From Dulcicalothrix desertica PCC 7102 (lineage in GTDB: Bacteria > Cyanobacteriota > Cyanobacteriia > Cyanobacteriales > Nostocaceae): a stretch of 64,000 nucleotides of DNA. A program made the position numbers and the translations under genes. This document shows, piece by piece, positions 1 through 64,000 of this stretch. The DNA is taken from positions 1 to 64,000 of the forward strand of contig NZ_RSCL01000014.1 of NCBI RefSeq assembly GCF_003991905.1, written 5' to 3'. Under the pieces are notes generated by a model that had not been told where the DNA came from, ran no database searches, and saw nothing but the letters and a program-made list of their open reading frames with translations. Each line of letters opens with the position of its first letter. The first letter of the stretch is position 1.

Positions 1-71
<71 letters not shown>

Positions 72-290
72 GGATTTAATACCTTAGAAAGTAATGAATT
101 ACTTATTACTAGGCATTTGTTTGTTTAGCTCTTTTGTGAAAATTCTTTGAAGAATCCTCATCTTGTTTTGCCGAAGCAAAACTCATTTAATGCATTGCTT
201 TGACGAGGATTGACTTGTTACTTGGCTTTCAAACTATTACTTTTTCTCGGTTCGGTTGTTTGCGGTTTCTTTCTCGCCGCCGACTTATAT
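72..290 (-). other. 16S rRNA 5' leader (external transcribed spacer)
   Basis: About 220 bases between the predicted rrn promoter and the mature 16S 5' end, with no coding frame. It contains AT-rich and partly self-complementary stretches typical of the pre-rRNA leader that is removed during maturation. The boundaries are inferred from the flanking promoter and gene. Confidence 0.6.
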
Positions 291-319
291 AAGATAACGA
301 GTCCACAAGAGAATGTCAA
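291..319 (-). promoter_or_regulatory. Probable rrn operon promoter
   Basis: On the minus strand a perfect -35 hexamer TTGACA (319-314) is followed after 17 bases by TATCTT (296-291), a -10-like hexamer, pointing at the 16S gene. The position about 220 bases upstream of mature 16S fits an rRNA promoter. The region 320-485 upstream of it is AT-rich and holds no gene. Confidence 0.65.
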
Positions 320-485
320 GCGTTTTTGGAAAAAAATTCCAATTTTTTTTTTCACGCTGTAAATACTGCTTGCATGCGCCATTTAAACCTTTACACAAAG
401 CTGAAAAAGACACCAATCTATAAATAACCGCTAATCAATAGTCAAGAGTGAACTTGAAATTGATTAACGGCTATCATGTTAGAGG

Positions 486-710
486 TTATGGTGTTTTTTG
501 TAGTTCTGGACGCTCTTCAGGAAGAATAGCGCCTTCAACTGGACAAACCTGTAGACAAATACCGCAGTCGATACAGGTAGCAAAATCAATCCAGTACCAA
601 TCAGTACCTTTGGTATTTTTTCCAGGGCCATCATGAATACAAGCAACTGGACAAGCATTTACGCAGTCAGCAACACCTTCACAGACATTTGTAACAATTG
701 TATGCGGCAT
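486..710 (-). CDS. Dicluster (4Fe-4S-type) ferredoxin
   Basis: A 74-residue soluble electron carrier. The second half carries the canonical cluster motif CIDCGICLQVCP (CxxCxxCxxxCP). The first half has C10, C16 and C20-P with a further C24, an arrangement like the first cluster of 7Fe/8Fe bacterial ferredoxins, where one cluster may be 3Fe-4S. Length matches small dicluster ferredoxins annotated in cyanobacteria. It lies 86 bases downstream of hisZ on the same strand, so co-transcription is possible, but no partner enzyme is obvious nearby. The redox partner and the exact cluster type cannot be read from sequence. Confidence 0.9.
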   Translation of the reverse strand: MPHTIVTNVCEGVADCVNACPVACIHDGPGKNTKGTDWYWIDFATCIDCGICLQVCPVEGAILPEERPELQKTP

Positions 711-796
711 AATGTTCCTCTCCGAACTATTTAGGCGATAAAGCTGTACTAAAGCTTTTATACACTAGCAAGATTATGTAAAATCTTGTTCATGTT

Positions 797-2002
797 TTAC
801 ACCGACTCAATAACGGGTGGAGCATCAGCTTTTATCCAAGCAATCTGCCCAATACCTCGACGTACCGCATACTCTCTAATTGCTTTTTCATCTCGTTCCC
901 CCAAGTCCATCTCAACTCGTACCAAATGCGTGGAGTTACGAAGTTTGGCACTATAAGCAAAAGCTGTATTATACGCTTGTGGACTTAAAGCCACTACCAA
1001 CCAGTTCGTCGCTGGTGTTGTCTGTGGCAACTGTTGCGACACTGATAATATCTGATATAGACCATCTAGTAAAAAAACAAAACCAATACCAGGAATGTTT
1101 TCTGCTTGCGGATGATAAAGCCCTAAAAGATTGTCATAGCGACCACCCCGACCAATCGAAATAGATTGACCGTCTGCATTTGTAACAACTTCAAACACAA
1201 TACCCGTGTAATAATCAAAAGTCTGAATCAAACTTAAATCAAGAATAATCGAAAAATTCCCACTCGATTCAAGCAACTCAACTAAAGATTTCAACCCATT
1301 GACCGCTTCAAGTTGCGCTGGTTCTAATACTAAATTTGCCATCCGAGCAAACACTACCTCTGGGCGCCCACGTAAATCAAGCATCAACCGCGCGCGCTCG
1401 TGCAGTTCATCAGTTAAAGGCAGTTCATCAAGCGCTACTCGGTCAAGATTTGCAATAGCATTACGAACACTATCGAGCAACTTAGCAGGAAATGCTTCGA
1501 GTAAAGAGCGTGTAATCCCCGCTTCACCCAAAACTAAATGCCAATTGTTTAAACTCAACGCAGCAAGGCTTTCTGATACTAGTAATAGTATTTCCGCATT
1601 TGCCAGTAATCCCCTGCTGCCAAGTAACTCAACGCCCGATTGGTAAAACTCTTGCTGCCGATTATGTTTCGATTCTCGTCGCTGAAATACATTTGCATTG
1701 TAATACAAACGCTGCGGATATACCGCACCTGCCATACGTGTTACGGCAGTGCGAGCAATCGAAGCAGTTAATTCCGGCCGTAACCCTAACTCTTCCTGTT
1801 CATCATTTTGGAGTTTCAGCACCGCGCGGCGCCCAATCGCACCTCCAGCCATCAGCGTATCCATACGCTCCAGCGTCGAAGTGATAATTTGGTGATAGCC
1901 CCAACGGTGAAAAACCTGCTGTAACCTATCTTCAATCCAGCGTTTTTGAGCTACATCAAGGGGGAGTAAATCCCTAGCTCCCGCTGCTGGTTGGTAAACC
2001 AT
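797..2002 (-). CDS. hisZ: ATP phosphoribosyltransferase regulatory subunit
   Basis: HisZ is a catalytically inactive histidyl-tRNA-synthetase paralogue that associates with short-form HisG, the first enzyme of histidine biosynthesis. The 401-residue protein shows the class II synthetase-like core: GARDLLPLD near the N-terminus and LGLRPELTASIAR, where true HisRS has LRPEGT. The IGRGGRYDNLLG segment is also conserved. The start ATG is the first in frame. It begins 3 bases after the stop of the DnaJ-TPR gene, which implies one operon. Distinction from HisS rests on the altered motifs and the divergent C-terminal region. Confidence 0.92.
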   Translation of the reverse strand: MVYQPAAGARDLLPLDVAQKRWIEDRLQQVFHRWGYHQIITSTLERMDTLMAGGAIGRRAVLKLQNDEQEELGLRPELTASIARTAVTRMAGAVYPQRLYYNANVFQRRESKHNRQQEFYQSGVELLGSRGLLANAEILLLVSESLAALSLNNWHLVLGEAGITRSLLEAFPAKLLDSVRNAIANLDRVALDELPLTDELHERARLMLDLRGRPEVVFARMANLVLEPAQLEAVNGLKSLVELLESSGNFSIILDLSLIQTFDYYTGIVFEVVTNADGQSISIGRGGRYDNLLGLYHPQAENIPGIGFVFLLDGLYQILSVSQQLPQTTPATNWLVVALSPQAYNTAFAYSAKLRNSTHLVRVEMDLGERDEKAIREYAVRRGIGQIAWIKADAPPVIESV

Positions 2003-2005
2003 AAA

Positions 2006-2956
2006 TTATTTTTTCTTCCCACCAAACAAACCACCAAACAAACCGCCCCCGGACTTTTCTGGTTGCTTAGAAGCCTGAGTTGGCGGCGCTGTTTTTACCG
2101 CTGTCCCAGACTTCTGCCCCATAACTTGTTCGATTTTGCGTTTACCCTCAGATGCCATTTGGTCATTCGGGTCTAACTGCAAGGCACGGTCAAAATGGAC
2201 TTTCGCCATTGTTGTTTGATTTTGCTTTAAATAGACCACTCCGATCAAGCTATGACAGCGACTATTATTTGGAGCAAGTTTAATTGCGTCTTGAAGTTCT
2301 ACCCTTGCTTGTGCGAATTGATTCTTCTTCATTAACTCTTGGGCACGACGCAAATAATTACTAATGCTTGTGTCTTCTTTATTCGCAGCAGTCTGTAAAA
2401 TTGTTGTATCAGTATTTTCACTATTCTTACTTGTTACTTTAATTGACGCTGGAGTCGGTGGCGCCTTATCAAATTTTTTACCTGCAGTCCGCATCAAATA
2501 TACTAAATTTAGTTCGCTGACATAACCAATAATCTGTACAGCTTTAGTTAATGAATCATATTGAGTTTCAGCGATTTTTAATATCATTGTTCTATACAGT
2601 TGCTCAACGTTAGGAGAACCTGCAAGTTGACGTGCTGGGTCGCTACTCAAATCAACAGAAGCAGACTCTTGCACTAAACGCTTACCTATTTGCGATAACA
2701 CAACCATGTACTCAGTCCGAGTTCGTTCTTGCGATAACTTTTCGTAAGCAGGATTTACCAGCTTCGACAATAACTCACCTGCCAGTTGCTTTTCTTCAGC
2801 ACTAGCAGATGCACAGCTATCTGGGTGCAACCGTCGTGCAATGTTTAAGTATCGTTTGCGAATCTCTTTAACATCCGCATCAACCGGAACACATAACACA
2901 GCATGGTAGTCTATAGAGTCAAATTTAAATAAACCACGTTCTATTTTTATAGACAT
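2006..2956 (-). CDS. J-domain protein with C-terminal TPR repeats
   Basis: A 316-residue protein with an N-terminal J domain (about 15-85) that includes the HPD tripeptide (LHPDS) needed to stimulate DnaK-type Hsp70 ATPase. A low-complexity linker follows, then two or three tetratricopeptide repeats (about 200-275). The extreme C-terminus is a basic glycine-rich tail (GGLFGGLFGGKKK). No zinc-finger or DnaJ client-binding domain is present, so it is a specialised co-chaperone rather than DnaJ itself. It is the first gene of a probable operon with hisZ. The client is unknown. Confidence 0.85.
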   Translation of the reverse strand: MSIKIERGLFKFDSIDYHAVLCVPVDADVKEIRKRYLNIARRLHPDSCASASAEEKQLAGELLSKLVNPAYEKLSQERTRTEYMVVLSQIGKRLVQESASVDLSSDPARQLAGSPNVEQLYRTMILKIAETQYDSLTKAVQIIGYVSELNLVYLMRTAGKKFDKAPPTPASIKVTSKNSENTDTTILQTAANKEDTSISNYLRRAQELMKKNQFAQARVELQDAIKLAPNNSRCHSLIGVVYLKQNQTTMAKVHFDRALQLDPNDQMASEGKRKIEQVMGQKSGTAVKTAPPTQASKQPEKSGGGLFGGLFGGKKK

Positions 2957-3042
2957 ATAGCGCCATAAGAAAAAAGTTTACATTAATCTTTCTAGTTTAC
3001 TTCCCTTCTCCAAAATGGCTATAAATTTGACAGGGTTTATAG

Positions 3043-3852
3043 CTACCATGCGGATAAAGCAGGCGCCTTCTGAAGCGAATCACTCATTGCATCATGTACA
3101 CGCCCGTTAGTGGCGAGAATCCTTCCAGACTGGACTTTGAACTCCGAACCATCATACGCTGTAACCTTTCCTCCAGCCTCACGCAGTATAACCACACCTG
3201 CCACCATATCCCAAGGTGACAGACCACGTTCCCAGTAACCGTCAACACGTCCGCAGGCTACGTATGCTAAATCAATTGAAGCGGCGCCACTACGTCTAAC
3301 GCCCTGAGTCAAGTGAGTAAAGTGACAAAACTCTGCGTAATTATTATCAGTAGTTTCACGACGGTCATAAGCAAAACCAGTTACTAATAAACTTTTACTC
3401 AATTCCGAGGTGTTAGAAACCCGAATTGGATGACGGTTGCGCGTTGCTCCTAAACCAGTACCCGCACGAAACAGTTCATTATGCCACGGGTCATAAATTA
3501 CGCCAACTTCAGGTACACCATCAACCAAAAGCCCAATTGAAACAGCAAACATGGGATATTGATGAGCGAAATTAGTTGTACCATCAAGCGGGTCAATTGC
3601 CCAAAGGTACTTATCCTTTTGATTTCCCAATTCCCCAGACTCTTCTGAAAGAATCCCATGTTCGGGAAGATGACGCTGAAAATGAGCCAGTATTACATCT
3701 TCAGCAGCTTTATCAGCAGCAGTAACTAAATCACCTGGGCGCCCTTTTTCAACAACTGAATCCTCAATTTTACCTAGAAAAGATTGTAAAACGGCGCCAG
3801 CAGAGAGTGCCGCTTCTGTAGCAATATCAAGAAAAGTCTGTAAATCTTTCAT
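3043..3852 (-). CDS. Inositol monophosphatase family protein
   Basis: A 269-residue Mg2+-dependent phosphatase of the IMPase/SuhB family, which hydrolyses small phosphate monoesters such as myo-inositol 1-phosphate. The metal-binding signature is complete: GDLVTAADKAAE, EESGE, WAIDPLDGTTNFAH and the late SPWDMVAGVVILREAGG motif. Length is typical. It starts 2 bases after the thermonuclease-like gene and is the last of a three-gene minus-strand operon beginning with the FdC2-like ferredoxin. Family members also include fructose-1,6-bisphosphatase-like and histidinol-phosphatase-like enzymes, so the substrate is not certain. Confidence 0.9.
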   Translation of the reverse strand: MKDLQTFLDIATEAALSAGAVLQSFLGKIEDSVVEKGRPGDLVTAADKAAEDVILAHFQRHLPEHGILSEESGELGNQKDKYLWAIDPLDGTTNFAHQYPMFAVSIGLLVDGVPEVGVIYDPWHNELFRAGTGLGATRNRHPIRVSNTSELSKSLLVTGFAYDRRETTDNNYAEFCHFTHLTQGVRRSGAASIDLAYVACGRVDGYWERGLSPWDMVAGVVILREAGGKVTAYDGSEFKVQSGRILATNGRVHDAMSDSLQKAPALSAW

Positions 3853-3854
3853 AA

Positions 3855-4379
3855 TTATCTATTAGCACGCCTAAATTCATATGGAGAAGTACGCAGAGGC
3901 TTTTCGGGGTTCCAAATGCCAAGTCCCATTAATCGTGACCATTGTTGAGCGCGTTCGAGTTTTAAGTCATATTTATGGTTTGGGAAGCGCGGAGCATATA
4001 AAGCATGACCATCTTTAATCATTTGCTCGTTCAGCAAGATTTTATCCTTCCATACATAAGCAAGAACACGACCAATCTTATCGCGCGCTTCAATATCAAA
4101 TTCTAAATTGACAGGTGCCTCACCAATCAACGCTTCAAAATGTTCCTTAGCATTACTTCCCCAAGGACGCTGACGCAAGTCGGGAGCATCAATACCTATC
4201 AAACGAACTTGAGAAATCAAATTCGGCTGTTCCCCCATTCCCAATACTTCAAAAGTTTGCCCGCTAACCACCCGTACAACTCTAACCTGTATTGGTGTAC
4301 TTTCAGCTTTTTTCTCTGGCTGACACCCTACAACCAAAAGCAAAAGGCAAACTAAAAGTAATCTTTTAATAATAGTCAT
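3855..4379 (-). CDS. Thermonuclease (SNase-like) family lipoprotein
   Basis: A 174-residue protein with a lipoprotein signal: basic n-region, hydrophobic stretch and lipobox LVVGC near residue 19, so it is probably membrane-anchored outside the cytoplasm. The mature part is an SNc/OB-fold domain (about 32-165) with VRLIGIDAPD and a GRVLAYVW-like segment. The usual active-site arginine of the RLxGIDAPE motif and a downstream acidic residue are present in recognisable form. It would hydrolyse nucleic acids in a Ca2+-dependent way if active. It lies between the ferredoxin and phosphatase genes with gaps of 5 and 2 bases. Confidence 0.85.
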   Translation of the reverse strand: MTIIKRLLLVCLLLLVVGCQPEKKAESTPIQVRVVRVVSGQTFEVLGMGEQPNLISQVRLIGIDAPDLRQRPWGSNAKEHFEALIGEAPVNLEFDIEARDKIGRVLAYVWKDKILLNEQMIKDGHALYAPRFPNHKYDLKLERAQQWSRLMGLGIWNPEKPLRTSPYEFRRANR

Positions 4380-4384
4380 GCGTA

Positions 4385-4753
4385 CTAGTCTTCATCTAAA
4401 GGTAAACCTGCACGTACTTTACCTTTGGCAAAAAAGCGTCCAAATTGAAGCTCATATACCTCATCCTCATCTTGAGTTTCAACTTCCAAATCAGAACGTG
4501 CATAGCTAACACATAACAAAGCATAACCTTTGTTTTGTAGCTCCGGCGATAAGCCTATTGCCTCTGGCTGATGAATATCTCCTGATAATACACGTACTGC
4601 ACAAGTTGTACAGGCGCCGTTACGGCAAGAAAACGGCAGTGAGTTACCTTGGTGTTCAGCAGTGTGAAGAATATAACGGTCATCGGGAACCTGAAAGGTA
4701 TGAGTAACGCCTTTTTGGCGGTCATGTACCGTAATGGTGTGTTTTTGCGACAT
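4385..4753 (-). CDS. Plant-type [2Fe-2S] ferredoxin, FdC2/Fed2-like
   Basis: A 122-residue ferredoxin with the plant-type cluster motif CRNGACTTC plus a fourth cysteine in the ALLCVSY segment. Compared with photosynthetic PetF it has a C-terminal extension (about 20 residues, including FGRFFAKGKVRAG), a feature of the FdC2/Fed2 group that is linked to iron response in cyanobacteria and plastids. The open frame extends to 5029, but that part runs antisense through tRNA-Ser, so I take ATG 4753. It heads a tight operon with the thermonuclease-like and IMPase genes. Assignment to FdC2 rather than another ferredoxin is by length and tail. Confidence 0.88.
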   Translation of the reverse strand: MSQKHTITVHDRQKGVTHTFQVPDDRYILHTAEHQGNSLPFSCRNGACTTCAVRVLSGDIHQPEAIGLSPELQNKGYALLCVSYARSDLEVETQDEDEVYELQFGRFFAKGKVRAGLPLDED

Positions 4754-4857
4754 TGTTATCTTAGGTTTTAAGCGATTCTTAGGGAATTTTTGTATTTCAG
4801 TCAAAATATTATTGCAGTTTTTTAATTTTAATTGTATAGTAATAACTTGTGACATCT

Positions 4858-4944
4858 GGAGAGATGGCCGAGTGGTTGAAGGCGCAACACTGGAAATGTT
4901 GTTTAGGGGAAACTTTAACGAGGGTTCGAATCCCTCTCTCTCCG
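4858..4944 (+). tRNA. tRNA-Ser (GGA anticodon)
   Basis: An 87-nt class II tRNA. The acceptor stem GGAGAGA pairs with TCTCTCC, with discriminator G. The anticodon stem CAACA/TGTTG encloses loop CTGGAAA with anticodon GGA, reading UCC/UCU. A long variable arm follows, then the T arm GAGGGTTCGAATCCCTC. CCA is not encoded. The gene lies divergently next to the ferredoxin gene and upstream of an integrase remnant. Confidence 0.96.
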
Positions 4945-4977
4945 TATTATTTATACAATATATCTTGAAACGCTGTA

Positions 4978-4998
4978 GCACAGGCATCCTGCCTGTGC
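4978..4998. repeat. Hairpin of the TTGTGG/CCACAA-type repeat family
   Basis: A perfect 9-bp inverted repeat (GCACAGGCA / TGCCTGTGC) with a 3-base loop, 34 bases after the tRNA. The core resembles the GGCATCC-tGCC elements found elsewhere in the window. It may also act as a transcription terminator for the tRNA. Confidence 0.7.
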
Positions 4999-5126
4999 CG
5001 TTAATTATTCGCTGCGTTCTCACCCGCATAGGTTGTAAACCCCTATGCTAATAGCAAAAGTTCTCTTGAAGAGGACTTTAATAATTTTGTTATTTTTGTT
5101 ACTCTACATTATTTTTTATATAGTTT

Positions 5127-5453
5127 TTACTTAGACGTGCAAGATAAGCCTCTCACTGGCGCCCAAACGCACCAGGCGGGTATGAGCATAATTGCAGAAT
5201 TTGTAAATAAAATTACTTGTGGCTTATTATTACCTTTTTGGTAATGTTCCCACTCTTTCAACTGCCCCTTAGCATAATCTAACTCTATTTGTTGAAATAT
5301 TAACTGAGCTTAACGGCGCCCGGATGGAGTATCAGGCAAACTTAAATCTAACGTTACTTGTTTACCGTTATTCCATTGTTCGGGTAGTAACAAACCAATT
5401 AAACCTTGATGAGTTGTGATAGTAATTTGTTCTTTTGTATCTTGTCTGTACAT
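5127..5453 (-). pseudogene. Remnant of a tyrosine recombinase N-terminus (arm DNA-binding domain)
   Basis: The minus-strand frame from ATG 5453 runs 47 codons to TAA (5312-5310) and continues open in the same frame to 5127. Residues around the stop read LSLPDTPSGRR-stop-AQLIFQQIELDYAKGQ. This resembles the arm-type DNA-binding domain of cyanobacterial phage-like integrases (GLxDTPxNRxxAExKAxQIELDI...). A single C-to-T change (CAA to TAA) would explain the stop. The stretch after about 5230 no longer looks like an integrase and the catalytic domain is missing. Location about 180 bases past a tRNA fits a former integration event. The family match is by eye and not certain. The gap 5454-5709 is AT-rich and empty. 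Confidence 0.5.
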
Positions 5454-5709
5454 AAAGTTAAAATATGGAATAAACCGTAATTGAGATTATAAACTCATTT
5501 TTATTTTTTTGATTCAAATAAGATTGCATATGATTGCATTTTTGCAAATAATGTTAGTCGAATTTAAATCACTATTTAATAAGCCAAGATATTATTGGAA
5601 CCAAGTATGTTAGATGGTAATAGGTTCGATTTTTTGTCAAGTAGCTTCTTACTAGTTGTACTTTACCCTTTAAGTTTCCTGTGTTAATTAAGAGGGATAG
5701 TATAAAATA

Positions 5710-7212
5710 GTGCTAGCATTTATAAAAGTTATGAATCAATTGCAACATTCTCAACAGCCTACAAGTAAACAATATTTGGGTAATATAAAATTAGACTTTC
5801 TTGACGAATCAGAAAAGGTAAGTATTTTTAACCAGCAAGCTAAATATTTACATAGCCATCTAGAGTATTACGAAGACTTTATTGATAAACTGATTGTTAA
5901 ATTTAAATCTAATCCCCATTCGAGTGCATCAATTACAGCCCTTAATGCGATTGTTGCTGCTTCCGGCGCCTCCAATTGTTTTATACTTCAAAATCATCAA
6001 TCAACTTGGGGTGTTAAGTCACAAAGTGATTATACTGAGATAAAAGCAGAAGATTGTGAAGATGTTGTAATCCATAGCATCTTACCTATAATTAATGACG
6101 AGTATATTTTTAATCCAGCCCAATTTGGTATATATAGTAGGTATAATGATAATCAAGGCGCCTCAAAAGTATTTATAGCATTACCTATAAAAACAGTACC
6201 GAAAGCTGAGATAATGGTAGTTTGTGGATTAGTTGTGTCTGAATATTTAACAGAAGTATTCGGTAAAATTATTTCTAGTTTTTATCAAGCTAGTTTATTA
6301 TATAAGGAAGTCGAACTTCTTGAAGCAAGTATCTTAGATAGCTTAAAGTTTCATTATGGCTTTGTATCATCATCATTGTATCACAAAAGATTTGACTTAT
6401 TTAGTCAGCGATTAAAACAAATGGTGATGTATTTTGAGCCAGTTTTACATATTGAACCAGAGGATTTATTTATAAGCGGTTGGGAAGCTTTAGCACGCAA
6501 CCCAATTAATCATACGGCACCTTCAGATTTGTTTACAGCAGCAGAGTTATGGGGTTCTAATTTTACCGTTACGCTTGACAAGTACTTTCTAGATGTTGCT
6601 TGTGAACGTTATCGTCATGCTCGAGAATCAGTGCAAAGACGTGCAGGTGATGTTGTTCCCTTATCAGTAAATGTTTACCCAGAGTCGTTAATGCGAATGG
6701 AATATTTTGAAACCGTAAGAAAAATCATTAAAGATAAAGTAATATCTCCAAGAAATTTAGTTTTAGAAATTTCTGAAAAAACAGATTTACCACAATTTGC
6801 TGATGGAATAAGATTAAAAAATCCACTTCAAAATTTTAAAAAACAATTACTAGAATATGTAAGCAAACTCAAAATTCGCTTTGCAATCGATGATTTTGGT
6901 GTTGGTTATGCTTCTGTATCCAGATTAGCAGGTTTAAATCCATCCCATGTTAAAATAGACCGTGAACTTCTTTATAATCATTCCAGCGATATTATTATCC
7001 GCTTTGTTCACGATTTAGTTGGAGCAAATAATTTAAACCCTGCTAAAGTTATTGTCGAAGGAATTGATGAAAAGACACCAATTAGTTTACGCTCACTTAG
7101 AGAAGTTGGTGTTAGTTATATTCAAGGGCATTTAGTTGGAAAACCTCAACCAGAGGTATATCGTCTTAGTCAAGATAAATATGATGATTTGAGGAAAAGA
7201 CTTTTACACTGA
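5710..7212 (+). CDS. EAL-domain cyclic di-GMP phosphodiesterase
   Basis: About 500 residues. The N-terminal half (to about 230) has no motif I recognise but could be a GAF-like sensor. The C-terminal half is an EAL domain with all key elements: WEALAR near residue 258 (the EAL glutamate), SVNVYP, LVLEISE, IDDFGVGYAS (loop 6), VKIDREL, VIVEGID and QGHLVGKP. An intact set implies an active enzyme that linearises c-di-GMP. No GGDEF domain is present. The start may be GTG 5710 or ATG 5731; a GAGGG stretch about 13 bases upstream gives weak support to GTG. It is monocistronic. What it senses cannot be told. Confidence 0.9.
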   Translation: MLAFIKVMNQLQHSQQPTSKQYLGNIKLDFLDESEKVSIFNQQAKYLHSHLEYYEDFIDKLIVKFKSNPHSSASITALNAIVAASGASNCFILQNHQSTWGVKSQSDYTEIKAEDCEDVVIHSILPIINDEYIFNPAQFGIYSRYNDNQGASKVFIALPIKTVPKAEIMVVCGLVVSEYLTEVFGKIISSFYQASLLYKEVELLEASILDSLKFHYGFVSSSLYHKRFDLFSQRLKQMVMYFEPVLHIEPEDLFISGWEALARNPINHTAPSDLFTAAELWGSNFTVTLDKYFLDVACERYRHARESVQRRAGDVVPLSVNVYPESLMRMEYFETVRKIIKDKVISPRNLVLEISEKTDLPQFADGIRLKNPLQNFKKQLLEYVSKLKIRFAIDDFGVGYASVSRLAGLNPSHVKIDRELLYNHSSDIIIRFVHDLVGANNLNPAKVIVEGIDEKTPISLRSLREVGVSYIQGHLVGKPQPEVYRLSQDKYDDLRKRLLH

Positions 7213-7347
7213 TGGGTCTGACCCCCAAGCGTCTAGTTGAGGTCAAGTTTATAATTACGTTTTCTAACCGAAGCTTGGTATTAGGCGACACCTGTGCGTA
7301 AAATCAGGCTGTTAATTTAATTTGGATTATAAGGAGAATTTAATCAA

Positions 7348-8439
7348 ATGGCTAAAAGTAAGAAATTAGGATTTGGTTGGATTGGGTGCCAAAAGCATAA
7401 AAATAATACATATTGCTCTATATACTGTGTTGTTCCACCACACATGCTGGAAAATTTAGCAGTTAACGGTAGTGAGCAAATGCGTGACTGGGCATTTCAT
7501 ACATTAAATTTATCATCAGAATTTCGTGGACGGCGCCGAGTTGTTGGTAACGTTAATTTTGCAGTATCACCAGGAGAAAAACGTCGCACTATATTTGATG
7601 CTGAAACGGGTCAACAACTTCCAGGTAAGCTGGTACGTTCCGAAGGAGACCCACCAAGTAACGATGAAGCTGTAAACGAAGCGTATGATTCAGCAGGTTC
7701 GACTTATGATTTTTTCTACGAGGTATTAGAACGTAACTCGATTGATGATAGAGGTTTACGCCTTGATTCAACGGTACACTATGGCGTCAAGTACGATAAC
7801 GCTTTTTGGAATGGCGACCAAATGGTGTATGGTGATGGTGATGGCGAAATATTTCAGCGTTTTACTAAATGTATAGATGTTATAGCTCATGAGTTAACAC
7901 ATGGTGTAACGCAATATGAAGCTAGTCTCAAGTATTTTGGTGAATCAGGCGCCTTGAATGAGTCAATGTCAGATGTTTTTGGCGCCTTAGTTAAACAATG
8001 GGTGAAAAAACAAACCGCAGACCAAGCAGATTGGATTATTGGTGAGGGTTTATTTACCGAAAAAGTTAAGGGTGTTGGCATTCGCTCAATGAAAGACCCT
8101 GGAACAGCTTATGATGACCCAGTTTTAGGCAAAGACCCTCAACCTGCCCACTACAAAGACCTTTACTCTGGTGTCAAAGATAATGGTGGAGTACATATTA
8201 ATTCTGGAATCCCCAACAAAGCATTTTATTTAGCTGCAACAGCTATTGGTGGTTATGCTTGGGAAAAAGCAGGAAAAATTTGGTATATTGCTTTGCGTGA
8301 CCGTCTTCGTTCAAGTTCAGATTTTAAAAGTGCAGCACTTATAATATCGCAAGTTGCAGGAGAACTTTATGGAGAAGGCAGCAACGAACAAAAAGCTGTA
8401 CAAAATGCATGGGAACAAGTAGGCGTATCTTTAAAATAA
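7348..8439 (+). CDS. Protealysin-like M4 family metalloprotease
   Basis: A 363-residue thermolysin-family zinc protease. HELTH near residue 181 gives two zinc ligands and the catalytic glutamate; the third ligand comes from GALNESMSDVFGA, and the NSGIPNKAFYLAA segment supplies the C-terminal catalytic region. There is no signal peptide and the propeptide is short (about 45 residues), with a PPHML segment after YCSIYCVV, as in protealysin-like proteases. A clear AAGGAG ribosome site lies 12 bases before ATG. An emfourin-like inhibitor gene follows 107 bases downstream with a terminator between. Protealysin-like enzymes are known to act inside or be released from cells; the location here is open. 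Confidence 0.92.
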   Translation: MAKSKKLGFGWIGCQKHKNNTYCSIYCVVPPHMLENLAVNGSEQMRDWAFHTLNLSSEFRGRRRVVGNVNFAVSPGEKRRTIFDAETGQQLPGKLVRSEGDPPSNDEAVNEAYDSAGSTYDFFYEVLERNSIDDRGLRLDSTVHYGVKYDNAFWNGDQMVYGDGDGEIFQRFTKCIDVIAHELTHGVTQYEASLKYFGESGALNESMSDVFGALVKQWVKKQTADQADWIIGEGLFTEKVKGVGIRSMKDPGTAYDDPVLGKDPQPAHYKDLYSGVKDNGGVHINSGIPNKAFYLAATAIGGYAWEKAGKIWYIALRDRLRSSSDFKSAALIISQVAGELYGEGSNEQKAVQNAWEQVGVSLK

Positions 8440-8486
8440 ATCGGAATTGCTAAATTTTATTATTGTGTTTGCTTTGTGTTATTTAG

Positions 8487-8520
8487 CTGGGAGATAATGA
8501 AGCTATCTTCCCAGTTTTTT
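8487..8520 (+). terminator. Rho-independent terminator after the M4 protease
   Basis: A GC-rich stem (CTGGGA-GATA / TATCTTCCCAG, one bulge) is followed directly by six T residues at 8515-8520. It sits between the protease and the inhibitor-like gene on the plus strand, so it could end or attenuate read-through. Confidence 0.8.
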
Positions 8521-8546
8521 ATCATAAAACACCGTCATAATATAAT

Positions 8547-8855
8547 ATGCGAGTTTATTTAGAGCGTACTGGTGGCTTCGCTGGTATGTCAAAAACCACA
8601 AAAGTTGATACAACAGCTATTCCCCAAGAAACAGCAAAGCAACTTCCACAACTACTGCAAGACTCAGATTTCTACAACTTGCCTGATTATATCGATTCAT
8701 CTTCCCCTAAACCAGATAGTTTTTTTTATCGTTTAACAGTAGAAAACAACGGAGAAACTCACACTGTAAGTGTCGGTGAATCCGCTGTTCCGAATAACTT
8801 AAAGCCTTTAATTGAATGGGTTAATACTGCGGCAGTAAGTCAAAATTTGAGCTAG
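8547..8855 (+). CDS. Emfourin-like M4 protease inhibitor
   Basis: A 102-residue cytosolic protein that opens with MRVYLERTGGFAG and has the DSDFYNLP and VENNGETHTVSVGE segments, the pattern I associate with emfourin (M4in), the proteinaceous inhibitor encoded beside protealysin in Serratia. The pairing with a protealysin-like M4 protease immediately upstream on the same strand strongly supports the call. It probably binds the protease active-site cleft and keeps it silent in the cell. Start ATG 8547 preserves the family N-terminus. A TATAAT stands directly before the ATG, too close to serve as its own -10 unless translation starts elsewhere. Confidence 0.75.
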   Translation: MRVYLERTGGFAGMSKTTKVDTTAIPQETAKQLPQLLQDSDFYNLPDYIDSSSPKPDSFFYRLTVENNGETHTVSVGESAVPNNLKPLIEWVNTAAVSQNLS

Positions 8856-8856
8856 G

Positions 8857-8936
8857 AGGGGCGGGTTTAGCTATATGCTGGTGAAATAGCGAAAATTTAG
8901 GTGAATCCGCCCGTACAGAATGGGCGGGTTTAGCTA
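8857..8936. repeat. GGGCGGGTTTAGCTA direct repeats
   Basis: Two copies of GGGCGGGTTTAGCTA (about 8859-8873 and 8922-8936) bracket a segment that also has an inverted partner (AATCCGCCCGTAC). It belongs to the same GGGCGGGTT family seen at 15272-15361, 30158-30216 and 62570-62729. The position between convergent genes suggests it may double as a terminator. Confidence 0.75.
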
Positions 8937-8939
8937 CGT

Positions 8940-9869
8940 CTAGGATAATATATCCCAAGCTTTTCCTTTATAGCCATATTGAAATATTTCTGGGTGTAAT
9001 ATTTCACCTAGAATTTCCAACGACTCAACTAACCTTGGACCAGGACGGTTGAAGTAAGCATTTCCATCTGTAATATATACCCTTCCAGATTTGGCACAAT
9101 GTAATTTTTGCCATTCGGGACGACTTGTAAGTAGCTGGGCTTCCGTTCGAGTTCGATTCAAATCAAATCCACAAGGCATGAAAATAACTATATCTGGATT
9201 ACTTCCTATCAAATTCTCCCACTTTAGTTGAGTAGAGTCTTGACCCGTTACACCAAACAAGGGTTTTCCACCAGCTAATTCAACTAATTCAGGAATCCAG
9301 TTTGCAGCTACCATTAGTGGGTCTGTCCATTCAATACATGCCACACTTGGTAACATTTCAGTCGCAGAAAGACCTTTGGTACGTTGTTGAACTATTTTAA
9401 CGCGCGCTTCTAAATTTTCAATAACTTTGAGCGAATCAACATCGAACACATGTCCTACATTTTCAAGATCAGTCCAAATATCTTTAAGAACACTGGGTTG
9501 TAGCGAAATAATTTTTGGTGGACTATTGGTTAAATTTGCAACTGCTTTCTCTACATCGTTCAAACTGACAGCACAGACATCACATTGGTCTTGAGTCACA
9601 ATGTGGGTAGGCTGTAATTTCTCTAAAATATCTGTTTTAATTTGGTAAATACTCAGAGCATTTTGTAGCAAATTATTGACTTCGGAATGAATCTCTTGAC
9701 TCTGAGCATTTGTATTTAGTCGTGCTTGGGTGCAAACAGGAAGGTTTTGCACTTCTTCTGGATAGTCACACTCGTGGGATCTGCCAACAATTTTATCTGT
9801 AAGTCCGAGCGAAGCTAGTATTTCCGTACCACTAGGAATTAGCGATACGATTCTAACACTTTCCTTCAT
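8940..9869 (-). CDS. BtuF-type cobalamin-binding protein (periplasmic-binding fold)
   Basis: A 309-residue protein with the fold of class III periplasmic binding proteins: RIVSLIPSGTEILASLGL at the N-terminus, then the GRSHECDYP segment and the CDVCAVS segment, ending with HPEIF and a short tail. These are the hallmarks of the cobalamin-binding group related to BtuF. No signal peptide is visible, as in many cyanobacterial members, so it may work in the cytoplasm or bind something else. No transporter genes are adjacent, and the only other B12 gene in the window, cobS, is 40 kb away. No cobalamin riboswitch was seen upstream. Confidence 0.82.
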   Translation of the reverse strand: MKESVRIVSLIPSGTEILASLGLTDKIVGRSHECDYPEEVQNLPVCTQARLNTNAQSQEIHSEVNNLLQNALSIYQIKTDILEKLQPTHIVTQDQCDVCAVSLNDVEKAVANLTNSPPKIISLQPSVLKDIWTDLENVGHVFDVDSLKVIENLEARVKIVQQRTKGLSATEMLPSVACIEWTDPLMVAANWIPELVELAGGKPLFGVTGQDSTQLKWENLIGSNPDIVIFMPCGFDLNRTRTEAQLLTSRPEWQKLHCAKSGRVYITDGNAYFNRPGPRLVESLEILGEILHPEIFQYGYKGKAWDILS

Positions 9870-10204
9870 TGCAACACCTCCACGACAGCTATTGATTATT
9901 TAATTGTGGCAAAATTATATCTCTTGTATATCTTTCTTCAGGCATGTTACTTCAAAAATATCAACCTGTGGCGCCGGAATACTATCAAAATCCTAGAAAT
10001 CGGGTTTTTTAAGTCAGTTTTAATTTATTTTATGTTACTAATTTACTATAAAATTTTTTTGTACTACATACTATTATGGCTTTTTATACAGTATAGTTTT
10101 AATGTAATTATTTATACTATCTGTTCGTTAACAAATTATTTTAATGAAGAATTATTAATACAACTTCTAAACTGCTTTATACTATTGTTCCATTGGTGAA
10201 AAGC
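9870..10204. other. AT-rich intergenic region, no gene recognised
   Basis: The 335 bases between divergent genes are extremely A+T-rich. A 97-codon open frame at 9906-10199 translates into a leucine/isoleucine/tyrosine-rich string with no start signal and is best seen as compositional. Promoters for the two flanking genes must lie here, but I cannot single out convincing hexamers. Confidence 0.6.
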
Positions 10205-12193
10205 ATGGTGTATCAACCAATAAAGATAATATTGTTTGCTTGCGTTGAAGATTCTCGCATCCAATCTAATGTATTGGAAGATATTCTAAAACAAGCAGGC
10301 GCCAATAATTACATAGAGATAATAGACAAATACGAGAATTTTAGTAACATTTTATCAACATTAGAAAATAGGCATTTAAATGTTGATGCTGTTATATTAG
10401 ATTTATATTTTAACAATATTTCTGATTTAAATTATATAAGTCAAATAAATGCTTTTGATAAAAACAAAGGAATTATTGTTATAAGTGATAAAGATGATGA
10501 TAACCTGTTACAAGCAGCAATTGCAGCAGGAGCAGATGATTATTTAATTACAAGTGAGATAACTCCAAAGTCTTTGCGACGAAGTTTATTACGTGCTGTT
10601 GAACAACGCTCTTCAAAATCATCAAAGTTTTTATCTAAAAATGAAGCGCAGTTAAGAGCTATTTTTGAGCGTTCTTCGATTGGAATAGGTTTATTAGATA
10701 TGAACGCACGGATAATTGATGTAAATCCTGCGCTTTGTCATATATTAGGGTATAAGTACGAAGAAATTTGCTCTAAACAGTTAGTAGATTTTATTTGTGA
10801 AGAAGAAATTACGGCAGAAACTAGACTGAATTATCAATTGTTTACAAATAGTCAAGAGCGCTTTGAAATGGAGCGGCAGTTTTTACATAAGGATGGTCGC
10901 TTAGTTTGGGCACATCTCAATGTTTCTTTAGTTAACACTACAACAAACGAGGCAAGTTTTTTTCTGGCAATGGTTGAAGATGTTACAGAACGCAAGAGAA
11001 CTGAATTAAAGCTTAGAGAAAGTAAAGAAGCTGCTGAAGCTGGTAGTAAGGCAAAAAGTGCTTTTTTAGCTACTATGAGTCATGAACTACGAACTCCTTT
11101 AAATGCAATTATGGGGTTATCACAATTACTTCAGCAAGAAGTTGTAGGTACTTTAAGTGAAAAACAACATGAGTATATTAATTGTATATACACAAGCGGT
11201 GAACATTTGCTTGCATTAATTAATGATATCTTAGATTTGTCAAAAGTCGAAGCGGGTAGAGAAGAATTGATGTTGATTTCTTTATCTATATCCGATATTG
11301 TCAGAAACGTTATTTCAACAGTGTTAGAGAGTGCTAATATCAAAAAATTACAAATTGTCGATAATATAGAAGCAGGTTTAGAAACTTGTATTGCAGATGA
11401 ACGGCGCCTCAAGCAAATGCTGTTAAACTTATTAACAAATGCAATTAAGTTTACTCCAGAAGGTGCAGTATTATTAGAAGTCAAACAAGTAGAGCATGGA
11501 ATTGCATTTATTGTTACTGATACTGGTATAGGCATAGAACCTAGCAATTTTCAATCATTGTTTGAACCATTTAGGCAACTTGATAATCAACTTAACAGGC
11601 AGTATGAAGGTACTGGTTTAGGATTAGCATTAACACGAAAGCTGGCGCGTTTACATGGTGGGGATTTGACGGTAGAATCAACTTTAGGTGTAGGAAGTAG
11701 GTTTACTTTGTTACTACCAGCACAAACACAACAAAGCAATGTGCAAAATGACTCAGTTCCTAATGTAACATTGGAATCAGATTCATTAGATGAAGATTAC
11801 GTTTACCCAAATACATCTTCAGGACAAGCTGTTAAACGCATTTTGTTAGTAGAAGACGATGAGCATACAGCTATATTAATGCAAGATTATTTACAAACAA
11901 TAGGCTATGAAGTCGAATTGATGCTGACAGCAGAAAGATTTATTACACGAGTTCATATATTTAAACCCAATTTAATTTTACTTGATGTGCATTTACCTGG
12001 AGATGTAACCGGACTTGATTTGCTAATAAGTTTAAAGCGACAAAAAGGTTTACAAGAAATTCCTGTAGTTGTAATGACACCAATGGGAATGGGGGATAGG
12101 GAAAGATTTTTACAAGCAGGTGCTATGGACTGTTTAAGCAAACCTATCGGTATTTTTCAATTAGAGTCAGTCCTGGTTAAGTATTTAAGTTAA
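10205..12193 (+). CDS. Hybrid sensor histidine kinase (REC-PAS-HisKA-HATPase-REC)
   Basis: About 662 residues. Order: a receiver-like domain (about 5-130, with the AVILDLYF segment holding the likely phospho-Asp), a PAS domain (about 150-265) ending in the VEDVTERK PAC motif, a HisKA domain with MSHELRTPLNAI (phospho-His at 293), an HATPase (about 400-505; LLTNAIKFT, DTGIGI, GTGLGLAL) and a C-terminal receiver (ILLVEDDE, LLDVHLPG, VVMTP, CLSKPI). No transmembrane segment, so it is cytoplasmic. A His-Asp relay is expected, with the C-terminal receiver as acceptor. Starts at TTG 10193 or GTG 10196 are possible; ATG 10205 is preferred. No cognate regulator is adjacent. Confidence 0.93.
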   Translation: MVYQPIKIILFACVEDSRIQSNVLEDILKQAGANNYIEIIDKYENFSNILSTLENRHLNVDAVILDLYFNNISDLNYISQINAFDKNKGIIVISDKDDDNLLQAAIAAGADDYLITSEITPKSLRRSLLRAVEQRSSKSSKFLSKNEAQLRAIFERSSIGIGLLDMNARIIDVNPALCHILGYKYEEICSKQLVDFICEEEITAETRLNYQLFTNSQERFEMERQFLHKDGRLVWAHLNVSLVNTTTNEASFFLAMVEDVTERKRTELKLRESKEAAEAGSKAKSAFLATMSHELRTPLNAIMGLSQLLQQEVVGTLSEKQHEYINCIYTSGEHLLALINDILDLSKVEAGREELMLISLSISDIVRNVISTVLESANIKKLQIVDNIEAGLETCIADERRLKQMLLNLLTNAIKFTPEGAVLLEVKQVEHGIAFIVTDTGIGIEPSNFQSLFEPFRQLDNQLNRQYEGTGLGLALTRKLARLHGGDLTVESTLGVGSRFTLLLPAQTQQSNVQNDSVPNVTLESDSLDEDYVYPNTSSGQAVKRILLVEDDEHTAILMQDYLQTIGYEVELMLTAERFITRVHIFKPNLILLDVHLPGDVTGLDLLISLKRQKGLQEIPVVVMTPMGMGDRERFLQAGAMDCLSKPIGIFQLESVLVKYLS

Positions 12194-12196
12194 AAA

Positions 12197-12224
12197 TGCT
12201 GAGTGCTGAGTGCTGAGTGCTGAG
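12197..12224. repeat. Heptamer array (TGCTGAG)x4
   Basis: Four perfect copies of TGCTGAG end one base before the stop codon of the minus-strand glycosyltransferase gene and start three bases after the histidine kinase stop. This is the short tandem repeat (STRR) class known from filamentous cyanobacteria. An inverted copy lies at the other end of the same glycosyltransferase gene. Confidence 0.97.
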
Positions 12225-14786
12225 TTAAACAACTAAGTCTTTTAAGTTTTGCCAAGCTTTGATGATGTTGAGTCGCATAAGTGCTGCTACTCCTGCTAAT
12301 GCTTTAAATTCGCGTTGGTTGGGATTCATTTCTAATGCTGGTTTCAATGCTGCTTCTGCTTGTTTCGGTTGCCAATTATATAGACGTACAAATGCTAGAT
12401 ATGCCCATGCGAATGGATTTTGTGCGTCGATTTGAGTTACTCTTTCTAAAGATGATATGGCGCCTTTTACCCTTCTTTGTAGCACGTCCGCAAGCGCAAC
12501 TGAATACGCTAAGTCAGAATTGGCGCCTATATGCTCTAATCGATACTCAGCAGCAAGTCGTGCTTGCGACAAGTAATCTTGTATGGGGTCATATTGATTG
12601 ATACGTGCAACTTCGGCAAATATTTTTTCCACTGCTTCTATACCTTTAGGCAAATTTGCTGACAAATTGTTTAATTGTGTTACTAAATCTAATTCAGGCG
12701 TCTGTGTACTTTGAGAGTTGGGGTCAATATTAAAATTAATACCTGGTGTGTAAATTGGATAAGTTTCTCCAGAAATTCTATTTAAGAAGGTCGCTTGGAG
12801 AACGTAATTACCTGGTTCAATACCAGCTGGTGGCAACATTGCTGTACGCTCAATTACTTGGAAAGTACCTTCTGGTTTTTTCACTGCTGTATATAAATTT
12901 CCCATACCTAATGCATGGTCATGTGAAAAGCTTGTATTTGTATTGATGGTTTTATCTTGCTTGTGCCAAGTCAGTAGTACTAATCCGTTTTTGAATTCGT
13001 CCCAAGAACCTGACCATTTGTAGGTAACTGGTATACTCACTCCAGCAGGAGCAGTTTTAGGAAGCGTTACATTCGTTAAAGTTACGGGAACTGGAGCAAC
13101 ACTTTTTTCGCGGTATATATCTAGCGATGAATATTCAAGCGGTCGTGATATGACTTCGACGGATGGAGATTTTCGATGATATAGTCTCAAACTACCGTCA
13201 CTCAACTGCCATTGTGAGTGCAGTTCAAAGTCAGGTGATGTTTCTACTGCCTGAACAATATCTTTTTGTGATGACGGTACAGAACCTTGTTCACCTGTTT
13301 TTGTAATAAACCATGTCAACGAACGAGTATCTTGCTCTATTTGTCTTTTTCTTACTCCTACTTGGCGCCCGTATACTTGAAATTTCGCTAAGGCGCCATA
13401 ATAATTAAGATTATGTTGGTTTATTTTCGATGTCGAAGGCAACACTCCCAAGGTTGAACGTAAATATGGTTCACTACGGATAATTTCTGCAATTACTTCT
13501 TTATGGGGTAATGGATGTTGCGAGTCAGGACGATATTTACCGTTTGGACTCAAAATCGTAATCAGTACTTCAGTACTGCCAACAGGAAACAAATTACACA
13601 ACATTAGTAAAACTGCTAAACCCAAAGTTCCCCAACGAATACGCTTTCCCAAAATACTTTGAGTTCTCGTCAACCCATATGCCAATAATATAGATAGTAC
13701 AGGTAAATACGGTACTATATAGCGTTCATCTTTATTGACATTTAAAGAAGTCAGCAAATATCCAGCTACTATAAATATACTTAACCAACGTAACGAATAG
13801 CCTATTTTCTGCCTCTCTGAGTCTTTAATACTTTTTTCTGCAAATCTTGCCCAGTAAAGTAATAAACAGAATATGGGTACTAGTAATAAAGGTAATGATA
13901 TTTGATATGGTAATTGCTGCCAGTAAAAAATCCAAGCTTGGAGCGTATTTAACGGTGGGTCTCCTTCTGCAATTGCTGAGTCAATAGTTGCACGTTTCCC
14001 TGCTGTCAAAATTATCAACCAGTTAGTACGGTACCAACCAGCAAATATCAAGCTAGATACCCAGATTCCACCAGCTAATTCGATTAATTTACGCCACTGA
14101 TGCTTACGTAAGGCGCCAATTGCTATCCATATAATTGGAACAATTAGAAATAATAGCGTAGTTTGTTTGATTAATAATGCGAATCCGAGTGAGGCGCCAA
14201 ATAAAACGACTTTACACCAGCTTTTAGCAAGCGATAAAATAGTTACTTTCTCCGATTTTGATGGATGATTCCACCAAGTCAAGCAAAAGAAACAAAAAGT
14301 AACAGCCGCAGCAACAGGGTAATCTAAAAGAAATTGAAGTCTGAGTCTATATAGTCCAGGTAAAAGTTGACATAAAGCAGCAGCCCAAAGTCCAATAGTG
14401 GCATCAAATAATACTTTACCTAAACTGTATACAGAAACAATTAATACTGCGCTGAACAGCAGCATTACTAACATAGCTTGGTCTTGTCCGGCGCCGAAAA
14501 TGATTTGTGTGAAGCCTGTAATAATATAAGTGAGCGGTGGAATTTTTGAAGATAGTAGCCAGAAGCTTTGCCACCATTCACTATTGTCCAAATCAATATT
14601 TTGTAATGCGCGCAAATAATTTAACGTTCCCGTCAAATATTCACATTGGTCCCATCCTGGAATTGAGGTGTCTAATGATAACCATACTCGGTCACAAATG
14701 GCGCCTAAACCCCAAATAATTACCAATATTAAGGCATTTCTAGGAATCACAAAACGTTTAATCACTTTGTACCTTTTAACTTTCAC
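12225..14786 (-). CDS. GT-C/GT39-like membrane glycosyltransferase fused to a TPR domain
   Basis: An 853-residue protein. The first 400 or so residues hold about ten hydrophobic segments, with the acidic first-loop sequence DTSIPGWDQCEY expected of dolichyl- or undecaprenyl-phosphate-sugar mannosyltransferase-like (GT39/ArnT-type) enzymes. The C-terminal half is soluble: a beta-rich stretch (about 550-690) followed by TPR-like helices (about 740-853). Such enzymes transfer a sugar from a lipid-phosphate donor on the outer face of the membrane. The start codon is GTG 14786, lying in a heptamer repeat that also provides a GAG that could act as Shine-Dalgarno. The acceptor is unknown. Confidence 0.85.
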   Translation of the reverse strand: MKVKRYKVIKRFVIPRNALILVIIWGLGAICDRVWLSLDTSIPGWDQCEYLTGTLNYLRALQNIDLDNSEWWQSFWLLSSKIPPLTYIITGFTQIIFGAGQDQAMLVMLLFSAVLIVSVYSLGKVLFDATIGLWAAALCQLLPGLYRLRLQFLLDYPVAAAVTFCFFCLTWWNHPSKSEKVTILSLAKSWCKVVLFGASLGFALLIKQTTLLFLIVPIIWIAIGALRKHQWRKLIELAGGIWVSSLIFAGWYRTNWLIILTAGKRATIDSAIAEGDPPLNTLQAWIFYWQQLPYQISLPLLLVPIFCLLLYWARFAEKSIKDSERQKIGYSLRWLSIFIVAGYLLTSLNVNKDERYIVPYLPVLSILLAYGLTRTQSILGKRIRWGTLGLAVLLMLCNLFPVGSTEVLITILSPNGKYRPDSQHPLPHKEVIAEIIRSEPYLRSTLGVLPSTSKINQHNLNYYGALAKFQVYGRQVGVRKRQIEQDTRSLTWFITKTGEQGSVPSSQKDIVQAVETSPDFELHSQWQLSDGSLRLYHRKSPSVEVISRPLEYSSLDIYREKSVAPVPVTLTNVTLPKTAPAGVSIPVTYKWSGSWDEFKNGLVLLTWHKQDKTINTNTSFSHDHALGMGNLYTAVKKPEGTFQVIERTAMLPPAGIEPGNYVLQATFLNRISGETYPIYTPGINFNIDPNSQSTQTPELDLVTQLNNLSANLPKGIEAVEKIFAEVARINQYDPIQDYLSQARLAAEYRLEHIGANSDLAYSVALADVLQRRVKGAISSLERVTQIDAQNPFAWAYLAFVRLYNWQPKQAEAALKPALEMNPNQREFKALAGVAALMRLNIIKAWQNLKDLVV

Positions 14787-14808
14787 TCAGCACTCAGCAC
14801 TCAGCACT
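14784..14808. repeat. Heptamer array (CTGAGTG on minus strand) between two genes
   Basis: Three and a half copies of CACTCAG on the plus strand fill the whole gap between the glycosyltransferase start (GTG 14786) and the stop of the acetyltransferase gene (14810). The array is inverted relative to the copy at 12197-12224. Confidence 0.96.
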
Positions 14809-14809
14809 A

Positions 14810-15244
14810 TTAAATAAATTTTCTCATTTTTACATGACGAATGCCCGCTTCTTCAAAGACATCACCTTCAATTTGAAATCCGATTTGTTCATGCAAATTT
14901 TTAATATATTCTTGCGCGTGAATTACAACTTCAGGTATATTTTTACTCTTAATAATGTCTAAAGCGTGTAACATTAGTTTCTTTCCAATTCCGTATCCTC
15001 GTGCTGTTTCTAACACTGCTAATCTTTCGATTTTAGCAAGATTGGTGCCTAAATATCGAATTCTAACAGTACCGATAAATGTTTCGTTTAATGACGCAAT
15101 TAATCGGTCGGAAGTTTCGTCTTTACCGTCGAAATCTAATTTGGCGTCAACCCCTTGTTCTTTTTGAAACACTATTTCTCTAATTTGGCGAATTGCTTCA
15201 AATTCTTGGGGGGAATTTGCTTGTTTGATGATGATGTTGGTCAT
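14810..15244 (-). CDS. GNAT family N-acetyltransferase
   Basis: A 144-residue acyltransferase with the GNAT core: EAIRQIREIVFQKEQGV at the N-terminus (typical of the ElaA/YjcF-type group), FIGTVRIRYL and KIERLAVLETARGYGIGKKLM, where the R/Q-x-x-G-x-G/A pyrophosphate loop for acetyl-CoA is RGYGIG. It is cytosolic. The acceptor cannot be predicted. Its stop codon touches the heptamer array in front of the glycosyltransferase gene, so the two genes on the minus strand probably form a unit. Confidence 0.9.
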   Translation of the reverse strand: MTNIIIKQANSPQEFEAIRQIREIVFQKEQGVDAKLDFDGKDETSDRLIASLNETFIGTVRIRYLGTNLAKIERLAVLETARGYGIGKKLMLHALDIIKSKNIPEVVIHAQEYIKNLHEQIGFQIEGDVFEEAGIRHVKMRKFI

Positions 15245-15271
15245 TTGTGCTGAAGGGGATGTTAAATGTTT

Positions 15272-15361
15272 GTAAACCCGCCTTGTGATGGGGGCGGGTT
15301 TGGGGGGCGGGTTTGGGGGATGTTAGTATTTATTGGAGGGTATGAGTTAACCCGCCCCTAC
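15272..15361. repeat. AACCCGCC/GGCGGGTT inverted repeats
   Basis: Several copies of GGGCGGGTT and its complement AACCCGCC alternate through this gap (AAACCCGCC, GGGGCGGGTTTGG, GGGCGGGTTTGGG, TTAACCCGCCCC). It can fold into more than one hairpin. Same family as 8857-8936, 30158-30216 and 62570-62729. Confidence 0.8.
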
Positions 15362-15378
15362 GGTAATGGGGATGTTTG

Positions 15379-18357
15379 TTAATCTGCTCCTTCTATTGGT
15401 GCGAAACCTTGACGTTGAATGTTTTCGGTTACGGTTTTTGGTTCTAGGAATTGTAACAGGTAATCGGGACCTCCTGCTTTGGAACCAACTCCAGAAAGTT
15501 TGAATCCTCCGAAGGGTTGTCTTGCTACTATTGCTCCTGTGATGGTGCGGTTGATATATAAGTTTCCTACTTCAAAGTCGGTTTGTGCTTGTTCGATATG
15601 TGAAGGTGTACGGGAGTATATTCCACCTGTTAAAGCATAGTCGGTACCGTTGGCTATTTGTAATGCTTTTTGGAAATCTTTGGCTTTGATTACTGCTACT
15701 ACTGGGCCAAATATTTCTTGTTGGGCGATGATACCATTAGCTGGTACGTCTTTAAAGATGACGGGACCTATGTAGTATCCATTATCCGGCGCCGTCATTT
15801 CTAGTGCGATGCTCGATTCGGTTTTACCTTTTTCGATATATTCTAGGATACGCGCTTGAGCATTTGCGTCGATGACTGGGCCAACTTGGGTACTTGGCAA
15901 TTCTGCAGCGCCGATGTTTAATGATTTTGTGGCTTCAACAAATCGCTGTACAAAGGTTTCGTATACAGGTTCTAGGACTATAACTCGTGAACATGCAGAA
16001 CACTTTTGTCCACTATAACCAAATGCTGATTGTACAACACCAACGACGGCTGCGTCTAAGTCGGCACTTTCATCGACAATAATGGCGTTTTTACCTCCCA
16101 TTTCAGCAATAACACGCTTCATGTGCTTTTGCCCAGGTTTTACAATTGCAGCGTCTGCGTATATACGACACCCTACTTCTTGTGAACCAGTAAAAGCAAT
16201 GATGTGTGTACCTATATGATTGACTAAATAGGCGCCAACTTTAGAACCTTTACCAGGTAAATATTGAAATACACCTTTGGGTATTCCTGCTTCAACCATA
16301 ATTTCGGCGAATTTAGCAGCTATTACCGAAGATGTTTCTGCTGGTTTGAGTATGGTTGAATTTCCTGCTACTAATGCAGCTAATGTCATTCCTGCTGCTA
16401 TGGCAAGTGGAAAATTCCACGGTGAAATAACTACTGCAATCCCACGTGGTTGGTATATATATTTATTTGTTTCACCTGCAATGTCATAATTAACACCTTT
16501 ATCTAACCGCTCCATTTCTAGCGCGTAATAGCGGCAGAAATCAATTGCTTCTGAAACCTCACCGTCAGCTTCTCGAACAGGTTTACCGACTTCTAAGACT
16601 ATCCATGCTGATAATTCTGGGCGCCGATTTTCCATTAAATCTGCTGCTTTCCGCAATATTGCTGCACGCTCACTTACGGGTGTTTTTCGCCACACTTTAA
16701 ATGCATTTGCGGCAGCTTTCATTGCTGCTTCAGCTTGTTCAACGCTGGCAAGTCCAATTTTACCAACAACTTCACTCTTGTTAGATGGGTTTACCGAGTC
16801 AACAACTTCGTCGGTTTGCACGTACTCACCGTTAATTAAAGGTAAATAAGTTTTTCCTAAGTTGTTCTTAACTTTAGTTAAATCTGATGACGCGCGTGTT
16901 CTCGTATCTACAAGAGAATAGTCTGTATCTGCGGCGCCAACAAATCCGTTTGTATTGACGTTATGTAAAGTGTCTTTCTCTGGGTTAACTTTAGGAGGTG
17001 CAAGTAATTCGGATGCTGGACGGTTTTCCATGTTTTGGCGTAGAAACGAACTATTCGCAGTGTTTTCTAATAATCTACGAATTAAATACGCCATTCCTGG
17101 GAGTAGCTCTCCATAAGGGCAATAAACTCTGACTCTATAACCTTTATCAACGAGGGATTTTGCGATTTTATCCCCCATCCCGTAAAGAACCTGCATTTCA
17201 AAGCTGCGTTTCTTCACACCCAAGCTTTCGGCAATAGCTATCGCGCGTGCTTGCGAGCGAACGTTATGACTACCGATAGCAGCATATATATATTGATGAT
17301 TTTCTAGCAACAACTGAGTTATAGCCTCAAAATTGGCATCGGTTGCGGCTTTATCGTTGTAAACTGGTTGCTGCCAATGCTTTTGCATCGACTTTATCGT
17401 TTCTTGATCCCAATAAGCGCCTTTAACTAAACGAATTGTAACCGGATATCCTCGCTGTTTTGCCCAAGCGATTAAATCACGTGCATCTTGCTCACTGTCA
17501 CGAAGGTAAGCTTGAAGCGTCATCCCCACATCAGTTCGGGTACGAAACTCATCTTCCATCAAAATCTTCTTGAGGATACTAAAAGTAATATCCTTATAAG
17601 CGTACTGTTCCATATCAAAGTGAACAGAGGCGCCGAATTCTGCTGCACGTCGTAGTAAAATACGTATACGCTCACTAACTTTTTCTTCGCTACCCGTAGC
17701 ATCCAACGGGTCAAACTGCGAGTAAAACGCGGTTAATTTTACCGATACTTGTACCTGGGGTATTGAGACTCCATCAGCTTCGTCAATTAATGGAACTTTA
17801 TTCCAACTCTTAGACGCTTGGGTTAACTGCTGCATCAAGTCGATGTAACGCTCAAGATACGATTGAGCTTCGGTTTCGGTAATAACTGCTTCACCGAGTA
17901 AATCTACAGTGAACGCCATTTTATCTTTACGTAAGCGTTCAATCGTTTTCAACACCTGCTTGGTGTTTTCACCAGAAATATACTTGTGCGCTAATGTTTC
18001 GGTAGCTGTAATAACTGTAGTTGCTGCTAACTGACCTGGCGCCGAATTAGGATTAGCAAAGTTTAACATCCCTTTGAGCGCAGCAGGTAGTTCTACCGAC
18101 TCATCACCAAGATATTCCTGTAAATGCGCGGCAATTTCAGATTTATCGTGTAAAGCAGGTAGAGTATCAATAAAACGAAATAGCTGCACCCGTAAACCGG
18201 GATTACTCATTGCCCAAGCTAGCAATTTATCATCCCAACGCATCTGGTCGCGGAGATTTGCCAAAAATGAACGATTTTCTTGGGTAGCTGCGAGAAGCGA
18301 AAGAGCAATTTCTTGAGTTTTAATCTCGTAATTGCTTGTTTGTGCTTGTAAAACCAC
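15379..18357 (-). CDS. putA: Bifunctional proline dehydrogenase / L-glutamate gamma-semialdehyde dehydrogenase
   Basis: A 992-residue enzyme that oxidises proline to glutamate in two steps. The proline dehydrogenase barrel spans about 130-450 (KLTAFYSQFDPLD, VHFDMEQYAYKD, RLVKGAYWD, VRVYCPYGELLPGMAYLIRR end region, flavin-binding). The aldehyde dehydrogenase domain spans about 510-975, with ISPWNFPLA, EMGGKNAIIVD and the nucleophile region GYSGQKCSACSR. No N-terminal ribbon-helix-helix DNA-binding domain is present, so it is not the autoregulatory trifunctional PutA. It is monocistronic on the minus strand. Proline catabolism supplies nitrogen and carbon in cyanobacteria. A short open frame overlaps its 5' end. 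Confidence 0.95.
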   Translation of the reverse strand: MVLQAQTSNYEIKTQEIALSLLAATQENRSFLANLRDQMRWDDKLLAWAMSNPGLRVQLFRFIDTLPALHDKSEIAAHLQEYLGDESVELPAALKGMLNFANPNSAPGQLAATTVITATETLAHKYISGENTKQVLKTIERLRKDKMAFTVDLLGEAVITETEAQSYLERYIDLMQQLTQASKSWNKVPLIDEADGVSIPQVQVSVKLTAFYSQFDPLDATGSEEKVSERIRILLRRAAEFGASVHFDMEQYAYKDITFSILKKILMEDEFRTRTDVGMTLQAYLRDSEQDARDLIAWAKQRGYPVTIRLVKGAYWDQETIKSMQKHWQQPVYNDKAATDANFEAITQLLLENHQYIYAAIGSHNVRSQARAIAIAESLGVKKRSFEMQVLYGMGDKIAKSLVDKGYRVRVYCPYGELLPGMAYLIRRLLENTANSSFLRQNMENRPASELLAPPKVNPEKDTLHNVNTNGFVGAADTDYSLVDTRTRASSDLTKVKNNLGKTYLPLINGEYVQTDEVVDSVNPSNKSEVVGKIGLASVEQAEAAMKAAANAFKVWRKTPVSERAAILRKAADLMENRRPELSAWIVLEVGKPVREADGEVSEAIDFCRYYALEMERLDKGVNYDIAGETNKYIYQPRGIAVVISPWNFPLAIAAGMTLAALVAGNSTILKPAETSSVIAAKFAEIMVEAGIPKGVFQYLPGKGSKVGAYLVNHIGTHIIAFTGSQEVGCRIYADAAIVKPGQKHMKRVIAEMGGKNAIIVDESADLDAAVVGVVQSAFGYSGQKCSACSRVIVLEPVYETFVQRFVEATKSLNIGAAELPSTQVGPVIDANAQARILEYIEKGKTESSIALEMTAPDNGYYIGPVIFKDVPANGIIAQQEIFGPVVAVIKAKDFQKALQIANGTDYALTGGIYSRTPSHIEQAQTDFEVGNLYINRTITGAIVARQPFGGFKLSGVGSKAGGPDYLLQFLEPKTVTENIQRQGFAPIEGAD

Positions 18358-18509
18358 TTTTGTACAGACTCCTGTATTTGGGCTAAGACTTTGTATATTA
18401 AAGCTTGTTCTTCTATTTTGGCTTCTTCATCGATTTCCCACCACGGTTGTTCAAGAAAAATAATCTTACTGTTTTTCTCATGTCCTTTAAGTAAAAACTC
18501 TATTGACAT
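18219..18509 (-). CDS. Possible small protein overlapping the start of putA
   Basis: A 96-codon frame from ATG 18509 that overlaps the first 139 bases of putA in another frame. Only the first 45 residues or so (MSIEFLLKGHEKNSKIIFLE and the following acidic helix) lie outside putA and look protein-like; the rest is a frame shadow. It may be a genuine short leader protein, a small gene whose original 3' end was lost, or chance. No family is recognised. Confidence 0.3.
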   Translation of the reverse strand: MSIEFLLKGHEKNSKIIFLEQPWWEIDEEAKIEEQALIYKVLAQIQESVQKWFYKHKQAITRLKLKKLLFRFSQLPKKIVHFWQISATRCVGMINC

Positions 18510-18526
18510 TGTGTAAATAAAGACTT

Positions 18527-18569
18527 AATCCCCCCTAACCTCCCTTAATAAGGGGGGTTAGGGGGGATT
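18527..18569. repeat. Long C-run/G-run inverted repeat
   Basis: Two 20-base arms (AATCCCCCCTAACCTCCCTT at 18527-18546 and its complement at 18550-18569, one mismatch) with a 3-base loop. Such a strong stem upstream of putA, between divergent genes, resembles the mobile palindromes scattered in Nostoc-like genomes. Related but weaker elements with C-run and G-run ends lie at 32847-32880 and 38881-38962. The rest of the 18358-18679 gap is AT-rich. Confidence 0.9.
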
Positions 18570-18679
18570 TTATACTTTCTAAATTATTAAATCAAATGTT
18601 CATTAAAACACACTCCAATAATTTGATTCTATTAGAGTTTCTTAAAATAAGAAAGGAAGTAACTATATAGATATTACCA

Positions 18680-20686
18680 ATGTCTCAACTCTTAGGTTTG
18701 CGCTACCGAATTATCCAAGTATTGAGTCAAGATAAAGTGGGTGAAAACTATATTGTCGCTGATATAGACGAGAAAAATTCCACCTATTATATATTTAAAA
18801 AGATATTCATACATAATTCAAGCGAGCAAGAATTAAATGATGTAATGAGTTCGCTGAATAAAGAAATCCAGACTTTGCAGGAAATCGCACGGAAACATGA
18901 TAGAATTCAGCAAATATTCACTTATTGGATAGAAAGTAAAGAAGTTTGTTTGTTAAAAGAGTTTATTCGAGGTAATTCTCTTAGTCACAAAATAGAGCAG
19001 CAAATACACTCAACTGAAGAAGAGATAGTAAATATTTTTTTGAGTTTACTAAAGATTTTAGTATATGTACATGGTCAAGGGATAATTCACCGTAATATTA
19101 AACCAAGTAACATTATTCAACGCGAGTTAGATAAGGAGTATGTATTAATTGATTTTGGTAGTAATGAAGCAGCTATTAATTATAACCTTGGTATTTCTGA
19201 GTATATGCCAATGGAACAGTATCATGGCAGTACACAATTTAATAGCGATATTTACTCTCTAGGTATAATTGCTATTTCGATGTTAACTAATTTACCAGCA
19301 AGTGAAATTACGGGAATTAATAGTCCTAGAAATTTTATCACAGGTGAAATCCGCTGGCGCCATCGCAGTCCTAAAGTTAACCGTAGATTAGCGCATGTTA
19401 TCAATAAAATGGTTAAGCTCGATTATCGACGTCGTTATCAATCTGCTCTTGATGCTTTGATTGATATTAGACCGTTACAAGATAAGTATTTTAGTATTAA
19501 AGAAGAACGTAAAGCACAAATTCATTTAATTTTACTTGTAGGCGCCGCAAGCTTTATAATTGTAGGAATAATTAGCTGGATTCTTATCCAACCTAGAGAT
19601 ATTGGTCAAGCTGAAGAATTTTACAAACAAGGTATAAATCAATACGAGGCTCAAAATTATCAAGCTGCAATTACAAACTTTAACGAAGCAATTGATATAA
19701 ACTCCAATTATGCAGCAGCATATAATCGACGCGGAGATTCATATTACCGCTTAGGTGATTATAATAAGTCTGTAGTAGATTCTAGTGCAGCAATTCAACT
19801 TAACCCTAAAGACGCAAACTCTTACTACGACCGTGGTTTTAGTCTTTATTCGTTAGGTGATTATATCGGCGCCATTACCGATTATAATCAAGCGATTAAA
19901 CTTGATGCAAAAAATAGCGAATTTTATTATGCGCGTGGACTTGCACGTAATAAAATCAAAGACAGGCAGCGTGCGTTCGAGGATATGAATAAAGCTATTT
20001 CGCTCAACCCTGAACTTGTTGTAGCGTATGTCGAGCGTGCAAAAATGTTTCGTAAACAGGGTAATAAGCTTGATGCTGGTAAAGATTTTGACCAAGCAGT
20101 AGCACTACAATCAGAAAATGCGGAATTATATTATGAACGTGGTTTAAATTACTACGAGCTAAATCAAAAACAAGCAGCTAAGAAAGATTTTACCAAAGCT
20201 ATTGAAATAGATGCTAAGTACATCAAAGCATATTTAGCACGAGGTGATGTATATAGTGATTTAGCCGACCCTGAAAAAGCTTATAACGATTATAGTCAAG
20301 CATTGTCACTCAATCATAAATATCCTGATACCTATATTCATTGGGGTAACTTTCGCTTGAAAAATAATGATGTCACAGGCGCCTTTGCTGATTTTAACAA
20401 AGCTATTGCATTAGAATCAGATAATGCATCAGCTTATAGTTACCGAGGAAACGCGAATCTTGAACGTGGTTTTTGGCAAGATGCGATTAAAGATTATACA
20501 AAAGCTATTAGTATAAATTCTGAGTATGCTTTGGCTTATTATAATCGAGGATTAGTGTTTACTGATTTGGGAAAGGTTGCTAAGGCTATCACTGATTTTA
20601 ATAAGGCTGCACAGTTATTTCAAGATAAAGGTGAGAAGGGTAGTTATAATGATGCAAAAGCTAGATTGAAAGAATTGGGTGTTTGA
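18680..20686 (+). CDS. Ser/Thr kinase-like protein with TPR repeats, catalytic Asp missing
   Basis: A 668-residue protein: a Pkn2-type kinase fold (about 8-270), a single transmembrane helix (about 283-302) and a long array of about nine or ten TPR units (about 310-660). The kinase part keeps the lysine in the YYIFKKIF segment and the metal-binding DFG (LIDFGS), but the HRD motif reads HRNIKPSN, so the proton-accepting Asp is Asn at 139. The glycine-rich loop is not recognisable either. This argues for a pseudokinase that uses the TPR domain for protein binding at the membrane. A low residual activity cannot be excluded. Confidence 0.88.
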   Translation: MSQLLGLRYRIIQVLSQDKVGENYIVADIDEKNSTYYIFKKIFIHNSSEQELNDVMSSLNKEIQTLQEIARKHDRIQQIFTYWIESKEVCLLKEFIRGNSLSHKIEQQIHSTEEEIVNIFLSLLKILVYVHGQGIIHRNIKPSNIIQRELDKEYVLIDFGSNEAAINYNLGISEYMPMEQYHGSTQFNSDIYSLGIIAISMLTNLPASEITGINSPRNFITGEIRWRHRSPKVNRRLAHVINKMVKLDYRRRYQSALDALIDIRPLQDKYFSIKEERKAQIHLILLVGAASFIIVGIISWILIQPRDIGQAEEFYKQGINQYEAQNYQAAITNFNEAIDINSNYAAAYNRRGDSYYRLGDYNKSVVDSSAAIQLNPKDANSYYDRGFSLYSLGDYIGAITDYNQAIKLDAKNSEFYYARGLARNKIKDRQRAFEDMNKAISLNPELVVAYVERAKMFRKQGNKLDAGKDFDQAVALQSENAELYYERGLNYYELNQKQAAKKDFTKAIEIDAKYIKAYLARGDVYSDLADPEKAYNDYSQALSLNHKYPDTYIHWGNFRLKNNDVTGAFADFNKAIALESDNASAYSYRGNANLERGFWQDAIKDYTKAISINSEYALAYYNRGLVFTDLGKVAKAITDFNKAAQLFQDKGEKGSYNDAKARLKELGV

Positions 20687-20687
20687 T

Positions 20688-20716
20688 AGGGACGGGCAAG
20701 GATGCCCATCCCACAA
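20688..20716. repeat. GGGACGGGCAAGGATGCCC half-element
   Basis: A right-hand half of the TTGTGG...CCACAA repeat family (GACGGGCAAGGATGCCCATC, then CCACAA). It lies between convergent genes, just after the kinase-like stop codon, and its GGGCA/TGCCC hairpin could aid termination. Confidence 0.85.
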
Positions 20717-20721
20717 TATAA

Positions 20722-21252
20722 TTAAGGTTGTTTTACAGTTAAGGTATAATTTAGTTTGGCGCCTGGGTTAAAAGTACCCACCCATACTTTGTAACTTCCT
20801 TGTTTCAATTGGTTTAATGCAACGCTGGCATCTTTACGTCTACCAGTGTCGTCACCGCAGTAAATTTTACCGTCTGGCGCCTGAACTAAAAGTGTGGTAT
20901 CTGAACCATCACTATCTACAGAAATTCTTAAATTAGAAAAATCTTTTTGTAAAACTACTATATGGTCGGGTGTTGGGTCGGCAAACCCAATACAAGCTTT
21001 GTTGTTGGCATCGCGGTTGGTTATTGCAGATAGCGAATAAGAACCACCTGTATACCCTGATAATGAAGCAGTGGTGCTATCAAAACCTGGCGCCAAACTA
21101 ATTGTACCAAAGTTTGCCGTATCAGCCATTACTGGAAGTGAGCTAATGACCGTAAGTATACCCAAAAACCATCCGCCTTTTGACCAAGCATTCCTAGGCA
21201 GGAATTGCTTGATTCGCGAGGCTGACAATAGTCGATATTGACGTTTGTTCAT
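20722..21252 (-). CDS. Secreted protein with a C-terminal PPC-like beta domain
   Basis: A 176-residue protein with a long N-terminal signal region (basic n-region; hydrophobic stretch GGWFLGILTVISSLPVMA; predicted cut after VMA). The mature part is beta-rich, with FGTISLAPGFDS, DHIVVLQKDFSNLRISVDSD and a terminal GSYKVWVGTF...YTLTVKQP, which resembles pre-peptidase C-terminal (PPC) domains of exported bacterial proteins. It is likely periplasmic or extracellular. Catalytic residues are not evident; function unknown. Confidence 0.75.
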   Translation of the reverse strand: MNKRQYRLLSASRIKQFLPRNAWSKGGWFLGILTVISSLPVMADTANFGTISLAPGFDSTTASLSGYTGGSYSLSAITNRDANNKACIGFADPTPDHIVVLQKDFSNLRISVDSDGSDTTLLVQAPDGKIYCGDDTGRRKDASVALNQLKQGSYKVWVGTFNPGAKLNYTLTVKQP

Positions 21253-21352
21253 AGCAGCCCTTCAACGGTGTATGAGTAAAGTTATATACATATCATAACT
21301 AGAAGACACCTTGAAGAACTTAAGGGTTGTGTCAGATATTAATCTGTCACAA

Positions 21353-21414
21353 TGTAGAGACGCGTTCACGTAGTGTCCCGCAGGGAATAATCGCGTCTCT
21401 ACCGTGTCTCTACA
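21353..21414. repeat. GTAGAGACGCG inverted repeat
   Basis: TGTAGAGACGCG (21353) and CGCGTCTCTAC (21392-21402) form an 11-bp inverted repeat around a GC-rich core, with a further partial GTGTCTCTACA copy right after. This matches the widespread cyanobacterial palindrome with TAGAGACGCG ends. It ends one base before the stop codon of the DUF3352 gene. Confidence 0.85.
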
Positions 21415-21415
21415 T

Positions 21416-23041
21416 TTATTCTTCAAGTTGAAAAAATATATCACCTTTGAGTGAGTTAGCATCATCACCGTAGTTAGTGATGGTTAATGAATGCAAATTG
21501 TTGAAGAAAGGTTTTGCGACTACTTTGAGCAGTTTGAGTACAGGTAGCTGACGCTCTAAGATACCCTGACTCGCTGCCCAATCAATGTATACATAGCCAG
21601 CGTTTGTTTCAGCAAGCGCAGCGATACAATTCTTAAAATTGCGGTTTTCTAATAATGTATTATCCTTGATTGAGAGAACTTCGTACATAGTCTCTAAGGA
21701 TGAAGTGAAAATTTCATAGTTATCTAAAGTTGTATGTACTCCGTAAGCTTTTGCTTCGATACTAAAAGATGGTTTAGTACCATTTTTACTGGAGTTGGCA
21801 GCTTTTAACTGTGTCCAAGCAACAATATGTTGGTCAAGTAGGTTGAACTCTGTAACGCTTAACCCGTTTTTAGTTGCTATTGCATCGAGTTTTGCGATAC
21901 CCTCTTGTGTAGAAGGCGCCTTTTCGGTAACAAAAACCCATTCAGGTGATTGTTGAGGTGATGATATCAAGCCAATAGCATATTCACCTTGTACCCAATC
22001 AAAGATATCTTTCGGTAAGTCTATTCCCCAACGCTTTTCAACTTTGAAGTCTTGTTGTACAATATCGTTGATATTATTAAGCTTAATTTCTAACGCACTT
22101 CTTAGTTGTTGCCAAAATAAAGCCAAATTACTTTCGGGTAAAGTGCTTAAGTTTTTACTGCCAACAGCAATACCAACGTTTGCTGGAATATATTTGAGCG
22201 CATTTACAGGTTTTGACAATAACTCTAACGGCGCCTTCAATTCTTGAGTTGGTAGTGCTACTGTTTGAGCAAGCAAACCTTTAGAAACTGGCGCCAACGT
22301 TACAAGTTGTTCATCAAAGTTTTGTATAGGTAACTTCAAACCAAGCCATTCTGCCACAATTGGAAGATTTAAAAATGCTGCACCATAAGATTTTGCTGAT
22401 ATTTGACTAATATCTTGATATTTCTTTGACGAAGTTAAACTTAAATCGGGTGCTTGAGCATTATTTATCGCTTCACGCAGCACTTTGGGGTCGTTCGCAA
22501 ACAAAACATATTTGTCACCAACTACCGCACCCGCTAACGTTCCCTTACCTTTTGAAGCATCAGAGATAACTTTTATACCTGCAAACTCTTCCACACTTAA
22601 GTCGGCGCCAGCTAAAACTCGTTTCGAGAAAAATAACTGCACAAACTCGCGGCTTTTTTCTGGTGATTTAGTTGCCATTGCGAGCAAATATCCAGGTGAC
22701 TTACCGTTATCGGGGTCACGGTCAAAATCTAAGCTAGTGACAGCAAGTGTAACTTCGTTTCCTAACCAAGGTTGAACATCTTTACGAAAATCAATGCCAG
22801 AATTTTTGAAAAAATCGCTTTTTAAAAACGAGTTGTCACCTTTATCTAACGACTGTAACTTTTCTGGATTCAATATAGATATCATTACAGGCGCCTGCTT
22901 TGATACGAATATTGCTGCGGATGCTTCTGTTACACTTGCTTTACCAAATGGACTTGCTGCCAATACAGAAGCACAGCATGTCACATTCAAAAGCAGCACA
23001 ATCAAACTTACTGCAAAAAGACGAAGGAATGATTTCGTCAT
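21416..23041 (-). CDS. DUF3352 domain-containing exported protein
   Basis: A 541-residue protein with a signal peptide (FAVSLIVLLLNVTCCASVLA, cut after about residue 29). The mature part matches the cyanobacterial DUF3352 family by its overall pattern: AAIFVSKQAPVMISILNPE, the LAMATKSPEKS segment and repeated KLDAIATKNGL-type stretches. Members have no assigned activity; they are predicted to sit in the periplasm or thylakoid lumen. The gene is flanked by an RNA-level palindrome at its 3' end and a purine-rich tract upstream (23074-23105). It is not in an obvious operon. Confidence 0.85.
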   Translation of the reverse strand: MTKSFLRLFAVSLIVLLLNVTCCASVLAASPFGKASVTEASAAIFVSKQAPVMISILNPEKLQSLDKGDNSFLKSDFFKNSGIDFRKDVQPWLGNEVTLAVTSLDFDRDPDNGKSPGYLLAMATKSPEKSREFVQLFFSKRVLAGADLSVEEFAGIKVISDASKGKGTLAGAVVGDKYVLFANDPKVLREAINNAQAPDLSLTSSKKYQDISQISAKSYGAAFLNLPIVAEWLGLKLPIQNFDEQLVTLAPVSKGLLAQTVALPTQELKAPLELLSKPVNALKYIPANVGIAVGSKNLSTLPESNLALFWQQLRSALEIKLNNINDIVQQDFKVEKRWGIDLPKDIFDWVQGEYAIGLISSPQQSPEWVFVTEKAPSTQEGIAKLDAIATKNGLSVTEFNLLDQHIVAWTQLKAANSSKNGTKPSFSIEAKAYGVHTTLDNYEIFTSSLETMYEVLSIKDNTLLENRNFKNCIAALAETNAGYVYIDWAASQGILERQLPVLKLLKVVAKPFFNNLHSLTITNYGDDANSLKGDIFFQLEE

Positions 23042-23200
23042 ATATTCTATTACTCAATGCCAACAACTTTAGGTTAAAGGGGAAAGGAAAAAGGGGAAAG
23101 GGGTATTTAAAGCAGAAAATGTAGGGGGAAGATACGAAATAACAAAGCTCTTTGTGTAAAAATAAGAAATATAGTGGTTAATAAAAAGTTAAGTAACAAG

Positions 23201-23569
23201 ATGGCGCAATATCCAGACTCACCCCTTTCTAGTAAACAACCTCAAGTTAGCGTCGAACAATTACAAGAACGCTTGTTATCAGGCGCCGACAAGATTCAGC
23301 TGATTGATGTTCGTGAACCTCAAGAAATAGATATCGCTCGAATTGAGGGTTTTGTCAACTTACCTTTGAGTGAATTTGCAGCTTGGGGAGAGCAAATTCA
23401 TACACAATTTGATTGCGAATCGGAAACCCTTGTGCTGTGCCATCATGGTGTTCGTTCCGCTCAAATGTGCCAATGGCTTGTAAATCAAGGTTTTACCAAT
23501 GTAAAAAATATTACAGGTGGGATAGCAGCTTATTCCAGCTTAGTTGACCCCTCTATTCCTCAATACTAA
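23201..23569 (+). CDS. Rhodanese-like domain protein
   Basis: A 122-residue single-domain rhodanese. The fold shows IQLIDVREPQE at the N-terminal part and the active-site loop CHHGVRSAQM, with the persulfide-forming cysteine in CHHGVRS. It would transfer sulfane sulfur to an unknown acceptor in the cytosol. A GTG at 23174 gives nine more residues, but ATG 23201 fits the family N-terminus better. It stands alone, with a DUF3352 gene divergent and hrcA 527 bases downstream. Confidence 0.9.
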   Translation: MAQYPDSPLSSKQPQVSVEQLQERLLSGADKIQLIDVREPQEIDIARIEGFVNLPLSEFAAWGEQIHTQFDCESETLVLCHHGVRSAQMCQWLVNQGFTNVKNITGGIAAYSSLVDPSIPQY

Positions 23570-24095
23570 TGATTTTATCGACGTTATACTTATGTAATAT
23601 TTACCTTTAGACGGTTATACCCAGCATTATTACTGAGGCAGCAAGCATAAACAGACGTGTATTTTAGTATTTAACAATACAGCGTTTTGTAACTACTTAT
23701 GAAATTATATATAGTATATCAACGAATAAAGTCTCAATTAGCACAATTAAATAGCAGTAAGTAAAAAGACCTTACTTTCAGTAGATGGTCATTTATTCAT
23801 CTATATATGTAGATTAAACTTAGGGGCTAGTAAAGCTGCTGCATCTACTAGTACTGATAAATAACCCAGTGGCATGGTATTACAGTATACATGATATTGT
23901 AGTAAAAACTAAATTACTATATACAAATGTAACTTTATTTAACTTTTCTTAAAAATCGGGGATAGATTTGGTATCTTTCTTAATAAAATATTAATCTTGG
24001 GATTAGTATTTTAGATTCTACGTACCCGAATATTGTCAGATAGATTTAAGCTTTAAAACTTTTTAATTAAGATTTGCCTTCAGTAAACACATCCT
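23570..24095. other. Intergenic region upstream of hrcA, no gene seen
   Basis: About 526 AT-rich bases with no coding frame that I can support. No CIRCE element (TTAGCACTC-N9-GAGTGCTAA) was found, so autoregulation of hrcA by its own operator is not supported. No clear RNA gene or repeat family member is visible. Confidence 0.6.
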
Positions 24096-25175
24096 ATGCC
24101 AGTTCAATTAACAAATCGACAACAGCATATACTTTGGGCAACGGTGCGACACTATATTGCCACAGCCGAGCCAGTTGGTTCAAAAGCCTTGCTAGAAGAG
24201 TTTAATCTTGGTGTTAGCTCTGCGACAATTCGGAATGTGATGGGGGTGCTTGAGAAAGCTGGGTTACTGTATCAACCACATACCTCAGCGGGTAGAGTCC
24301 CTTCAGATTCAGGATATCGAATTTATGTAAACAATTTAACGGCGCCAAGTGAAGCGATAACTTTGCAAGTTGAGCAAGCGCTGCAAACACGTTTGAAGTG
24401 GGAAGATTGGAGTTTAGAAGCGCTATTGCATGGTGCAGCGCAAATTCTTTCGACTTTGAGCGGTTGCATAACATTAATTACGATGCCACAAAATGGCGGC
24501 ACCGTGTTGCGTCATTTGCAGCTGGTGCAAATTGAAGCTGGGAAAGTAATGTTAATAGTGGTGACAGAGGGGTATGAGACGCACTCCACTTTATTAGACA
24601 TACCACCAGCACCAGATGGAAGCAAGCGTGATGCGGAGTTAATAGACCGTGAGTTGCAGATAGTTTCTAATTTCTTGAATAGTCATTTGCGTGGAAAAAG
24701 TACGCTTGAGTTAGCAAACCTCGACTGGACACAACTCGACCGCGAATTTCATCATTACGGAGAATACTTAAAAACATCGCTCTCAGAATTAAACCATCGT
24801 AAAGTTGCCTCTGAACGTACACAAATTATGGTGCGTGGAGTTTCTGAGGTATTGCGTCAACCTGAATTTTCGCAGTTACAGCAAGTACAAACGATTATTC
24901 AGCTTTTAGAAGAAGAACAAGAGCAACTTTGGCGCCTAATTTTTGAAGAAACCGACGGATTAGAAGAACCAGGTAAACCAAAAATTACAATTCGCATTGG
25001 CGCCGAAAATCCATTAGAACCAATACGTGGGTGTACATTAATATCATCTACCTACCGACGCGGTTCTGTACCAGTTGGAAGTATAGGAGTACTTGGTCCC
25101 ACAAGATTAGATTACGAAAATGCAATTGCGGTAGTAACTGCTGCCTCAGAATATCTCAGCGAAGCGATTAGTTAG
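24096..25175 (+). CDS. hrcA: Heat-inducible transcription repressor HrcA
   Basis: A 359-residue repressor that binds CIRCE operators of groE/dnaK-type operons and depends on GroEL for activity. The winged-helix N-terminus is clear: [25 protein letters not shown], then the helix with [19 protein letters not shown] and the [14 protein letters not shown] wing. The C-terminal GAF-like part ends with the conserved [11 protein letters not shown] and [14 protein letters not shown] segments. Length is normal. No chaperone gene is adjacent, as usual in cyanobacteria. Confidence 0.96.
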
Positions 25176-25180
25176 TGTAG

Positions 25181-25197
25181 GGTGGGCAGTGCCCACC
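25181..25197. terminator. GGTGGGCA-TGCCCACC palindrome after hrcA
   Basis: A 17-base perfect palindrome (8+1+8) starting six bases after the hrcA stop. It lacks a T run, so it may be a repeat element rather than a strict intrinsic terminator; very similar palindromes recur in cyanobacterial intergenic DNA. Confidence 0.5.
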
Positions 25198-25260
25198 ATA
25201 CCAATAAAAATATCACCTAAGATAGATAAGCTGTTGTAACCAACAAGTATTATCTATAAT

Positions 25261-25944
25261 ATGCTAAGAAAAATAACATTTTGGTTAATCTGGCTAGGAT
25301 TTACCACCTACGCCTTTATATTCGCACCTCCTGACCAACCCGACACATTTGAGTTAATCAAAAATCTATCGACTGGTCAATGGGAAGGAATCAATCCTTT
25401 GGTAATTGCTTTATTCAACATCATGGGAGTATGGCCCATGATTTATGCGTGTTTGGTATTTATTGATGGTAGAGGACAAAAAGTCGCAGCTTGGCCATTT
25501 GCAACGTTTTCATTTGGAGTCGGCGCCTTTGCATTACTACCCTACCTTGGTTTGCGTACACCAAACCCCGAATTTATCGGTCAGAAAAATGCTTTGATTA
25601 AAATATTAGACTCTCGTATCACAGCAATTTTACTATCTGTTGGTGCAATTATTCTAGTTTTTTATGGAATTAGCCAAGGTAACTGGGGTAACTTTGTACA
25701 GCAATGGCAAACAAGTCGGTTTATTCATGTTATGAGTTTAGACTTTTGCTTGCTGTGTTTGTTGTTCTCTAGTTTAGTTGAAGACGATATGGCACGTCGG
25801 GGAATGACAGATAATAAAGGATTATTTTGGTTAACCGCATTAGTTCCGTTATTCGGCGCCTTGATATACTTATGTATAAGAAGACCTTTACCCGAAGTCG
25901 GTAGGAGCATTAATCAAAGTCAACAAAAACCAGCTACAACATAA
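25261..25944 (+). CDS. Conserved cyanobacterial membrane protein, copy 1
   Basis: A 227-residue integral membrane protein with about six hydrophobic segments. Landmarks are WLGFTTYAFIFAPP, LFNIMGVWPMIYACLVFIDGRGQ, PYLGLRTPN and LVEDDMARRG near the C-terminus. No catalytic motif is recognised. Homologous proteins are, as far as I know, found in cyanobacteria and plastid-bearing eukaryotes without known function. It is followed 17 bases later by a clear paralogue with the same arrangement, so the two were made by tandem duplication and are probably co-transcribed. Confidence 0.75.
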   Translation: MLRKITFWLIWLGFTTYAFIFAPPDQPDTFELIKNLSTGQWEGINPLVIALFNIMGVWPMIYACLVFIDGRGQKVAAWPFATFSFGVGAFALLPYLGLRTPNPEFIGQKNALIKILDSRITAILLSVGAIILVFYGISQGNWGNFVQQWQTSRFIHVMSLDFCLLCLLFSSLVEDDMARRGMTDNKGLFWLTALVPLFGALIYLCIRRPLPEVGRSINQSQQKPATT

Positions 25945-25961
25945 AATAAATATAAAATCTT

Positions 25962-26630
25962 ATGAATAGGAGTGCATTGTGGTTATTATGGGCAGGATTT
26001 ATTGTTTATGTAGTTTTTCTTGCCCCACCACTGCATCTAGAAGCGACTATAAAACTGCTAGTTAATATTCTTACGCTTCAATGGACGCAGGTAAACCCCG
26101 TTATTTTATCATTATTTTCTCTTGTAGGGATTTGGCTACTTATATATAGTAGTCTGTTATTTTTTGATGGTCGAATGCAATCGATACGATTTTATCCTTT
26201 TGCCATTGCTTCGATAGCATCGGGTGTTATAGGTTTAATACCATATTTGGCGTTACGCGAATCGAATCAAAGCTTTAGTGGTGAGAAAGATAAATTTTTA
26301 AACTTTCTCGACTCGCGCTTTTTTGCTTACTCCCTAACGGTTACAACTCTTGGTTTATTTATTTACGCTTTTATCTTTGGCAACTGGGATGGTTTTATCG
26401 ACCAGTTCATGCAAGATAAATTTATTCATGGAATGAGTCTTGCTTTCTGCTTATTTTATCTATTGTTTCCAACGAGTATTCTTGATGATGATATAACTCG
26501 TCGTAACTGGAATAAACAGCAGATGGGACAATTATATCTATTTATTGCACTGGCACCGTTGTTTGGACCTCTTGCTTATCTTTGTCTACGTCCAAAAGTT
26601 GTAGCAAGTCAATTTGTTGATGAACTTTAG
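25962..26630 (+). CDS. Conserved cyanobacterial membrane protein, copy 2
   Basis: A 222-residue paralogue of the preceding gene: WLLWAGFIVYVVFLAPP, SLVGIWLLIYSSLLFFDGRMQS, PYLALRES, and LDDDITRRN match the corresponding blocks of copy 1, at moderate overall identity. Membrane topology is the same. The 3' end overlaps the 3' end of crtW on the other strand by 89 bases. Function unknown; divergence suggests the copies are not recent. Confidence 0.75.
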   Translation: MNRSALWLLWAGFIVYVVFLAPPLHLEATIKLLVNILTLQWTQVNPVILSLFSLVGIWLLIYSSLLFFDGRMQSIRFYPFAIASIASGVIGLIPYLALRESNQSFSGEKDKFLNFLDSRFFAYSLTVTTLGLFIYAFIFGNWDGFIDQFMQDKFIHGMSLAFCLFYLLFPTSILDDDITRRNWNKQQMGQLYLFIALAPLFGPLAYLCLRPKVVASQFVDEL

Positions 26631-27360
26631 ATAACTGCCACCAAGGCACATTTGGGTATTGATGATGTTCTAGGTGGTATCCGAAATGATAGCAAGTTAA
26701 GAAAGATAACCACGCAGGACGAGAAATTGTACGGGTATGAGAAGAATCTGTATATCCAGTAATTGGTTCACTATGAGGTTCAAAAGTACCAAAATAAAAT
26801 AATTGTAATGAACTTAGTAATGAAGGTGTTACCCAAAATAAAATAAGATTTATTTGTGGTACATGGGCAAGGTAAGCAAGTGAGTTATAAACAATCGTTA
26901 TTGTAATAATTTGCTTCCAACTCCAATATCCCTTCATGAAATGTAAATACCATGCAATTAGATTGTGGTGTTTTCCATCGTGGAAATCGGGGTCATTTAA
27001 GGTACCAGGATGTTGATGGTGTTGCCAGTGTTTTTTTAGCAGTGTTTTATACGATAATGCACCGTATAAAAAGAGACATAGTGAACCGATAAAATGATTT
27101 AATTTAATATTATAAGAGCTAACTGCTCCATGCATTGCGTCATGTGCCGTAATAAAAAGTCCTGTGTAACAAAAAGTTTGGTATAACACACCAGCAACTA
27201 AAGCGATTATATTAGTTTCTTGAACATTTACGTTCATTAATAAAATTAAACTAACCGCCCATATTCCTATAATAGCAATAGCTGTAGTTATCCCTCGGTA
27301 AGGATGTATACTATTTTCAAAAGGAATTTGTGATGGGTATACAATTGATTTTTGTAGCAT
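26542..27360 (-). CDS. crtW: Beta-carotene ketolase (CrtW type)
   Basis: A fatty-acid-desaturase/hydroxylase-fold membrane enzyme that adds the 4-keto group to beta-carotene, giving echinenone and canthaxanthin. Histidine clusters for the diiron site are HDAMHG, HWQHHQHPGT and YHFGYHLEHHQYPNVPWW, the CrtW pattern, with four hydrophobic segments. The open frame begins at 27453, but ATG 27360 (272 residues) agrees better with family length. The last 30 residues (IDLLQLLDVDKD onward) are encoded antisense to the end of the membrane-protein gene. It differs from CrtO-type ketolases, which are larger flavoproteins. Confidence 0.9.
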   Translation of the reverse strand: MLQKSIVYPSQIPFENSIHPYRGITTAIAIIGIWAVSLILLMNVNVQETNIIALVAGVLYQTFCYTGLFITAHDAMHGAVSSYNIKLNHFIGSLCLFLYGALSYKTLLKKHWQHHQHPGTLNDPDFHDGKHHNLIAWYLHFMKGYWSWKQIITITIVYNSLAYLAHVPQINLILFWVTPSLLSSLQLFYFGTFEPHSEPITGYTDSSHTRTISRPAWLSFLTCYHFGYHLEHHQYPNVPWWQLSKVHQQIDLLQLLDVDKDKQEVQTTVPVQ

Positions 27361-27677
27361 TGATGTCCAGTAGTTATTGAGTACAAGAGTCAAAATGTTA
27401 ACATCGTTTTGGTTAAGGGCTAAGTATTTTGTATAACCCACTGTAAAAAACAAGCAACATTTACTCTAATACTAAGTATTTATCAGAATTTAACTCTCTG
27501 TCTCTAGTTTCAAGATTTATCTTAAAAAAACTCACATATTTGTAACTTTTGGATACTGTTTTGTCATTCTTAAAGCTGATGGGAGCTATATAGTACAAAT
27601 TTGATAAGTATTCAAAATATCAAATATATTTAACATAAATATATAATGCTTCGCGAAACTCCGCAAAACTTTAACTA

Positions 27678-27758
27678 AGAAACCGGGTTTCTACGCATTC
27701 ATTGTCGCAGACAAATCTTTATTTTTATTACAAGTTTCAGGGAAGAAACCCGGTTTCT
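27678..27758. repeat. 81-bp element with AGAAACCGGGTTTCT ends
   Basis: Both ends are 15-base palindrome-like AGAAACC[GC]GGTTTCT; the interior holds CATTCATTGTCGCAGACAAA and a TTTTATTACAA stretch. An inverted copy with nearly the same interior lies at 53499-53578. The remaining intergenic DNA between crtW (27361) and 27841 is AT-rich without a gene. Confidence 0.9.
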
Positions 27759-27841
27759 AAGATTTTTTCTAACTTTAGTGAGAAGGTTTCTATCAGCTAG
27801 TTCACCAAACTTATAAAAGATGTACTTTTAGAAAAATCATT

Positions 27842-28663
27842 ATGAGTCCAACAATACTAATAACAGGTGCCTCGCAAGGAATAGGTAAACAGACTGCACT
27901 TTTGTTCGCACGCAAAGGATATAACTTAGTACTAGCTGCACGCAGACCTGAAGTACTGGAAGCAGCAGCGCAAGAAGTAAAAAACCTTGGTTACAACAAC
28001 GATGTTTTGACTGTTAGTTGTGATGTTCGTGACCCTGAGCAAGTTAAAACGCTAGTAAACAAAGCATTAGCGCATTTTGGCACTATTGATGTACTAGTAA
28101 ATAATGCTGGTATATTCGCGACAGGAACAGTAGAGGATTTTTCATTAGATGATTGGCATCAAATCATTGATACCAATTTGTGGGGGTATATCCATACAAT
28201 AAACGCACTACTACCGCATTTCCTCGAACGTGGAAAAGGAACAATAGTTAATCTGAGTTCGATAGGTGGGAAAGTGCCTACACCTTATATGGCAGCATAC
28301 TGTACTAGTAAATTTGCTGTAACAGGATTAACTGAAGCACTGCAAGCAGAACTGAAACCAAAAGGTATTCAGGTTTGTGGTATTTATCCAAACTTAATAG
28401 CCAGTAGTCTTTTGGAGCGAGCAATCTTTCGCGGTAAAGATGAAGAAGACATGCGGAAACGTCGTGAACAATTAGGTCAAATTACAAATGTTCCAGTCGT
28501 AGAGAAACCCAAAGATGTAGCAAATGCAATTTGGGATGCAGTAAGCAATCAAAAATCAGAGGTGATGGTAGGTTCTGCAAACGTCTCACAAGGATTGTAT
28601 CGTCTTTTGCCAGGTTTCGTGCAATGGGCTTCGCGACAAGCCCTCAAAAACAAAGATGCATAA
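27842..28663 (+). CDS. Short-chain dehydrogenase/reductase (SDR)
   Basis: A 273-residue NAD(P)-dependent oxidoreductase of the classical SDR group. Cofactor loop TGASQGIG near residue 8, NNAG at VLVNNAGIFATG, serine in VNLSSIGGKV and the YCTSK catalytic pair (YxxxK). A basic residue pair after the second strand (AARRPE) suggests NADP preference. The C-terminal end resembles SDRs with a membrane-facing helix, but no true transmembrane segment is present. The substrate cannot be inferred from context. Confidence 0.9.
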   Translation: MSPTILITGASQGIGKQTALLFARKGYNLVLAARRPEVLEAAAQEVKNLGYNNDVLTVSCDVRDPEQVKTLVNKALAHFGTIDVLVNNAGIFATGTVEDFSLDDWHQIIDTNLWGYIHTINALLPHFLERGKGTIVNLSSIGGKVPTPYMAAYCTSKFAVTGLTEALQAELKPKGIQVCGIYPNLIASSLLERAIFRGKDEEDMRKRREQLGQITNVPVVEKPKDVANAIWDAVSNQKSEVMVGSANVSQGLYRLLPGFVQWASRQALKNKDA

Positions 28664-28681
28664 AATAATTTAATTCACAAT

Positions 28682-28755
28682 CTTGTGGAGCGGGCATCCG
28701 TGCCCGCCTTAATGTTTGAACGTGTTTGAACGGGCGGGGACGCCCATTCCACAAG
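28682..28755. repeat. TTGTGG...CCACAA composite repeat
   Basis: Left half CTTGTGGAGCGGGCATCC and right half ending GCCCATTCCACAAG point at each other, each with an inner GGGC/GCCC hairpin. It separates the convergent SDR and secreted-protein genes. Confidence 0.9.
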
Positions 28756-28762
28756 AAGATTT

Positions 28763-29476
28763 TTATTGCCATCGAATTACTTTTTCTTTAACAATGGTGG
28801 CATCACCTACCATAATTTCCAAACTCTCACGAGTTAAGAGAAAGCGAGTATTACCCTTAACTGCCAAATAGTTTTGCTTTTCAAAGGCGCCATCAGGTTT
28901 GAGATTCTGTAAAGGAATAGTGATTTTTTCATTACCTATTCTTGCTACACCAACATAACTTCCGGATTTATCGTTGCCACATATATATACAATAAAGCTT
29001 TTAGTCACAGCCTCAATAAGAACATTTTCCCCTTGTGGACAAGCGCTGACAAGAAGTTGCCCATCACCTGAAATTGCGCTAGTTACTCTTTCCCTGTTTA
29101 AAATACGCCCCAATTTATTTACCATAAACTCATAAGGTGAAACTATGTGACTAATTTCCCCTAGTTTCGCAATATAAGTCTCACCATTTTTACGGACAAT
29201 GGGCAGTGTAATTTTAATATCATCGCTCTTTGTGACGCGCACGTAATAACCTAAAGGATTTTTAGTATCTCCTAAACAGATATAAAGCTTATATTTTGAA
29301 GTTTCAAAGCTGCGCTTAGGAAACGAGTTCTGAATAGGGCAAATTCCCGTTGCTCCACTGAACTGTAGCATAGACGACTGTGCCATAGTTTGAGTCACAG
29401 GAAAAAACTGCGAAGCCAATATACCAGCATAAGTCAGATTGAATCCGAGGCGCCAAGCGAATTTACTTAACAACAT
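28763..29476 (-). CDS. Secreted protein of unknown function
   Basis: A 237-residue protein with a signal peptide (LGFNLTYAGILASQFFPVTQTMAQ, probable cut after MAQ). The mature part is beta-strand-like with two similar halves: SKYKLYICLGDTKNPLGYYVRV and the later KSFIVYICGNDKSGSYVGVARI both carry a YICxxD core, followed by similar KITLP/KITIP strands. This internal symmetry suggests two copies of one small beta domain. No family or active site is recognised. Confidence 0.7.
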   Translation of the reverse strand: MLLSKFAWRLGFNLTYAGILASQFFPVTQTMAQSSMLQFSGATGICPIQNSFPKRSFETSKYKLYICLGDTKNPLGYYVRVTKSDDIKITLPIVRKNGETYIAKLGEISHIVSPYEFMVNKLGRILNRERVTSAISGDGQLLVSACPQGENVLIEAVTKSFIVYICGNDKSGSYVGVARIGNEKITIPLQNLKPDGAFEKQNYLAVKGNTRFLLTRESLEIMVGDATIVKEKVIRWQ

Positions 29477-29589
29477 ATTAATTTTTAAAATTTATCTAAG
29501 TAATGTTACGGAACTAATTTAAATCAAGATTGAACAACTTCAGGGTTTTATAAGTGTTTTTACTGTTGTAATGATTGAGTTAGTATCGT

Positions 29590-29629
29590 AAAAAAAAGCG
29601 TCTAAAGCAACTAAATACCCCAGACGTTT
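29590..29629 (-). terminator. Rho-independent terminator downstream of the SRPBCC gene
   Basis: On the minus strand the sequence AAACGTCT ... AGACGCTT forms a stem (one mismatch) with a loop of about 18 bases and is followed by seven T residues. It lies 71 bases after the stop of the gene at 29700-30149. Confidence 0.75.
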
Positions 29630-29699
29630 ATATATTCTTTAATAAAAGGAAATAAAATATAATTTTTCGATTAAGTACTCAACACTCAGCACTTTATAC

Positions 29700-30149
29700 T
29701 CACTTAGATTCGCATTCTCGCCTAGTTATTTCATGACGATAGCGAAACGTAGCTTCAAGTTGAGCTTGTACTATCCAACCACTCATAAATTCAACAGTTT
29801 CACCACCAGGCATAGAAAACGAGATAGCATCAGTTAATCTAGTTTTATTACGCTCACTATCAAACAAATGTCGGTGTTGCCAAAACTCAAATGGCCCCGA
29901 AAGCTGTTCATCAGTAAAACAACGGTACTGTTCATACTCAGTATGTCGTGCCAACCAAGTTAAAGGTAGTAGTCCTAAAAACATTCGGAACTCCGTAATT
30001 GCACCAATACCTAAACCACCTTCGCGACGCACAACTTGAATAGGTTGCCAAGGTGGAGTAAGTAATTTTAATGCATCCGCGCGCTCATGGAATTGCCAAA
30101 CAACTTCAACAGGCGCCTCAATTAACGAAGAATATTTAAATTGCAACAT
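29700..30149 (-). CDS. SRPBCC-family (START-like) lipid/ligand-binding protein
   Basis: A 149-residue protein of the Bet v1/START superfamily; SLIEAPVEVVWQFHERADALKLLTPPWQPIQVV is the family opening and TEFRMFLGLLPLTWLARH and RLTDAISFSMPGG follow the cyclase/dehydrase-like pattern. It presumably binds a hydrophobic ligand in a cytosolic cavity. The gene stands alone on the minus strand between repeats; a heptamer-type repeat (ACTCAACACTCAGCACT) lies just after its stop. No ligand can be named. Confidence 0.85.
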   Translation of the reverse strand: MLQFKYSSLIEAPVEVVWQFHERADALKLLTPPWQPIQVVRREGGLGIGAITEFRMFLGLLPLTWLARHTEYEQYRCFTDEQLSGPFEFWQHRHLFDSERNKTRLTDAISFSMPGGETVEFMSGWIVQAQLEATFRYRHEITRRECESK

Positions 30150-30157
30150 CTGCCTAG

Positions 30158-30216
30158 TACGGGCGGGTTAACCTAAATTTTGTACTATTTATCAGGATAT
30201 ATGTAAACCCGCCCTA
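30158..30216. repeat. GGGCGGGTT / AACCCGCCC inverted repeat
   Basis: ACGGGCGGGTT at the left end and AACCCGCCCTA at the right end, about 35 bases apart, form an inverted repeat of the same family as 8857-8936. A right half of the TTGTGG/CCACAA family (GGATGCCTGTTCCACAAGAG) follows at about 30234-30253. Confidence 0.8.
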
Positions 30217-30257
30217 GATGTCATAACAGCTTCGGATGCCTGTTCCACAAGAGGGAT

Positions 30258-32519
30258 TTAAGAATTTATTTGTAAAATAAGGTGTGCTGTTGCTGTAATA
30301 CCAGGTGATTGCCAAGATATAAGCAGGCGCCTAATAGCAACTAAAATTTTGGCAGAATTTAAAGTTGAAGCATCTTCATCGAAACTTACTTGTTGAACAC
30401 GTCCCTTACTAAGTTGAATTTGTACAACAACTTTGCCATTAAAACTAGTGGGTAACTCTTTGCTTTGTAAATAATTAGTCAACACAGTAGCTATCGACGG
30501 TTCTAAACCAGTAATACTAATAACTTCTAGTTGAGGATTTATTGGTGTTGCTGGTTGAGGAGGTAAATTAGTAGAATTACTGCGTTTTCTTCTTAGAAAC
30601 TCTGGTTGTTCATAAGAAGCAGGCGCCGGGGATGCAAGGTAGAATATACCTGCTCCACGAGCAAACTCAGCAGACCCAGCTTCTGCAAAACCACCAAAAA
30701 TACCATCGTATTCAACACCTTCAGGCATTTCTACAGGTACTTCAACTGTAACTAGCTCACCACTATCAGCATTAACTCTTACATCCTCGCTAACTGCGAC
30801 AAAAGCAGTGTACTTCGACAATAATTTATAAGTTAAAGCAACATCTGTCACAGCTTGAGTTTTTGCGGTTGTTTCGTATGCAAACATTTCGTTTGTCAAT
30901 GCTTTGATACAAGCACGTCCCCATAACTGGGCAATAGCAGGATTTCCATCTGCATCAAAATTAATATCAAACACCTTTTTATATGTTTCGCAGTTCGCAG
31001 TAGTTCCACTAATACTAAGATTTACAGAATTGCCATCTTTTTTGCGCCCAAACACAACCAAAGGCTGTTCGGCAAATAAATCAGGCGCCTGTGCAGGATA
31101 AATAACGGCAGTTTCACCTTCACCTTCGCAATTAATCTCAATATTCATCAGTACTGGATTACTAACTTGGCGAAAGAACTTTTCTGTAACTTCGTCAGTT
31201 TTTTCATCATGGCGAATAATATATGAAACACCCCGCCCAATTTCTGCGATGCGGTTGAGTAAAAAGCGATTAACAGAACTACCCGCACCAAAGCTATATA
31301 AACGATTTCCTGGTTTGAGGTTATTTTGCACTTCCGCCAAAATATCATTCTCGTTACCGATATAGCCGTCGCTCAACAGTACTATTGTTCGCAATCGCCC
31401 AATAGGCGCCGGGAAATTAATAGCAGCAGTAATGCCAGTAAGCATTTCCGTGCCGCCACTTGCTCGTAACTTATTTATATAGTTAATAGCTAAATTACGA
31501 TTTTCGGGAGTATTGTTTAACGGCGCCTTTGATAATTGCCTAACCTTGTCAGAAAAATCAAGAATAGCAAAAGTGTCATCAGGGTTTAAGCCACTAATGA
31601 AACGTCGCATTAACTCCTGACATTGTAGCAAAGGGGCGCCAGACTGTGAACCAGAAGTATCAACTAAAAATACAACATCTTTAGGAACGATTTGACTTGG
31701 TTGATATTCCAAAGCTGGAATTAGATAAATAGCAAAATGCCCACCACGCTCATCAACTTGAGTTAACACAGTCGATTGCGTTTCACTTTGAGCAACTTGG
31801 TACCGTAAAATAAAATCCTTATTGGGAATAGTATCTTCAACACCCAGCTTCACCCGTACAACTTCACCAACATATTCTGTTTCTAACTTATGCGAAGGTG
31901 ATTTAATCTCAGTAACAACCACACCTGCATTAATTTCCACAGTCACATTTATATCATGCCCAGCACGCATTCCAGGTGGAATTACAGGTGGAGTGATACG
32001 CGAAGCATCAGGCACTAAATCAGTATCAGTAGTTGAGGGAATTAATTCTCCTGGAATATACCTTGGTCCAACTACCATAGGGAAAACAAACTCATAACTT
32101 CCCGCATCATACTTTAAACTATCTGTGTAACGAATCGTCACATCAATTTGTTCACCTGGCAGAATATTAGCCAAAGACTGAGTAAAAATATTATCTCGTT
32201 CTTGCTCTAATAACCCCGCAGTACGTCCTTCTTTCTTCGCCTTATCATAAATTTGCTGTGCTTCCTCTCGTTTTTTTATACTTCCCTTAATTATCTTATC
32301 CCCAATTCTAATCTCCATTTCATCCACCGCTGACTCATCAGGTAATGGAAATACATAAATAGCTTCTAACGGTGTTGTAAAAGGGTTTTCAAAACTTTGT
32401 GTAACTTCTAAACGCGCAATGTTTCCAGAAATTTTGGCGCCTACTTCTGTATGTTTGAGTGGAAATAATTCTTTAGTATCTTTTGCAAAAAGTCCAGGAT
32501 TTACTGTATTACGAGACAT
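30258..32519 (-). CDS. VIT and von Willebrand factor A domain protein
   Basis: A 753-residue protein related in layout to inter-alpha-trypsin-inhibitor heavy chains. The VIT domain (about 15-140) begins with LFAKDTKELFPLKHTEVGAKI and has the IGDKIIKGSIKKREEAQQIYDKAKKEG segment. The vWA domain (about 280-450) has an intact metal-ion-dependent adhesion site start, VFLVDTSGSQSG. No signal peptide or membrane segment is seen. A C-terminal part (about 660-750) is TonB/AIDA-like in pattern (VVVQIQLSKGRVQQVSFDEDASTL). It probably acts as a protein-binding scaffold; partner unknown. Confidence 0.88.
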   Translation of the reverse strand: MSRNTVNPGLFAKDTKELFPLKHTEVGAKISGNIARLEVTQSFENPFTTPLEAIYVFPLPDESAVDEMEIRIGDKIIKGSIKKREEAQQIYDKAKKEGRTAGLLEQERDNIFTQSLANILPGEQIDVTIRYTDSLKYDAGSYEFVFPMVVGPRYIPGELIPSTTDTDLVPDASRITPPVIPPGMRAGHDINVTVEINAGVVVTEIKSPSHKLETEYVGEVVRVKLGVEDTIPNKDFILRYQVAQSETQSTVLTQVDERGGHFAIYLIPALEYQPSQIVPKDVVFLVDTSGSQSGAPLLQCQELMRRFISGLNPDDTFAILDFSDKVRQLSKAPLNNTPENRNLAINYINKLRASGGTEMLTGITAAINFPAPIGRLRTIVLLSDGYIGNENDILAEVQNNLKPGNRLYSFGAGSSVNRFLLNRIAEIGRGVSYIIRHDEKTDEVTEKFFRQVSNPVLMNIEINCEGEGETAVIYPAQAPDLFAEQPLVVFGRKKDGNSVNLSISGTTANCETYKKVFDINFDADGNPAIAQLWGRACIKALTNEMFAYETTAKTQAVTDVALTYKLLSKYTAFVAVSEDVRVNADSGELVTVEVPVEMPEGVEYDGIFGGFAEAGSAEFARGAGIFYLASPAPASYEQPEFLRRKRSNSTNLPPQPATPINPQLEVISITGLEPSIATVLTNYLQSKELPTSFNGKVVVQIQLSKGRVQQVSFDEDASTLNSAKILVAIRRLLISWQSPGITATAHLILQINS

Positions 32520-32897
32520 TTGCTCAATCTCCGAACATTAAATATTTATAATTCGTAATTCGTACTCGTACTAAGCACTTTAGTGCTTAAAATTAATGGT
32601 ATGGATACCACCTTAAAGCAACTACAATCTATTGTAGCTTTTATTGTATTATGATGTAGTATACAAAACAAATTTAATTATGATTTAATAATAAGCGAAA
32701 TGTGAAAGCCTCAATACTTTGAATTCGCTGCTGAAGTAATATTCTATTTTTGAAGTTTTTGAACATAATGAGATTATAAAATAATTTTTTATACTGATTG
32801 TGTAAATGTTTGTATGTAAACGTCATCAGTAAATAACGTAAAAATTAAATCCCCCAATAGAGCGCTCTGTTGAGGGGACTTTGATTAAGTTATAAAT
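32520..32897. other. Intergenic region with an imperfect palindrome
   Basis: An AT-rich gap without a gene. Near its right end (about 32847-32880) there is an imperfect palindrome built around AGAGCGCTCT with CCCCC and GGGG ends, resembling the segments at 38881-38962. It may end transcription of the Uma2-family gene on the minus strand. Confidence 0.6.
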
Positions 32898-33698
32898 CTA
32901 AACTTCTTCTCCAAGCTCTCGTAATCTTGCAGCAAGACGTTCCGCACGTTGGCGTTCAGCCTCAGCTCTTTGAGCTTCAGCCTCAGCCCTTTGAGTTTCA
33001 GCATCTGCTTTTTGAGCTTCGCTATCGGCACGCTGTTTTTCCGCTTCTTCTGGTAAAAGCACTAAATTACCAGTTTCATCATAAAAGCGTAGCCAGTTGG
33101 CAGTTTCTCGGTCGATAGTACCTTGGTGCGTACCGAGCCATAGTCCTAAAGCTTCACTCCATAGCCAACCTCGACTATCAGGTGTAACTGATTCGTATTT
33201 CAGAGAAGCATTCAAACGCCATCCTTGAAGTGAGTTTGTCTCAAACGGGTCATAAATATAGTAGTTACGTGTACGAAAAACTTTTTCGTAAAGTTCTTTC
33301 TTTACACCTTTATCTACTTTTGCTGTGCTTTCCGATAGCAACTCAACAATTACATCCGGATAACGTCCGTTTTCTTGCCAAACTACCCAACCTTGACGCT
33401 CTTTAGTTCCGTCAATATCAAGCGTCACAAAGAAATCAGGGCCTCTAAAATCTTTGTTCATTGCTTGTGTGTTGCTGTAATAAACAAACATATTACCCCC
33501 TGCGAAAAAATCATTGCGGTCAGCCCAAAGCTGCAACAATGACCGGATTAGGGTGTTCATGGCGATGCGATGGCGATTACTTTCCAAGGGTTCCCCGTCG
33601 TCAAATATCAAATCCGTGGGTGGCATCGGTGGTTGCCAGTCCACAGATTCTTGCAAAACCTCTACAGTTTGTTCAGTTACAGCGGTTTCTGGTGACAT
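32898..33698 (-). CDS. Uma2-family PD-(D/E)xK nuclease-fold protein
   Basis: A 266-residue member of the Uma2 (DUF820) family, greatly expanded in cyanobacteria and often near mobile DNA. The PD-(D/E)xK-like core is visible in FRGPDFFVTLDI, YPDVIVELLSES and the following KVDKGVKKELYEK. The C-terminal 50 residues are a coiled-coil-forming stretch made of AEAQRAEAE-type heptads ending RLAARLRELGEEV, common in this family. Nuclease activity is predicted from the fold; biological role is not established. Confidence 0.9.
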   Translation of the reverse strand: MSPETAVTEQTVEVLQESVDWQPPMPPTDLIFDDGEPLESNRHRIAMNTLIRSLLQLWADRNDFFAGGNMFVYYSNTQAMNKDFRGPDFFVTLDIDGTKERQGWVVWQENGRYPDVIVELLSESTAKVDKGVKKELYEKVFRTRNYYIYDPFETNSLQGWRLNASLKYESVTPDSRGWLWSEALGLWLGTHQGTIDRETANWLRFYDETGNLVLLPEEAEKQRADSEAQKADAETQRAEAEAQRAEAERQRAERLAARLRELGEEV

Positions 33699-33870
33699 TT
33701 GTTTACCTGCCTCCTTCGGAGTACATATGTTTGTTATTATCTCGCAAAAGCTTCAATTGTCACGTTTTTTACTGTATAGTTCAAAATTATTAACATGAAC
33801 GTTGGTAATACTTTCACCTCTATTACAAGCATACTCAAATGATTTCCAAGCTGCTTATTGTATCCTCTCT

Positions 33871-33946
33871 CTTGTGGAGCGGGCATCCCTGCCCGCAATT
33901 GTATAAACAATTATTAAGAGACGGGCAAGGATGCCCATCCCACAAG
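33871..33946. repeat. TTGTGG...CCACAA composite repeat
   Basis: CTTGTGGAGCGGGCATCC with TGCCCGC on the left and GACGGGCAAGGATGCCCATC then CCACAAG on the right, 25 bases of AT-rich DNA between. A second full-length example of the element seen at 28682-28755. Confidence 0.92.
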
Positions 33947-33983
33947 AGTTATTACAAGAGTTAATATATTTTGCAGTTGTACT

Positions 33984-36900
33984 TTAGATTTTTGTATTAC
34001 ACACTTTTAATCTTTGGCGTGCAGTAGGATGGGTAGCGAGATAATCTTGCAACCAGTCGCAACCTCTTGTAAGTAATATGTCTAAGTTATCAAGGCGCCA
34101 AACACGAACACGATTATTAATTGCAGTTATCGTCATAATTTTTTTGCCGTCAGGACTAGGTTCTACTCCTGCGAGACCTGTTTCGTGTTCATATTCTGCT
34201 ATTTGTCTGCTAGATAAGTCCCAAACTCGAACTTTATTTCCAGCACCAGTAATAATATGTTTTCCGTCTTTGGTAAATTGGGCACTTGAAACAGAGTCTT
34301 GGTTTGGCAGTTCAAATAAAAATTTACCTGAAATATCCCAAGCGCGCGCTGTGGTATCAGCAGAAGCGGTAACAATAAGTTTTCCGTCGGGGCTAAATTG
34401 GGCGTCTGTTACATAATCTTGATGTCCTTCAAGTTTAGCTAATTGTTTTCCTGTTAAATCCCAAAGACGGGCAGTATTGTCGAATGAAGCTGTAATAAAA
34501 CGTTGACCATCTGGACTTATACGTATATTAAAAATTGGTTGTGTATGTCCTTCGAGTTGGGCTATTTGTTGACCTTTTAAATTTAAAATACGAGCAATGT
34601 TGTCACCCCCATTGAAAGGTTTTTTAATTATATACTTACCAGATAATGATACATTAAAATTTCCTTTTGGTATTTTAGAAATCAACTTACCATTGCCATC
34701 CCATAAGTAAAATATGTTACTATTATCATCTGGATGAGTAACAATATACTTTTTATCTGTACTAATTTGAACGAAAGATGGAGTATTGAAATTTTGTAAT
34801 ACAGCTATACTTTTACCTGATGTATCCCATATTCGAGTAGTTTTATCAAGTGAAGTAGAAACTATCATTTCTCCGTCTCCACTAAATTTTGCACTGCTAA
34901 CAAGTTCCGTATGTCCTTTTAATATTGTTATAATTTTACCTGTACCATCTAATATTTGAATATTTTTGCCATTCTTGGCAAGATACATAAGATTACTATC
35001 TGGACTCCAATCAACTTCAGGTAACATATTTTGAGTTTTAATATTTGTAGATTGATTTGATAAGTCCCAAATTTGTGCAACTCTCAAATTTGTGCTGATT
35101 ATATATTTACCATTAGGGTTCCAACGAATACTACCAAAATCCCCTTGATAATTATTTAATTCCGCTTGTAATTCACCAGAAGTATTCCATATGCTTATAC
35201 CACCCCGATTAGTTGTTGCGATATATTTACCATCTGGACTAAAAGCTGGTTCTGAAATGCTAGATTTATTTATGGTTGCTATATTCTTCCCTGATCTCCA
35301 TATCTCTGTATTATATTTGCCATTTTGAAGAAATTCTATTAAAATTAATTGGCTATCTGGGCTAAAAGTTACTCTATACAAATCTGTATTCTTATCAAAT
35401 TTTATTTGTGTAACTTCTTTCCATTCTGTATTCAATACTTTAATAACTCCACCAGATGCAATAATAAAGTATTTGTTATTAGGACTCCAGGTTGCACTTC
35501 CAATCACTGCAAGTGAGCTAAATGCTTGTAATAATTTACCTGAACTATTCCAAATATATACTTTGTTCTCAATAGTAACAGTAGAAATAAATTTACCATC
35601 AGGACTAAAGTTAGCGTTTATCACATCATGATTATGAGATAAAGTCATTAATAATTTTCCAGATGTATCCCAAACGCGCGCGCTTTTGTCTCTAAAATTC
35701 AAGTTTCTATCATAAGAAAATGTAAGTAAACTTTGCCCATCGGGACTCCATCTAGCTACAATATAATTTCCTTTATGGGGTATTGCTGCTATTAACTTAC
35801 CTTCAAAACTCCAAATTTTGGCTATTTTGTCTTCAGAGGTAGTAACAATATACTTTCCATCTGGACTAAAGCTAGCGCTTTGCACTATATCATCATGTGC
35901 TTTAAGCTCTCTAACCAATTTACCTGATATATCCCAAATACGAACAGTTTTGTCAGTAGAAGCAGTTACTATATATTTACCGTCTCTAGTCCAGTTAACA
36001 TCAGTAATATTGTTTTTATGTCCTGTTAATTGAGTACGTTCGGTAATTTTATCAACTATTGTTTGTAAAGCGAGAACTGGAGTAGTTGTAGGATAATTGC
36101 TTAAATTATGGTTTTTAACTAGTTGTTTAAGCTTTTGCCCCGTTACCATTGCTGATATTAAGGGTTCAATTTGTTTATTTTCCAATTGACGTAATGTCGC
36201 TACACCTGTTTGTTCTAATTTATTAACTTCTTGAACATATTGTGTATTTTGGGTAGCTTTGAATGACATGAAGCTGGCTATTGCTGTGCCAATCAATGAT
36301 ATAGTTAGTACTGAGGCGCCTACTCGTATTTGTTTTCTCGCTTTACGCTGTGCTGTATATAACGTATCATTTGCTTCGGCTAATATTCGACTTTCTTCTT
36401 CTTTAACAGCTAGTGCATTTTCAAATTCTTGTTTTTCTTGTTCTTGACTTGCCGATAAAAATCTATAGTCATCGTTACTTAAGTTTTTACAATTTGCCCA
36501 TAAAAGTCCATCTTGCAAAGCTTTACCTCGTAGTAAACGTGATTCATCTTGATAATTTGAAGCTACCCATGCTGTAAATACTTCGGAATATGGACGTAAG
36601 TTATTTAGCATTTTTTCTACCCAATGTAAGTTAAATATTGAAGCGTAAATTTTGTTGTAAACCTTTAAATATCCAGACTCTTCTACAACTAACCCAGATA
36701 AACGCAATTCGATTTGTTCTGGACTATCATCAATTGGCACGGCGCCATTACGTAAAATACTTTGATATAATCCTAGTAATAATCCACTACGCTGTTCGCG
36801 AGAAGTTATTCTATCTCTAATCGTTTTGAGATGCGGTGGTTCGTCAGATGATTCCCAGTTAGTAATTATTTGCTCTTGAATTAAACTTTCTATATATATA

Positions 36901-37694
36901 GATGAAGCTGTTTGTGTAGGCGCCGATGCAAGCAAATTACAAACCTTTTGCGTTAAAAAAGGTTGTCCCCCTGTCCACTCCAATACAGCAGCAAGCACTT
37001 CTTGAGGATTATAAAATGTATCTGACAACCCTTTTGCTAAAGGTTCAACTTCATTAATTTTAAAACCACTAAGCTGGATAGCTCGACCAATATTAAAAGG
37101 TGTACGTGTTTTATCGGCAATTAAATCACTTGGAGTTGCAACACCAACTAAAGCAAAAGTTAAACGCTTATACTCAGAGTTAAAACTTCGTTTCTCATAG
37201 CAGCTTCTAATTAAAGCAAAAAAATCATCGCTTTTAAATTGCAGACTCAGAATACTGTCTATCTCATCAATAAATATAACTATGTTGTTCTTGACTTGAG
37301 TTAGCAGTACAGATTCGATAAACTCACCAAAACGCTGTACAGGTGGTATGACTGAACGCTCTTTCCACCAAGTACGCATAAACTCACTTGAACTGGCAAT
37401 TCCAAAATTAGCAACCAAAGTGTAAACAATACCCGCGTACCATTGCTCTGGTTGAATATCTAAACTACCCCGTCCTGACACATCTATTGTTGTACAAGAA
37501 ACACCACTAGCTTCCAGCTTTCGCATCGCACGCAGCAGTAAGCTAGTTTTTCCCATTTGCCGAGAGTTGAAAACATAGCAAAACTCTCCTCGCTTAAGTC
37601 CCTCATACAAGTCATTATCTGCTTGACGCACTACATAACTAGGCGCCTCTTCTGATAAACTACCGCCAACTTTATATATATAGTCACTAACCAT
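33984..37694 (-). CDS. AAA-like ATPase with transmembrane segment and WD40 repeats
   Basis: A 1236-residue STAND-like protein. The N-terminal AAA-like NTPase domain (about 1-350) has the P-loop variant [11 protein letters not shown] and a Walker [14 protein letters not shown] single hydrophobic segment lies near 455-480 ([16 protein letters not shown]). The rest (about 545-1215) is a WD40 array of about fourteen blades, marked by repeated FSPDGKYI and TARIWD/TARAWD units. Such proteins sense a signal through the propeller and switch an NTPase, but the output here is not encoded. The last 40 codons are also found, decayed, at 37887-38017. Confidence 0.9.
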
Positions 37695-37823
37695 ATGCGG
37701 TTCTTTTGGTGAACTATATACATTAAAGTGCAGCGGCGCCTGAGTTGGAGGTGGAGATTATTGAGTTGGTATCGAGTTGTAGGAAAAATTTATACAGATA
37801 AGATTTAATTATAAAAAATATTA

Positions 37824-37853
37824 AGGGACGGGCAAGGATGCCCATACCACAAG
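37824..37853. repeat. GGGACGGGCAAGGATGCCC half-element
   Basis: A right half of the TTGTGG/CCACAA family, GACGGGCAAGGATGCCCAT followed by ACCACAAG. It lies between the WD40 gene start and the remnant of its duplicated 3' end. Confidence 0.88.
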
Positions 37854-37886
37854 ATTTATAGTTAATTTGTATCTTTAACCAACACT

Positions 37887-38017
37887 TTACATCTTGGTGT
37901 TACACATTTTTAATCTTTCGCGCGCAGTCGGATGATTAGCGAGATAATCTTGCAACCAGTCGCAACAAGAGTGTGAGTAAGGTGTCTAAGTTATCGAGGC
38001 GCCACACGCTGATAGTA
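37887..38017 (-). pseudogene. Frameshifted remnant of a WD40-protein 3' end
   Basis: The minus strand matches the last 40 codons of the intact WD40 gene at 33984: both have [22 protein letters not shown] and KxCNTK in order. Between LLT and CDWLQ the remnant has one extra base (ACACTCTTG against ACAAGAGG), so the frame is broken. It therefore comes from a second, largely deleted paralogue, or from duplication of the 3' end. It abuts the stop codon of the DUF2283 gene. Confidence 0.8.
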
Positions 38018-38263
38018 TTATACTTCGCTCTTGACCAAGTTCAACAGCTTACCCTGAACAGATTCCAAAATAAAATCTCGGATGTAATTACTGGCATTGA
38101 GAATTTCTACGCCAATCAACTCTCCGGTTGCATTCAGTTCAGCGGTGACATTTGGACTAATTTCAATACTTGCTGATTCTGGCTCTTCGGAGATTAGCAA
38201 GTGAAGAATATCCTCTTCTTTGAAGTAGTTCATTTGTGGCAATTGTTGCTTGAAGTCAGACAT
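38018..38263 (-). CDS. DUF2283 family small protein (antitoxin-like)
   Basis: An 81-residue protein with the DUF2283 pattern: YFKEEDILHLLISEEP, then SIEISPNVTAELNATGELIGVEILNAS. In many cyanobacterial genomes such genes follow a DUF4258 gene as a presumed toxin-antitoxin pair; the same order is present here, with an 8-base overlap to the upstream gene. The role as antitoxin is inferred from context only. Its stop lies against a WD40 remnant. Confidence 0.8.
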   Translation of the reverse strand: MSDFKQQLPQMNYFKEEDILHLLISEEPESASIEISPNVTAELNATGELIGVEILNASNYIRDFILESVQGKLLNLVKSEV

Positions 38264-38633
38264 TTGTGATAAACCGTCCAGTTTTTAGACGAAATCGAAT
38301 TTGTTGTCGAGTTATGGCGTGAATTGTAATCGGTGTAATTGTGTTTTCACCCTGTTCGTAGGGAATTAAAACTAGCTGTTCACCATGCTTTCCAACTACA
38401 ACTGCCCGATCTGTTTCTACATCATAATATCGTTCGCTAGAGAAGCGTAAGATATTTTCAATTAGATCAAGATCAAAACCTCTTTGGGTTGCACGGTTCA
38501 AGCCAGACAACACACCAAGTATATTTTGGGCTGATTCAACTAAGATTTGGTAATACCAAAGCGTTGTATCCCGTTTAGCAAGCTTGGACTGCATTCCCCA
38601 AATTGCAACAAACCTAAGATAATGCTTTACCAT
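38256..38633 (-). CDS. DUF4258 toxin-like domain fused in frame to a nucleotidyltransferase remnant
   Basis: Of 125 residues, the last 75 (from about GFDLDLIENILRFSSERYYD to RQQIRFRLKTGRF) match the DUF4258 domain, a small RelE/BrnT-like presumed toxin. The usual N-terminal HAxxR helix is missing. The first 50 residues (VKHYLRFVAIWGMQ to ILGVLSGLNR) instead look like the helical part of a DUF4037-type nucleotidyltransferase, which continues upstream past a stop codon. The reading frame is thus a chimera from a deletion. Whether any product is made or active is doubtful; no ATG starts the DUF4258 part alone. Confidence 0.65.
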   Translation of the reverse strand: MVKHYLRFVAIWGMQSKLAKRDTTLWYYQILVESAQNILGVLSGLNRATQRGFDLDLIENILRFSSERYYDVETDRAVVVGKHGEQLVLIPYEQGENTITPITIHAITRQQIRFRLKTGRFITNV

Positions 38634-38801
38634 CGTTTGTGCGAGTCCATCAGGGTAATTTGCAACTCTCGCTTTCTACTGCTGAATCAGCGTTTCGTAG
38701 TATAAGGGAATTCCTACCAGTGTTTCTGGCATTGCTTTAATAATTGGCGATTGAAAATTAAACTCTTCTAAGATGCTTGAAATTTCCTTTTCCCATTACC
38801 T
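38484..38801 (-). pseudogene. Remnant of a DUF4037-like nucleotidyltransferase
   Basis: From 38801 leftwards one frame reads WEKEISSILEEFNFQ, then IKAMPETLVGIPLYYETLIQQ, a TAG, KARVANYPDGLAQ and on into the first 50 codons of the chimeric frame to LSGLNR. The TAG probably replaces a tryptophan TGG. The layout resembles the C-terminal part of DUF4037-type proteins (PLYYE, LWYYQILVESAQNILGVLSGLNR). The N-terminal catalytic part is gone. Family assignment is by eye. Confidence 0.55.
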
Positions 38802-38880
38802 ATATTAGAACTTGGTGGCGCCTGAGTTTAGGGTGGAGAATATCGAGTTGCTATTGACTTTGTATTGACTTATAAGAGTT

Positions 38881-38962
38881 GATCCCCCCAACAGAGCGAT
38901 GATTTGGGGGGCTTTAAATACCTTTTCCCCCCCGAATTCGCGCTCTGTTAGGGGGGATTTAA
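38881..38962. repeat. C-run/G-run palindromic repeats with GCGCTCTGTT
   Basis: Two adjacent blocks, ATCCCCCCAACAGAGCGATG and GCGCTCTGTTAGGGGGGATT, are inverted relative to each other with further C and G runs between. The same motif set appears at 32847-32880. A 273-base open frame across this block (38805-39077) is compositional. Confidence 0.8.
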
Positions 38963-39022
38963 TTAAGTTATAATGATACTTTTTGAGCATGTAACTTAAG
39001 TAAATAAACCCAGGCGCCAAGA

Positions 39023-40306
39023 ATGCCACGTTCAATTCGAGTACGTCCAGAGTGTATATCACAGGTAAAATCAGCATTACCGCGTAATGGTTATGTTCGT
39101 CAAAGTGATTTAGCGGAAAGTTTACAAATCTCTCAATCTACAGTCAGTAGTTTTCTCAATGGTAGACCTGTAGATTTTTTGAACTTCACTGAAATTTGCC
39201 GCGCGCTTGAACTCGAATGGCAGGATGTCGCAAATTTTTCAAATGAAAACGAATCTGTTGTTTTACCCTCACAGCAAAATGTACCCCATCAATTAGAGCT
39301 TCCAGAGGGACAAGTTGAGTTAACTTCTTCTTTTTATATTAACCGTCCTCCAATAGAAACACGCTGCTATGAGGAAATTAAAAAGCTCGGTTCTTTAATT
39401 CGGATTAAGGCGCCTAGACAAATGGGTAAAACGTCTTTAATGGCAAGAATTCTTAATGAATCCCAATCTCATGGTAGTTATGCTGTAACGTTAGACTTTC
39501 AACTTGCTTCACAGCAAATTTTTACTAGTGCTGATAAATTCTTGCGTTGGTTCTGTGCAAGCGTTGCTAAAAGTGTAAATATCCAAAACCAGTTAGATAA
39601 TTATTGGGATTTAGCTGGTATCTTGGGTAGTAATATGGCTTGCAAGGCTTATTTTGAAGAGTATTTGCTTCCAAGTTTGGATAAACCGTTGACTTTGGGT
39701 TTAGATGAAGTTGATAGAGTTTTTGAATATCCAGATATATATAGAGATTTTTTTGGACTGTTACGTGCGCTGCATGAAGAAGCTAAACGTCGAGATATTT
39801 GGAAAAAGTTACGGTTGATAATAGTTCACTCAACCGAAGTTTACGTACCTTTGGACATTAACCAATCTCCTTTTAATGTTGGTTTACCAATTGAGTTACC
39901 AGAATTTACCCATGAACAAATATTAGAGCTAACACGGCGCCATCAACTTCAATGGGGTGATACTGAGATAGAACAGTTAATGTCTATGATAGGGGGACAT
40001 CCGTTTTTAGTTCGCCTTGCCCTTTATTATATAGCCTGTGGTGATGTTGACTTACAGCAAGTTTTGCAAACAGCCGCAACAGATACAGGAATTTATAAAG
40101 ATTATTTACGGCGCCAGTTACTTATTCTCACTGAGCAACCAGAGTTATTAGCAGCGATGAAACAAGTCGCAACCGCGTCTAGCTACGTAAAGTTACCAAG
40201 TTTAATCAAATTCAAATTGCATAGTCTTGGTTTAGTACAAATGCTAGACTCGGAAGTGGCACCAAGGTGTCAACTACACCGTTTATATTTTTCAACTGTT
40301 GCGTAA
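39023..40306 (+). CDS. AAA-like ATPase with N-terminal helix-turn-helix
   Basis: A 427-residue protein. An N-terminal HTH (about 15-75; YVRQSDLAESLQISQSTVSSF) is followed by an AAA-like NTPase domain of the same type as in the WD40 gene: FYINRPPIETRCYEEI, P-loop variant [12 protein letters not shown] and Walker B LTLGLDEVDRVF. The sensor-like HSTEVYVPLDINQSPFNVG and GGHPFLVRLALYYI segments are typical of this cyanobacterial group. No WD40 or TPR tail is present. It may be a DNA-binding STAND-like switch; target unknown. Confidence 0.85.
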   Translation: MPRSIRVRPECISQVKSALPRNGYVRQSDLAESLQISQSTVSSFLNGRPVDFLNFTEICRALELEWQDVANFSNENESVVLPSQQNVPHQLELPEGQVELTSSFYINRPPIETRCYEEIKKLGSLIRIKAPRQMGKTSLMARILNESQSHGSYAVTLDFQLASQQIFTSADKFLRWFCASVAKSVNIQNQLDNYWDLAGILGSNMACKAYFEEYLLPSLDKPLTLGLDEVDRVFEYPDIYRDFFGLLRALHEEAKRRDIWKKLRLIIVHSTEVYVPLDINQSPFNVGLPIELPEFTHEQILELTRRHQLQWGDTEIEQLMSMIGGHPFLVRLALYYIACGDVDLQQVLQTAATDTGIYKDYLRRQLLILTEQPELLAAMKQVATASSYVKLPSLIKFKLHSLGLVQMLDSEVAPRCQLHRLYFSTVA

Positions 40307-40448
40307 AAATATTATATATATTCTCTGATAATAGTTAATAAAATACGTATCTTCACTCAACTGTATTGCAAATTAAATAAATACAATTTTAACAAAGCTC
40401 AGTTTAATATTTCGGGAACTTTTAAACAAAAAAGTTTCCAAAATTTTA

Positions 40449-40532
40449 TTGTGGGGTAGGCATCCTTGCCTGCCTAAATATAGGAACGGGCAAGGATGCC
40501 CATTCCACAAGTAAGGATGCCCATTCCACAAG
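40449..40532. repeat. TTGTGG...CCACAA repeat with tandemly duplicated right end
   Basis: Left half TTGTGGGGTAGGCATCC, right half AACGGGCAAGGATGCCCATT with CCACAAG. The last 21 bases (AAGGATGCCCATTCCACAAG plus one) are repeated once in tandem (40491-40511 and 40512-40532). The rest of the 40307-40621 gap is AT-rich and holds no gene. Confidence 0.9.
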
Positions 40533-40621
40533 CAGTTGTTCATTATTCCGGAAAATAACGAATTACGGGTGTTTTAATAATTACAGACTATTGGGAAGCT
40601 TGACTATAACTGTGTATATTT

Positions 40622-41749
40622 ATGACTTTTTTTAAACAAAATTATTTTATTTACTTGACAGGTTTAGCTGTTATTTCACTGCTAACTTCATCATTTAGCG
40701 TCTCTAATAGTTCTAACATAAACAACAAAAAACCATTAGAAAAGGTTGAAGATAAGTACATAACAATCAAAGCTGTGGGAGATATTGTAGCAGGAACAAA
40801 TTTTCCTGATTACCGTCTTCCTAGAAATCCTAACCAGCTTTTTCCCAAACCAGTTAGAGATAAGCTGAAAAATTCAGATATTCTATTTGGTAATTACGAA
40901 AGTACTTTAACAAACCATCCTTACACTACCAAAGATACAACAAAAGGAGCGGTGTTTGCTTTCCGTTCTCCACCAGAATATGCAAGTTTGTTTTCGCAAG
41001 TTGGCTTTGATGTAATGAGTGTTGCCAATAACCACGCAATGGACTTTGGTAGAAAAGGGTTTTCTGATACCGTTAATAATTTAAATGCTGCTGGGGTAAA
41101 AACAGTAGGCGCCAAAAATCAGATTCTTTACACTAAAGTCAAGAATATTCCTGTTGCTTGGATAGGATTTTGTTTTTACGAGTACTGTAATACAGTTCAA
41201 GATATTCAAAAAGCCAAAGCACTCGTTAATCAAGCAAGGCAAAAAGCCAAGATAGTTATTATATCAATGCACGTTGGCGCCGAAGGTAGTAATGCACTCC
41301 ACGTTCGTAACGCAACCGAATATTTTTATGGAGAAAACCGAGGTAATTCTATATTATTCGCTCGTAGTATGGTAGATGCAGGCGCCGATTTAATTTTGGG
41401 TCACGGTCCACACGTTCCACGCGCAATGGAAGTATACAAAGGTAAACTTATCGCATACTCATTAGGAAACTTCCTTGGATATAAAACATTTTCTACCACT
41501 GCCGAAAAAGGAGATTCTCTAATTCTCGAAGCCAAAATAAACCAAGACGGTAATTTTGTATCTGGTAAGATTGATTCAATTCAATTAGATAAAACTGGAA
41601 TTCCCCAAGCAGATAAGTACGGGCAAACTATTGAATTAGTCAGGTCTTTGACAAAACGTAGTTTCCCTAATACTAAAATAAGCATTAGCCAGAAAGGAGA
41701 AATTAGTTTTTCTGGACAAGACGTTGCTCGCAAGAAAAAATTAAATTAA
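40622..41749 (+). CDS. CapA-family (poly-gamma-glutamate synthesis-like) protein
   Basis: A 375-residue metallophosphatase-fold protein with an N-terminal hydrophobic segment (FIYLTGLAVISLLTSSF) that serves as signal or anchor. Family motifs: IKAVGDIVAG, LFGNYESTLT, SVANNHAMDFGRKGF, IISMHVGAEGS, LILGHGPHVPRAMEVYKGKLIAYSLGNF. CapA proteins take part in capsule or poly-gamma-glutamate export, but cyanobacterial single-gene members have unproven roles and no capBC partner is near. Likely located at the cell envelope. Confidence 0.9.
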   Translation: MTFFKQNYFIYLTGLAVISLLTSSFSVSNSSNINNKKPLEKVEDKYITIKAVGDIVAGTNFPDYRLPRNPNQLFPKPVRDKLKNSDILFGNYESTLTNHPYTTKDTTKGAVFAFRSPPEYASLFSQVGFDVMSVANNHAMDFGRKGFSDTVNNLNAAGVKTVGAKNQILYTKVKNIPVAWIGFCFYEYCNTVQDIQKAKALVNQARQKAKIVIISMHVGAEGSNALHVRNATEYFYGENRGNSILFARSMVDAGADLILGHGPHVPRAMEVYKGKLIAYSLGNFLGYKTFSTTAEKGDSLILEAKINQDGNFVSGKIDSIQLDKTGIPQADKYGQTIELVRSLTKRSFPNTKISISQKGEISFSGQDVARKKKLN

Positions 41750-41779
41750 CAGAGGGGAATACAGAGTAAAAATGCAAAA

Positions 41780-41810
41780 TTCCCGGCTCCTTAATTCAGG
41801 AAGACGGGAA
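41780..41810. terminator. Hairpin between convergent genes
   Basis: TTCCCG (41780-41785) pairs with CGGGAA (41805-41810), with inner CTCCT/AGGAAG partly pairing. It sits 30 bases after the CapA gene and 23 bases after the end of the small minus-strand gene, so it could serve both. Confidence 0.5.
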
Positions 41811-41832
41811 TATAAACTATTGAACCAAACTA

Positions 41833-42045
41833 CTAGTATAAAGTTCCGCAAAGATTATCAATAACTGCTGCTGGTTGATTAAGATTTCGTTCGCGACAGA
41901 GTAAATACTGTGCTAACTTTTGCTGAGAGTAAAAGCGATGCACGAACCAACCTATTGGTGCCCCTATTAATGTACCTATTAGTAAACCTGTGAGTAAACT
42001 ATTTATCAGATGTTTTCGAGAAATAGTATTATGACGAGGCGCCAC
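41833..42045 (-). CDS. Small membrane protein, unknown
   Basis: A 70-residue protein with one glycine-rich transmembrane helix (about 14-35, LLTGLLIGTLIGAPIGWFVH) followed by a short soluble end with two cysteines (LLCRERN, DNLCGTLY). Codon use and the well-formed helix support coding. It is divergent from the N-formylglutamate amidohydrolase-like gene. No family recognised. Confidence 0.6.
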   Translation of the reverse strand: MAPRHNTISRKHLINSLLTGLLIGTLIGAPIGWFVHRFYSQQKLAQYLLCRERNLNQPAAVIDNLCGTLY

Positions 42046-42111
42046 TTCTTCTCTAACTATAATTTATCTAAACTCTAATAATATGTTGTCATTAAAACCA
42101 GGTAATTATTC

Positions 42112-42963
42112 ATGTCTAAGATACTTCCTATCGTTTATAGCGCGCACCACGCAAGTCACAATTTCGGTAAGTTTACAAGTCGGTGTGCATTAACTCTAGA
42201 ACAATGCGTGAAATATTCAGACTATGGCACTGACGACACTGTACCAAAACATACTCATTATTCCATAAGTAATTATTCGCGTGGCCTTGTTGACTTAAAT
42301 CGGGCGCCGGATAGTCCAACCTTATTTCCGAAGCAAGATTTTGGTAAACCCAATAAAAATAATATATGGCTTTCTGGATTTGAACCTACTGATGAGGAAA
42401 GAAAATTTATTCGTGAGACGATTTACGAACCTTATCACCAACAATTATTACAGACTATAAAAAATCTTGAGGATTACGACACTGAATCAAATAAACCTAT
42501 AGTTGTAGTTGCTTGGGATAATACAGCCCATTATGAAATAGGGAAAAACCCGGATGGTACCGCACGAATAATGGATTATTTTATACTTTGTAATAATGGA
42601 GATAGGAACAAAGGTAATTCAACTAATCCACAAGTTAAAACAACGTGTAACCCAGACTTTATCGTAGAACTAGCAAATAACCTTAATTCAGCACTACGAG
42701 AACAAAAATTGGAAGGTAAAGCTACTTTAAACACATATGATGATAAGCCAAACAATGAGTGTGGCTATATCGCCAGTAATTATAACACTCATTATAATCC
42801 TGGTATCAGTAAAAAACGTCCAGTTGAGTCATTTCAAGTTGAGTACAGCACAATCATTACTCATTCTCAACAACACCTTTGTCCTAACTATGAAGCAATG
42901 CAAAAACTACGCCTAGCTTTTGAGAAAGCAATGGAAGAAACATACACTAAATTCTTCAGATAG
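42112..42963 (+). CDS. N-formylglutamate amidohydrolase-like protein
   Basis: A 283-residue cytosolic protein with features of the N-formylglutamate amidohydrolase family: an opening histidine-rich SAHHASHNFGKF, and SRGLVDLNRAPDSP, where family members have an R-x-x-x-DxNR signature. A later VVVAWDNTAH and EYSTIITHSQQHLCP fit the zinc-peptidase-like core. Classic family members act in histidine degradation, but no hut genes are present here, so the natural substrate is open. The stop is followed directly by a perfect 11-bp hairpin. Confidence 0.75.
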   Translation: MSKILPIVYSAHHASHNFGKFTSRCALTLEQCVKYSDYGTDDTVPKHTHYSISNYSRGLVDLNRAPDSPTLFPKQDFGKPNKNNIWLSGFEPTDEERKFIRETIYEPYHQQLLQTIKNLEDYDTESNKPIVVVAWDNTAHYEIGKNPDGTARIMDYFILCNNGDRNKGNSTNPQVKTTCNPDFIVELANNLNSALREQKLEGKATLNTYDDKPNNECGYIASNYNTHYNPGISKKRPVESFQVEYSTIITHSQQHLCPNYEAMQKLRLAFEKAMEETYTKFFR

Positions 42964-42969
42964 TGAATG

Positions 42970-42998
42970 TAAAGCACTTAAAGTAATTAAGTGCTTTA
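42970..42998 (+). terminator. Hairpin terminator-like element
   Basis: TAAAGCACTTA (42970-42980) and TAAGTGCTTTA (42988-42998) form a perfect 11-bp stem with a 7-base loop, seven bases after the amidohydrolase stop. The T run is weak, so termination strength is uncertain. Confidence 0.6.
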
Positions 42999-43045
42999 TA
43001 CAACTTATTATGGTACAAAAATATTATTTATATCGGCACCACTCG

Positions 43046-43306
43046 CTACTTTTCCAAAGCTTGCTTGCCTTTAGGAGTCAATTCATAACATCGGCGCCTT
43101 TTTCCTCCCTGAAATTCTTCCTCCACCCACCAGGAGGAAATAAACTCGTTTTTCTCTAACCACTCAAGGTTAGGATAAAGGCTGTTAATGCTTAAATCAG
43201 AATTATAAAGTTTGTTAAATTCTTCTTCAATCTTTAGTCCATAAAGCGGCTTTTCAGCTAAAGATTTTAATAGAAGCATGTCTATTTTGTTTAGTTTCTT
43301 ACTCAT
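43046..43306 (-). CDS. PadR-family transcriptional regulator
   Basis: An 86-residue winged-helix regulator: KLNKIDMLLLKSLAEKPLYGLKIEEE with INSLYPNLEWLEKNEFISSWW and GGKRRRCYELTPKGKQAL, the PadR wing-and-helix pattern. It lacks the usual C-terminal dimerisation helix of long PadR proteins, so it belongs to the short class. I use ATG 43306 (MSKKLNK); an upstream ATG at 43327 adds seven residues. Target and inducer unknown; flanking genes point away, and no operator is obvious. Confidence 0.85.
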   Translation of the reverse strand: MSKKLNKIDMLLLKSLAEKPLYGLKIEEEFNKLYNSDLSINSLYPNLEWLEKNEFISSWWVEEEFQGGKRRRCYELTPKGKQALEK

Positions 43307-43364
43307 TAGTCTGTGGTAAAAATACATATATCACTGCACAGCTGAGGACAGAGGTGCTACAACC

Positions 43365-43391
43365 ATCCGTTACATCCGTTGTATCCGTTGC
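43365..43391. repeat. Nonamer triplicate ATCCGTTRY
   Basis: Three tandem copies of a 9-base unit (ATCCGTTAC, ATCCGTTGT, ATCCGTTGC) in the gap between padR and the M3 peptidase gene. Possibly a small protein-binding array or simple slippage. Confidence 0.7.
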
Positions 43392-43483
43392 CAGGTTCGG
43401 CTATCTGGTAGTTAAAAATTCAGCCATAATCGCTACATTATAAGGATAATCAATTTTTACAGGCTTCGTCTCACACAGATTCT

Positions 43484-45589
43484 ATGAGTACAGCGACTAT
43501 ATCAAATAATCCTTTATTGAAAGGTTCCGGTTTACCCCCCTTCTCAGAAATTAAACCAGAGCATGTAGTACCAGCGGTGACAGAGTTGATAACCGAACTC
43601 GATGCGGAACTTACTAAGCTAGAAAGTAACGTACAGCCAACTTGGAGTGGTTTAGTTGAACCATTGGAAAAAATTTCTGAACGTCTGTACTGGACTTGGG
43701 GCGCCGTAAGTCACCTTATGGGTGTAAAAAATAGTAATGAGTTGCGCGAAGCTTATGAGACAGTTCAACCGAAAGTAGTACAGTTTTCTAATAAACTTAG
43801 TCAAAGTCAACCTGTTTACAACGCTTTTAAATCTCTACGTAATAGTGATACATGGGCAACGCTTGAACCTGCTCAAAAGCGTATTATTGACTCCGCTATT
43901 CGTGACGCTGAACTATCGGGTATTGGTTTAGACTCGCAAGCACGCGAACGTTTCAATGCTATTCAAATGGAGTTAGCGGAACTTTCGACGAAGTTCTCTA
44001 ATCATGTGCTTGATGCAACTAAAGCTTTTAGTTTGAAGTTGACAAGCAAAGACGAAATACAAGGTTTACCACCAAGTTTAGTAAGTCTTGCTGCCCAAGC
44101 TGCGCGTGCTACGGGTGAAGAAAATGCTACCCCAGATTCGGGTCCTTGGGTAATTACGCTTGATTTTCCTAGCTATGGCCCGTTTTTACAGCATAGTACT
44201 CGTCGTGATTTACGCTCAAAAGTATATAAAGCGTTTTTAACACGCGCGTCTTCGGGTGAGTTAGATAATAATCCTCTGATTGAGCGTATTTTAGAATTAC
44301 GTACTGAACTTGCACATTTACTGGGTTATAAGAATTATGCCGAGGTTAGCTTAAAGAGCAAAATGGCGCCAAGCGTTGAAGCTGTACAAAAGTTACTCGA
44401 AGAACTACGCGCAGCTTCTTATGATGCAGCAGTCAAAGAATTAGAAGAATTAAAAGAATTTGCAGCGTCAAAAGGCGCCCCTGAAGCATCAGACTTTAAA
44501 CACTGGGATATTGCTTTTTGGGCAGAACGTCAGCGCGAAGCTAAATTTGATTTTACAGCAGAAGAATTGCGTCCTTACTTCCCACTACCTCAAGTTCTTG
44601 ATGGTTTGTTTGGGTTAGTACAAAGATTATTTGGTGTAACTGTTACTCCAGCTTCGGGACAAGCACCCGTTTGGCATCCTGATGTTCGCTACTTCCAAAT
44701 AGCTGATGATACAGGTTCCCCTATTGCTTACTTCTATCTTGACCCATATAGTCGTCCTGCTGAAAAACGTGGTGGCGCCTGGATGGATACTTGTATTAAC
44801 CGGGCAAAGATAACCCAAAATGGTACAAGCACAACTCGTTTACCTGTAGCGTATTTGGTATGTAACCAAACTCCACCAATTGATGGTAAAACCAGCTTAA
44901 TGACATTCAACGAAGTTGAAACTTTATTCCACGAGTTTGGACACGGTTTGCACCACATGCTTACTAAAGTAGATTATGTAAGTGCAGCAGGTATCAACAA
45001 CGTTGAATGGGATGCCGTCGAATTACCTAGCCAATTTATGGAAAACTGGTGTTACGAGCGTCCAACATTGTTCGGCATGGCAAAACACTACGAAACAGGT
45101 GAAACATTACCCGAACATTACTACCAAAAACTGCTCGCCGCCAAGAACTACATGAGCGGTACAGCAACACTTCGCCAAGTCCACTTTAGCTTAGTAGACT
45201 TAGAACTTCACAACAGCTATCAACCAGGTGGTGAAGAAAAAGCCAAAGACCTGCGCGCGCGTCTTGCCAAAACAACCACCGTTATTCCACCCTTACCAGA
45301 AGATGCATTTTTATGTGCCTTCGGTCATATCTTTGCAGGTGGATATGCATCAGGTTACTACAGCTATAAATGGGCAGAAGTATTAAGTGCCGATGCTTTC
45401 GCCGCATTTGAAGAAGCAGGCTTAGAAAACGAAGCAGCAGTAAAAGATACAGGAAAACGCTACCGCGAAACCGTACTCGCATTAGGTGGAAGCAAACACC
45501 CAATGGAAGTCTTCAAAAACTTTAGAGGACGCGAACCAAGCACCGAACCTTTACTTCGTCATAACGGATTGGCGCCACAAGCAGCCTAA
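43484..45589 (+). CDS. prlC: Oligopeptidase A (M3 family metallopeptidase)
   Basis: A 701-residue cytosolic zinc oligopeptidase that degrades short peptides and cleaved signal peptides. The active-site motif HEFGHGLHHML begins at about residue 483; the third zinc ligand is in the EWDAVELPSQFMENW segment that follows. N-terminal helical domain starts with LLKGSGLPPFSEIKPEHVVPA. Length is normal for OpdA/PrlC. It is monocistronic. A long 12-mer array begins 15 bases after the stop codon. Confidence 0.95.
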   Translation: MSTATISNNPLLKGSGLPPFSEIKPEHVVPAVTELITELDAELTKLESNVQPTWSGLVEPLEKISERLYWTWGAVSHLMGVKNSNELREAYETVQPKVVQFSNKLSQSQPVYNAFKSLRNSDTWATLEPAQKRIIDSAIRDAELSGIGLDSQARERFNAIQMELAELSTKFSNHVLDATKAFSLKLTSKDEIQGLPPSLVSLAAQAARATGEENATPDSGPWVITLDFPSYGPFLQHSTRRDLRSKVYKAFLTRASSGELDNNPLIERILELRTELAHLLGYKNYAEVSLKSKMAPSVEAVQKLLEELRAASYDAAVKELEELKEFAASKGAPEASDFKHWDIAFWAERQREAKFDFTAEELRPYFPLPQVLDGLFGLVQRLFGVTVTPASGQAPVWHPDVRYFQIADDTGSPIAYFYLDPYSRPAEKRGGAWMDTCINRAKITQNGTSTTRLPVAYLVCNQTPPIDGKTSLMTFNEVETLFHEFGHGLHHMLTKVDYVSAAGINNVEWDAVELPSQFMENWCYERPTLFGMAKHYETGETLPEHYYQKLLAAKNYMSGTATLRQVHFSLVDLELHNSYQPGGEEKAKDLRARLAKTTTVIPPLPEDAFLCAFGHIFAGGYASGYYSYKWAEVLSADAFAAFEEAGLENEAAVKDTGKRYRETVLALGGSKHPMEVFKNFRGREPSTEPLLRHNGLAPQAA

Positions 45590-45603
45590 AAACCTAAAAG
45601 CAC

Positions 45604-45758
45604 AAAATCTTGTGTAAAATCTTGTGCAAAATCTTGTGTAAAATCTTGTGCAAAATCTTGTGTAAAATCTTGTGCAAAATCTTGTGTAAAATCTTGTGTA
45701 AAATCTTGTGTAAAATCTTGTGTAAAATCTTGTGGAACGGGCATCCCTGCCCGTCCTA
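45604..45758. repeat. Eleven-unit 12-mer array joined to a TTGTGG repeat end
   Basis: Eleven consecutive copies of AAAATCTTGTGY run from 45604 to 45735; C and T alternate at the last base in the first six units, then T only, and the last unit ends in G. That last unit continues into GAACGGGCATCCCTGCCCGT, the left half of the TTGTGG/CCACAA element, so the array is an expansion of that element's border. It makes a minus-strand open frame (QDFT repeats), which is an artefact of the 12-base period. Confidence 0.97.
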
Positions 45759-45774
45759 CAAAATTTCTAAACAT

Positions 45775-46368
45775 AGAGGATAGGCGCCAATTTATCCTTC
45801 CTCTGTGCCTAATAAGGTAAAAATAATTACTTTGACTGCACAGGCAAGATGCCTATGCTACAAGAGAAACAAGACGAATCGTATTGTTAATTAATTTTAA
45901 TATGAAACTAGTTTAAACACTTATATAGAAAAATTAACAATTGTGTAACAGAAAGCTAGAAAATTTATAGTTATTTTTTACAAAAGTTAATTAGTTGGTA
46001 TTATTTTAGTGCAAATTGCAACAAATATTATAATTTAGACTAATTAAAATCGGCAAATATAGATTGAAACTAATAACCTAGATAACAATTGTTAAACTGA
46101 ATAGTGGAAAATAATAGAGTATACTCAAAGTTGAACAATAAAAGTACAACAGCTTGTGAATAGTACATTTATAAGGCACTATTTACTCCTGTAATTTAAG
46201 TAGTTTATCTGCTTTAAGCCAAACAAAATAAACAATAATTCTGCGTAAATAAACATATAAGCAAAACATGTATTAATAAGCAGCCAGTAATGCTTTTGCT
46301 GTTAATTAATAGTGTTTATTTACGCAAAAAACCGATTACTACCCAAACTGTGAACGTAAACAAGTAAG
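45775..46368. other. AT-rich intergenic region before the usp gene
   Basis: About 590 bases without a gene. It starts with a GGCGCC site and, at 45837-45865, a CTGCACAGGCAAGATGCCTA hairpin of the repeat family. The rest is very AT-rich with many short direct repeats, likely holding the promoter of the universal stress protein gene, though no convincing hexamers stand out. Confidence 0.6.
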
Positions 46369-47256
46369 ATGATAGAAAAAATATTACTAGCTGTCTCCGG
46401 ATTGGGGCACGCAGAAGAAATGCTCAAAACTTTCGCTGATTTACCCGCAGCGAAGCGCGCGAAAATAACTGTTTTACACGTAGTACCGGGTCAAACAACT
46501 GCGGAATCCATGACTGCTAAGTGGGAAGAAGGTGGCAAAATATTAGCAAATGCAATTCAGTATCTCAACTTAGACCCTAGTCGCGTTTCTTCGATTTTAC
46601 GTCAAGGTGAACCTAAAGATGTAGTTTGTCAAGTGGCAGATGAAATCGAAGCGGATTTGATTATTATGGGTTCTAGGGGGTTAAAGCGATTACAGTCAAT
46701 TTTGTCGAACTCGGTTAGTCAATACGTTTTCCAATTATCGTCACGTCCAATGTTACTGGTTAAAGATGATATATACGTTAAAAAGATTAACCGGGTCATG
46801 GTGGCAATAGATAGTTCTGATTCTGCTAAACACTGCTTAAAGTTAGCTTTGTTTTTAATGCAAGATTTAAAAGGAGCAGAGTTGTTTCTTGCCAATGTTA
46901 ATACCGACTGGATGGGCAAATCTAATAAACCTGACTTTAATCCAGCTGATAACCCTGTTTTAGCTGCTGCTGCTGCTGAAGCTAAAAAGTATGGTGTACC
47001 TGTTCGTTGTGTTTCGAGTAGTGGTACTTCTGGACAAGAGGGAATTGCTACTACTAGTGGTCGAGCAGGTCAAGAAATTTGTCGCTTGGCAGAAGAAAAT
47101 AATATAGACCTGTTACTGATGGGTTCTCCTGACCGTCGTCCTTCTATTGCTAAAAGCTTTGTTGATTTAGACCGCTTGTTAGGCGCCTCTCTTTCAGACT
47201 ATGTTCGTGTTAATGCGACATGTCCTGTGTTACTAGCACGTACAGAAGCAGCTTAA
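46369..47256 (+). CDS. Universal stress protein, two tandem USP domains
   Basis: A 295-residue protein with two UspA folds (about 1-140 and 145-292). The first ends with LIIMGSRGLKRLQSILSNSVSQYVFQLSSRPMLLVK, carrying a G-x2-G-x(9)-GS-like nucleotide motif variant; the second starts VMVAIDSSDSAKHCLKLAL and ends LLLMGSPDRRPS...GASLSDYVRVNATCPVLLAR. Such proteins bind ATP or related ligands and respond to stress in the cytosol. The gene stands alone; its convergent neighbour is psbM, separated by a strong hairpin. Confidence 0.93.
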   Translation: MIEKILLAVSGLGHAEEMLKTFADLPAAKRAKITVLHVVPGQTTAESMTAKWEEGGKILANAIQYLNLDPSRVSSILRQGEPKDVVCQVADEIEADLIIMGSRGLKRLQSILSNSVSQYVFQLSSRPMLLVKDDIYVKKINRVMVAIDSSDSAKHCLKLALFLMQDLKGAELFLANVNTDWMGKSNKPDFNPADNPVLAAAAAEAKKYGVPVRCVSSSGTSGQEGIATTSGRAGQEICRLAEENNIDLLLMGSPDRRPSIAKSFVDLDRLLGASLSDYVRVNATCPVLLARTEAA

Positions 47257-47265
47257 TTTCAAATA

Positions 47266-47298
47266 AGAAACCTGGTTTCTTGAAGAAACCAGGTTTCT
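47266..47298. terminator. Bidirectional hairpin between usp and psbM
   Basis: AGAAACCTGGTTTCT (47266-47280) and AGAAACCAGGTTTCT (47284-47298) are each near-palindromic and pair with each other, 9 bases after the usp stop and 3 bases after the psbM stop. It is a short version of the AGAAACC-GGTTTCT element and probably terminates both genes. Confidence 0.75.
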
Positions 47299-47301
47299 AA
47301 A

Positions 47302-47421
47302 TTAAGAATCTTTTCTTCCACCTTCACGACTTGCGGTGACGGTGTAAAGAAGAATTAAAAAGACCGCAGGAACCAATACGAACAGAATGCTCGCAATAAA
47401 CCCCAAATCATTAGTTTGCAT
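47302..47421 (-). CDS. psbM: Photosystem II reaction centre protein M
   Basis: A 39-residue single-helix thylakoid protein that sits at the photosystem II dimer interface. [20 protein letters not shown] and the following [15 protein letters not shown] match PsbM in the conserved NxLGxIAxxLFVLVPxVFLxxLY core. The C-terminal tail is slightly longer and more charged than in most PsbM proteins (34-38 residues). The gene lies close to a ferredoxin gene and to tgt-psbK, all on the minus strand, so this is a photosynthesis-rich corner of the chromosome. Confidence 0.9.
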
Positions 47422-47518
47422 AGCAGCAAAGCCTCTCTCTGTTATCCACTTAACAATTTTAGGATAGCATTAACTACAATGTGGAAGTAAAAAATATATT
47501 CGGCATAGTAGATTTGTT

Positions 47519-47818
47519 TTATTTCGGCTTGGTGATTATGCTAACTGGCCCATTAACTAAAGTTTGACAAGCTAGACGGTAGTTTTCTGGCTTTTTCTTT
47601 AAAATCTGATTTTCTGCGTCTGTACGTGGTGATAAATTTTCTATTCCTTCTGTGATTTCCACAATGCATGTACCGCATTGTCCATAACCACCGCAGTTCA
47701 TCATTTTTCCCCAGACTTTATATATATCTATCCCATTTTGCATCGCACTTAGCCGCATATTGGCGCCGTTTGCTGCTATGACTTCTTTACTCTCCTTCAC
47801 GAAATTCATATTGCCCAT
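47519..47818 (-). CDS. [2Fe-2S] ferredoxin, divergent cyanobacterial type
   Basis: A 99-residue ferredoxin-fold protein with cluster ligands in [12 protein letters not shown] (C-x5-C-x2-C) and LACQT. It lacks the PetF-type acidic surface and has a longer loop before the first cysteine ([10 protein letters not shown]), which places it in a separate group of cyanobacterial ferredoxins of unknown partner. It is in the same orientation as psbK upstream (terminator between) and psbM downstream. An electron-transfer role near the photosystems is plausible, not shown. Confidence 0.88.
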
Positions 47819-47916
47819 ACCTATTACCTCACAAACGGTCTATTTTACTTCGTACAATATTATATCTAAGTGTTAACTTATATTAATTAATATTAAGCTA
47901 TGTAAACATTTAAATT

Positions 47917-47947
47917 AAAAAAAGAAGACAGGCATTATTACCTGTCT
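47917..47947 (-). terminator. Rho-independent terminator of psbK
   Basis: On the minus strand AGACAGG and CCTGTCT form a perfect stem around an 8-base loop, followed by TCTTTTTTT. It lies 26 bases after the psbK stop codon. Confidence 0.88.
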
Positions 47948-47972
47948 GGGTGCAAATTAATTTAAAAGTAAC

Positions 47973-48110
47973 TTACCGAAAACCTACGGCAGCTTGCCAA
48001 ACAAAGGCTAATAGTAAGAAGAATACAGGGATAATTGGCAGAACATCTACCAATGGGTCGAAGATTTGGTATGCTTCAGGCAACTTTGCCAACAGTAATG
48101 TAGGTTCCAT
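47973..48110 (-). CDS. psbK: Photosystem II reaction centre protein K
   Basis: A 45-residue precursor: [20 protein letters not shown], then [25 protein letters not shown]. The mature protein starts at KLPEAY, after removal of an eight-residue leader, and has one transmembrane helix near CP43. The sequence is almost identical to the known cyanobacterial PsbK. It is downstream of tgt on the same strand, the usual cyanobacterial order, separated by heptamer repeats. Confidence 0.97.
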
Positions 48111-48177
48111 GTTAATTAAATCCACCTATCCAACACAGCTTTAATATTTGAGATGTATCTTAACATGCAATCAGTAA

Positions 48178-49461
<1,284 letters not shown>

Positions 49462-49559
49462 TCAACCTCTATAAAAAAACAGACTTCCTAAAGAAATCCA
49501 CACAGAGGTTATTTTAAAAGAATTTTAAAAAATGTATAAGCTAATTATTTTTATCTGCT

Positions 49560-50012
49560 TTAAAACATATCAGAACTATCATCATCAAATTCTGCATCCC
49601 AACGCGCCGAAAGTACTTGCTCCATCATCGCCTCAATGGTATTTACATTCATACTACGGTCACGCCTCTCCTGTAAAGGAGTCGATAAAGGAATTATACG
49701 CAGGCGCCATCCTTCTTGCACCAAGTCGAAGTGAGTTTGCTTTTCTGGGGTTTGTCTGAGTTCGAGGTAGTCAAAGCTGCAAACATTTAAATAAAGCGCT
49801 TGATTTGCTACCAAGGTCGAGCGAGAAGGATTCGCGAAAACCTCCATCACATCTCCCTCACCTTCTGTATGTACCTCACCATCCAAAAGGTAAATATAGC
49901 GAACACGACCTAAATCAGTTAGCAATCGTCGCATATCTAATTTATTGACAATTACGCCCGCATCTATTATACACGGGGCTGGTATTTTAGTATCAGGTAG
50001 ATGATGAGTCAT
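49560..50012 (-). CDS. Conserved cyanobacterial protein, unknown
   Basis: A 150-residue soluble protein without signal or membrane segments. It begins with THHLPDTKIPAPCIIDAGVI and ends with an acidic tail (DAEFDDDSSDMF). Landmarks include RVRYIYLLDGEVHTEGEGDVMEVF and CSFDYLELRQTPE. The overall look, conserved in cyanobacteria as far as I recall, does not lead to a family with known function. It lies about 104 bases upstream of tgt on the same strand but without clear linkage. Confidence 0.7.
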   Translation of the reverse strand: MTHHLPDTKIPAPCIIDAGVIVNKLDMRRLLTDLGRVRYIYLLDGEVHTEGEGDVMEVFANPSRSTLVANQALYLNVCSFDYLELRQTPEKQTHFDLVQEGWRLRIIPLSTPLQERRDRSMNVNTIEAMMEQVLSARWDAEFDDDSSDMF

Positions 50013-50400
50013 AGTAGAAAATAAGACCGCTCAAAAACAATTTACAACAATGCTAACTAAAGAAAATGTTACAGCTTTGTTGACCCCCTGCACTTTAATT
50101 ATTATCTATATTAATTTGTTAAATGTAGGGTATTCACCTAATAAATTGTAATTTATTATTAGCCGAAGTCGGTAACATAAAACTGTGTGTCATTCAACAT
50201 ACTTTTTATAAAGTATTTTTTTATACTTTAAATTTTGTTCTTGCTTATGGCACAAGCATAACAAAATTTTCAGTACTGAGTTCCTTTTACAAAACAATCT
50301 TATCGAAAGCTTTAAAAATTGTCTTGCTGCCCATGTATAAACTATACGTTTGATTACTCATATCTTGAAATTTATTAACGACATTATCAATGTAACTAAT
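50013..50400. other. Intergenic region before cobS, no gene or riboswitch seen
   Basis: About 390 AT-rich bases between divergent genes. I looked for a cobalamin riboswitch (B12 box, AGYCMGGAGACCKGCC-like) and saw none. A small AT-rich hairpin, TACTTTTTATAAAGTA, is at about 50200-50215. Confidence 0.6.
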
Positions 50401-51177
50401 ATGACAACGATTTGCCAGTGGTGTAAAGACTTATGGTTAAGTTTTGTATCTAGCATTATATTTTATACATCAATACCATTGCCATACATAGAAGGATTAA
50501 ATTTTAAACGGGTAGCACGCTTGGCGCCAGTAGTTGGGTTAGTAATAGCTATGCTACTGTTACTAATTGATATAGGTTTAACTTTATTATATGTACCAAC
50601 ATTTACACGCAGTGTGTTGGTAGTTGCGCTTTGGGTTTACATTACAGGCGGTTTGCATTTAGATGGTGCAATGGACACTGCTGATGGATTAGCAGTGACA
50701 AACCCAGAACGACGCTTAGAAGTAATGGCTGATAGTGCTACAGGCGCCTTTGGGGCAATGGCAGGTGTATTAATATTACTATTAAAAACAGCAGCACTAA
50801 CCGACCTCAACCCGCAAAATCGATGGTTTGCGATTATTGCAGCATGTGGTTGGGGACGTTGGGCACAAGTATTAGCTATTTTACGCTACAGCTATTTAAA
50901 ACCGACTGGGAAAGGAGCTTTTCATAAAGAAGCTATAAATTCACCATTCGATTTACTACCCGGATTACTATTACTCTTAGCAATAACCACCCTAACAGCG
51001 CTTCTACATCCTCAAAATCTGACTTTTGTACCATTTACCGTACTAGCTGGTATCACTCTATCTTTCATCACAGGCTCCTGGTTCAACTATAAATTAGGTG
51101 GACACACAGGTGATACTTATGGTGCAGTTGTTGAATGGACAGAAGCACTATTTTTATGTTCGATGACAATTATTTGA
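50401..51177 (+). CDS. cobS: Adenosylcobinamide-GDP ribazoletransferase
   Basis: An integral membrane enzyme that performs the last step of the nucleotide-loop assembly in cobalamin synthesis. The signature [16 protein letters not shown] (DGxxDxxDG) is intact, followed by [14 protein letters not shown] and a typical set of about six membrane segments; the C-terminus has the [17 protein letters not shown] motif. The frame is open from TTG 50350, but ATG 50401 gives 258 residues, the normal length. Its 3' end overlaps the next, convergent gene by 8 bases. Confidence 0.93.
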
Positions 51178-51628
51178 CAGGTTGTAATCGCGTTACTTTT
51201 AATTTAAATGCACCAACTCCCGTTTCTCCGAATGAACGCACGCGAACTATATAGCTTCCAGTTTCGCTAATTCGAGTAAACAATAATGAGTTACTGCTGC
51301 CATCAGGACCATCGTCGTTTTCTGCGACAGTACTGCCGTTGGGACCAAGTAGAGTAATAATGCTGTCAAAACTGTCTGAAGCTAGGTCAACCGCTAAATT
51401 TTCGCCTTTGTTCAACTTCACTGTATAGTCGCGTGCAAAACCACCTTGACCTGTAGGGATGTCTTTGTCTGTTAGCGAGTCTGTAACTTCGTAAGTTGAT
51501 GGCAAGGGTAAAGGACTATAGACTTTATTTACCTGAGCAAAACTTGCGGTTGCAGTTATCTCAATCGTTAGTAATGTGGTACTCATGACTAATAATTGCC
51601 TGAACACCGCTACAGTTTTACTAATCAT
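51170..51628 (-). CDS. Secreted PPC-domain protein
   Basis: A 152-residue protein with a signal peptide ([19 protein letters not shown], cut after SFA) and a single pre-peptidase C-terminal (PPC) beta-sandwich domain: [38 protein letters not shown] and [24 protein letters not shown] domains often follow exported proteases, but here the domain stands alone. Start ATG 51628 is preferred because it directly precedes the signal peptide and has an AAGG upstream; the open frame reaches 51670. Confidence 0.82.
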
Positions 51629-51704
51629 TACAGTACCTTTTCCACTCTTCGAGTATATATATTGGGCCAATTATAATAATTCACACCCTGAGTTGCCTAG
51701 GTGC

Positions 51705-52367
51705 TTAATATTTCTGCTTCAATGTTATTGCGCTTGCTGCAACACCGATAACTTCTATTCCAGCCTGATTCAGTGTTATTACTGCTTCCGAAGCGGTGGC
51801 GCCTGTTGTATATATATCATCTATAATCAGTACGCGCTTTGGATGAGTGTGTAAATTTTTAACTGTGAAGGCGGCTGTTAAGTTTTTTTGGCGCTCGAAA
51901 AGCGATAAGCTGTGCATTGTTTGGGTATCTTGCACTCTTAGCAGTAAATCTTCTTTAATGTGATATCCAGTTACATCACAAAAACCTTTGGCGATTACCG
52001 CAGCTTGGTTAAAACCGCGTTTTTTTAATTTTTCAGGGTGGATAGGTATGGGAACTACTACAAATTTTCGATCTGGCGACTGTAATGGTACGTCTGCTAA
52101 CCATTGTTGTCCTAACCATTGACCGAACAAACGACCAACTTCTGGGTGTTTTTCATATTTCATCACCGCAATGGCTCGTTTGAGAATACCACCATAGGCA
52201 CCCCAAGCAAAAACTCTTACAGGTGGTTTCCAAAAAACACTCGCGTCATTTATCTGGCATTTATATAATTGCTTCGTGCAGTTAGGACATAATTCGCTTG
52301 ATGTCGCACGCTGACAAATTGGACAATTCGATTTCAAAAATAAATTGAAAAAATTTTGTATCAGCAC
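51705..52367 (-). CDS. comF: ComF-family phosphoribosyltransferase-like protein
   Basis: A 220-residue protein with an N-terminal CxxC...CxxC zinc-ribbon (CPICQ, CPNC) and a C-terminal phosphoribosyltransferase fold with the PRPP-binding loop VLIIDDIYTTGATASEA. ComF proteins assist DNA uptake in competent bacteria, including some cyanobacteria. The start codon is GTG 52367, at the edge of a TTAGGAG heptamer array that puts an AGGAG six bases upstream. The upstream GNAT gene is on the same strand. Confidence 0.9.
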   Translation of the reverse strand: MLIQNFFNLFLKSNCPICQRATSSELCPNCTKQLYKCQINDASVFWKPPVRVFAWGAYGGILKRAIAVMKYEKHPEVGRLFGQWLGQQWLADVPLQSPDRKFVVVPIPIHPEKLKKRGFNQAAVIAKGFCDVTGYHIKEDLLLRVQDTQTMHSLSLFERQKNLTAAFTVKNLHTHPKRVLIIDDIYTTGATASEAVITLNQAGIEVIGVAASAITLKQKY

Positions 52368-52394
52368 TCCTAACTCCTAACTCCTAACTCCTAA
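52367..52394. repeat. Heptamer array (TTAGGAG)x4 on the minus strand
   Basis: Four perfect CTCCTAA units on the plus strand. Read on the minus strand they encode the last residues and stop of the GNAT gene (LGVRS-stop) and, directly after, serve as leader for comF. Confidence 0.97.
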
Positions 52395-52868
52395 CTTTTT
52401 TACATAAACTCTATCGCATCTTGCTGTTTCAACTCCTGTTGCTGCTTTGTAACCATTATTTTCATAAAGTCTGACAGCTTCAACGAGAACGCTAGCGGTT
52501 TCTATCCAAATTTGCTCGAAACCACGCTTTTTGATAGTTTCTTCTAGCTGTTGTAACAAATATTTTCCGACGCCAAATCCGCGAACTTGCGGTAATAAAT
52601 ACATTTTTCTGATTTCTACAGCTTTTTGTCCACGAAGAATAGGATAATAGGCGCCTGTACCCACTACTTGGTTTTGATATTCCACAACCCAGAACTCCCC
52701 ACCTGTAGCTAGGTAACATTCCTCAATTTGTAGTACATCTTTATCGGCGCCATCTGGTTCCCAACCTAAACCATATTCTGCAAGTACACACCGAATAACT
52801 TCGGATGCGGGAATACGATGATGTTTTTCCCAGGAGCGAATTAAATAATCTTTGTAATATTGGTTCAT
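52377..52868 (-). CDS. GNAT family N-acetyltransferase
   Basis: A 163-residue acyltransferase: VVGTGAYYPILRGQKAVEIRKMYLLPQVRGFGVGKYLLQQLEE contains the acetyl-CoA loop (RGFGVG), and the later IWIETASVLVEAVRLYENNGYKA is the typical fourth motif. The C-terminus GVRS and stop lie within the heptamer array shared with the comF leader. It is likely cotranscribed with comF, but no functional link is known. Substrate unknown. Confidence 0.9.
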   Translation of the reverse strand: MNQYYKDYLIRSWEKHHRIPASEVIRCVLAEYGLGWEPDGADKDVLQIEECYLATGGEFWVVEYQNQVVGTGAYYPILRGQKAVEIRKMYLLPQVRGFGVGKYLLQQLEETIKKRGFEQIWIETASVLVEAVRLYENNGYKAATGVETARCDRVYVKKLGVRS

Positions 52869-52882
52869 GTAGGCAATAATGA

Positions 52883-53476
52883 CTAACTATGAATTCTTGG
52901 TTCTGGGTGTAAAGTTGCTAGTAGCTCACTCTCAACTACAGCTAACTCATCTAGTCGCTGCATTACATCTTTACGGTCGAAGTAAGTATCGGCGAGTACC
53001 CAGTACATGCCAAAGTGTCGCGCTTCCGATGCCATTAAACCTTTGTAAAACTTGGCTAACTCAGGTTCAGGGCAATGTGCTGCTAATAACCCTAAACGCT
53101 CGTGACTACGCGCTTCGATTAAACCTGTAACGAGTAATGAATCTAAAAATCTATGTGGTTCTTGGGGACGAACTTGTGCTTTTAAACCTGCTCCATATGG
53201 TGGTGGTGGCAAAGGCGCCAAAGCTATATTACGACGTTCGAGCCATTGGTTGACTAGCTCAAAGTGTTCAAGTTCTTCTTGAGCTATTTTGGTTAGCTCC
53301 CTTACCATTTTGGTATTAGATGGGTAGCGGAACATAAAATTTAACGCCACACCAGCAGCTTTACGCTCGCAGTGGGAGTGGTCGAGCAAAATTGTATCGA
53401 GGTTTGCGAGAGCTTGTTCTATCCAAGCTGAACTCGTTGGTTGCTTTAAAGCGTTGATGGTTGGTAATGGAATCAT
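52883..53476 (-). CDS. miaE: tRNA-(ms2io6A)-hydroxylase (MiaE)
   Basis: A 197-residue diiron enzyme that hydroxylates the isopentenyl group of ms2i6A-37 in tRNA. Iron-ligand motifs of the ferritin-like fold are visible: HSHCERKAAGVALN, QEELEHFELV (EExxH), LIEARSHERLGLL and SEARHFGMYWVLAD. Length matches the short cyanobacterial and proteobacterial forms. It lies just upstream of the GNAT-comF pair on the same strand with 14 bases between. Confidence 0.93.
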   Translation of the reverse strand: MIPLPTINALKQPTSSAWIEQALANLDTILLDHSHCERKAAGVALNFMFRYPSNTKMVRELTKIAQEELEHFELVNQWLERRNIALAPLPPPPYGAGLKAQVRPQEPHRFLDSLLVTGLIEARSHERLGLLAAHCPEPELAKFYKGLMASEARHFGMYWVLADTYFDRKDVMQRLDELAVVESELLATLHPEPRIHS

Positions 53477-53498
53477 TATGAAAACCTATTTTGGCGTT

Positions 53499-53578
53499 AG
53501 AAACCGGGTTTCTTTTACAATATTGTAATAAAAGCAAAGATTTGTCTGCGACAATGAATGGGTAGAAACCCGGTTTCT
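53499..53578. repeat. 80-bp AGAAACC element, inverted copy of 27678-27758
   Basis: Ends AGAAACCGGGTTTCT (53499) and AGAAACCCGGTTTCT (53564-53578). The interior is close to the complement of the copy at 27678, sharing TTTGTCTGCGACAATGAATG and TTGTAATAAAAG. It lies between divergent miaE and the next gene. Confidence 0.92.
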
Positions 53579-53709
53579 CGGTTTCTTAAGATTTAGAAAT
53601 ATATTTCAAAAAATGTTTATATAGTTTTGTTTATTTTGACATTATGATAATTATTTAAACAAGTGCAGATAATTAGTACAAATATTAAGCTGATAATGCT
53701 GTTTTAAAT

Positions 53710-54456
53710 ATGACGAAACTACCTTTAGTATCATCTCGCTTTCAAGCTATTGACCAAATAATTATTCAGCATAAAATTACACCATTGTCATTAAATCCAC
53801 ATAAAAATATAATTACGAGTTTTCGAGATATCGGAAATATTATAGCAGAAAGAACAGATGATACTCAGCTTGTACAATGTTTATTTACTACCGTAGAAAG
53901 AATTATCCACGCACAAGTATGTAATTTCCCAGAAAATATTTTTTGGGATTATGATTTTATTGTGTATAGTATGTTCGAGCAAGCGGTGAGCGCGAAAGAA
54001 GGGGCAATAAGATATTTAGAAGTATTTGGCAATAAAGTTGTAGAGTTAATGTCCATGTGTGGATGTTCAAGCGAAATACGTTTCCCATACTTACATGATT
54101 TTATCTATGGATTTGATTGGGCACGCTGGGTACAAAAAGACCCTGTAAACCGAGCTAATATTCAACCCTTTAGTTTAACTTTTCTAGATTGTTTACATAA
54201 TAAAGGTAAAGAATTATTACATAAAATTAGTATAGATGACGAACGCTACCACCACATTTCTACACGTAGCTATCGTAATCCTTTTTGTTTTTCGCGCGAC
54301 CCTAAAGACGAATACAAATTACTTACGTACCTTGCTGAATATCAACTGATACCAGTATCTGCATGGAATTGGAATGCTACAACTATATGGGATAAACCAT
54401 TCGACCAGCTACGGGAACAGGTCTCGTTGACATTATTTAATCGCACACAAAAATGA
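53710..54456 (+). CDS. Conserved protein of unknown function, upstream of nif3-like gene
   Basis: A 248-residue soluble protein, mostly helical by composition, with PENIFWDYDFIVYSMFEQAV, CGCSSEIRFPYLHDFIYGFD and NPFCFSRDPKDEYKLLTYLA as the more distinctive parts. No signal peptide or membrane helix. It does not match any family I know well. The stop overlaps the start of the Nif3-like gene by four bases (ATGA), so translation is likely coupled and the products may work together. Confidence 0.75.
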   Translation: MTKLPLVSSRFQAIDQIIIQHKITPLSLNPHKNIITSFRDIGNIIAERTDDTQLVQCLFTTVERIIHAQVCNFPENIFWDYDFIVYSMFEQAVSAKEGAIRYLEVFGNKVVELMSMCGCSSEIRFPYLHDFIYGFDWARWVQKDPVNRANIQPFSLTFLDCLHNKGKELLHKISIDDERYHHISTRSYRNPFCFSRDPKDEYKLLTYLAEYQLIPVSAWNWNATTIWDKPFDQLREQVSLTLFNRTQK

Positions 54457-55247
54457 AAATTTCTGAATTAATCAATTGGTTTGAAGCTTGGGCAAATCCA
54501 GCTTGGCAGGAAAAGTGGGATAATTGTGGTTGGCAAGTTGAACCAGGGGTGTTACACAAAACAGCGACAGTACTCGTGTGTTTGACGCCAACTTTAGCTG
54601 TAATGCAAGAAGCTATTGCGCTTCGTAATGCAGGCACGAATATCAATTTAATATTTGCCCACCACCCTTTAATTTTTCACCCACCCAAGTCTCTATCTGT
54701 TTCCGACCCAATTGGTGAGATGGTGCGGTTAGCGTTTATCAATAATATAGGTATTTATTCGGCACATACCAACTTTGACCAAGTTGAAGATGGTACTGCT
54801 GATGTTTTGGCGCAAATTCTCGAATTGAAAGATACTACTCCTATAGTGCCTACTCAAAATGGTTTAGGATATGGACGTGTTGGTACTCTAGTACCAAATA
54901 TGGCTTTGAAAGATTTATTAGGAAAGATTCGGACTAGTCTTGAACCGCCAAATTTAATGTACTCCCCTGCTAATTTAGAGTATCTTGTTGAACGGGTCGC
55001 GGTTTTGGGGGGTTCCGGCGCCAGTTATATAAAGGATGTTGCACGGTGTGGCGCCGAGGTTTATTTAACTTCTGACTGTAAGTTTCACGCTTTTCAAGAA
55101 AGCCGCGATTATAAAGTCATTTTAATCGACGCTGGGCATTATGCCACCGAGCGCCCAGCTTGCAGCAAATTAGCGCAAAAGTTTAGTAGCAATGGTGTTA
55201 CATCGCTTTTGAGTCAAATGGATGAGGACTTTCGGCTGTTCTATTAA
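54453..55247 (+). CDS. Nif3-like dinuclear metal centre protein
   Basis: A 264-residue member of the Nif3/YbgI (GTP cyclohydrolase 1 type 2 / NIF3) family, which forms hexameric toroids with a two-metal site. Metal ligands are in FAHHPLIFHPPKSL, GIYSAHTNFDQVEDG (with the DxVxxG) and the C-terminal DAGHYATERPA. Substrate unknown in all species. It is translationally coupled to the upstream 248-residue unknown gene. Confidence 0.92.
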   Translation: MKISELINWFEAWANPAWQEKWDNCGWQVEPGVLHKTATVLVCLTPTLAVMQEAIALRNAGTNINLIFAHHPLIFHPPKSLSVSDPIGEMVRLAFINNIGIYSAHTNFDQVEDGTADVLAQILELKDTTPIVPTQNGLGYGRVGTLVPNMALKDLLGKIRTSLEPPNLMYSPANLEYLVERVAVLGGSGASYIKDVARCGAEVYLTSDCKFHAFQESRDYKVILIDAGHYATERPACSKLAQKFSSNGVTSLLSQMDEDFRLFY

Positions 55248-55516
55248 TGAGCAATATTCCAAACCTTTCTAAACAATATTACTTAAAATGAAGTTATATT
55301 TAGTACATATTAAATTTTAAAATTGGTTAGTGTAATACAATATAAAAACTAATTGGTAATGCTTGTAGCCATATATCACGTTACGGAAATGTATGTGATT
55401 TTAATCACACTAAATTATCTAATTGAATCACCAGCGTTAACTGACTCATATCAGTTGAGAACGGCTAAAAATATTCCACAGTAGAAGTATCAAACTACCG
55501 AAGTGCTGTGTCAATT

Positions 55517-55726
55517 ATGATTCGCGCCTTAATTGAGTCTGCTTTTCAGACAGGATATTTAAGTGTTGAGTCCGAAGGTCTTATCCATCAGGTGTTAGCA
55601 ACTAGAAGCTATCAATCAGAAGACTTAAAAGCTTTGGTGACATTATGTGATGCTTTACAGGCAGGTCATGTAAAGCGAGAAGCATCCTCAAACCTTTTAT
55701 TTGAACTGATTGCCCAGTACAGATAA
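55517..55726 (+). CDS. Small conserved cyanobacterial protein
   Basis: A 69-residue soluble protein, MIRALIESAFQTGYLSVESE onward, rich in short helices with a conserved-looking LSVESEGLIHQVLA and a LxALVTLCDALQAG stretch. I recall similar short proteins in many cyanobacteria, without function. ATG 55517 is chosen over GTG 55508. A GCGGG-AAA-CCGC hairpin follows at 55738-55750, ten bases past the stop, and may terminate it. Confidence 0.7.
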   Translation: MIRALIESAFQTGYLSVESEGLIHQVLATRSYQSEDLKALVTLCDALQAGHVKREASSNLLFELIAQYR

Positions 55727-55971
55727 TCGTACAGATAGCGGGAAACCGCTCCGATACACCAGATATATCTGAATTTTCTATAATCATCTTGGTATATTCA
55801 TCTAATTGCTTATATTTACTCCCTATTCTTCACGCTTCTTTAACAAAAAAACCTCGAACTGTAATAACTGTTGTATTTATGTTGCCAAATATCATTCAGG
55901 ACAGCCTATTAATGAGCTAAGATCATATTCATAGGGGTTTTACTCAAGCATAGTCCCCTGAGTTCCCAACG

Positions 55972-56145
55972 ATGTCAAAAAATACCAGTCGGCAACTCAC
56001 GCAACCGCAACTCGCTCTTGTTTTAGAGTATAATATATTACGTTACGCAAGTAAGGACTCGCCAGTAATGGTCAATCTGGTAAGGAAAAATCCTGACTTA
56101 TACGATTTCTACGAGGTAGATATTCTAACTCTTGACCCGGTTTAA
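55972..56145 (+). CDS. Possible 57-residue small protein
   Basis: A short frame starting MSKNTSRQLTQPQLALVLEY and ending YEVDILTLDPV. It has balanced composition, no membrane segment and a sensible helix-like pattern. A hairpin-forming leader (AGGGG at 55934 pairing with CCCCT at 55955) lies in front. It is not recognised; coding is judged by composition only. Confidence 0.45.
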   Translation: MSKNTSRQLTQPQLALVLEYNILRYASKDSPVMVNLVRKNPDLYDFYEVDILTLDPV

Positions 56146-56289
56146 AGAGAAACGAGCTACTTAGACTTTGGTCAGGTAAAAGACCTTTTGATATGTCATA
56201 ATTCGGACTTTCAAATGGTGCTATCTACGGGGTTAATACCCGAATTTTCAATAAAAAATTAACTTCGTTAACAAAGGCAGAAGCAGTAG

Positions 56290-56604
56290 ATGCTACACCG
56301 CAAGATTTATCAATTGTGCTGCGATGGGCGTGAGGTTTGTGTTTTCTTGCGAGACCAGCAACGCTGGATAGAGCGTGCCCGCATTTTAGACATTGAAGGA
56401 GATTTAGTGACTCTCCGATATGAAACAGACGAAGAAGACGAAGTTTGTTCATGGGAAGAAATGGTTCGGCTTGAAAGTATTGGTGCTGTAACGCAAAAAT
56501 TGGCTTCTGTACCGCGCGGTAATGTTGAGCCACTTTTGACAGAAGACTGTCCCGAAGCTGAACGTATTCGCAACAATTACACCGACTCGAATCCTGAAAC
56601 ATAA
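56290..56604 (+). CDS. DUF6679-like conserved cyanobacterial protein
   Basis: A 104-residue protein, very characteristic at its N-terminus: LHRKIYQLCCDGREVCVFLR, then RWIERARILDIEGDLVTLRYETDEEDEVCSWEEMVRLESIGAV. A beta-barrel-like fold is suggested by the strands. I believe this is the DUF6679 family, widespread in cyanobacteria without known function. It is preceded by two very small frames and followed by one of 44 codons; a strong hairpin lies further on at 56753. Confidence 0.8.
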   Translation: MLHRKIYQLCCDGREVCVFLRDQQRWIERARILDIEGDLVTLRYETDEEDEVCSWEEMVRLESIGAVTQKLASVPRGNVEPLLTEDCPEAERIRNNYTDSNPET

Positions 56605-56620
56605 CTCACGGCGCCTATAA

Positions 56621-56755
56621 ATGTTTTATATGAATTATCGTCGTAAAAAGCATAGGCGCCATGATAGTACATTTGCCCAAAAAGTTAAGAAGCTTCTCTC
56701 TCTAAAAAGTTTTTTGCTTTCGCAAGCAGCACAAACCTCGCAATCACAGCGCTAA
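56621..56755 (+). CDS. Possible 44-residue basic protein
   Basis: A short frame with an arginine/lysine/histidine-rich first part (NYRRKKHRRHDS) and a hydrophilic tail (QAAQTSQSQR), starting 16 bases after the DUF6679-like stop. It may be a small nucleic-acid-binding protein or non-coding; its stop coincides with the start of a hairpin. Low certainty. Confidence 0.3.
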   Translation: MFYMNYRRKKHRRHDSTFAQKVKKLLSLKSFLLSQAAQTSQSQR

Positions 56756-56799
56756 CCCCTTTTTACGTGTCTTTGTAAAGATATTGTAAAGAGGGGTTA
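56753..56799 (+). terminator. Long-loop hairpin TAACCCCTT / GAGGGGTTA
   Basis: TAACCCCTT at 56753 pairs with GAGGGGTTA at 56791-56799, with an inner CTTTGTAAAG palindrome in the loop. It is placed at the end of the small-gene cluster (56290-56755). Termination would be moderate since no T run follows. Confidence 0.5.
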
Positions 56800-56819
56800 T
56801 CTTATTGATTCTAAAATTT

Positions 56820-56885
56820 AGAAACCGGGCTTCTACAAGATAAATAGCGTGTTCTAAGAAAATTTTGATAAGAAGCCCGGTTTCT
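56820..56885. repeat. 66-bp AGAAACCGGGCTTCT element
   Basis: Ends AGAAACCGGGCTTCT (56820) and AGAAGCCCGGTTTCT (56871-56885); compensating changes keep the ends complementary (GCTTCT against AGAAGC), which argues that pairing is maintained by selection or by the mechanism of spread. It ends directly at the stop codon of the hydrolase gene. Confidence 0.92.
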
Positions 56886-58562
56886 TTAATCTGAGCGTTC
56901 TTTATTTAAACTTTCAAAAGCGGGACAGTACCCTTCGAGCGTCACTCTAAAATTAAATAAAGGAGAAGTGGGGTTCCAGCAGCGTCCACCTCGTTGATGT
57001 CGGCAAGTTCCACAACAGTCAACGTCATGCCAAATAAATTTATCACTATTTTGACTCAGTAATTCGCGTTGCGACAATCCTCTTAATACTAATTCTTCAC
57101 CTTGCCAACGAGCTTCAATTAATCCTGTGTCAGCAAATTGGCGCCAACGTGGGTCAGCGGCAATAGACTCTGGTAATGTAATAGATACGACATGCCCTAA
57201 CTCTGTAAGTTCACCTTCATAATTCGTTTCTGGAGGGGCTGGCTGTAAAAAGGTATCACCAATTGGTAGCTCAACTAATACACCAATTGCGGGTGAATGT
57301 ACGTGATAACGATTTTGTAATTCTTCAAGACTTGTTAAATCAGCAAGATAAGTGGGTGAACCATGAACGAATATTACGTGTTGCGGTCGGAGGTTGTGAA
57401 TTAATTGAGTGGTACCTGGTCCATCGCTGTGTTGAGCAAGAAGATAACTTTCGACCTGCACTAATCGTGATAAAAGAGAGTTAATTTTTATGTCAACTTT
57501 TTCAGGCGCCAAAATTAACCAAGGGCCTGTGTCAAGCTGACAATACTCGTTAATATCAACTTGAAGAGAATCAGTTAGAACAATACAAGAAGATTTTCCG
57601 ACAATTGAACGTGACTGAGGATGTAAACGTCGTACTCGTGGACGAACTCGTTCATCCCAAAATAACGGTTGATGTCGAGCAAAGTTTTGCACGGATGCTG
57701 GTAAATGTGGCAAAAGTTCTAAGTAAGCATCACAGCCAACAGCAACAGTATCATCAACCCAAATATCTATATCACGTCCAGTAAAATGGTGATGACTACG
57801 AAGCAGCATTAGCATTTCTTGCCCTAAACCTAATGCAGCAGTTAACATTAAAACCGAGTAACCTTCTGCAATTGCTCGATTAACTCGTTCTGCTAGCTGA
57901 TTTTCTTGGTTACGACGATGCGAATGACGCGCGGTACCATATGAACCTTCAATAATTAGAACATCTAGCTCTAATCCCCGCAACTCTTCTAACCGTAAAC
58001 CTTCTACCAAACGCGAATTCGATAAGAAAAAATCACCCGTATATAAAAGCTTATAAATACGTTGTGGTGTAGTGTAAGTTAGTAATGTGGCAACGGCGCC
58101 AGGTAAATGACCTGCTGGAAATAACTCTACAACCAAACCATCTTTAAGTTCAATAGGAGTACGCAGCGGCAAAGCTTGACAAAAAAGCAAATTGTCTTTA
58201 TCTTCGCGTTCTAACCAATTAAGCGGAAGTAATTTACTAGTTACCTCGCTAGCGTAAATAGGTAAAAGTGGAAATGTTTCATGTAGCTGTAACAAACCTT
58301 TGGCATGGTCAGAGTGAGCATGACTAACTAAAGCGAAATCGGCTGGTAAGGGTGAACTACCTTGACGTGCAGACTTTTTTAACCCCTTGACTAAAGGAGA
58401 AACATCATCCAAACCACAATCTAGTAAAATGCGATATTGTCCAAGACGTACCAACAAACAAACGCCTTCACCGTTATGATGAACACCATACGGCAAGCAC
58501 TCCAATTCACATATCGGTTCCCCAGTATCAAACCGAGAGGATACCGAGATGCGCTCACTCAT
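56886..58562 (-). CDS. Metallo-beta-lactamase-fold hydrolase with beta-CASP-like region and Cys-rich tail
   Basis: A 558-residue protein. The metallo-beta-lactamase domain shows HAHSDHAKG (HxHxDH) and further ligands in LFPAGHLPGAV and LLYTGDFFLSNSRL; a beta-CASP-like region follows (QNQ region with LLRSHHHFTG, and IFVHGSPTYLADLTSL near the C-terminal His). This places it with CPSF/RNase J-like nucleases. The last 45 residues hold a cysteine cluster, CCGTCRHQRGGRCW and GYCPAF, which could bind zinc or an Fe-S cluster and is not part of standard RNase J. Likely RNA or DNA processing; target unknown. Confidence 0.85.
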   Translation of the reverse strand: MSERISVSSRFDTGEPICELECLPYGVHHNGEGVCLLVRLGQYRILLDCGLDDVSPLVKGLKKSARQGSSPLPADFALVSHAHSDHAKGLLQLHETFPLLPIYASEVTSKLLPLNWLEREDKDNLLFCQALPLRTPIELKDGLVVELFPAGHLPGAVATLLTYTTPQRIYKLLYTGDFFLSNSRLVEGLRLEELRGLELDVLIIEGSYGTARHSHRRNQENQLAERVNRAIAEGYSVLMLTAALGLGQEMLMLLRSHHHFTGRDIDIWVDDTVAVGCDAYLELLPHLPASVQNFARHQPLFWDERVRPRVRRLHPQSRSIVGKSSCIVLTDSLQVDINEYCQLDTGPWLILAPEKVDIKINSLLSRLVQVESYLLAQHSDGPGTTQLIHNLRPQHVIFVHGSPTYLADLTSLEELQNRYHVHSPAIGVLVELPIGDTFLQPAPPETNYEGELTELGHVVSITLPESIAADPRWRQFADTGLIEARWQGEELVLRGLSQRELLSQNSDKFIWHDVDCCGTCRHQRGGRCWNPTSPLFNFRVTLEGYCPAFESLNKERSD

Positions 58563-58623
58563 TATGAACCCTCCCTATAATAAATCTCTCTAATTATCGC
58601 TCTAATTGCTGATACGCTTCGAC

Positions 58624-58653
58624 CGCGACATGTAATGTTTTCTACATGTCGCG
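58624..58653. terminator. Perfect 11-bp hairpin CGCGACATGTA
   Basis: CGCGACATGTA (58624-58634) and TACATGTCGCG (58643-58653) pair perfectly around an 8-base loop. It lies 16 bases beyond the stop of the small membrane protein gene. The T tract is on the plus side, so it is not a classical terminator for the minus strand. Confidence 0.6.
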
Positions 58654-58668
58654 TTTTAAAACTAAAAT

Positions 58669-58791
58669 TTAGTGTGCAGAACCATTACCGTGGTAGTTGT
58701 CTGTGTCGTAAAATCCATTCTTGGTACCGAAGAACAGACAAGCGAATGTAAACACTACTGTTAATCCGACTAAAATTAGCTTTACGGTCAT
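58669..58791 (-). CDS. Small single-helix membrane protein, possibly photosystem-associated
   Basis: A 40-residue protein with one transmembrane helix (KLILVGLTVVFTFACLFFGT) and a conserved-looking polar tail (NGFYDTDNYHGNGSAH). Its size and layout recall small subunits or assembly factors of photosystem II; I have a weak recollection of a similar tail in the Psb35 assembly factor, which I cannot verify. It is likely a thylakoid protein. No RBS is striking, but the well-formed helix, the terminator-like hairpin after it and the tail support a real gene. Confidence 0.65.
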   Translation of the reverse strand: MTVKLILVGLTVVFTFACLFFGTKNGFYDTDNYHGNGSAH

Positions 58792-59126
58792 TTGATTTGT
58801 TTCCTTTTTTAATAAGTGGTTTTGAGTTTTGTTAAAATGTAACCTGGGGTAAAGATTATTAACCCTTAAATCTTTACTAATCTTTACTATGGTTATAATT
58901 ATTAAGCAATAAGTACAGTTACCAGAATTTTTTCAAATTGTAGAACTTTTCTGCGAATGTGTCCATCTACCGATGTAATAAAACTTACCCGCATGATTTA
59001 CATCTTAAGGATGAATTATAATTTTAATATTTTAATTTTGTCTTTATAATTCCTCATATTACATCTATATCGTGCCTACATTATATTTACATTTGTTCAT
59101 AATCCTTAGTAATACTTAATGTTTAT
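58792..59126. other. AT-rich intergenic region, no gene seen
   Basis: About 335 bases, including a CTTTACT direct repeat (58868-58888: AATCTTTACT twice) and long A/T runs. It should contain the promoter of the small membrane protein on the minus strand and the 3' end of ackA; nothing else stands out. Confidence 0.6.
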
Positions 59127-60323
59127 TTAATGGAGCTTGAAACACTCACAAGCAATCTGCCAATCTTCTTGTGTATGTATCACTAAAACCTTGACTTTGC
59201 TTTCGGGCGCCGCAATATTTATATCAACAGGGTGATTGTGGTTTTTTTGGTTATCTAGTAGCAATCCTAAAAAACCGAAAGCTTCACACACAGAAAAGCG
59301 TACATCTGGAGAGTTTTCGCCCACTCCAGCAGTAAATATTAAAACGTCTAAACCCTGTAAACTGGCAAGCATGGCGCCAATGTAGTATCTCAGACGGTGT
59401 ATATATATATCGTAGGCTAGCTTTGCGCGCTCGTTACCTTGAGATATAGCGCCGAGTATTTGCCGCATATCCCCAGAAATACCAGAAATGCCAAGTAAAC
59501 CAGATGATTTATTCAGAAGATTATCGAGTGTTTCAGGTGTATAATTTTCTTGACGTAATAAATGAATTAAAAGACCTGGGTCGATGGCGCCAGAACGACT
59601 ACCCATCATTAAACCATCCAAAGGCGTAAAACCCATTGTAGTATCTATACTGCGGCCATTTTTAACTGCTGCCAGCGAGCAACCGTTACCAAGGTGACAG
59701 TTAATTAACCGTAGTGAGTCTAAATTTTGACCAAGAATTTTAGCTGCACGTTGTGTACAGTATTGATGGCTAATACCATGAAAGCCATAACGACGTATAC
59801 CTTGAGAGACCCATTCGTAAGCACCTGAAAATATTGCTTTCTCATCAGGTATATGGCTATGAAAGGCTGTATCAAATACTGCAACTTGTTTGATATCACC
59901 TAGATGTTCTTGAATCGCTTCAATACCTTTTAAGTTTACTGGATTATGAGCAGGCGCCAGAGTAGCCAGCTGTTGAATAGTATCAATGACTGCTTGCGTA
60001 ATAACTACACTACTCTGGTATTCTTTACCACCATGCACAACTCGATGTCCAACTACATCTATTTCTGATAAATCGTTTATGACCTTAGTGGTGCCTTGAT
60101 GAAGACTGTCTATTAAGTAGGCAATAGTTTCAGAATGGGATGCTGATATATCTTGCTGTAACTCCGCTGTCGCTGTTTTAATTTTAATTTTAGCAACTTC
60201 TGGGCGCCATTCAACTTGTGCAGACCAAATAGGTTTTGGTGGATTTTCAGGAATATTGTCCTGAATTTCGTATAAACAACTTTTCTGACTGCTAGAACCT
60301 GCATTTAATACCAGTATTTTCAT
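59127..60323 (-). CDS. ackA: Acetate kinase
   Basis: A 398-residue enzyme of the ASKHA fold that interconverts acetyl phosphate + ADP and acetate + ATP. Signatures: LVLNAGSSSQKSCLYE near the N-terminus, DTAFHSHIPDEKAIF, GIRRYGFHGISHQYC, GNGCSLAAVKNGRSIDTTMGFTPLDGLMMGSRSGAIDPG and FTAGVGENSPDVR. Length is standard. No pta gene is adjacent. It is divergently arranged with the cationic secreted protein gene, 59 bases apart. Acetyl phosphate handling in the dark or during fermentation is its likely role. Confidence 0.96.
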   Translation of the reverse strand: MKILVLNAGSSSQKSCLYEIQDNIPENPPKPIWSAQVEWRPEVAKIKIKTATAELQQDISASHSETIAYLIDSLHQGTTKVINDLSEIDVVGHRVVHGGKEYQSSVVITQAVIDTIQQLATLAPAHNPVNLKGIEAIQEHLGDIKQVAVFDTAFHSHIPDEKAIFSGAYEWVSQGIRRYGFHGISHQYCTQRAAKILGQNLDSLRLINCHLGNGCSLAAVKNGRSIDTTMGFTPLDGLMMGSRSGAIDPGLLIHLLRQENYTPETLDNLLNKSSGLLGISGISGDMRQILGAISQGNERAKLAYDIYIHRLRYYIGAMLASLQGLDVLIFTAGVGENSPDVRFSVCEAFGFLGLLLDNQKNHNHPVDINIAAPESKVKVLVIHTQEDWQIACECFKLH

Positions 60324-60382
60324 ACACTTACACGGGCATAATTGCTAAACTACTTCAATGGAATCTAAGTAAAAGCATAAAA

Positions 60383-60748
60383 ATGAAGCTTCCGAGAAAA
60401 ATCTCAGTAATCTTAATCTTAATATTTTCTTTAGTTTGTTCCCCTGTATTGGCAGTAATGAATAAAGATAACTCAATGCATAGCATTAGAAAATCTAATA
60501 TTGAGTCAGGAATACAGGAATATGTCCGACAGCAACAAATTATAATTGACCTGGCAAAAAAACAAACTAAACAGCGTAAAGGGTTTTTACAGAGGTTTGG
60601 GTTCAAGCGGAACCGTTCTGAGCGTAAGTCAAAAGTGCAGCAAAAACAAAAGCGTCAAGGGTTTTTGAGTAGATTTAGATTAGGGCAAAATAGAACTAAA
60701 CAGCCAAAAAAGCAAAAACGCGGTTTTCTCCGACGTTTTGGTATATAG
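60383..60748 (+). CDS. Secreted, highly basic protein with three GFLxRF repeats
   Basis: A 121-residue protein with a clean signal peptide (MKLPRKISVILILIFSLVCS, cut after VLA at 24). A short linker helix (about 40-58) leads into a tail rich in Lys, Arg and Gln that repeats a motif three times: QRKGFLQRFG (64-73), KRQGFLSRFR (90-99) and QKRGFLRRFG (111-120). The units use different codons, so the similarity is at peptide level. Dibasic residues precede each unit. The mature protein is strongly cationic and would be periplasmic, wall-bound or released. It might bind polyanions, act as a structural or antimicrobial precursor, or be cut at basic sites. No family recognised. Confidence 0.75.
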   Translation: MKLPRKISVILILIFSLVCSPVLAVMNKDNSMHSIRKSNIESGIQEYVRQQQIIIDLAKKQTKQRKGFLQRFGFKRNRSERKSKVQQKQKRQGFLSRFRLGQNRTKQPKKQKRGFLRRFGI

Positions 60749-60813
60749 AAACCGGGTTTCTTTATCGAAATCTTGTAATAAAAATAACGATTTTGCATAG
60801 AAACCCGGTTTCT
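60747..60813. repeat. 67-bp AGAAACCGGGTTTCT element
   Basis: Ends AGAAACCGGGTTTCT (60747-60761) and AGAAACCCGGTTTCT (60799-60813). The first two bases of the element are part of the TAG stop of the preceding gene. The interior (TCTTGTAATAAAAATAACG) is related to the copy at 53499. Confidence 0.92.
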
Positions 60814-60942
60814 AAATTTAAAGTTTCTTAAACAACTGCATAAAACCGACAATCATCCCCTATAGAAGTAAATAAGGGATGGTTGCTCGATTTGGGAGTA
60901 ATTTGACCCCAGCAATTTATACTGCAAAAAAAGGTGATAAAT

Positions 60943-61224
60943 ATGGATTCATCGAACATAAATTCTAATTTGAACTCACAATCTGAGATAGCCACTTCAG
61001 GAAATCAACAGCGTACTGAACAGGCGCCATTGGCAAAAATAAGTGATACCATAGCATCGCTAACAGTATGTGATTATTTAGGTGGGTTGGCAGTGATGTT
61101 GATATTTTTAGCAATTACACGCATGATATCTCAAACAGGGTTGGGGAAAAAGTCCAAGAGAGTGAGAGAGGTTGAATTTTTGGAACGTGTCTGGAAAATG
61201 GACGCTTCCAAAATAAATCATTAA
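60943..61224 (+). CDS. Small membrane-anchored protein, unknown
   Basis: A 93-residue protein with a polar, asparagine/serine-rich N-terminus, one transmembrane segment (about 47-62, CDYLGGLAVMLIFLAITRM) and a basic C-terminal part (GKKSKRVREVEFLERVWKMD). The ATG at 60943 is preceded by AAGGTGAT, a good ribosome site, so it is chosen over GTG 60934. It is convergent with the M56 peptidase gene, with only 5 bases between stops. No function can be assigned. Confidence 0.65.
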   Translation: MDSSNINSNLNSQSEIATSGNQQRTEQAPLAKISDTIASLTVCDYLGGLAVMLIFLAITRMISQTGLGKKSKRVREVEFLERVWKMDASKINH

Positions 61225-61229
61225 AGCAA

Positions 61230-62108
61230 TTATTGATGAAATAATACAGTTATCAAGGGTAGCAATGCTAGCAAGAAGTTATGCCAGTATTGTGAACACG
61301 GTTGTGCATTAGTAAATTGCTGTTGATGGTTAAGTAAAGCTTCGATACGCTGCTCCAAGCGTGTACCTTCACTTGACGAACCTAAAGCAGCACAAAAGAT
61401 TTCAGCACAAGATGAAAAGTTATTTTCTGACTGTGTTTGGAAAGAAACAACAAGTAACAGTGACTCCGCTAAAAGTAAATTATCAACTCTACTCGCAGCA
61501 TAAGCATCTGCACGGAGTTCACGCAAAATTAAAAGCTCTTGCCATAAAGCGTCAGTGTTAGGCAACCAACTACTGCATTCACGTATCCAACCAAGCCAAA
61601 AAAACCAAAATGTATCGCGATAATAGTAATGACCTTGTTCGTGAGCAAGAACTGTTTCTAAATGAGCAGGAGAAAGGCTTTGCAATAAACCTTTACTAAT
61701 GACAAGCTCCGACTTCCAAAAACCTATTTGCCCTGCAAAAAGTGCTGCTGTATCTAGTAATCGGACTTTTTGATTACCTAATTTAGTCTCAGTACATACT
61801 TTGACAGAGCGTAATGATTGCCACCCTTGATACGTTAATCTTACTAATAACACGACAAACAGTACAAGGCTACCAATAGCAAAACCATAGCTTAAACAAC
61901 CAGTTTGCCACATACCCATTTTACCTTGGGTACCCATACACAATAGTGCGATGGCGGTAGTAAAAATCAGCAAAGGTGGAAATAGAAAGAAAAATAAAGC
62001 TTGGCGCCAGCGCGAAGAGAAGTTCTGGTAACATTCGGCACTTATAGAAGCATTACGCCGTATAAACCAGGCGGTGGTTATGGATGCGAAAATGATAATT
62101 AGATGCAT
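61230..62108 (-). CDS. M56-family (BlaR1-like) membrane metallopeptidase
   Basis: A 292-residue protein with four or five hydrophobic segments and the zinc-protease motif HEQGH (in VLAHEQGHYYYRD), followed by LRELRADAYAASR, which provides a further ligand. It corresponds to the protease portion of BlaR1/MecR1 but has no extracellular penicillin-binding sensor domain. In BlaR-type systems the protease inactivates the BlaI-type repressor. The BlaI-like gene is directly upstream with a 2-base gap. The signal sensed is unknown. Confidence 0.9.
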   Translation of the reverse strand: MHLIIIFASITTAWFIRRNASISAECYQNFSSRWRQALFFFLFPPLLIFTTAIALLCMGTQGKMGMWQTGCLSYGFAIGSLVLFVVLLVRLTYQGWQSLRSVKVCTETKLGNQKVRLLDTAALFAGQIGFWKSELVISKGLLQSLSPAHLETVLAHEQGHYYYRDTFWFFWLGWIRECSSWLPNTDALWQELLILRELRADAYAASRVDNLLLAESLLLVVSFQTQSENNFSSCAEIFCAALGSSSEGTRLEQRIEALLNHQQQFTNAQPCSQYWHNFLLALLPLITVLFHQ

Positions 62109-62110
62109 TA

Positions 62111-62530
62111 TTACTGTTCCTCTCTTGCTTGACGTGCATCTTGTATACGTTTTGCGATTGCTTGAATTTGTGTGCTAGCCGCTTCATCAAGACTATCAGC
62201 AAAAGCGGCAATTATGTCAGGATTTCCAATCGCAAGAAATCGCTGTAGCTGTTCGTGGGCTTTAATGACTTCAGCTTGTTGTTTTGTTAGTAATGGGCGC
62301 CAAAAAAATGCACGTCCACACTTATCACACTTTAACCAACCTTTATCAGTCAGACGACGTAGCACTGTAGTAACAGAAGTATACGCTAATTCGCGGTTGG
62401 GATCAGCTAAGATACGGTCGTGTACATCTTTAACTGTAACGCTACCGAGTTCCCACACGATATTTAATATTTCTGCTTCCAGTGGACCTACTGAAAGTTG
62501 TTTCGGACGGTAATCAGGTAAAGGCGCCAT
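62111..62530 (-). CDS. BlaI/MecI/CopY-family transcriptional repressor
   Basis: A 139-residue winged-helix repressor. The DNA-binding part is LGPLEAEILNIVWELGSVTVKDVH with AYTSVTTVLRRLTDKGWL (recognition helix and wing). Instead of the usual basic tail of the wing it has KCDKCGRAFFWRPLL, a CxxC pair that could bind a metal or respond to redox. The C-terminal helix resembles the BlaI dimerisation domain. It is followed after 2 bases by an M56 protease gene, its presumed inactivator. The upstream region carries a 43-bp tandem repeat that may contain the operator. Confidence 0.9.
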   Translation of the reverse strand: MAPLPDYRPKQLSVGPLEAEILNIVWELGSVTVKDVHDRILADPNRELAYTSVTTVLRRLTDKGWLKCDKCGRAFFWRPLLTKQQAEVIKAHEQLQRFLAIGNPDIIAAFADSLDEAASTQIQAIAKRIQDARQAREEQ

Positions 62531-62569
62531 ATTTTAGATTTTCCCTTTGGGAGATAAATGAATTATTAT

Positions 62570-62729
62570 ACGGGCAGGTTCAGGAAAATTGTAATTGTAA
62601 ACCCGATGCTTGTACGGGCGGGTTTTAGAAATTGTAAGTTTAAACCCGATGCTTGTACGGGCGGGTTTCGGAAATTGTAATTTTAAACCCGATGCTTGTA
62701 CGGGCGGGTTTCGGAAATTGTAAGTTTAC
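62570..62729. repeat. 43-bp tandem repeat, three full copies and one partial
   Basis: Full copies begin at 62601, 62644 and 62687 (each starting ACCCGATGCTTGTACGGGCG); a partial copy precedes at 62570. Each unit holds an ACCCG ... CGGGCGGGT hairpin. It sits in front of the BlaI-like gene (start 62530). The rest of the 62531-63014 gap is AT-rich and should include the comB promoter. Confidence 0.95.
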
Positions 62730-63014
62730 TTCTAGGATATTTGTGAACCCGCCCCTACTATACATACTATTTGAAATTACTATTATCACAGGCAAATTCA
62801 CTTCAAACGTATACGTTGTATATTTCTGCTTTTTTTAGGTTACATGTCAAGACGCTCAAAAGTAGTTGCACAAAGCACAACCAAAGATAAGGTAGATACA
62901 TGAGTAATATCCTACATCACAAAATTGTTTGGGTATTGCGCTTCTAGTTGGTTACATTAACTAGCTTAGAATGTAATTTCGGTAGTAAATATAAAATTCA
63001 GGTGTATATAGAGC

Positions 63015-63752
63015 GTGAAGCTATTTGTTTATCACACTCCAGAGCAGGCTCCTAACAGCGAAGTACCCGAATGTGCTATCGCGGTTGACGTATTGAGGGC
63101 TACAAGCACTATAGCCACAGTTTTAGCCGCTGGAGGCGAAGCCGTGCAAGTCTTTAGTGACTTAGATAAATTAATGCAGGAAAGCGAAAACTGGCAGCCC
63201 GAAAAACGGCTACGTGCTGGAGAAAGGGGTGGCGGCAAAGTTCCTGGTTTTGAGCTAGGTAATTCTCCTCTCGATTGTACTCCAGAGCTAGTACAAGGAA
63301 GGCGTTTATTTATTAGCACTACTAATGGCACTCGAACTTTACAAAGAATTCAGGATGCAGGTGCAGTCATTGCAGCAGCACTAATTAATCGTGCTGCTGT
63401 AGTAAAGTATGTTGTGGACAAGGAACCTCTTAATGTTTGGATAGTTGGTTCAGGTTGGGAAGGTAGTTACTCTCTTGAAGATACGGTCTGTGCAGGCGCC
63501 ATTGCCCACAGTGTTTGTCAGCACACGAACTTACCTATTGAAAAACTAGCTGGTAACGATGAAATGATTAGTGCAATTTCGTTGTATTCGCAGTGGGAGA
63601 AAAACCTATTAGGGTTGTTGCATCATGCTAGTCATGGACAGCGTTTACTGCGTCTTGATTGTCATGAAGATTTAAAATACTGTTCTCAAACAGATATTTT
63701 AGATGTTTTACCGATGCAGCAAGAGCCAGGAGTTTTGAAAAAATACGGATAA
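63015..63752 (+). CDS. comB: 2-phosphosulfolactate phosphatase family protein
   Basis: A 245-residue Mg2+-dependent phosphatase-fold protein. Conserved blocks: [54 protein letters not shown] and [15 protein letters not shown]. In methanogens ComB acts in coenzyme M synthesis; cyanobacteria do not make coenzyme M, so the substrate here is probably another phosphorylated small molecule. Start is GTG 63015, which fits the family N-terminus. It is followed by a bidirectional hairpin. Confidence 0.9.
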
Positions 63753-63775
63753 TTCTTTATAAATAAGTAACATAA

Positions 63776-63805
63776 GATTCCCAACTTACAATTAAATTGG
63801 GAATC
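63776..63805. terminator. Bidirectional hairpin between convergent genes
   Basis: GATTCCCAA (63776-63784) and TTGGGAATC (63797-63805) pair perfectly with a 12-base loop. It lies 23 bases after the comB stop and 3 bases after the stop of the minus-strand gene at the edge. Confidence 0.75.
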
Positions 63806-63808
63806 TAA

Positions 63809-64000
63809 TTACTTAGAATTAAGCAAGTTTTTTTTGAACAAATAAGGATACAAACCAATAGTTAGACTTATTAGCCCCACAGCAACCCACCATCTATCAT
63901 CAAGACTTACATCTAAAGACGTTTTATTTCTAGAACGTGCAAAATTATCAATTCGGGATGCTGCTTCCTGCTGTTCTTTTTTGTCGCTAAAATTACTATT
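63809..64000 (-). CDS. C-terminal end of a membrane-associated protein (partial)
   Basis: The final 63 residues of a minus-strand gene that continues beyond the window. They contain a charged stretch (SDKKEQQEAASRIDNFARSR), then DDRWWVAVGLISLTIGLYPYLF, a hydrophobic segment that is probably a single membrane helix, and a short basic C-terminus (KKNLLNSK). The sequence ends with TAA at 63809. No family can be named from this piece. Confidence 0.6.
   Translation of the reverse strand, partial: NSNFSDKKEQQEAASRIDNFARSRNKTSLDVSLDDRWWVAVGLISLTIGLYPYLFKKNLLNSK

Follow-up and report, generated by a model that had tools for sequence, protein, structure and literature searches.

The stretch of DNA analyzed here (the window) comprises 64,000 nucleotides (64 kb) from Dulcicalothrix desertica PCC 7102. 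One of its genes encodes a small basic repeat protein (P0001), divergent from the acetate kinase gene ackA (Table 1). A Sec signal peptide is predicted from the basic start of the protein and its hydrophobic residues 7-24; a lipobox is absent, and the four closest orthologues have Ser or Tyr in place of the signal-peptide cysteine (alignment A1). The initial annotation had described three GFLxRF units in the tail, and these are indeed encoded, with glycines at residues 67, 93 and 114, closely preceded by dibasic residues (RK-G, KR-Q-G and KR-G). The tail carries a charge of +23, with 38.7% K/R/H, 11.3% aromatic residues and no Cys, and is thus cationic-aromatic and Cys-poor. When residues 60-121 were shuffled 200,000 times, one strict GFLxRF unit was obtained in 193 shuffles and two or more in none, as compared with the three of P0001.

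Table 1. Coordinates of genes, protein segments and palindromic elements in the window.
Feature	Position	Strand	Remarks
ackA, acetate kinase, upstream and divergent	59127..60323	-	Pfam Acetate_kinase, E 2.1e-140
Divergent intergenic region, ackA start codon to family-gene start codon, 59 bp	60324..60382	.	60 bp start to start
Basic repeat protein (P0001), putatively secreted, 121 aa, GF-type member	60383..60748	+	homologues in 6/6 further genomes searched within the genus; pN/pS 0.20
Predicted Sec signal peptide, residues 1-24 (..SPVLA|VM..)	60383..60454	+	from sequence and alignment A1
Spacer, residues 25-63	60455..60571	+	counterpart of the relatives' '..NEQS..ELLIAQRR' pre-tail region; non-acidic in P0001
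Unit 1, QRKGFLQRFGFKR, residues 64-76	60572..60610	+	
Unit 2, KRQGFLSRFRLG, residues 90-101	60650..60685	+	
Unit 3, KQKRGFLRRFGI, residues 110-121, C-terminus	60710..60745	+	
Paired palindrome (AGAAACCGGGTTTCT...AGAAACCCGGTTTCT) that overlaps the P0001 stop codon	60747..60813	.	hairpin -32.6 kcal/mol, z -7.1
Five paired palindromic elements (including the preceding)	27678-27758, 47266-47298, 53499-53578, 56820-56885, 60747-60813		

The codons of the three units were as first reported (GGG TTT TTA, GGG TTT TTG and GGT TTT CTC for Gly-Phe-Leu; AGG, AGA and CGT for Arg). The accompanying statement that they differ at nearly every synonymous position was too strong, since all six core Phe residues are encoded by TTT and two of the three Gly residues by GGG; Leu and Arg are the only core residues with different codons in all three units. 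A recent duplication of the units can nevertheless be ruled out, because of these codons and because position-matched units are common to several genera.

Selection was analyzed in five close Calothrix-type orthologues, including P0001, as pairwise pN/pS pooled over ten non-independent pairs. The value for the entire gene was 0.20, while those for the units, the linkers and the signal peptide were 0.07, 0.38 and 0.41, respectively. The gene is therefore a real protein-coding gene, and a spurious reading frame is ruled out by purifying selection together with the existence of homologues. The low ratio in the units relative to the linkers indicates constraint at the peptide level, in agreement with the initial claim: among the 37 unit codons, 12 varied only silently and 2 in the encoded amino acid, versus 2 and 5, respectively, of the 22 linker codons. 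Silent-only variation was found in 5 of the 18 GFLxRF core codons and amino-acid changes in none of them, and all three units were kept in each of the five genomes.

A first homologue search yielded matches at E <= 1 in 27 of 60 genomes (the window genome included), most of which were weak; the strong matches were confined to the window genome and the six other members of its genus. In each of three profile or homologue searches the window genome gave a single match. Eleven proteins, drawn from four genera of the taxonomic family (Nostocaceae), the Calothrix-type one among them, were chosen by eye as the GF-type set, such that the split between GF and non-GF motifs is partly one of definition. 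Strict GFLxRF occurs in three copies in 5 of the 11 and in a single copy in one (from genome G003, which also carries GILQRF and GFFSKF), and is missing from the other five (G001, G083, G025, G028 and G026). Related units in the GF-type proteins include GFFSKF, GFFSRF, GLFSRF, GFWNTF, GFWSRF, GFFNFF and GIIRGF. A twelfth GF-type protein, from G129, is near-identical to that of G026. In alignment A3, read by eye, the units seem to match by position across genera, with ..RFGFK. as the first, then a G/V-hydrophobic ..F unit, which the five close orthologues lack, and QG....F.

The initial annotation had made its reading depend on conservation of GFLxRF among homologues. Homologues were found in all six of the other genus genomes, but the complete strict motif was restricted to 5 of the 11 GF-type proteins, and in the 84 other proteins of the basic repeat family examined even a relaxed unit (G-hydrophobic-hydrophobic-x-x-F after residue 40) was absent. 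Strict GFLxRF is thus a local form within a wider family, and the family-wide trait is the cationic-aromatic tail of these putatively secreted proteins rather than the motif.

Profile searches of 217 genomes from the taxonomic family served to assess the extent of this wider protein family. A nine-row profile found matches in 85 genomes (E <= 0.01), and a 25-row profile (A2), made mainly from Arg/Tyr-type relatives, in 111 (E <= 0.001), i.e., about half; A2 missed genes that are present in G001, G003, G025, G083 and G129, its matches in G115, G212 and G214 are weak, with sequences left unread, and its other hits were likewise not all read. P0001 itself matched A2, whose single GF-type row derives from G028, with an E-value of 5.5e-7, and proteins of the RR type were matched by the A1 and A3 profiles. 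A set of 388 genomes sampled from the order, the same taxonomic family included, was scored on the best first-look candidates per genome; here all 31 of the A2 matches at E <= 1e-4 fell in the taxonomic family, as did 14 of the 15 matches to the GF profile. The fifteenth, a 494-aa frame in G296 (L106), was judged to be due to chance.

In total, 96 distinct proteins matched the profiles, of which 95 were analyzed further after removal of L106; the doubtful L130 was retained. Leader and tail were separated by a regular expression in 84 proteins and by hand-set anchors in the 11 GF-type proteins. The 95 tails have a median length of 63 residues, a charge between +7 and +38 (median +21), a median K/R/H content of 43.1%, 8.8-29% aromatic residues (F/Y/W; median 17.5%) and at most one Cys. 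Alignment of 15 representatives (105 pairs) against shuffled sequences gave median z values of 12.2 for the leaders, where the signal derives partly from the signal peptide, 4.8 for the spacer alone and 0.6 for the tails; z exceeded 3 in 87, 57 and 22 pairs, respectively. The 22 tail pairs that do align count against the polycation reading set out below.

The family consists of proteins with a common signal peptide and spacer, to which a lineage-specific, mostly repetitive, Cys-poor Arg/Lys-aromatic tail is joined, and the signal peptide and spacer of P0001 are related to those of the other members. Examples of tails from the different lineages are RRRQPYGRYQRI, RVRPVYRPVR, SRGYYGRPRYR, YRRSQYRR, RYRVRPVYRPVR, RYRQERYR, RRFDRDSHD and RRRYVRPVV, and a further type ends in RHGRWQLVRDRHGRLMYDW. 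Members close to ackA (L134, L116, L117 and others) often end with a conserved RHGRWQLVRDRHGRLMYDW-like block, which resembles a small conserved domain more than a repeat. Genome G028 carries, in addition to its GF-type copy, a Gln/Trp/Arg-rich repeat protein with a family-like leader (L130; QRRWQEQQRQ; 196-909, minus strand).

The distribution of the tail types was examined on a tree of AckA with 42 rows (45 genomes were chosen, of which G199, G213 and G012 gave no sequence). Nine of the ten GF-type rows lie on one side of a branch with support of 91/81, together with one genome lacking a detected gene, while G028 is placed in an open part of the tree beside them. The 17 Arg/Tyr rows fall within one 100/100 group, along with six rows without the gene, and the four RVRPV rows cluster together at 99/94; the position of G129, a long branch, is unsure. 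Tail type thus largely tracks clade. The GF label requires three changes on the tree, and a single origin is therefore not shown by it.

The genomic context is shared by many members. Within the available flanks of the 95 proteins, ackA was found in 48 cases, always upstream and on the opposite strand, and tal also in 48, always downstream and on the opposite strand; both genes were present in 37 flanks, ackA alone in 11, tal alone in 11 and neither in 36. In some genomes (e.g., at L046 and L131) two copies of the family gene lie between ackA and tal. The region between the divergent start codons measures about 100 bp in 21 of 31 aligned cases. At the seven loci of the genus tal was not seen in the available flank, and the downstream genes encode a 96-aa protein followed by an M48 peptidase; among other GF-type genes, those of G083, G025 and G028 are followed by tal.

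The ackA gene itself was detected in 204 of the 217 genomes. For the 81 genomes in which both ackA and a family member could be placed among the listed matches, the two were within 2.5 kb of each other in 39 and separated by 2.5-10 kb in 5; the member was farther away on the ackA contig in 10 and on another contig in 27, some of the latter perhaps owing to broken assemblies. Members from g4 and from g7, a large genus, sit away from ackA where they could be placed among the listed matches, several of those in g7 beside tal. Conversely, among 40 regions upstream of ackA in genomes not on the A2 match list, a convincing member was recognized only in G129, and tal occurred without a member in 15. 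Sub-threshold signals in G119, G024, G023 and G113 (E 0.17-0.62) were judged to be due to chance, and a 106-aa basic reading frame with a hydrophobic start in G013 was unmatched by the family profiles. The slot between ackA and tal is therefore frequent rather than fixed, since listed members often lie elsewhere. On these grounds P0001 is very probably a GF-type member of a small-secreted-protein family whose genes are often divergent from ackA and convergent with tal, and whose proteins share a leader and differ in their lineage-specific tails.

The gene alr2562, which may be the member of this family in Anabaena 7120, was not found named in the literature searched. In the available portion of one report, talB of the same strain corresponds to all2563, and pyk1, gap1 and xfp are numbered close by (PMC4390870).

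Several other features flank the window gene. The reading frame at 60940-61224 (plus strand), which lies downstream in the same orientation at each of the seven genus loci, encodes a protein of up to 96 amino acids with one hydrophobic stretch, for which Pfam matches were below cut-off only. The M48-type peptidase (61230-62530, minus strand; Peptidase_M48 above cut-off) adjoins a penicillinase-repressor (BlaI)-type regulator, upstream of which a 43-bp tandem repeat of 3.7 copies occupies positions 62569-62728.

No Pfam or NCBIfam model matched P0001 or the relatives scanned above cut-off. Sub-cut-off Pfam matches of P0001 (filovirus VP24, BCNT and MreC) were attributed to composition, and the best match to a solved structure (E 0.064) to chance. 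A description of the family was not found in the titles and abstract beginnings of the literature searched, and the family is apparently undescribed so far. Categories of unknown function accounted for 48% of the proteins identified in an Anabaena exoproteome, according to the available portion of that report (PMC4390845).

The initial annotation had listed several candidate functions, of which the multivalent polyanion binder stays the best reading. We tentatively favor, at somewhat less than even confidence, a disordered multivalent polycation that binds polyanions of the envelope or sheath through Arg/Lys residues and aromatic stickers, since the export leader, the unlike tails of like composition, the scarcity of Cys and the repetition all fit such a protein. 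Following export by Sec, the tail would remain unfolded. Its Arg and Lys residues could then attach to the phosphate, carboxylate or sulfate groups that lipopolysaccharide, sheath polysaccharide and further polyanions carry. Phe, Tyr and Trp would be the stickers, cross-linking or condensing the resulting complex, which may in turn shape or protect the envelope or sheath. What selection maintains throughout the family would be the charge, the aromatic content and the multivalency, and not a particular sequence; for Calothrix, this sticker would have become fixed as GFLxRF-x-(F/L/I/M), a unit that is itself under purifying selection. An AlphaFold2 model of P0001 (from 10 sequences) showed one helix at residues 5-71, another at 85-94 and a tail without a confident fold (pTM 0.23; ten-residue means of 42-58 for residues 71-121). 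The low confidence is weak evidence for disorder, and the two helices speak against it. A specific partner or protease would account for the tight constraint on GFLxRF in Calothrix just as well as a generic polyelectrolyte would.

Cationic antimicrobial precursors with a conserved prepro-region and a variable mature part are known, e.g., those of frog skin peptides, and the family is similar to that class, as generally described, in its common leader and lineage-specific cationic tail. A bacteriocin-like precursor of this kind would comprise a signal peptide, a pro-region and a cationic amphipathic mature part that diversifies among lineages and attacks the membranes of competitors. The strongly cationic-aromatic tails, their divergent architecture behind a conserved leader and the acidic spacer preceding the tail in many relatives (median charge -3, n=95) would be consistent with this explanation. 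However, of the seven genus proteins six have a non-acidic spacer (charge +1 to +3, P0001 itself having +1; that of G003 is -1), and no immunity, transport or maturation gene was recognized among the neighbors scanned. Moreover, the units are under purifying rather than diversifying selection among close species, unlike the frog-skin type, and tail type largely tracks clade on the AckA tree. An antimicrobial precursor is therefore unlikely.

In more general terms, the combination of a conserved export leader with a tail rebuilt in each clade from a different basic-aromatic repeat might reflect selection on polymer chemistry (charge, aromatic stickers and valency) and not on sequence, or a clade-by-clade arms race of secreted cationic peptides, a proposal that we regard as possible and rather doubtful.

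The Asr protein of E. coli is small, basic and repetitive, as are the proteins described here. By analogy, the latter might act as disordered basic chaperones or buffers in the periplasm, co-induced with ackA when fermentation acidifies the cell. The probable export and small, basic, repetitive character of P0001 and its divergent position near ackA, which recurs within 2.5 kb in 39 of the 81 listed genomes, would agree with such a role, and Asr is described as an intrinsically disordered periplasmic chaperone in the available part of a recent report (PMC10746267). Yet in the remaining 42 of these genomes the member lies farther from ackA or on another contig, and the high aromatic content of the tails, a property of the present family, is left unexplained. 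The Asr model (PF06392) matched nothing in the window genome, a control being found in E. coli, and was absent among the Pfam hits of P0001. This alternative is accordingly considered decidedly improbable.

The PatX peptide has a different motif and no repeat array, and the GFLxRF repeats are set apart from it by that general description. Cleavage of the tail at its basic sites to release GFLxRF signaling peptides appears more improbable still: every unit is flanked by basic residues, the units are the most constrained part of the protein and PatX of Nostoc PCC 7120 offers, in the available part of its report, a precedent for a small processed inhibitory peptide in heterocyst-forming cyanobacteria (PMC12756182), but GF-type proteins differ among themselves in the number and sequence of their units, and a common ligand across the family is precluded by the absence of the relaxed unit from the 84 non-GF proteins.

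The combination of one leader with a natural series of tails of similar composition and dissimilar sequence allows a direct test of sequence versus polymer chemistry, here in a secreted and probably disordered protein.

The paired palindromic element that overlaps the stop codon of the P0001 gene is a possible terminator. Five such elements with AGAAACCSGGTTTCT-like ends (one mismatch allowed) were detected in the 64-kb window, where none would be expected by chance, and they look like small interspersed repeats. Elsewhere in the window, positions 45604-45734 are occupied by a 12-bp tandem repeat (AAAATCTTGTGT) in 10.9 copies.
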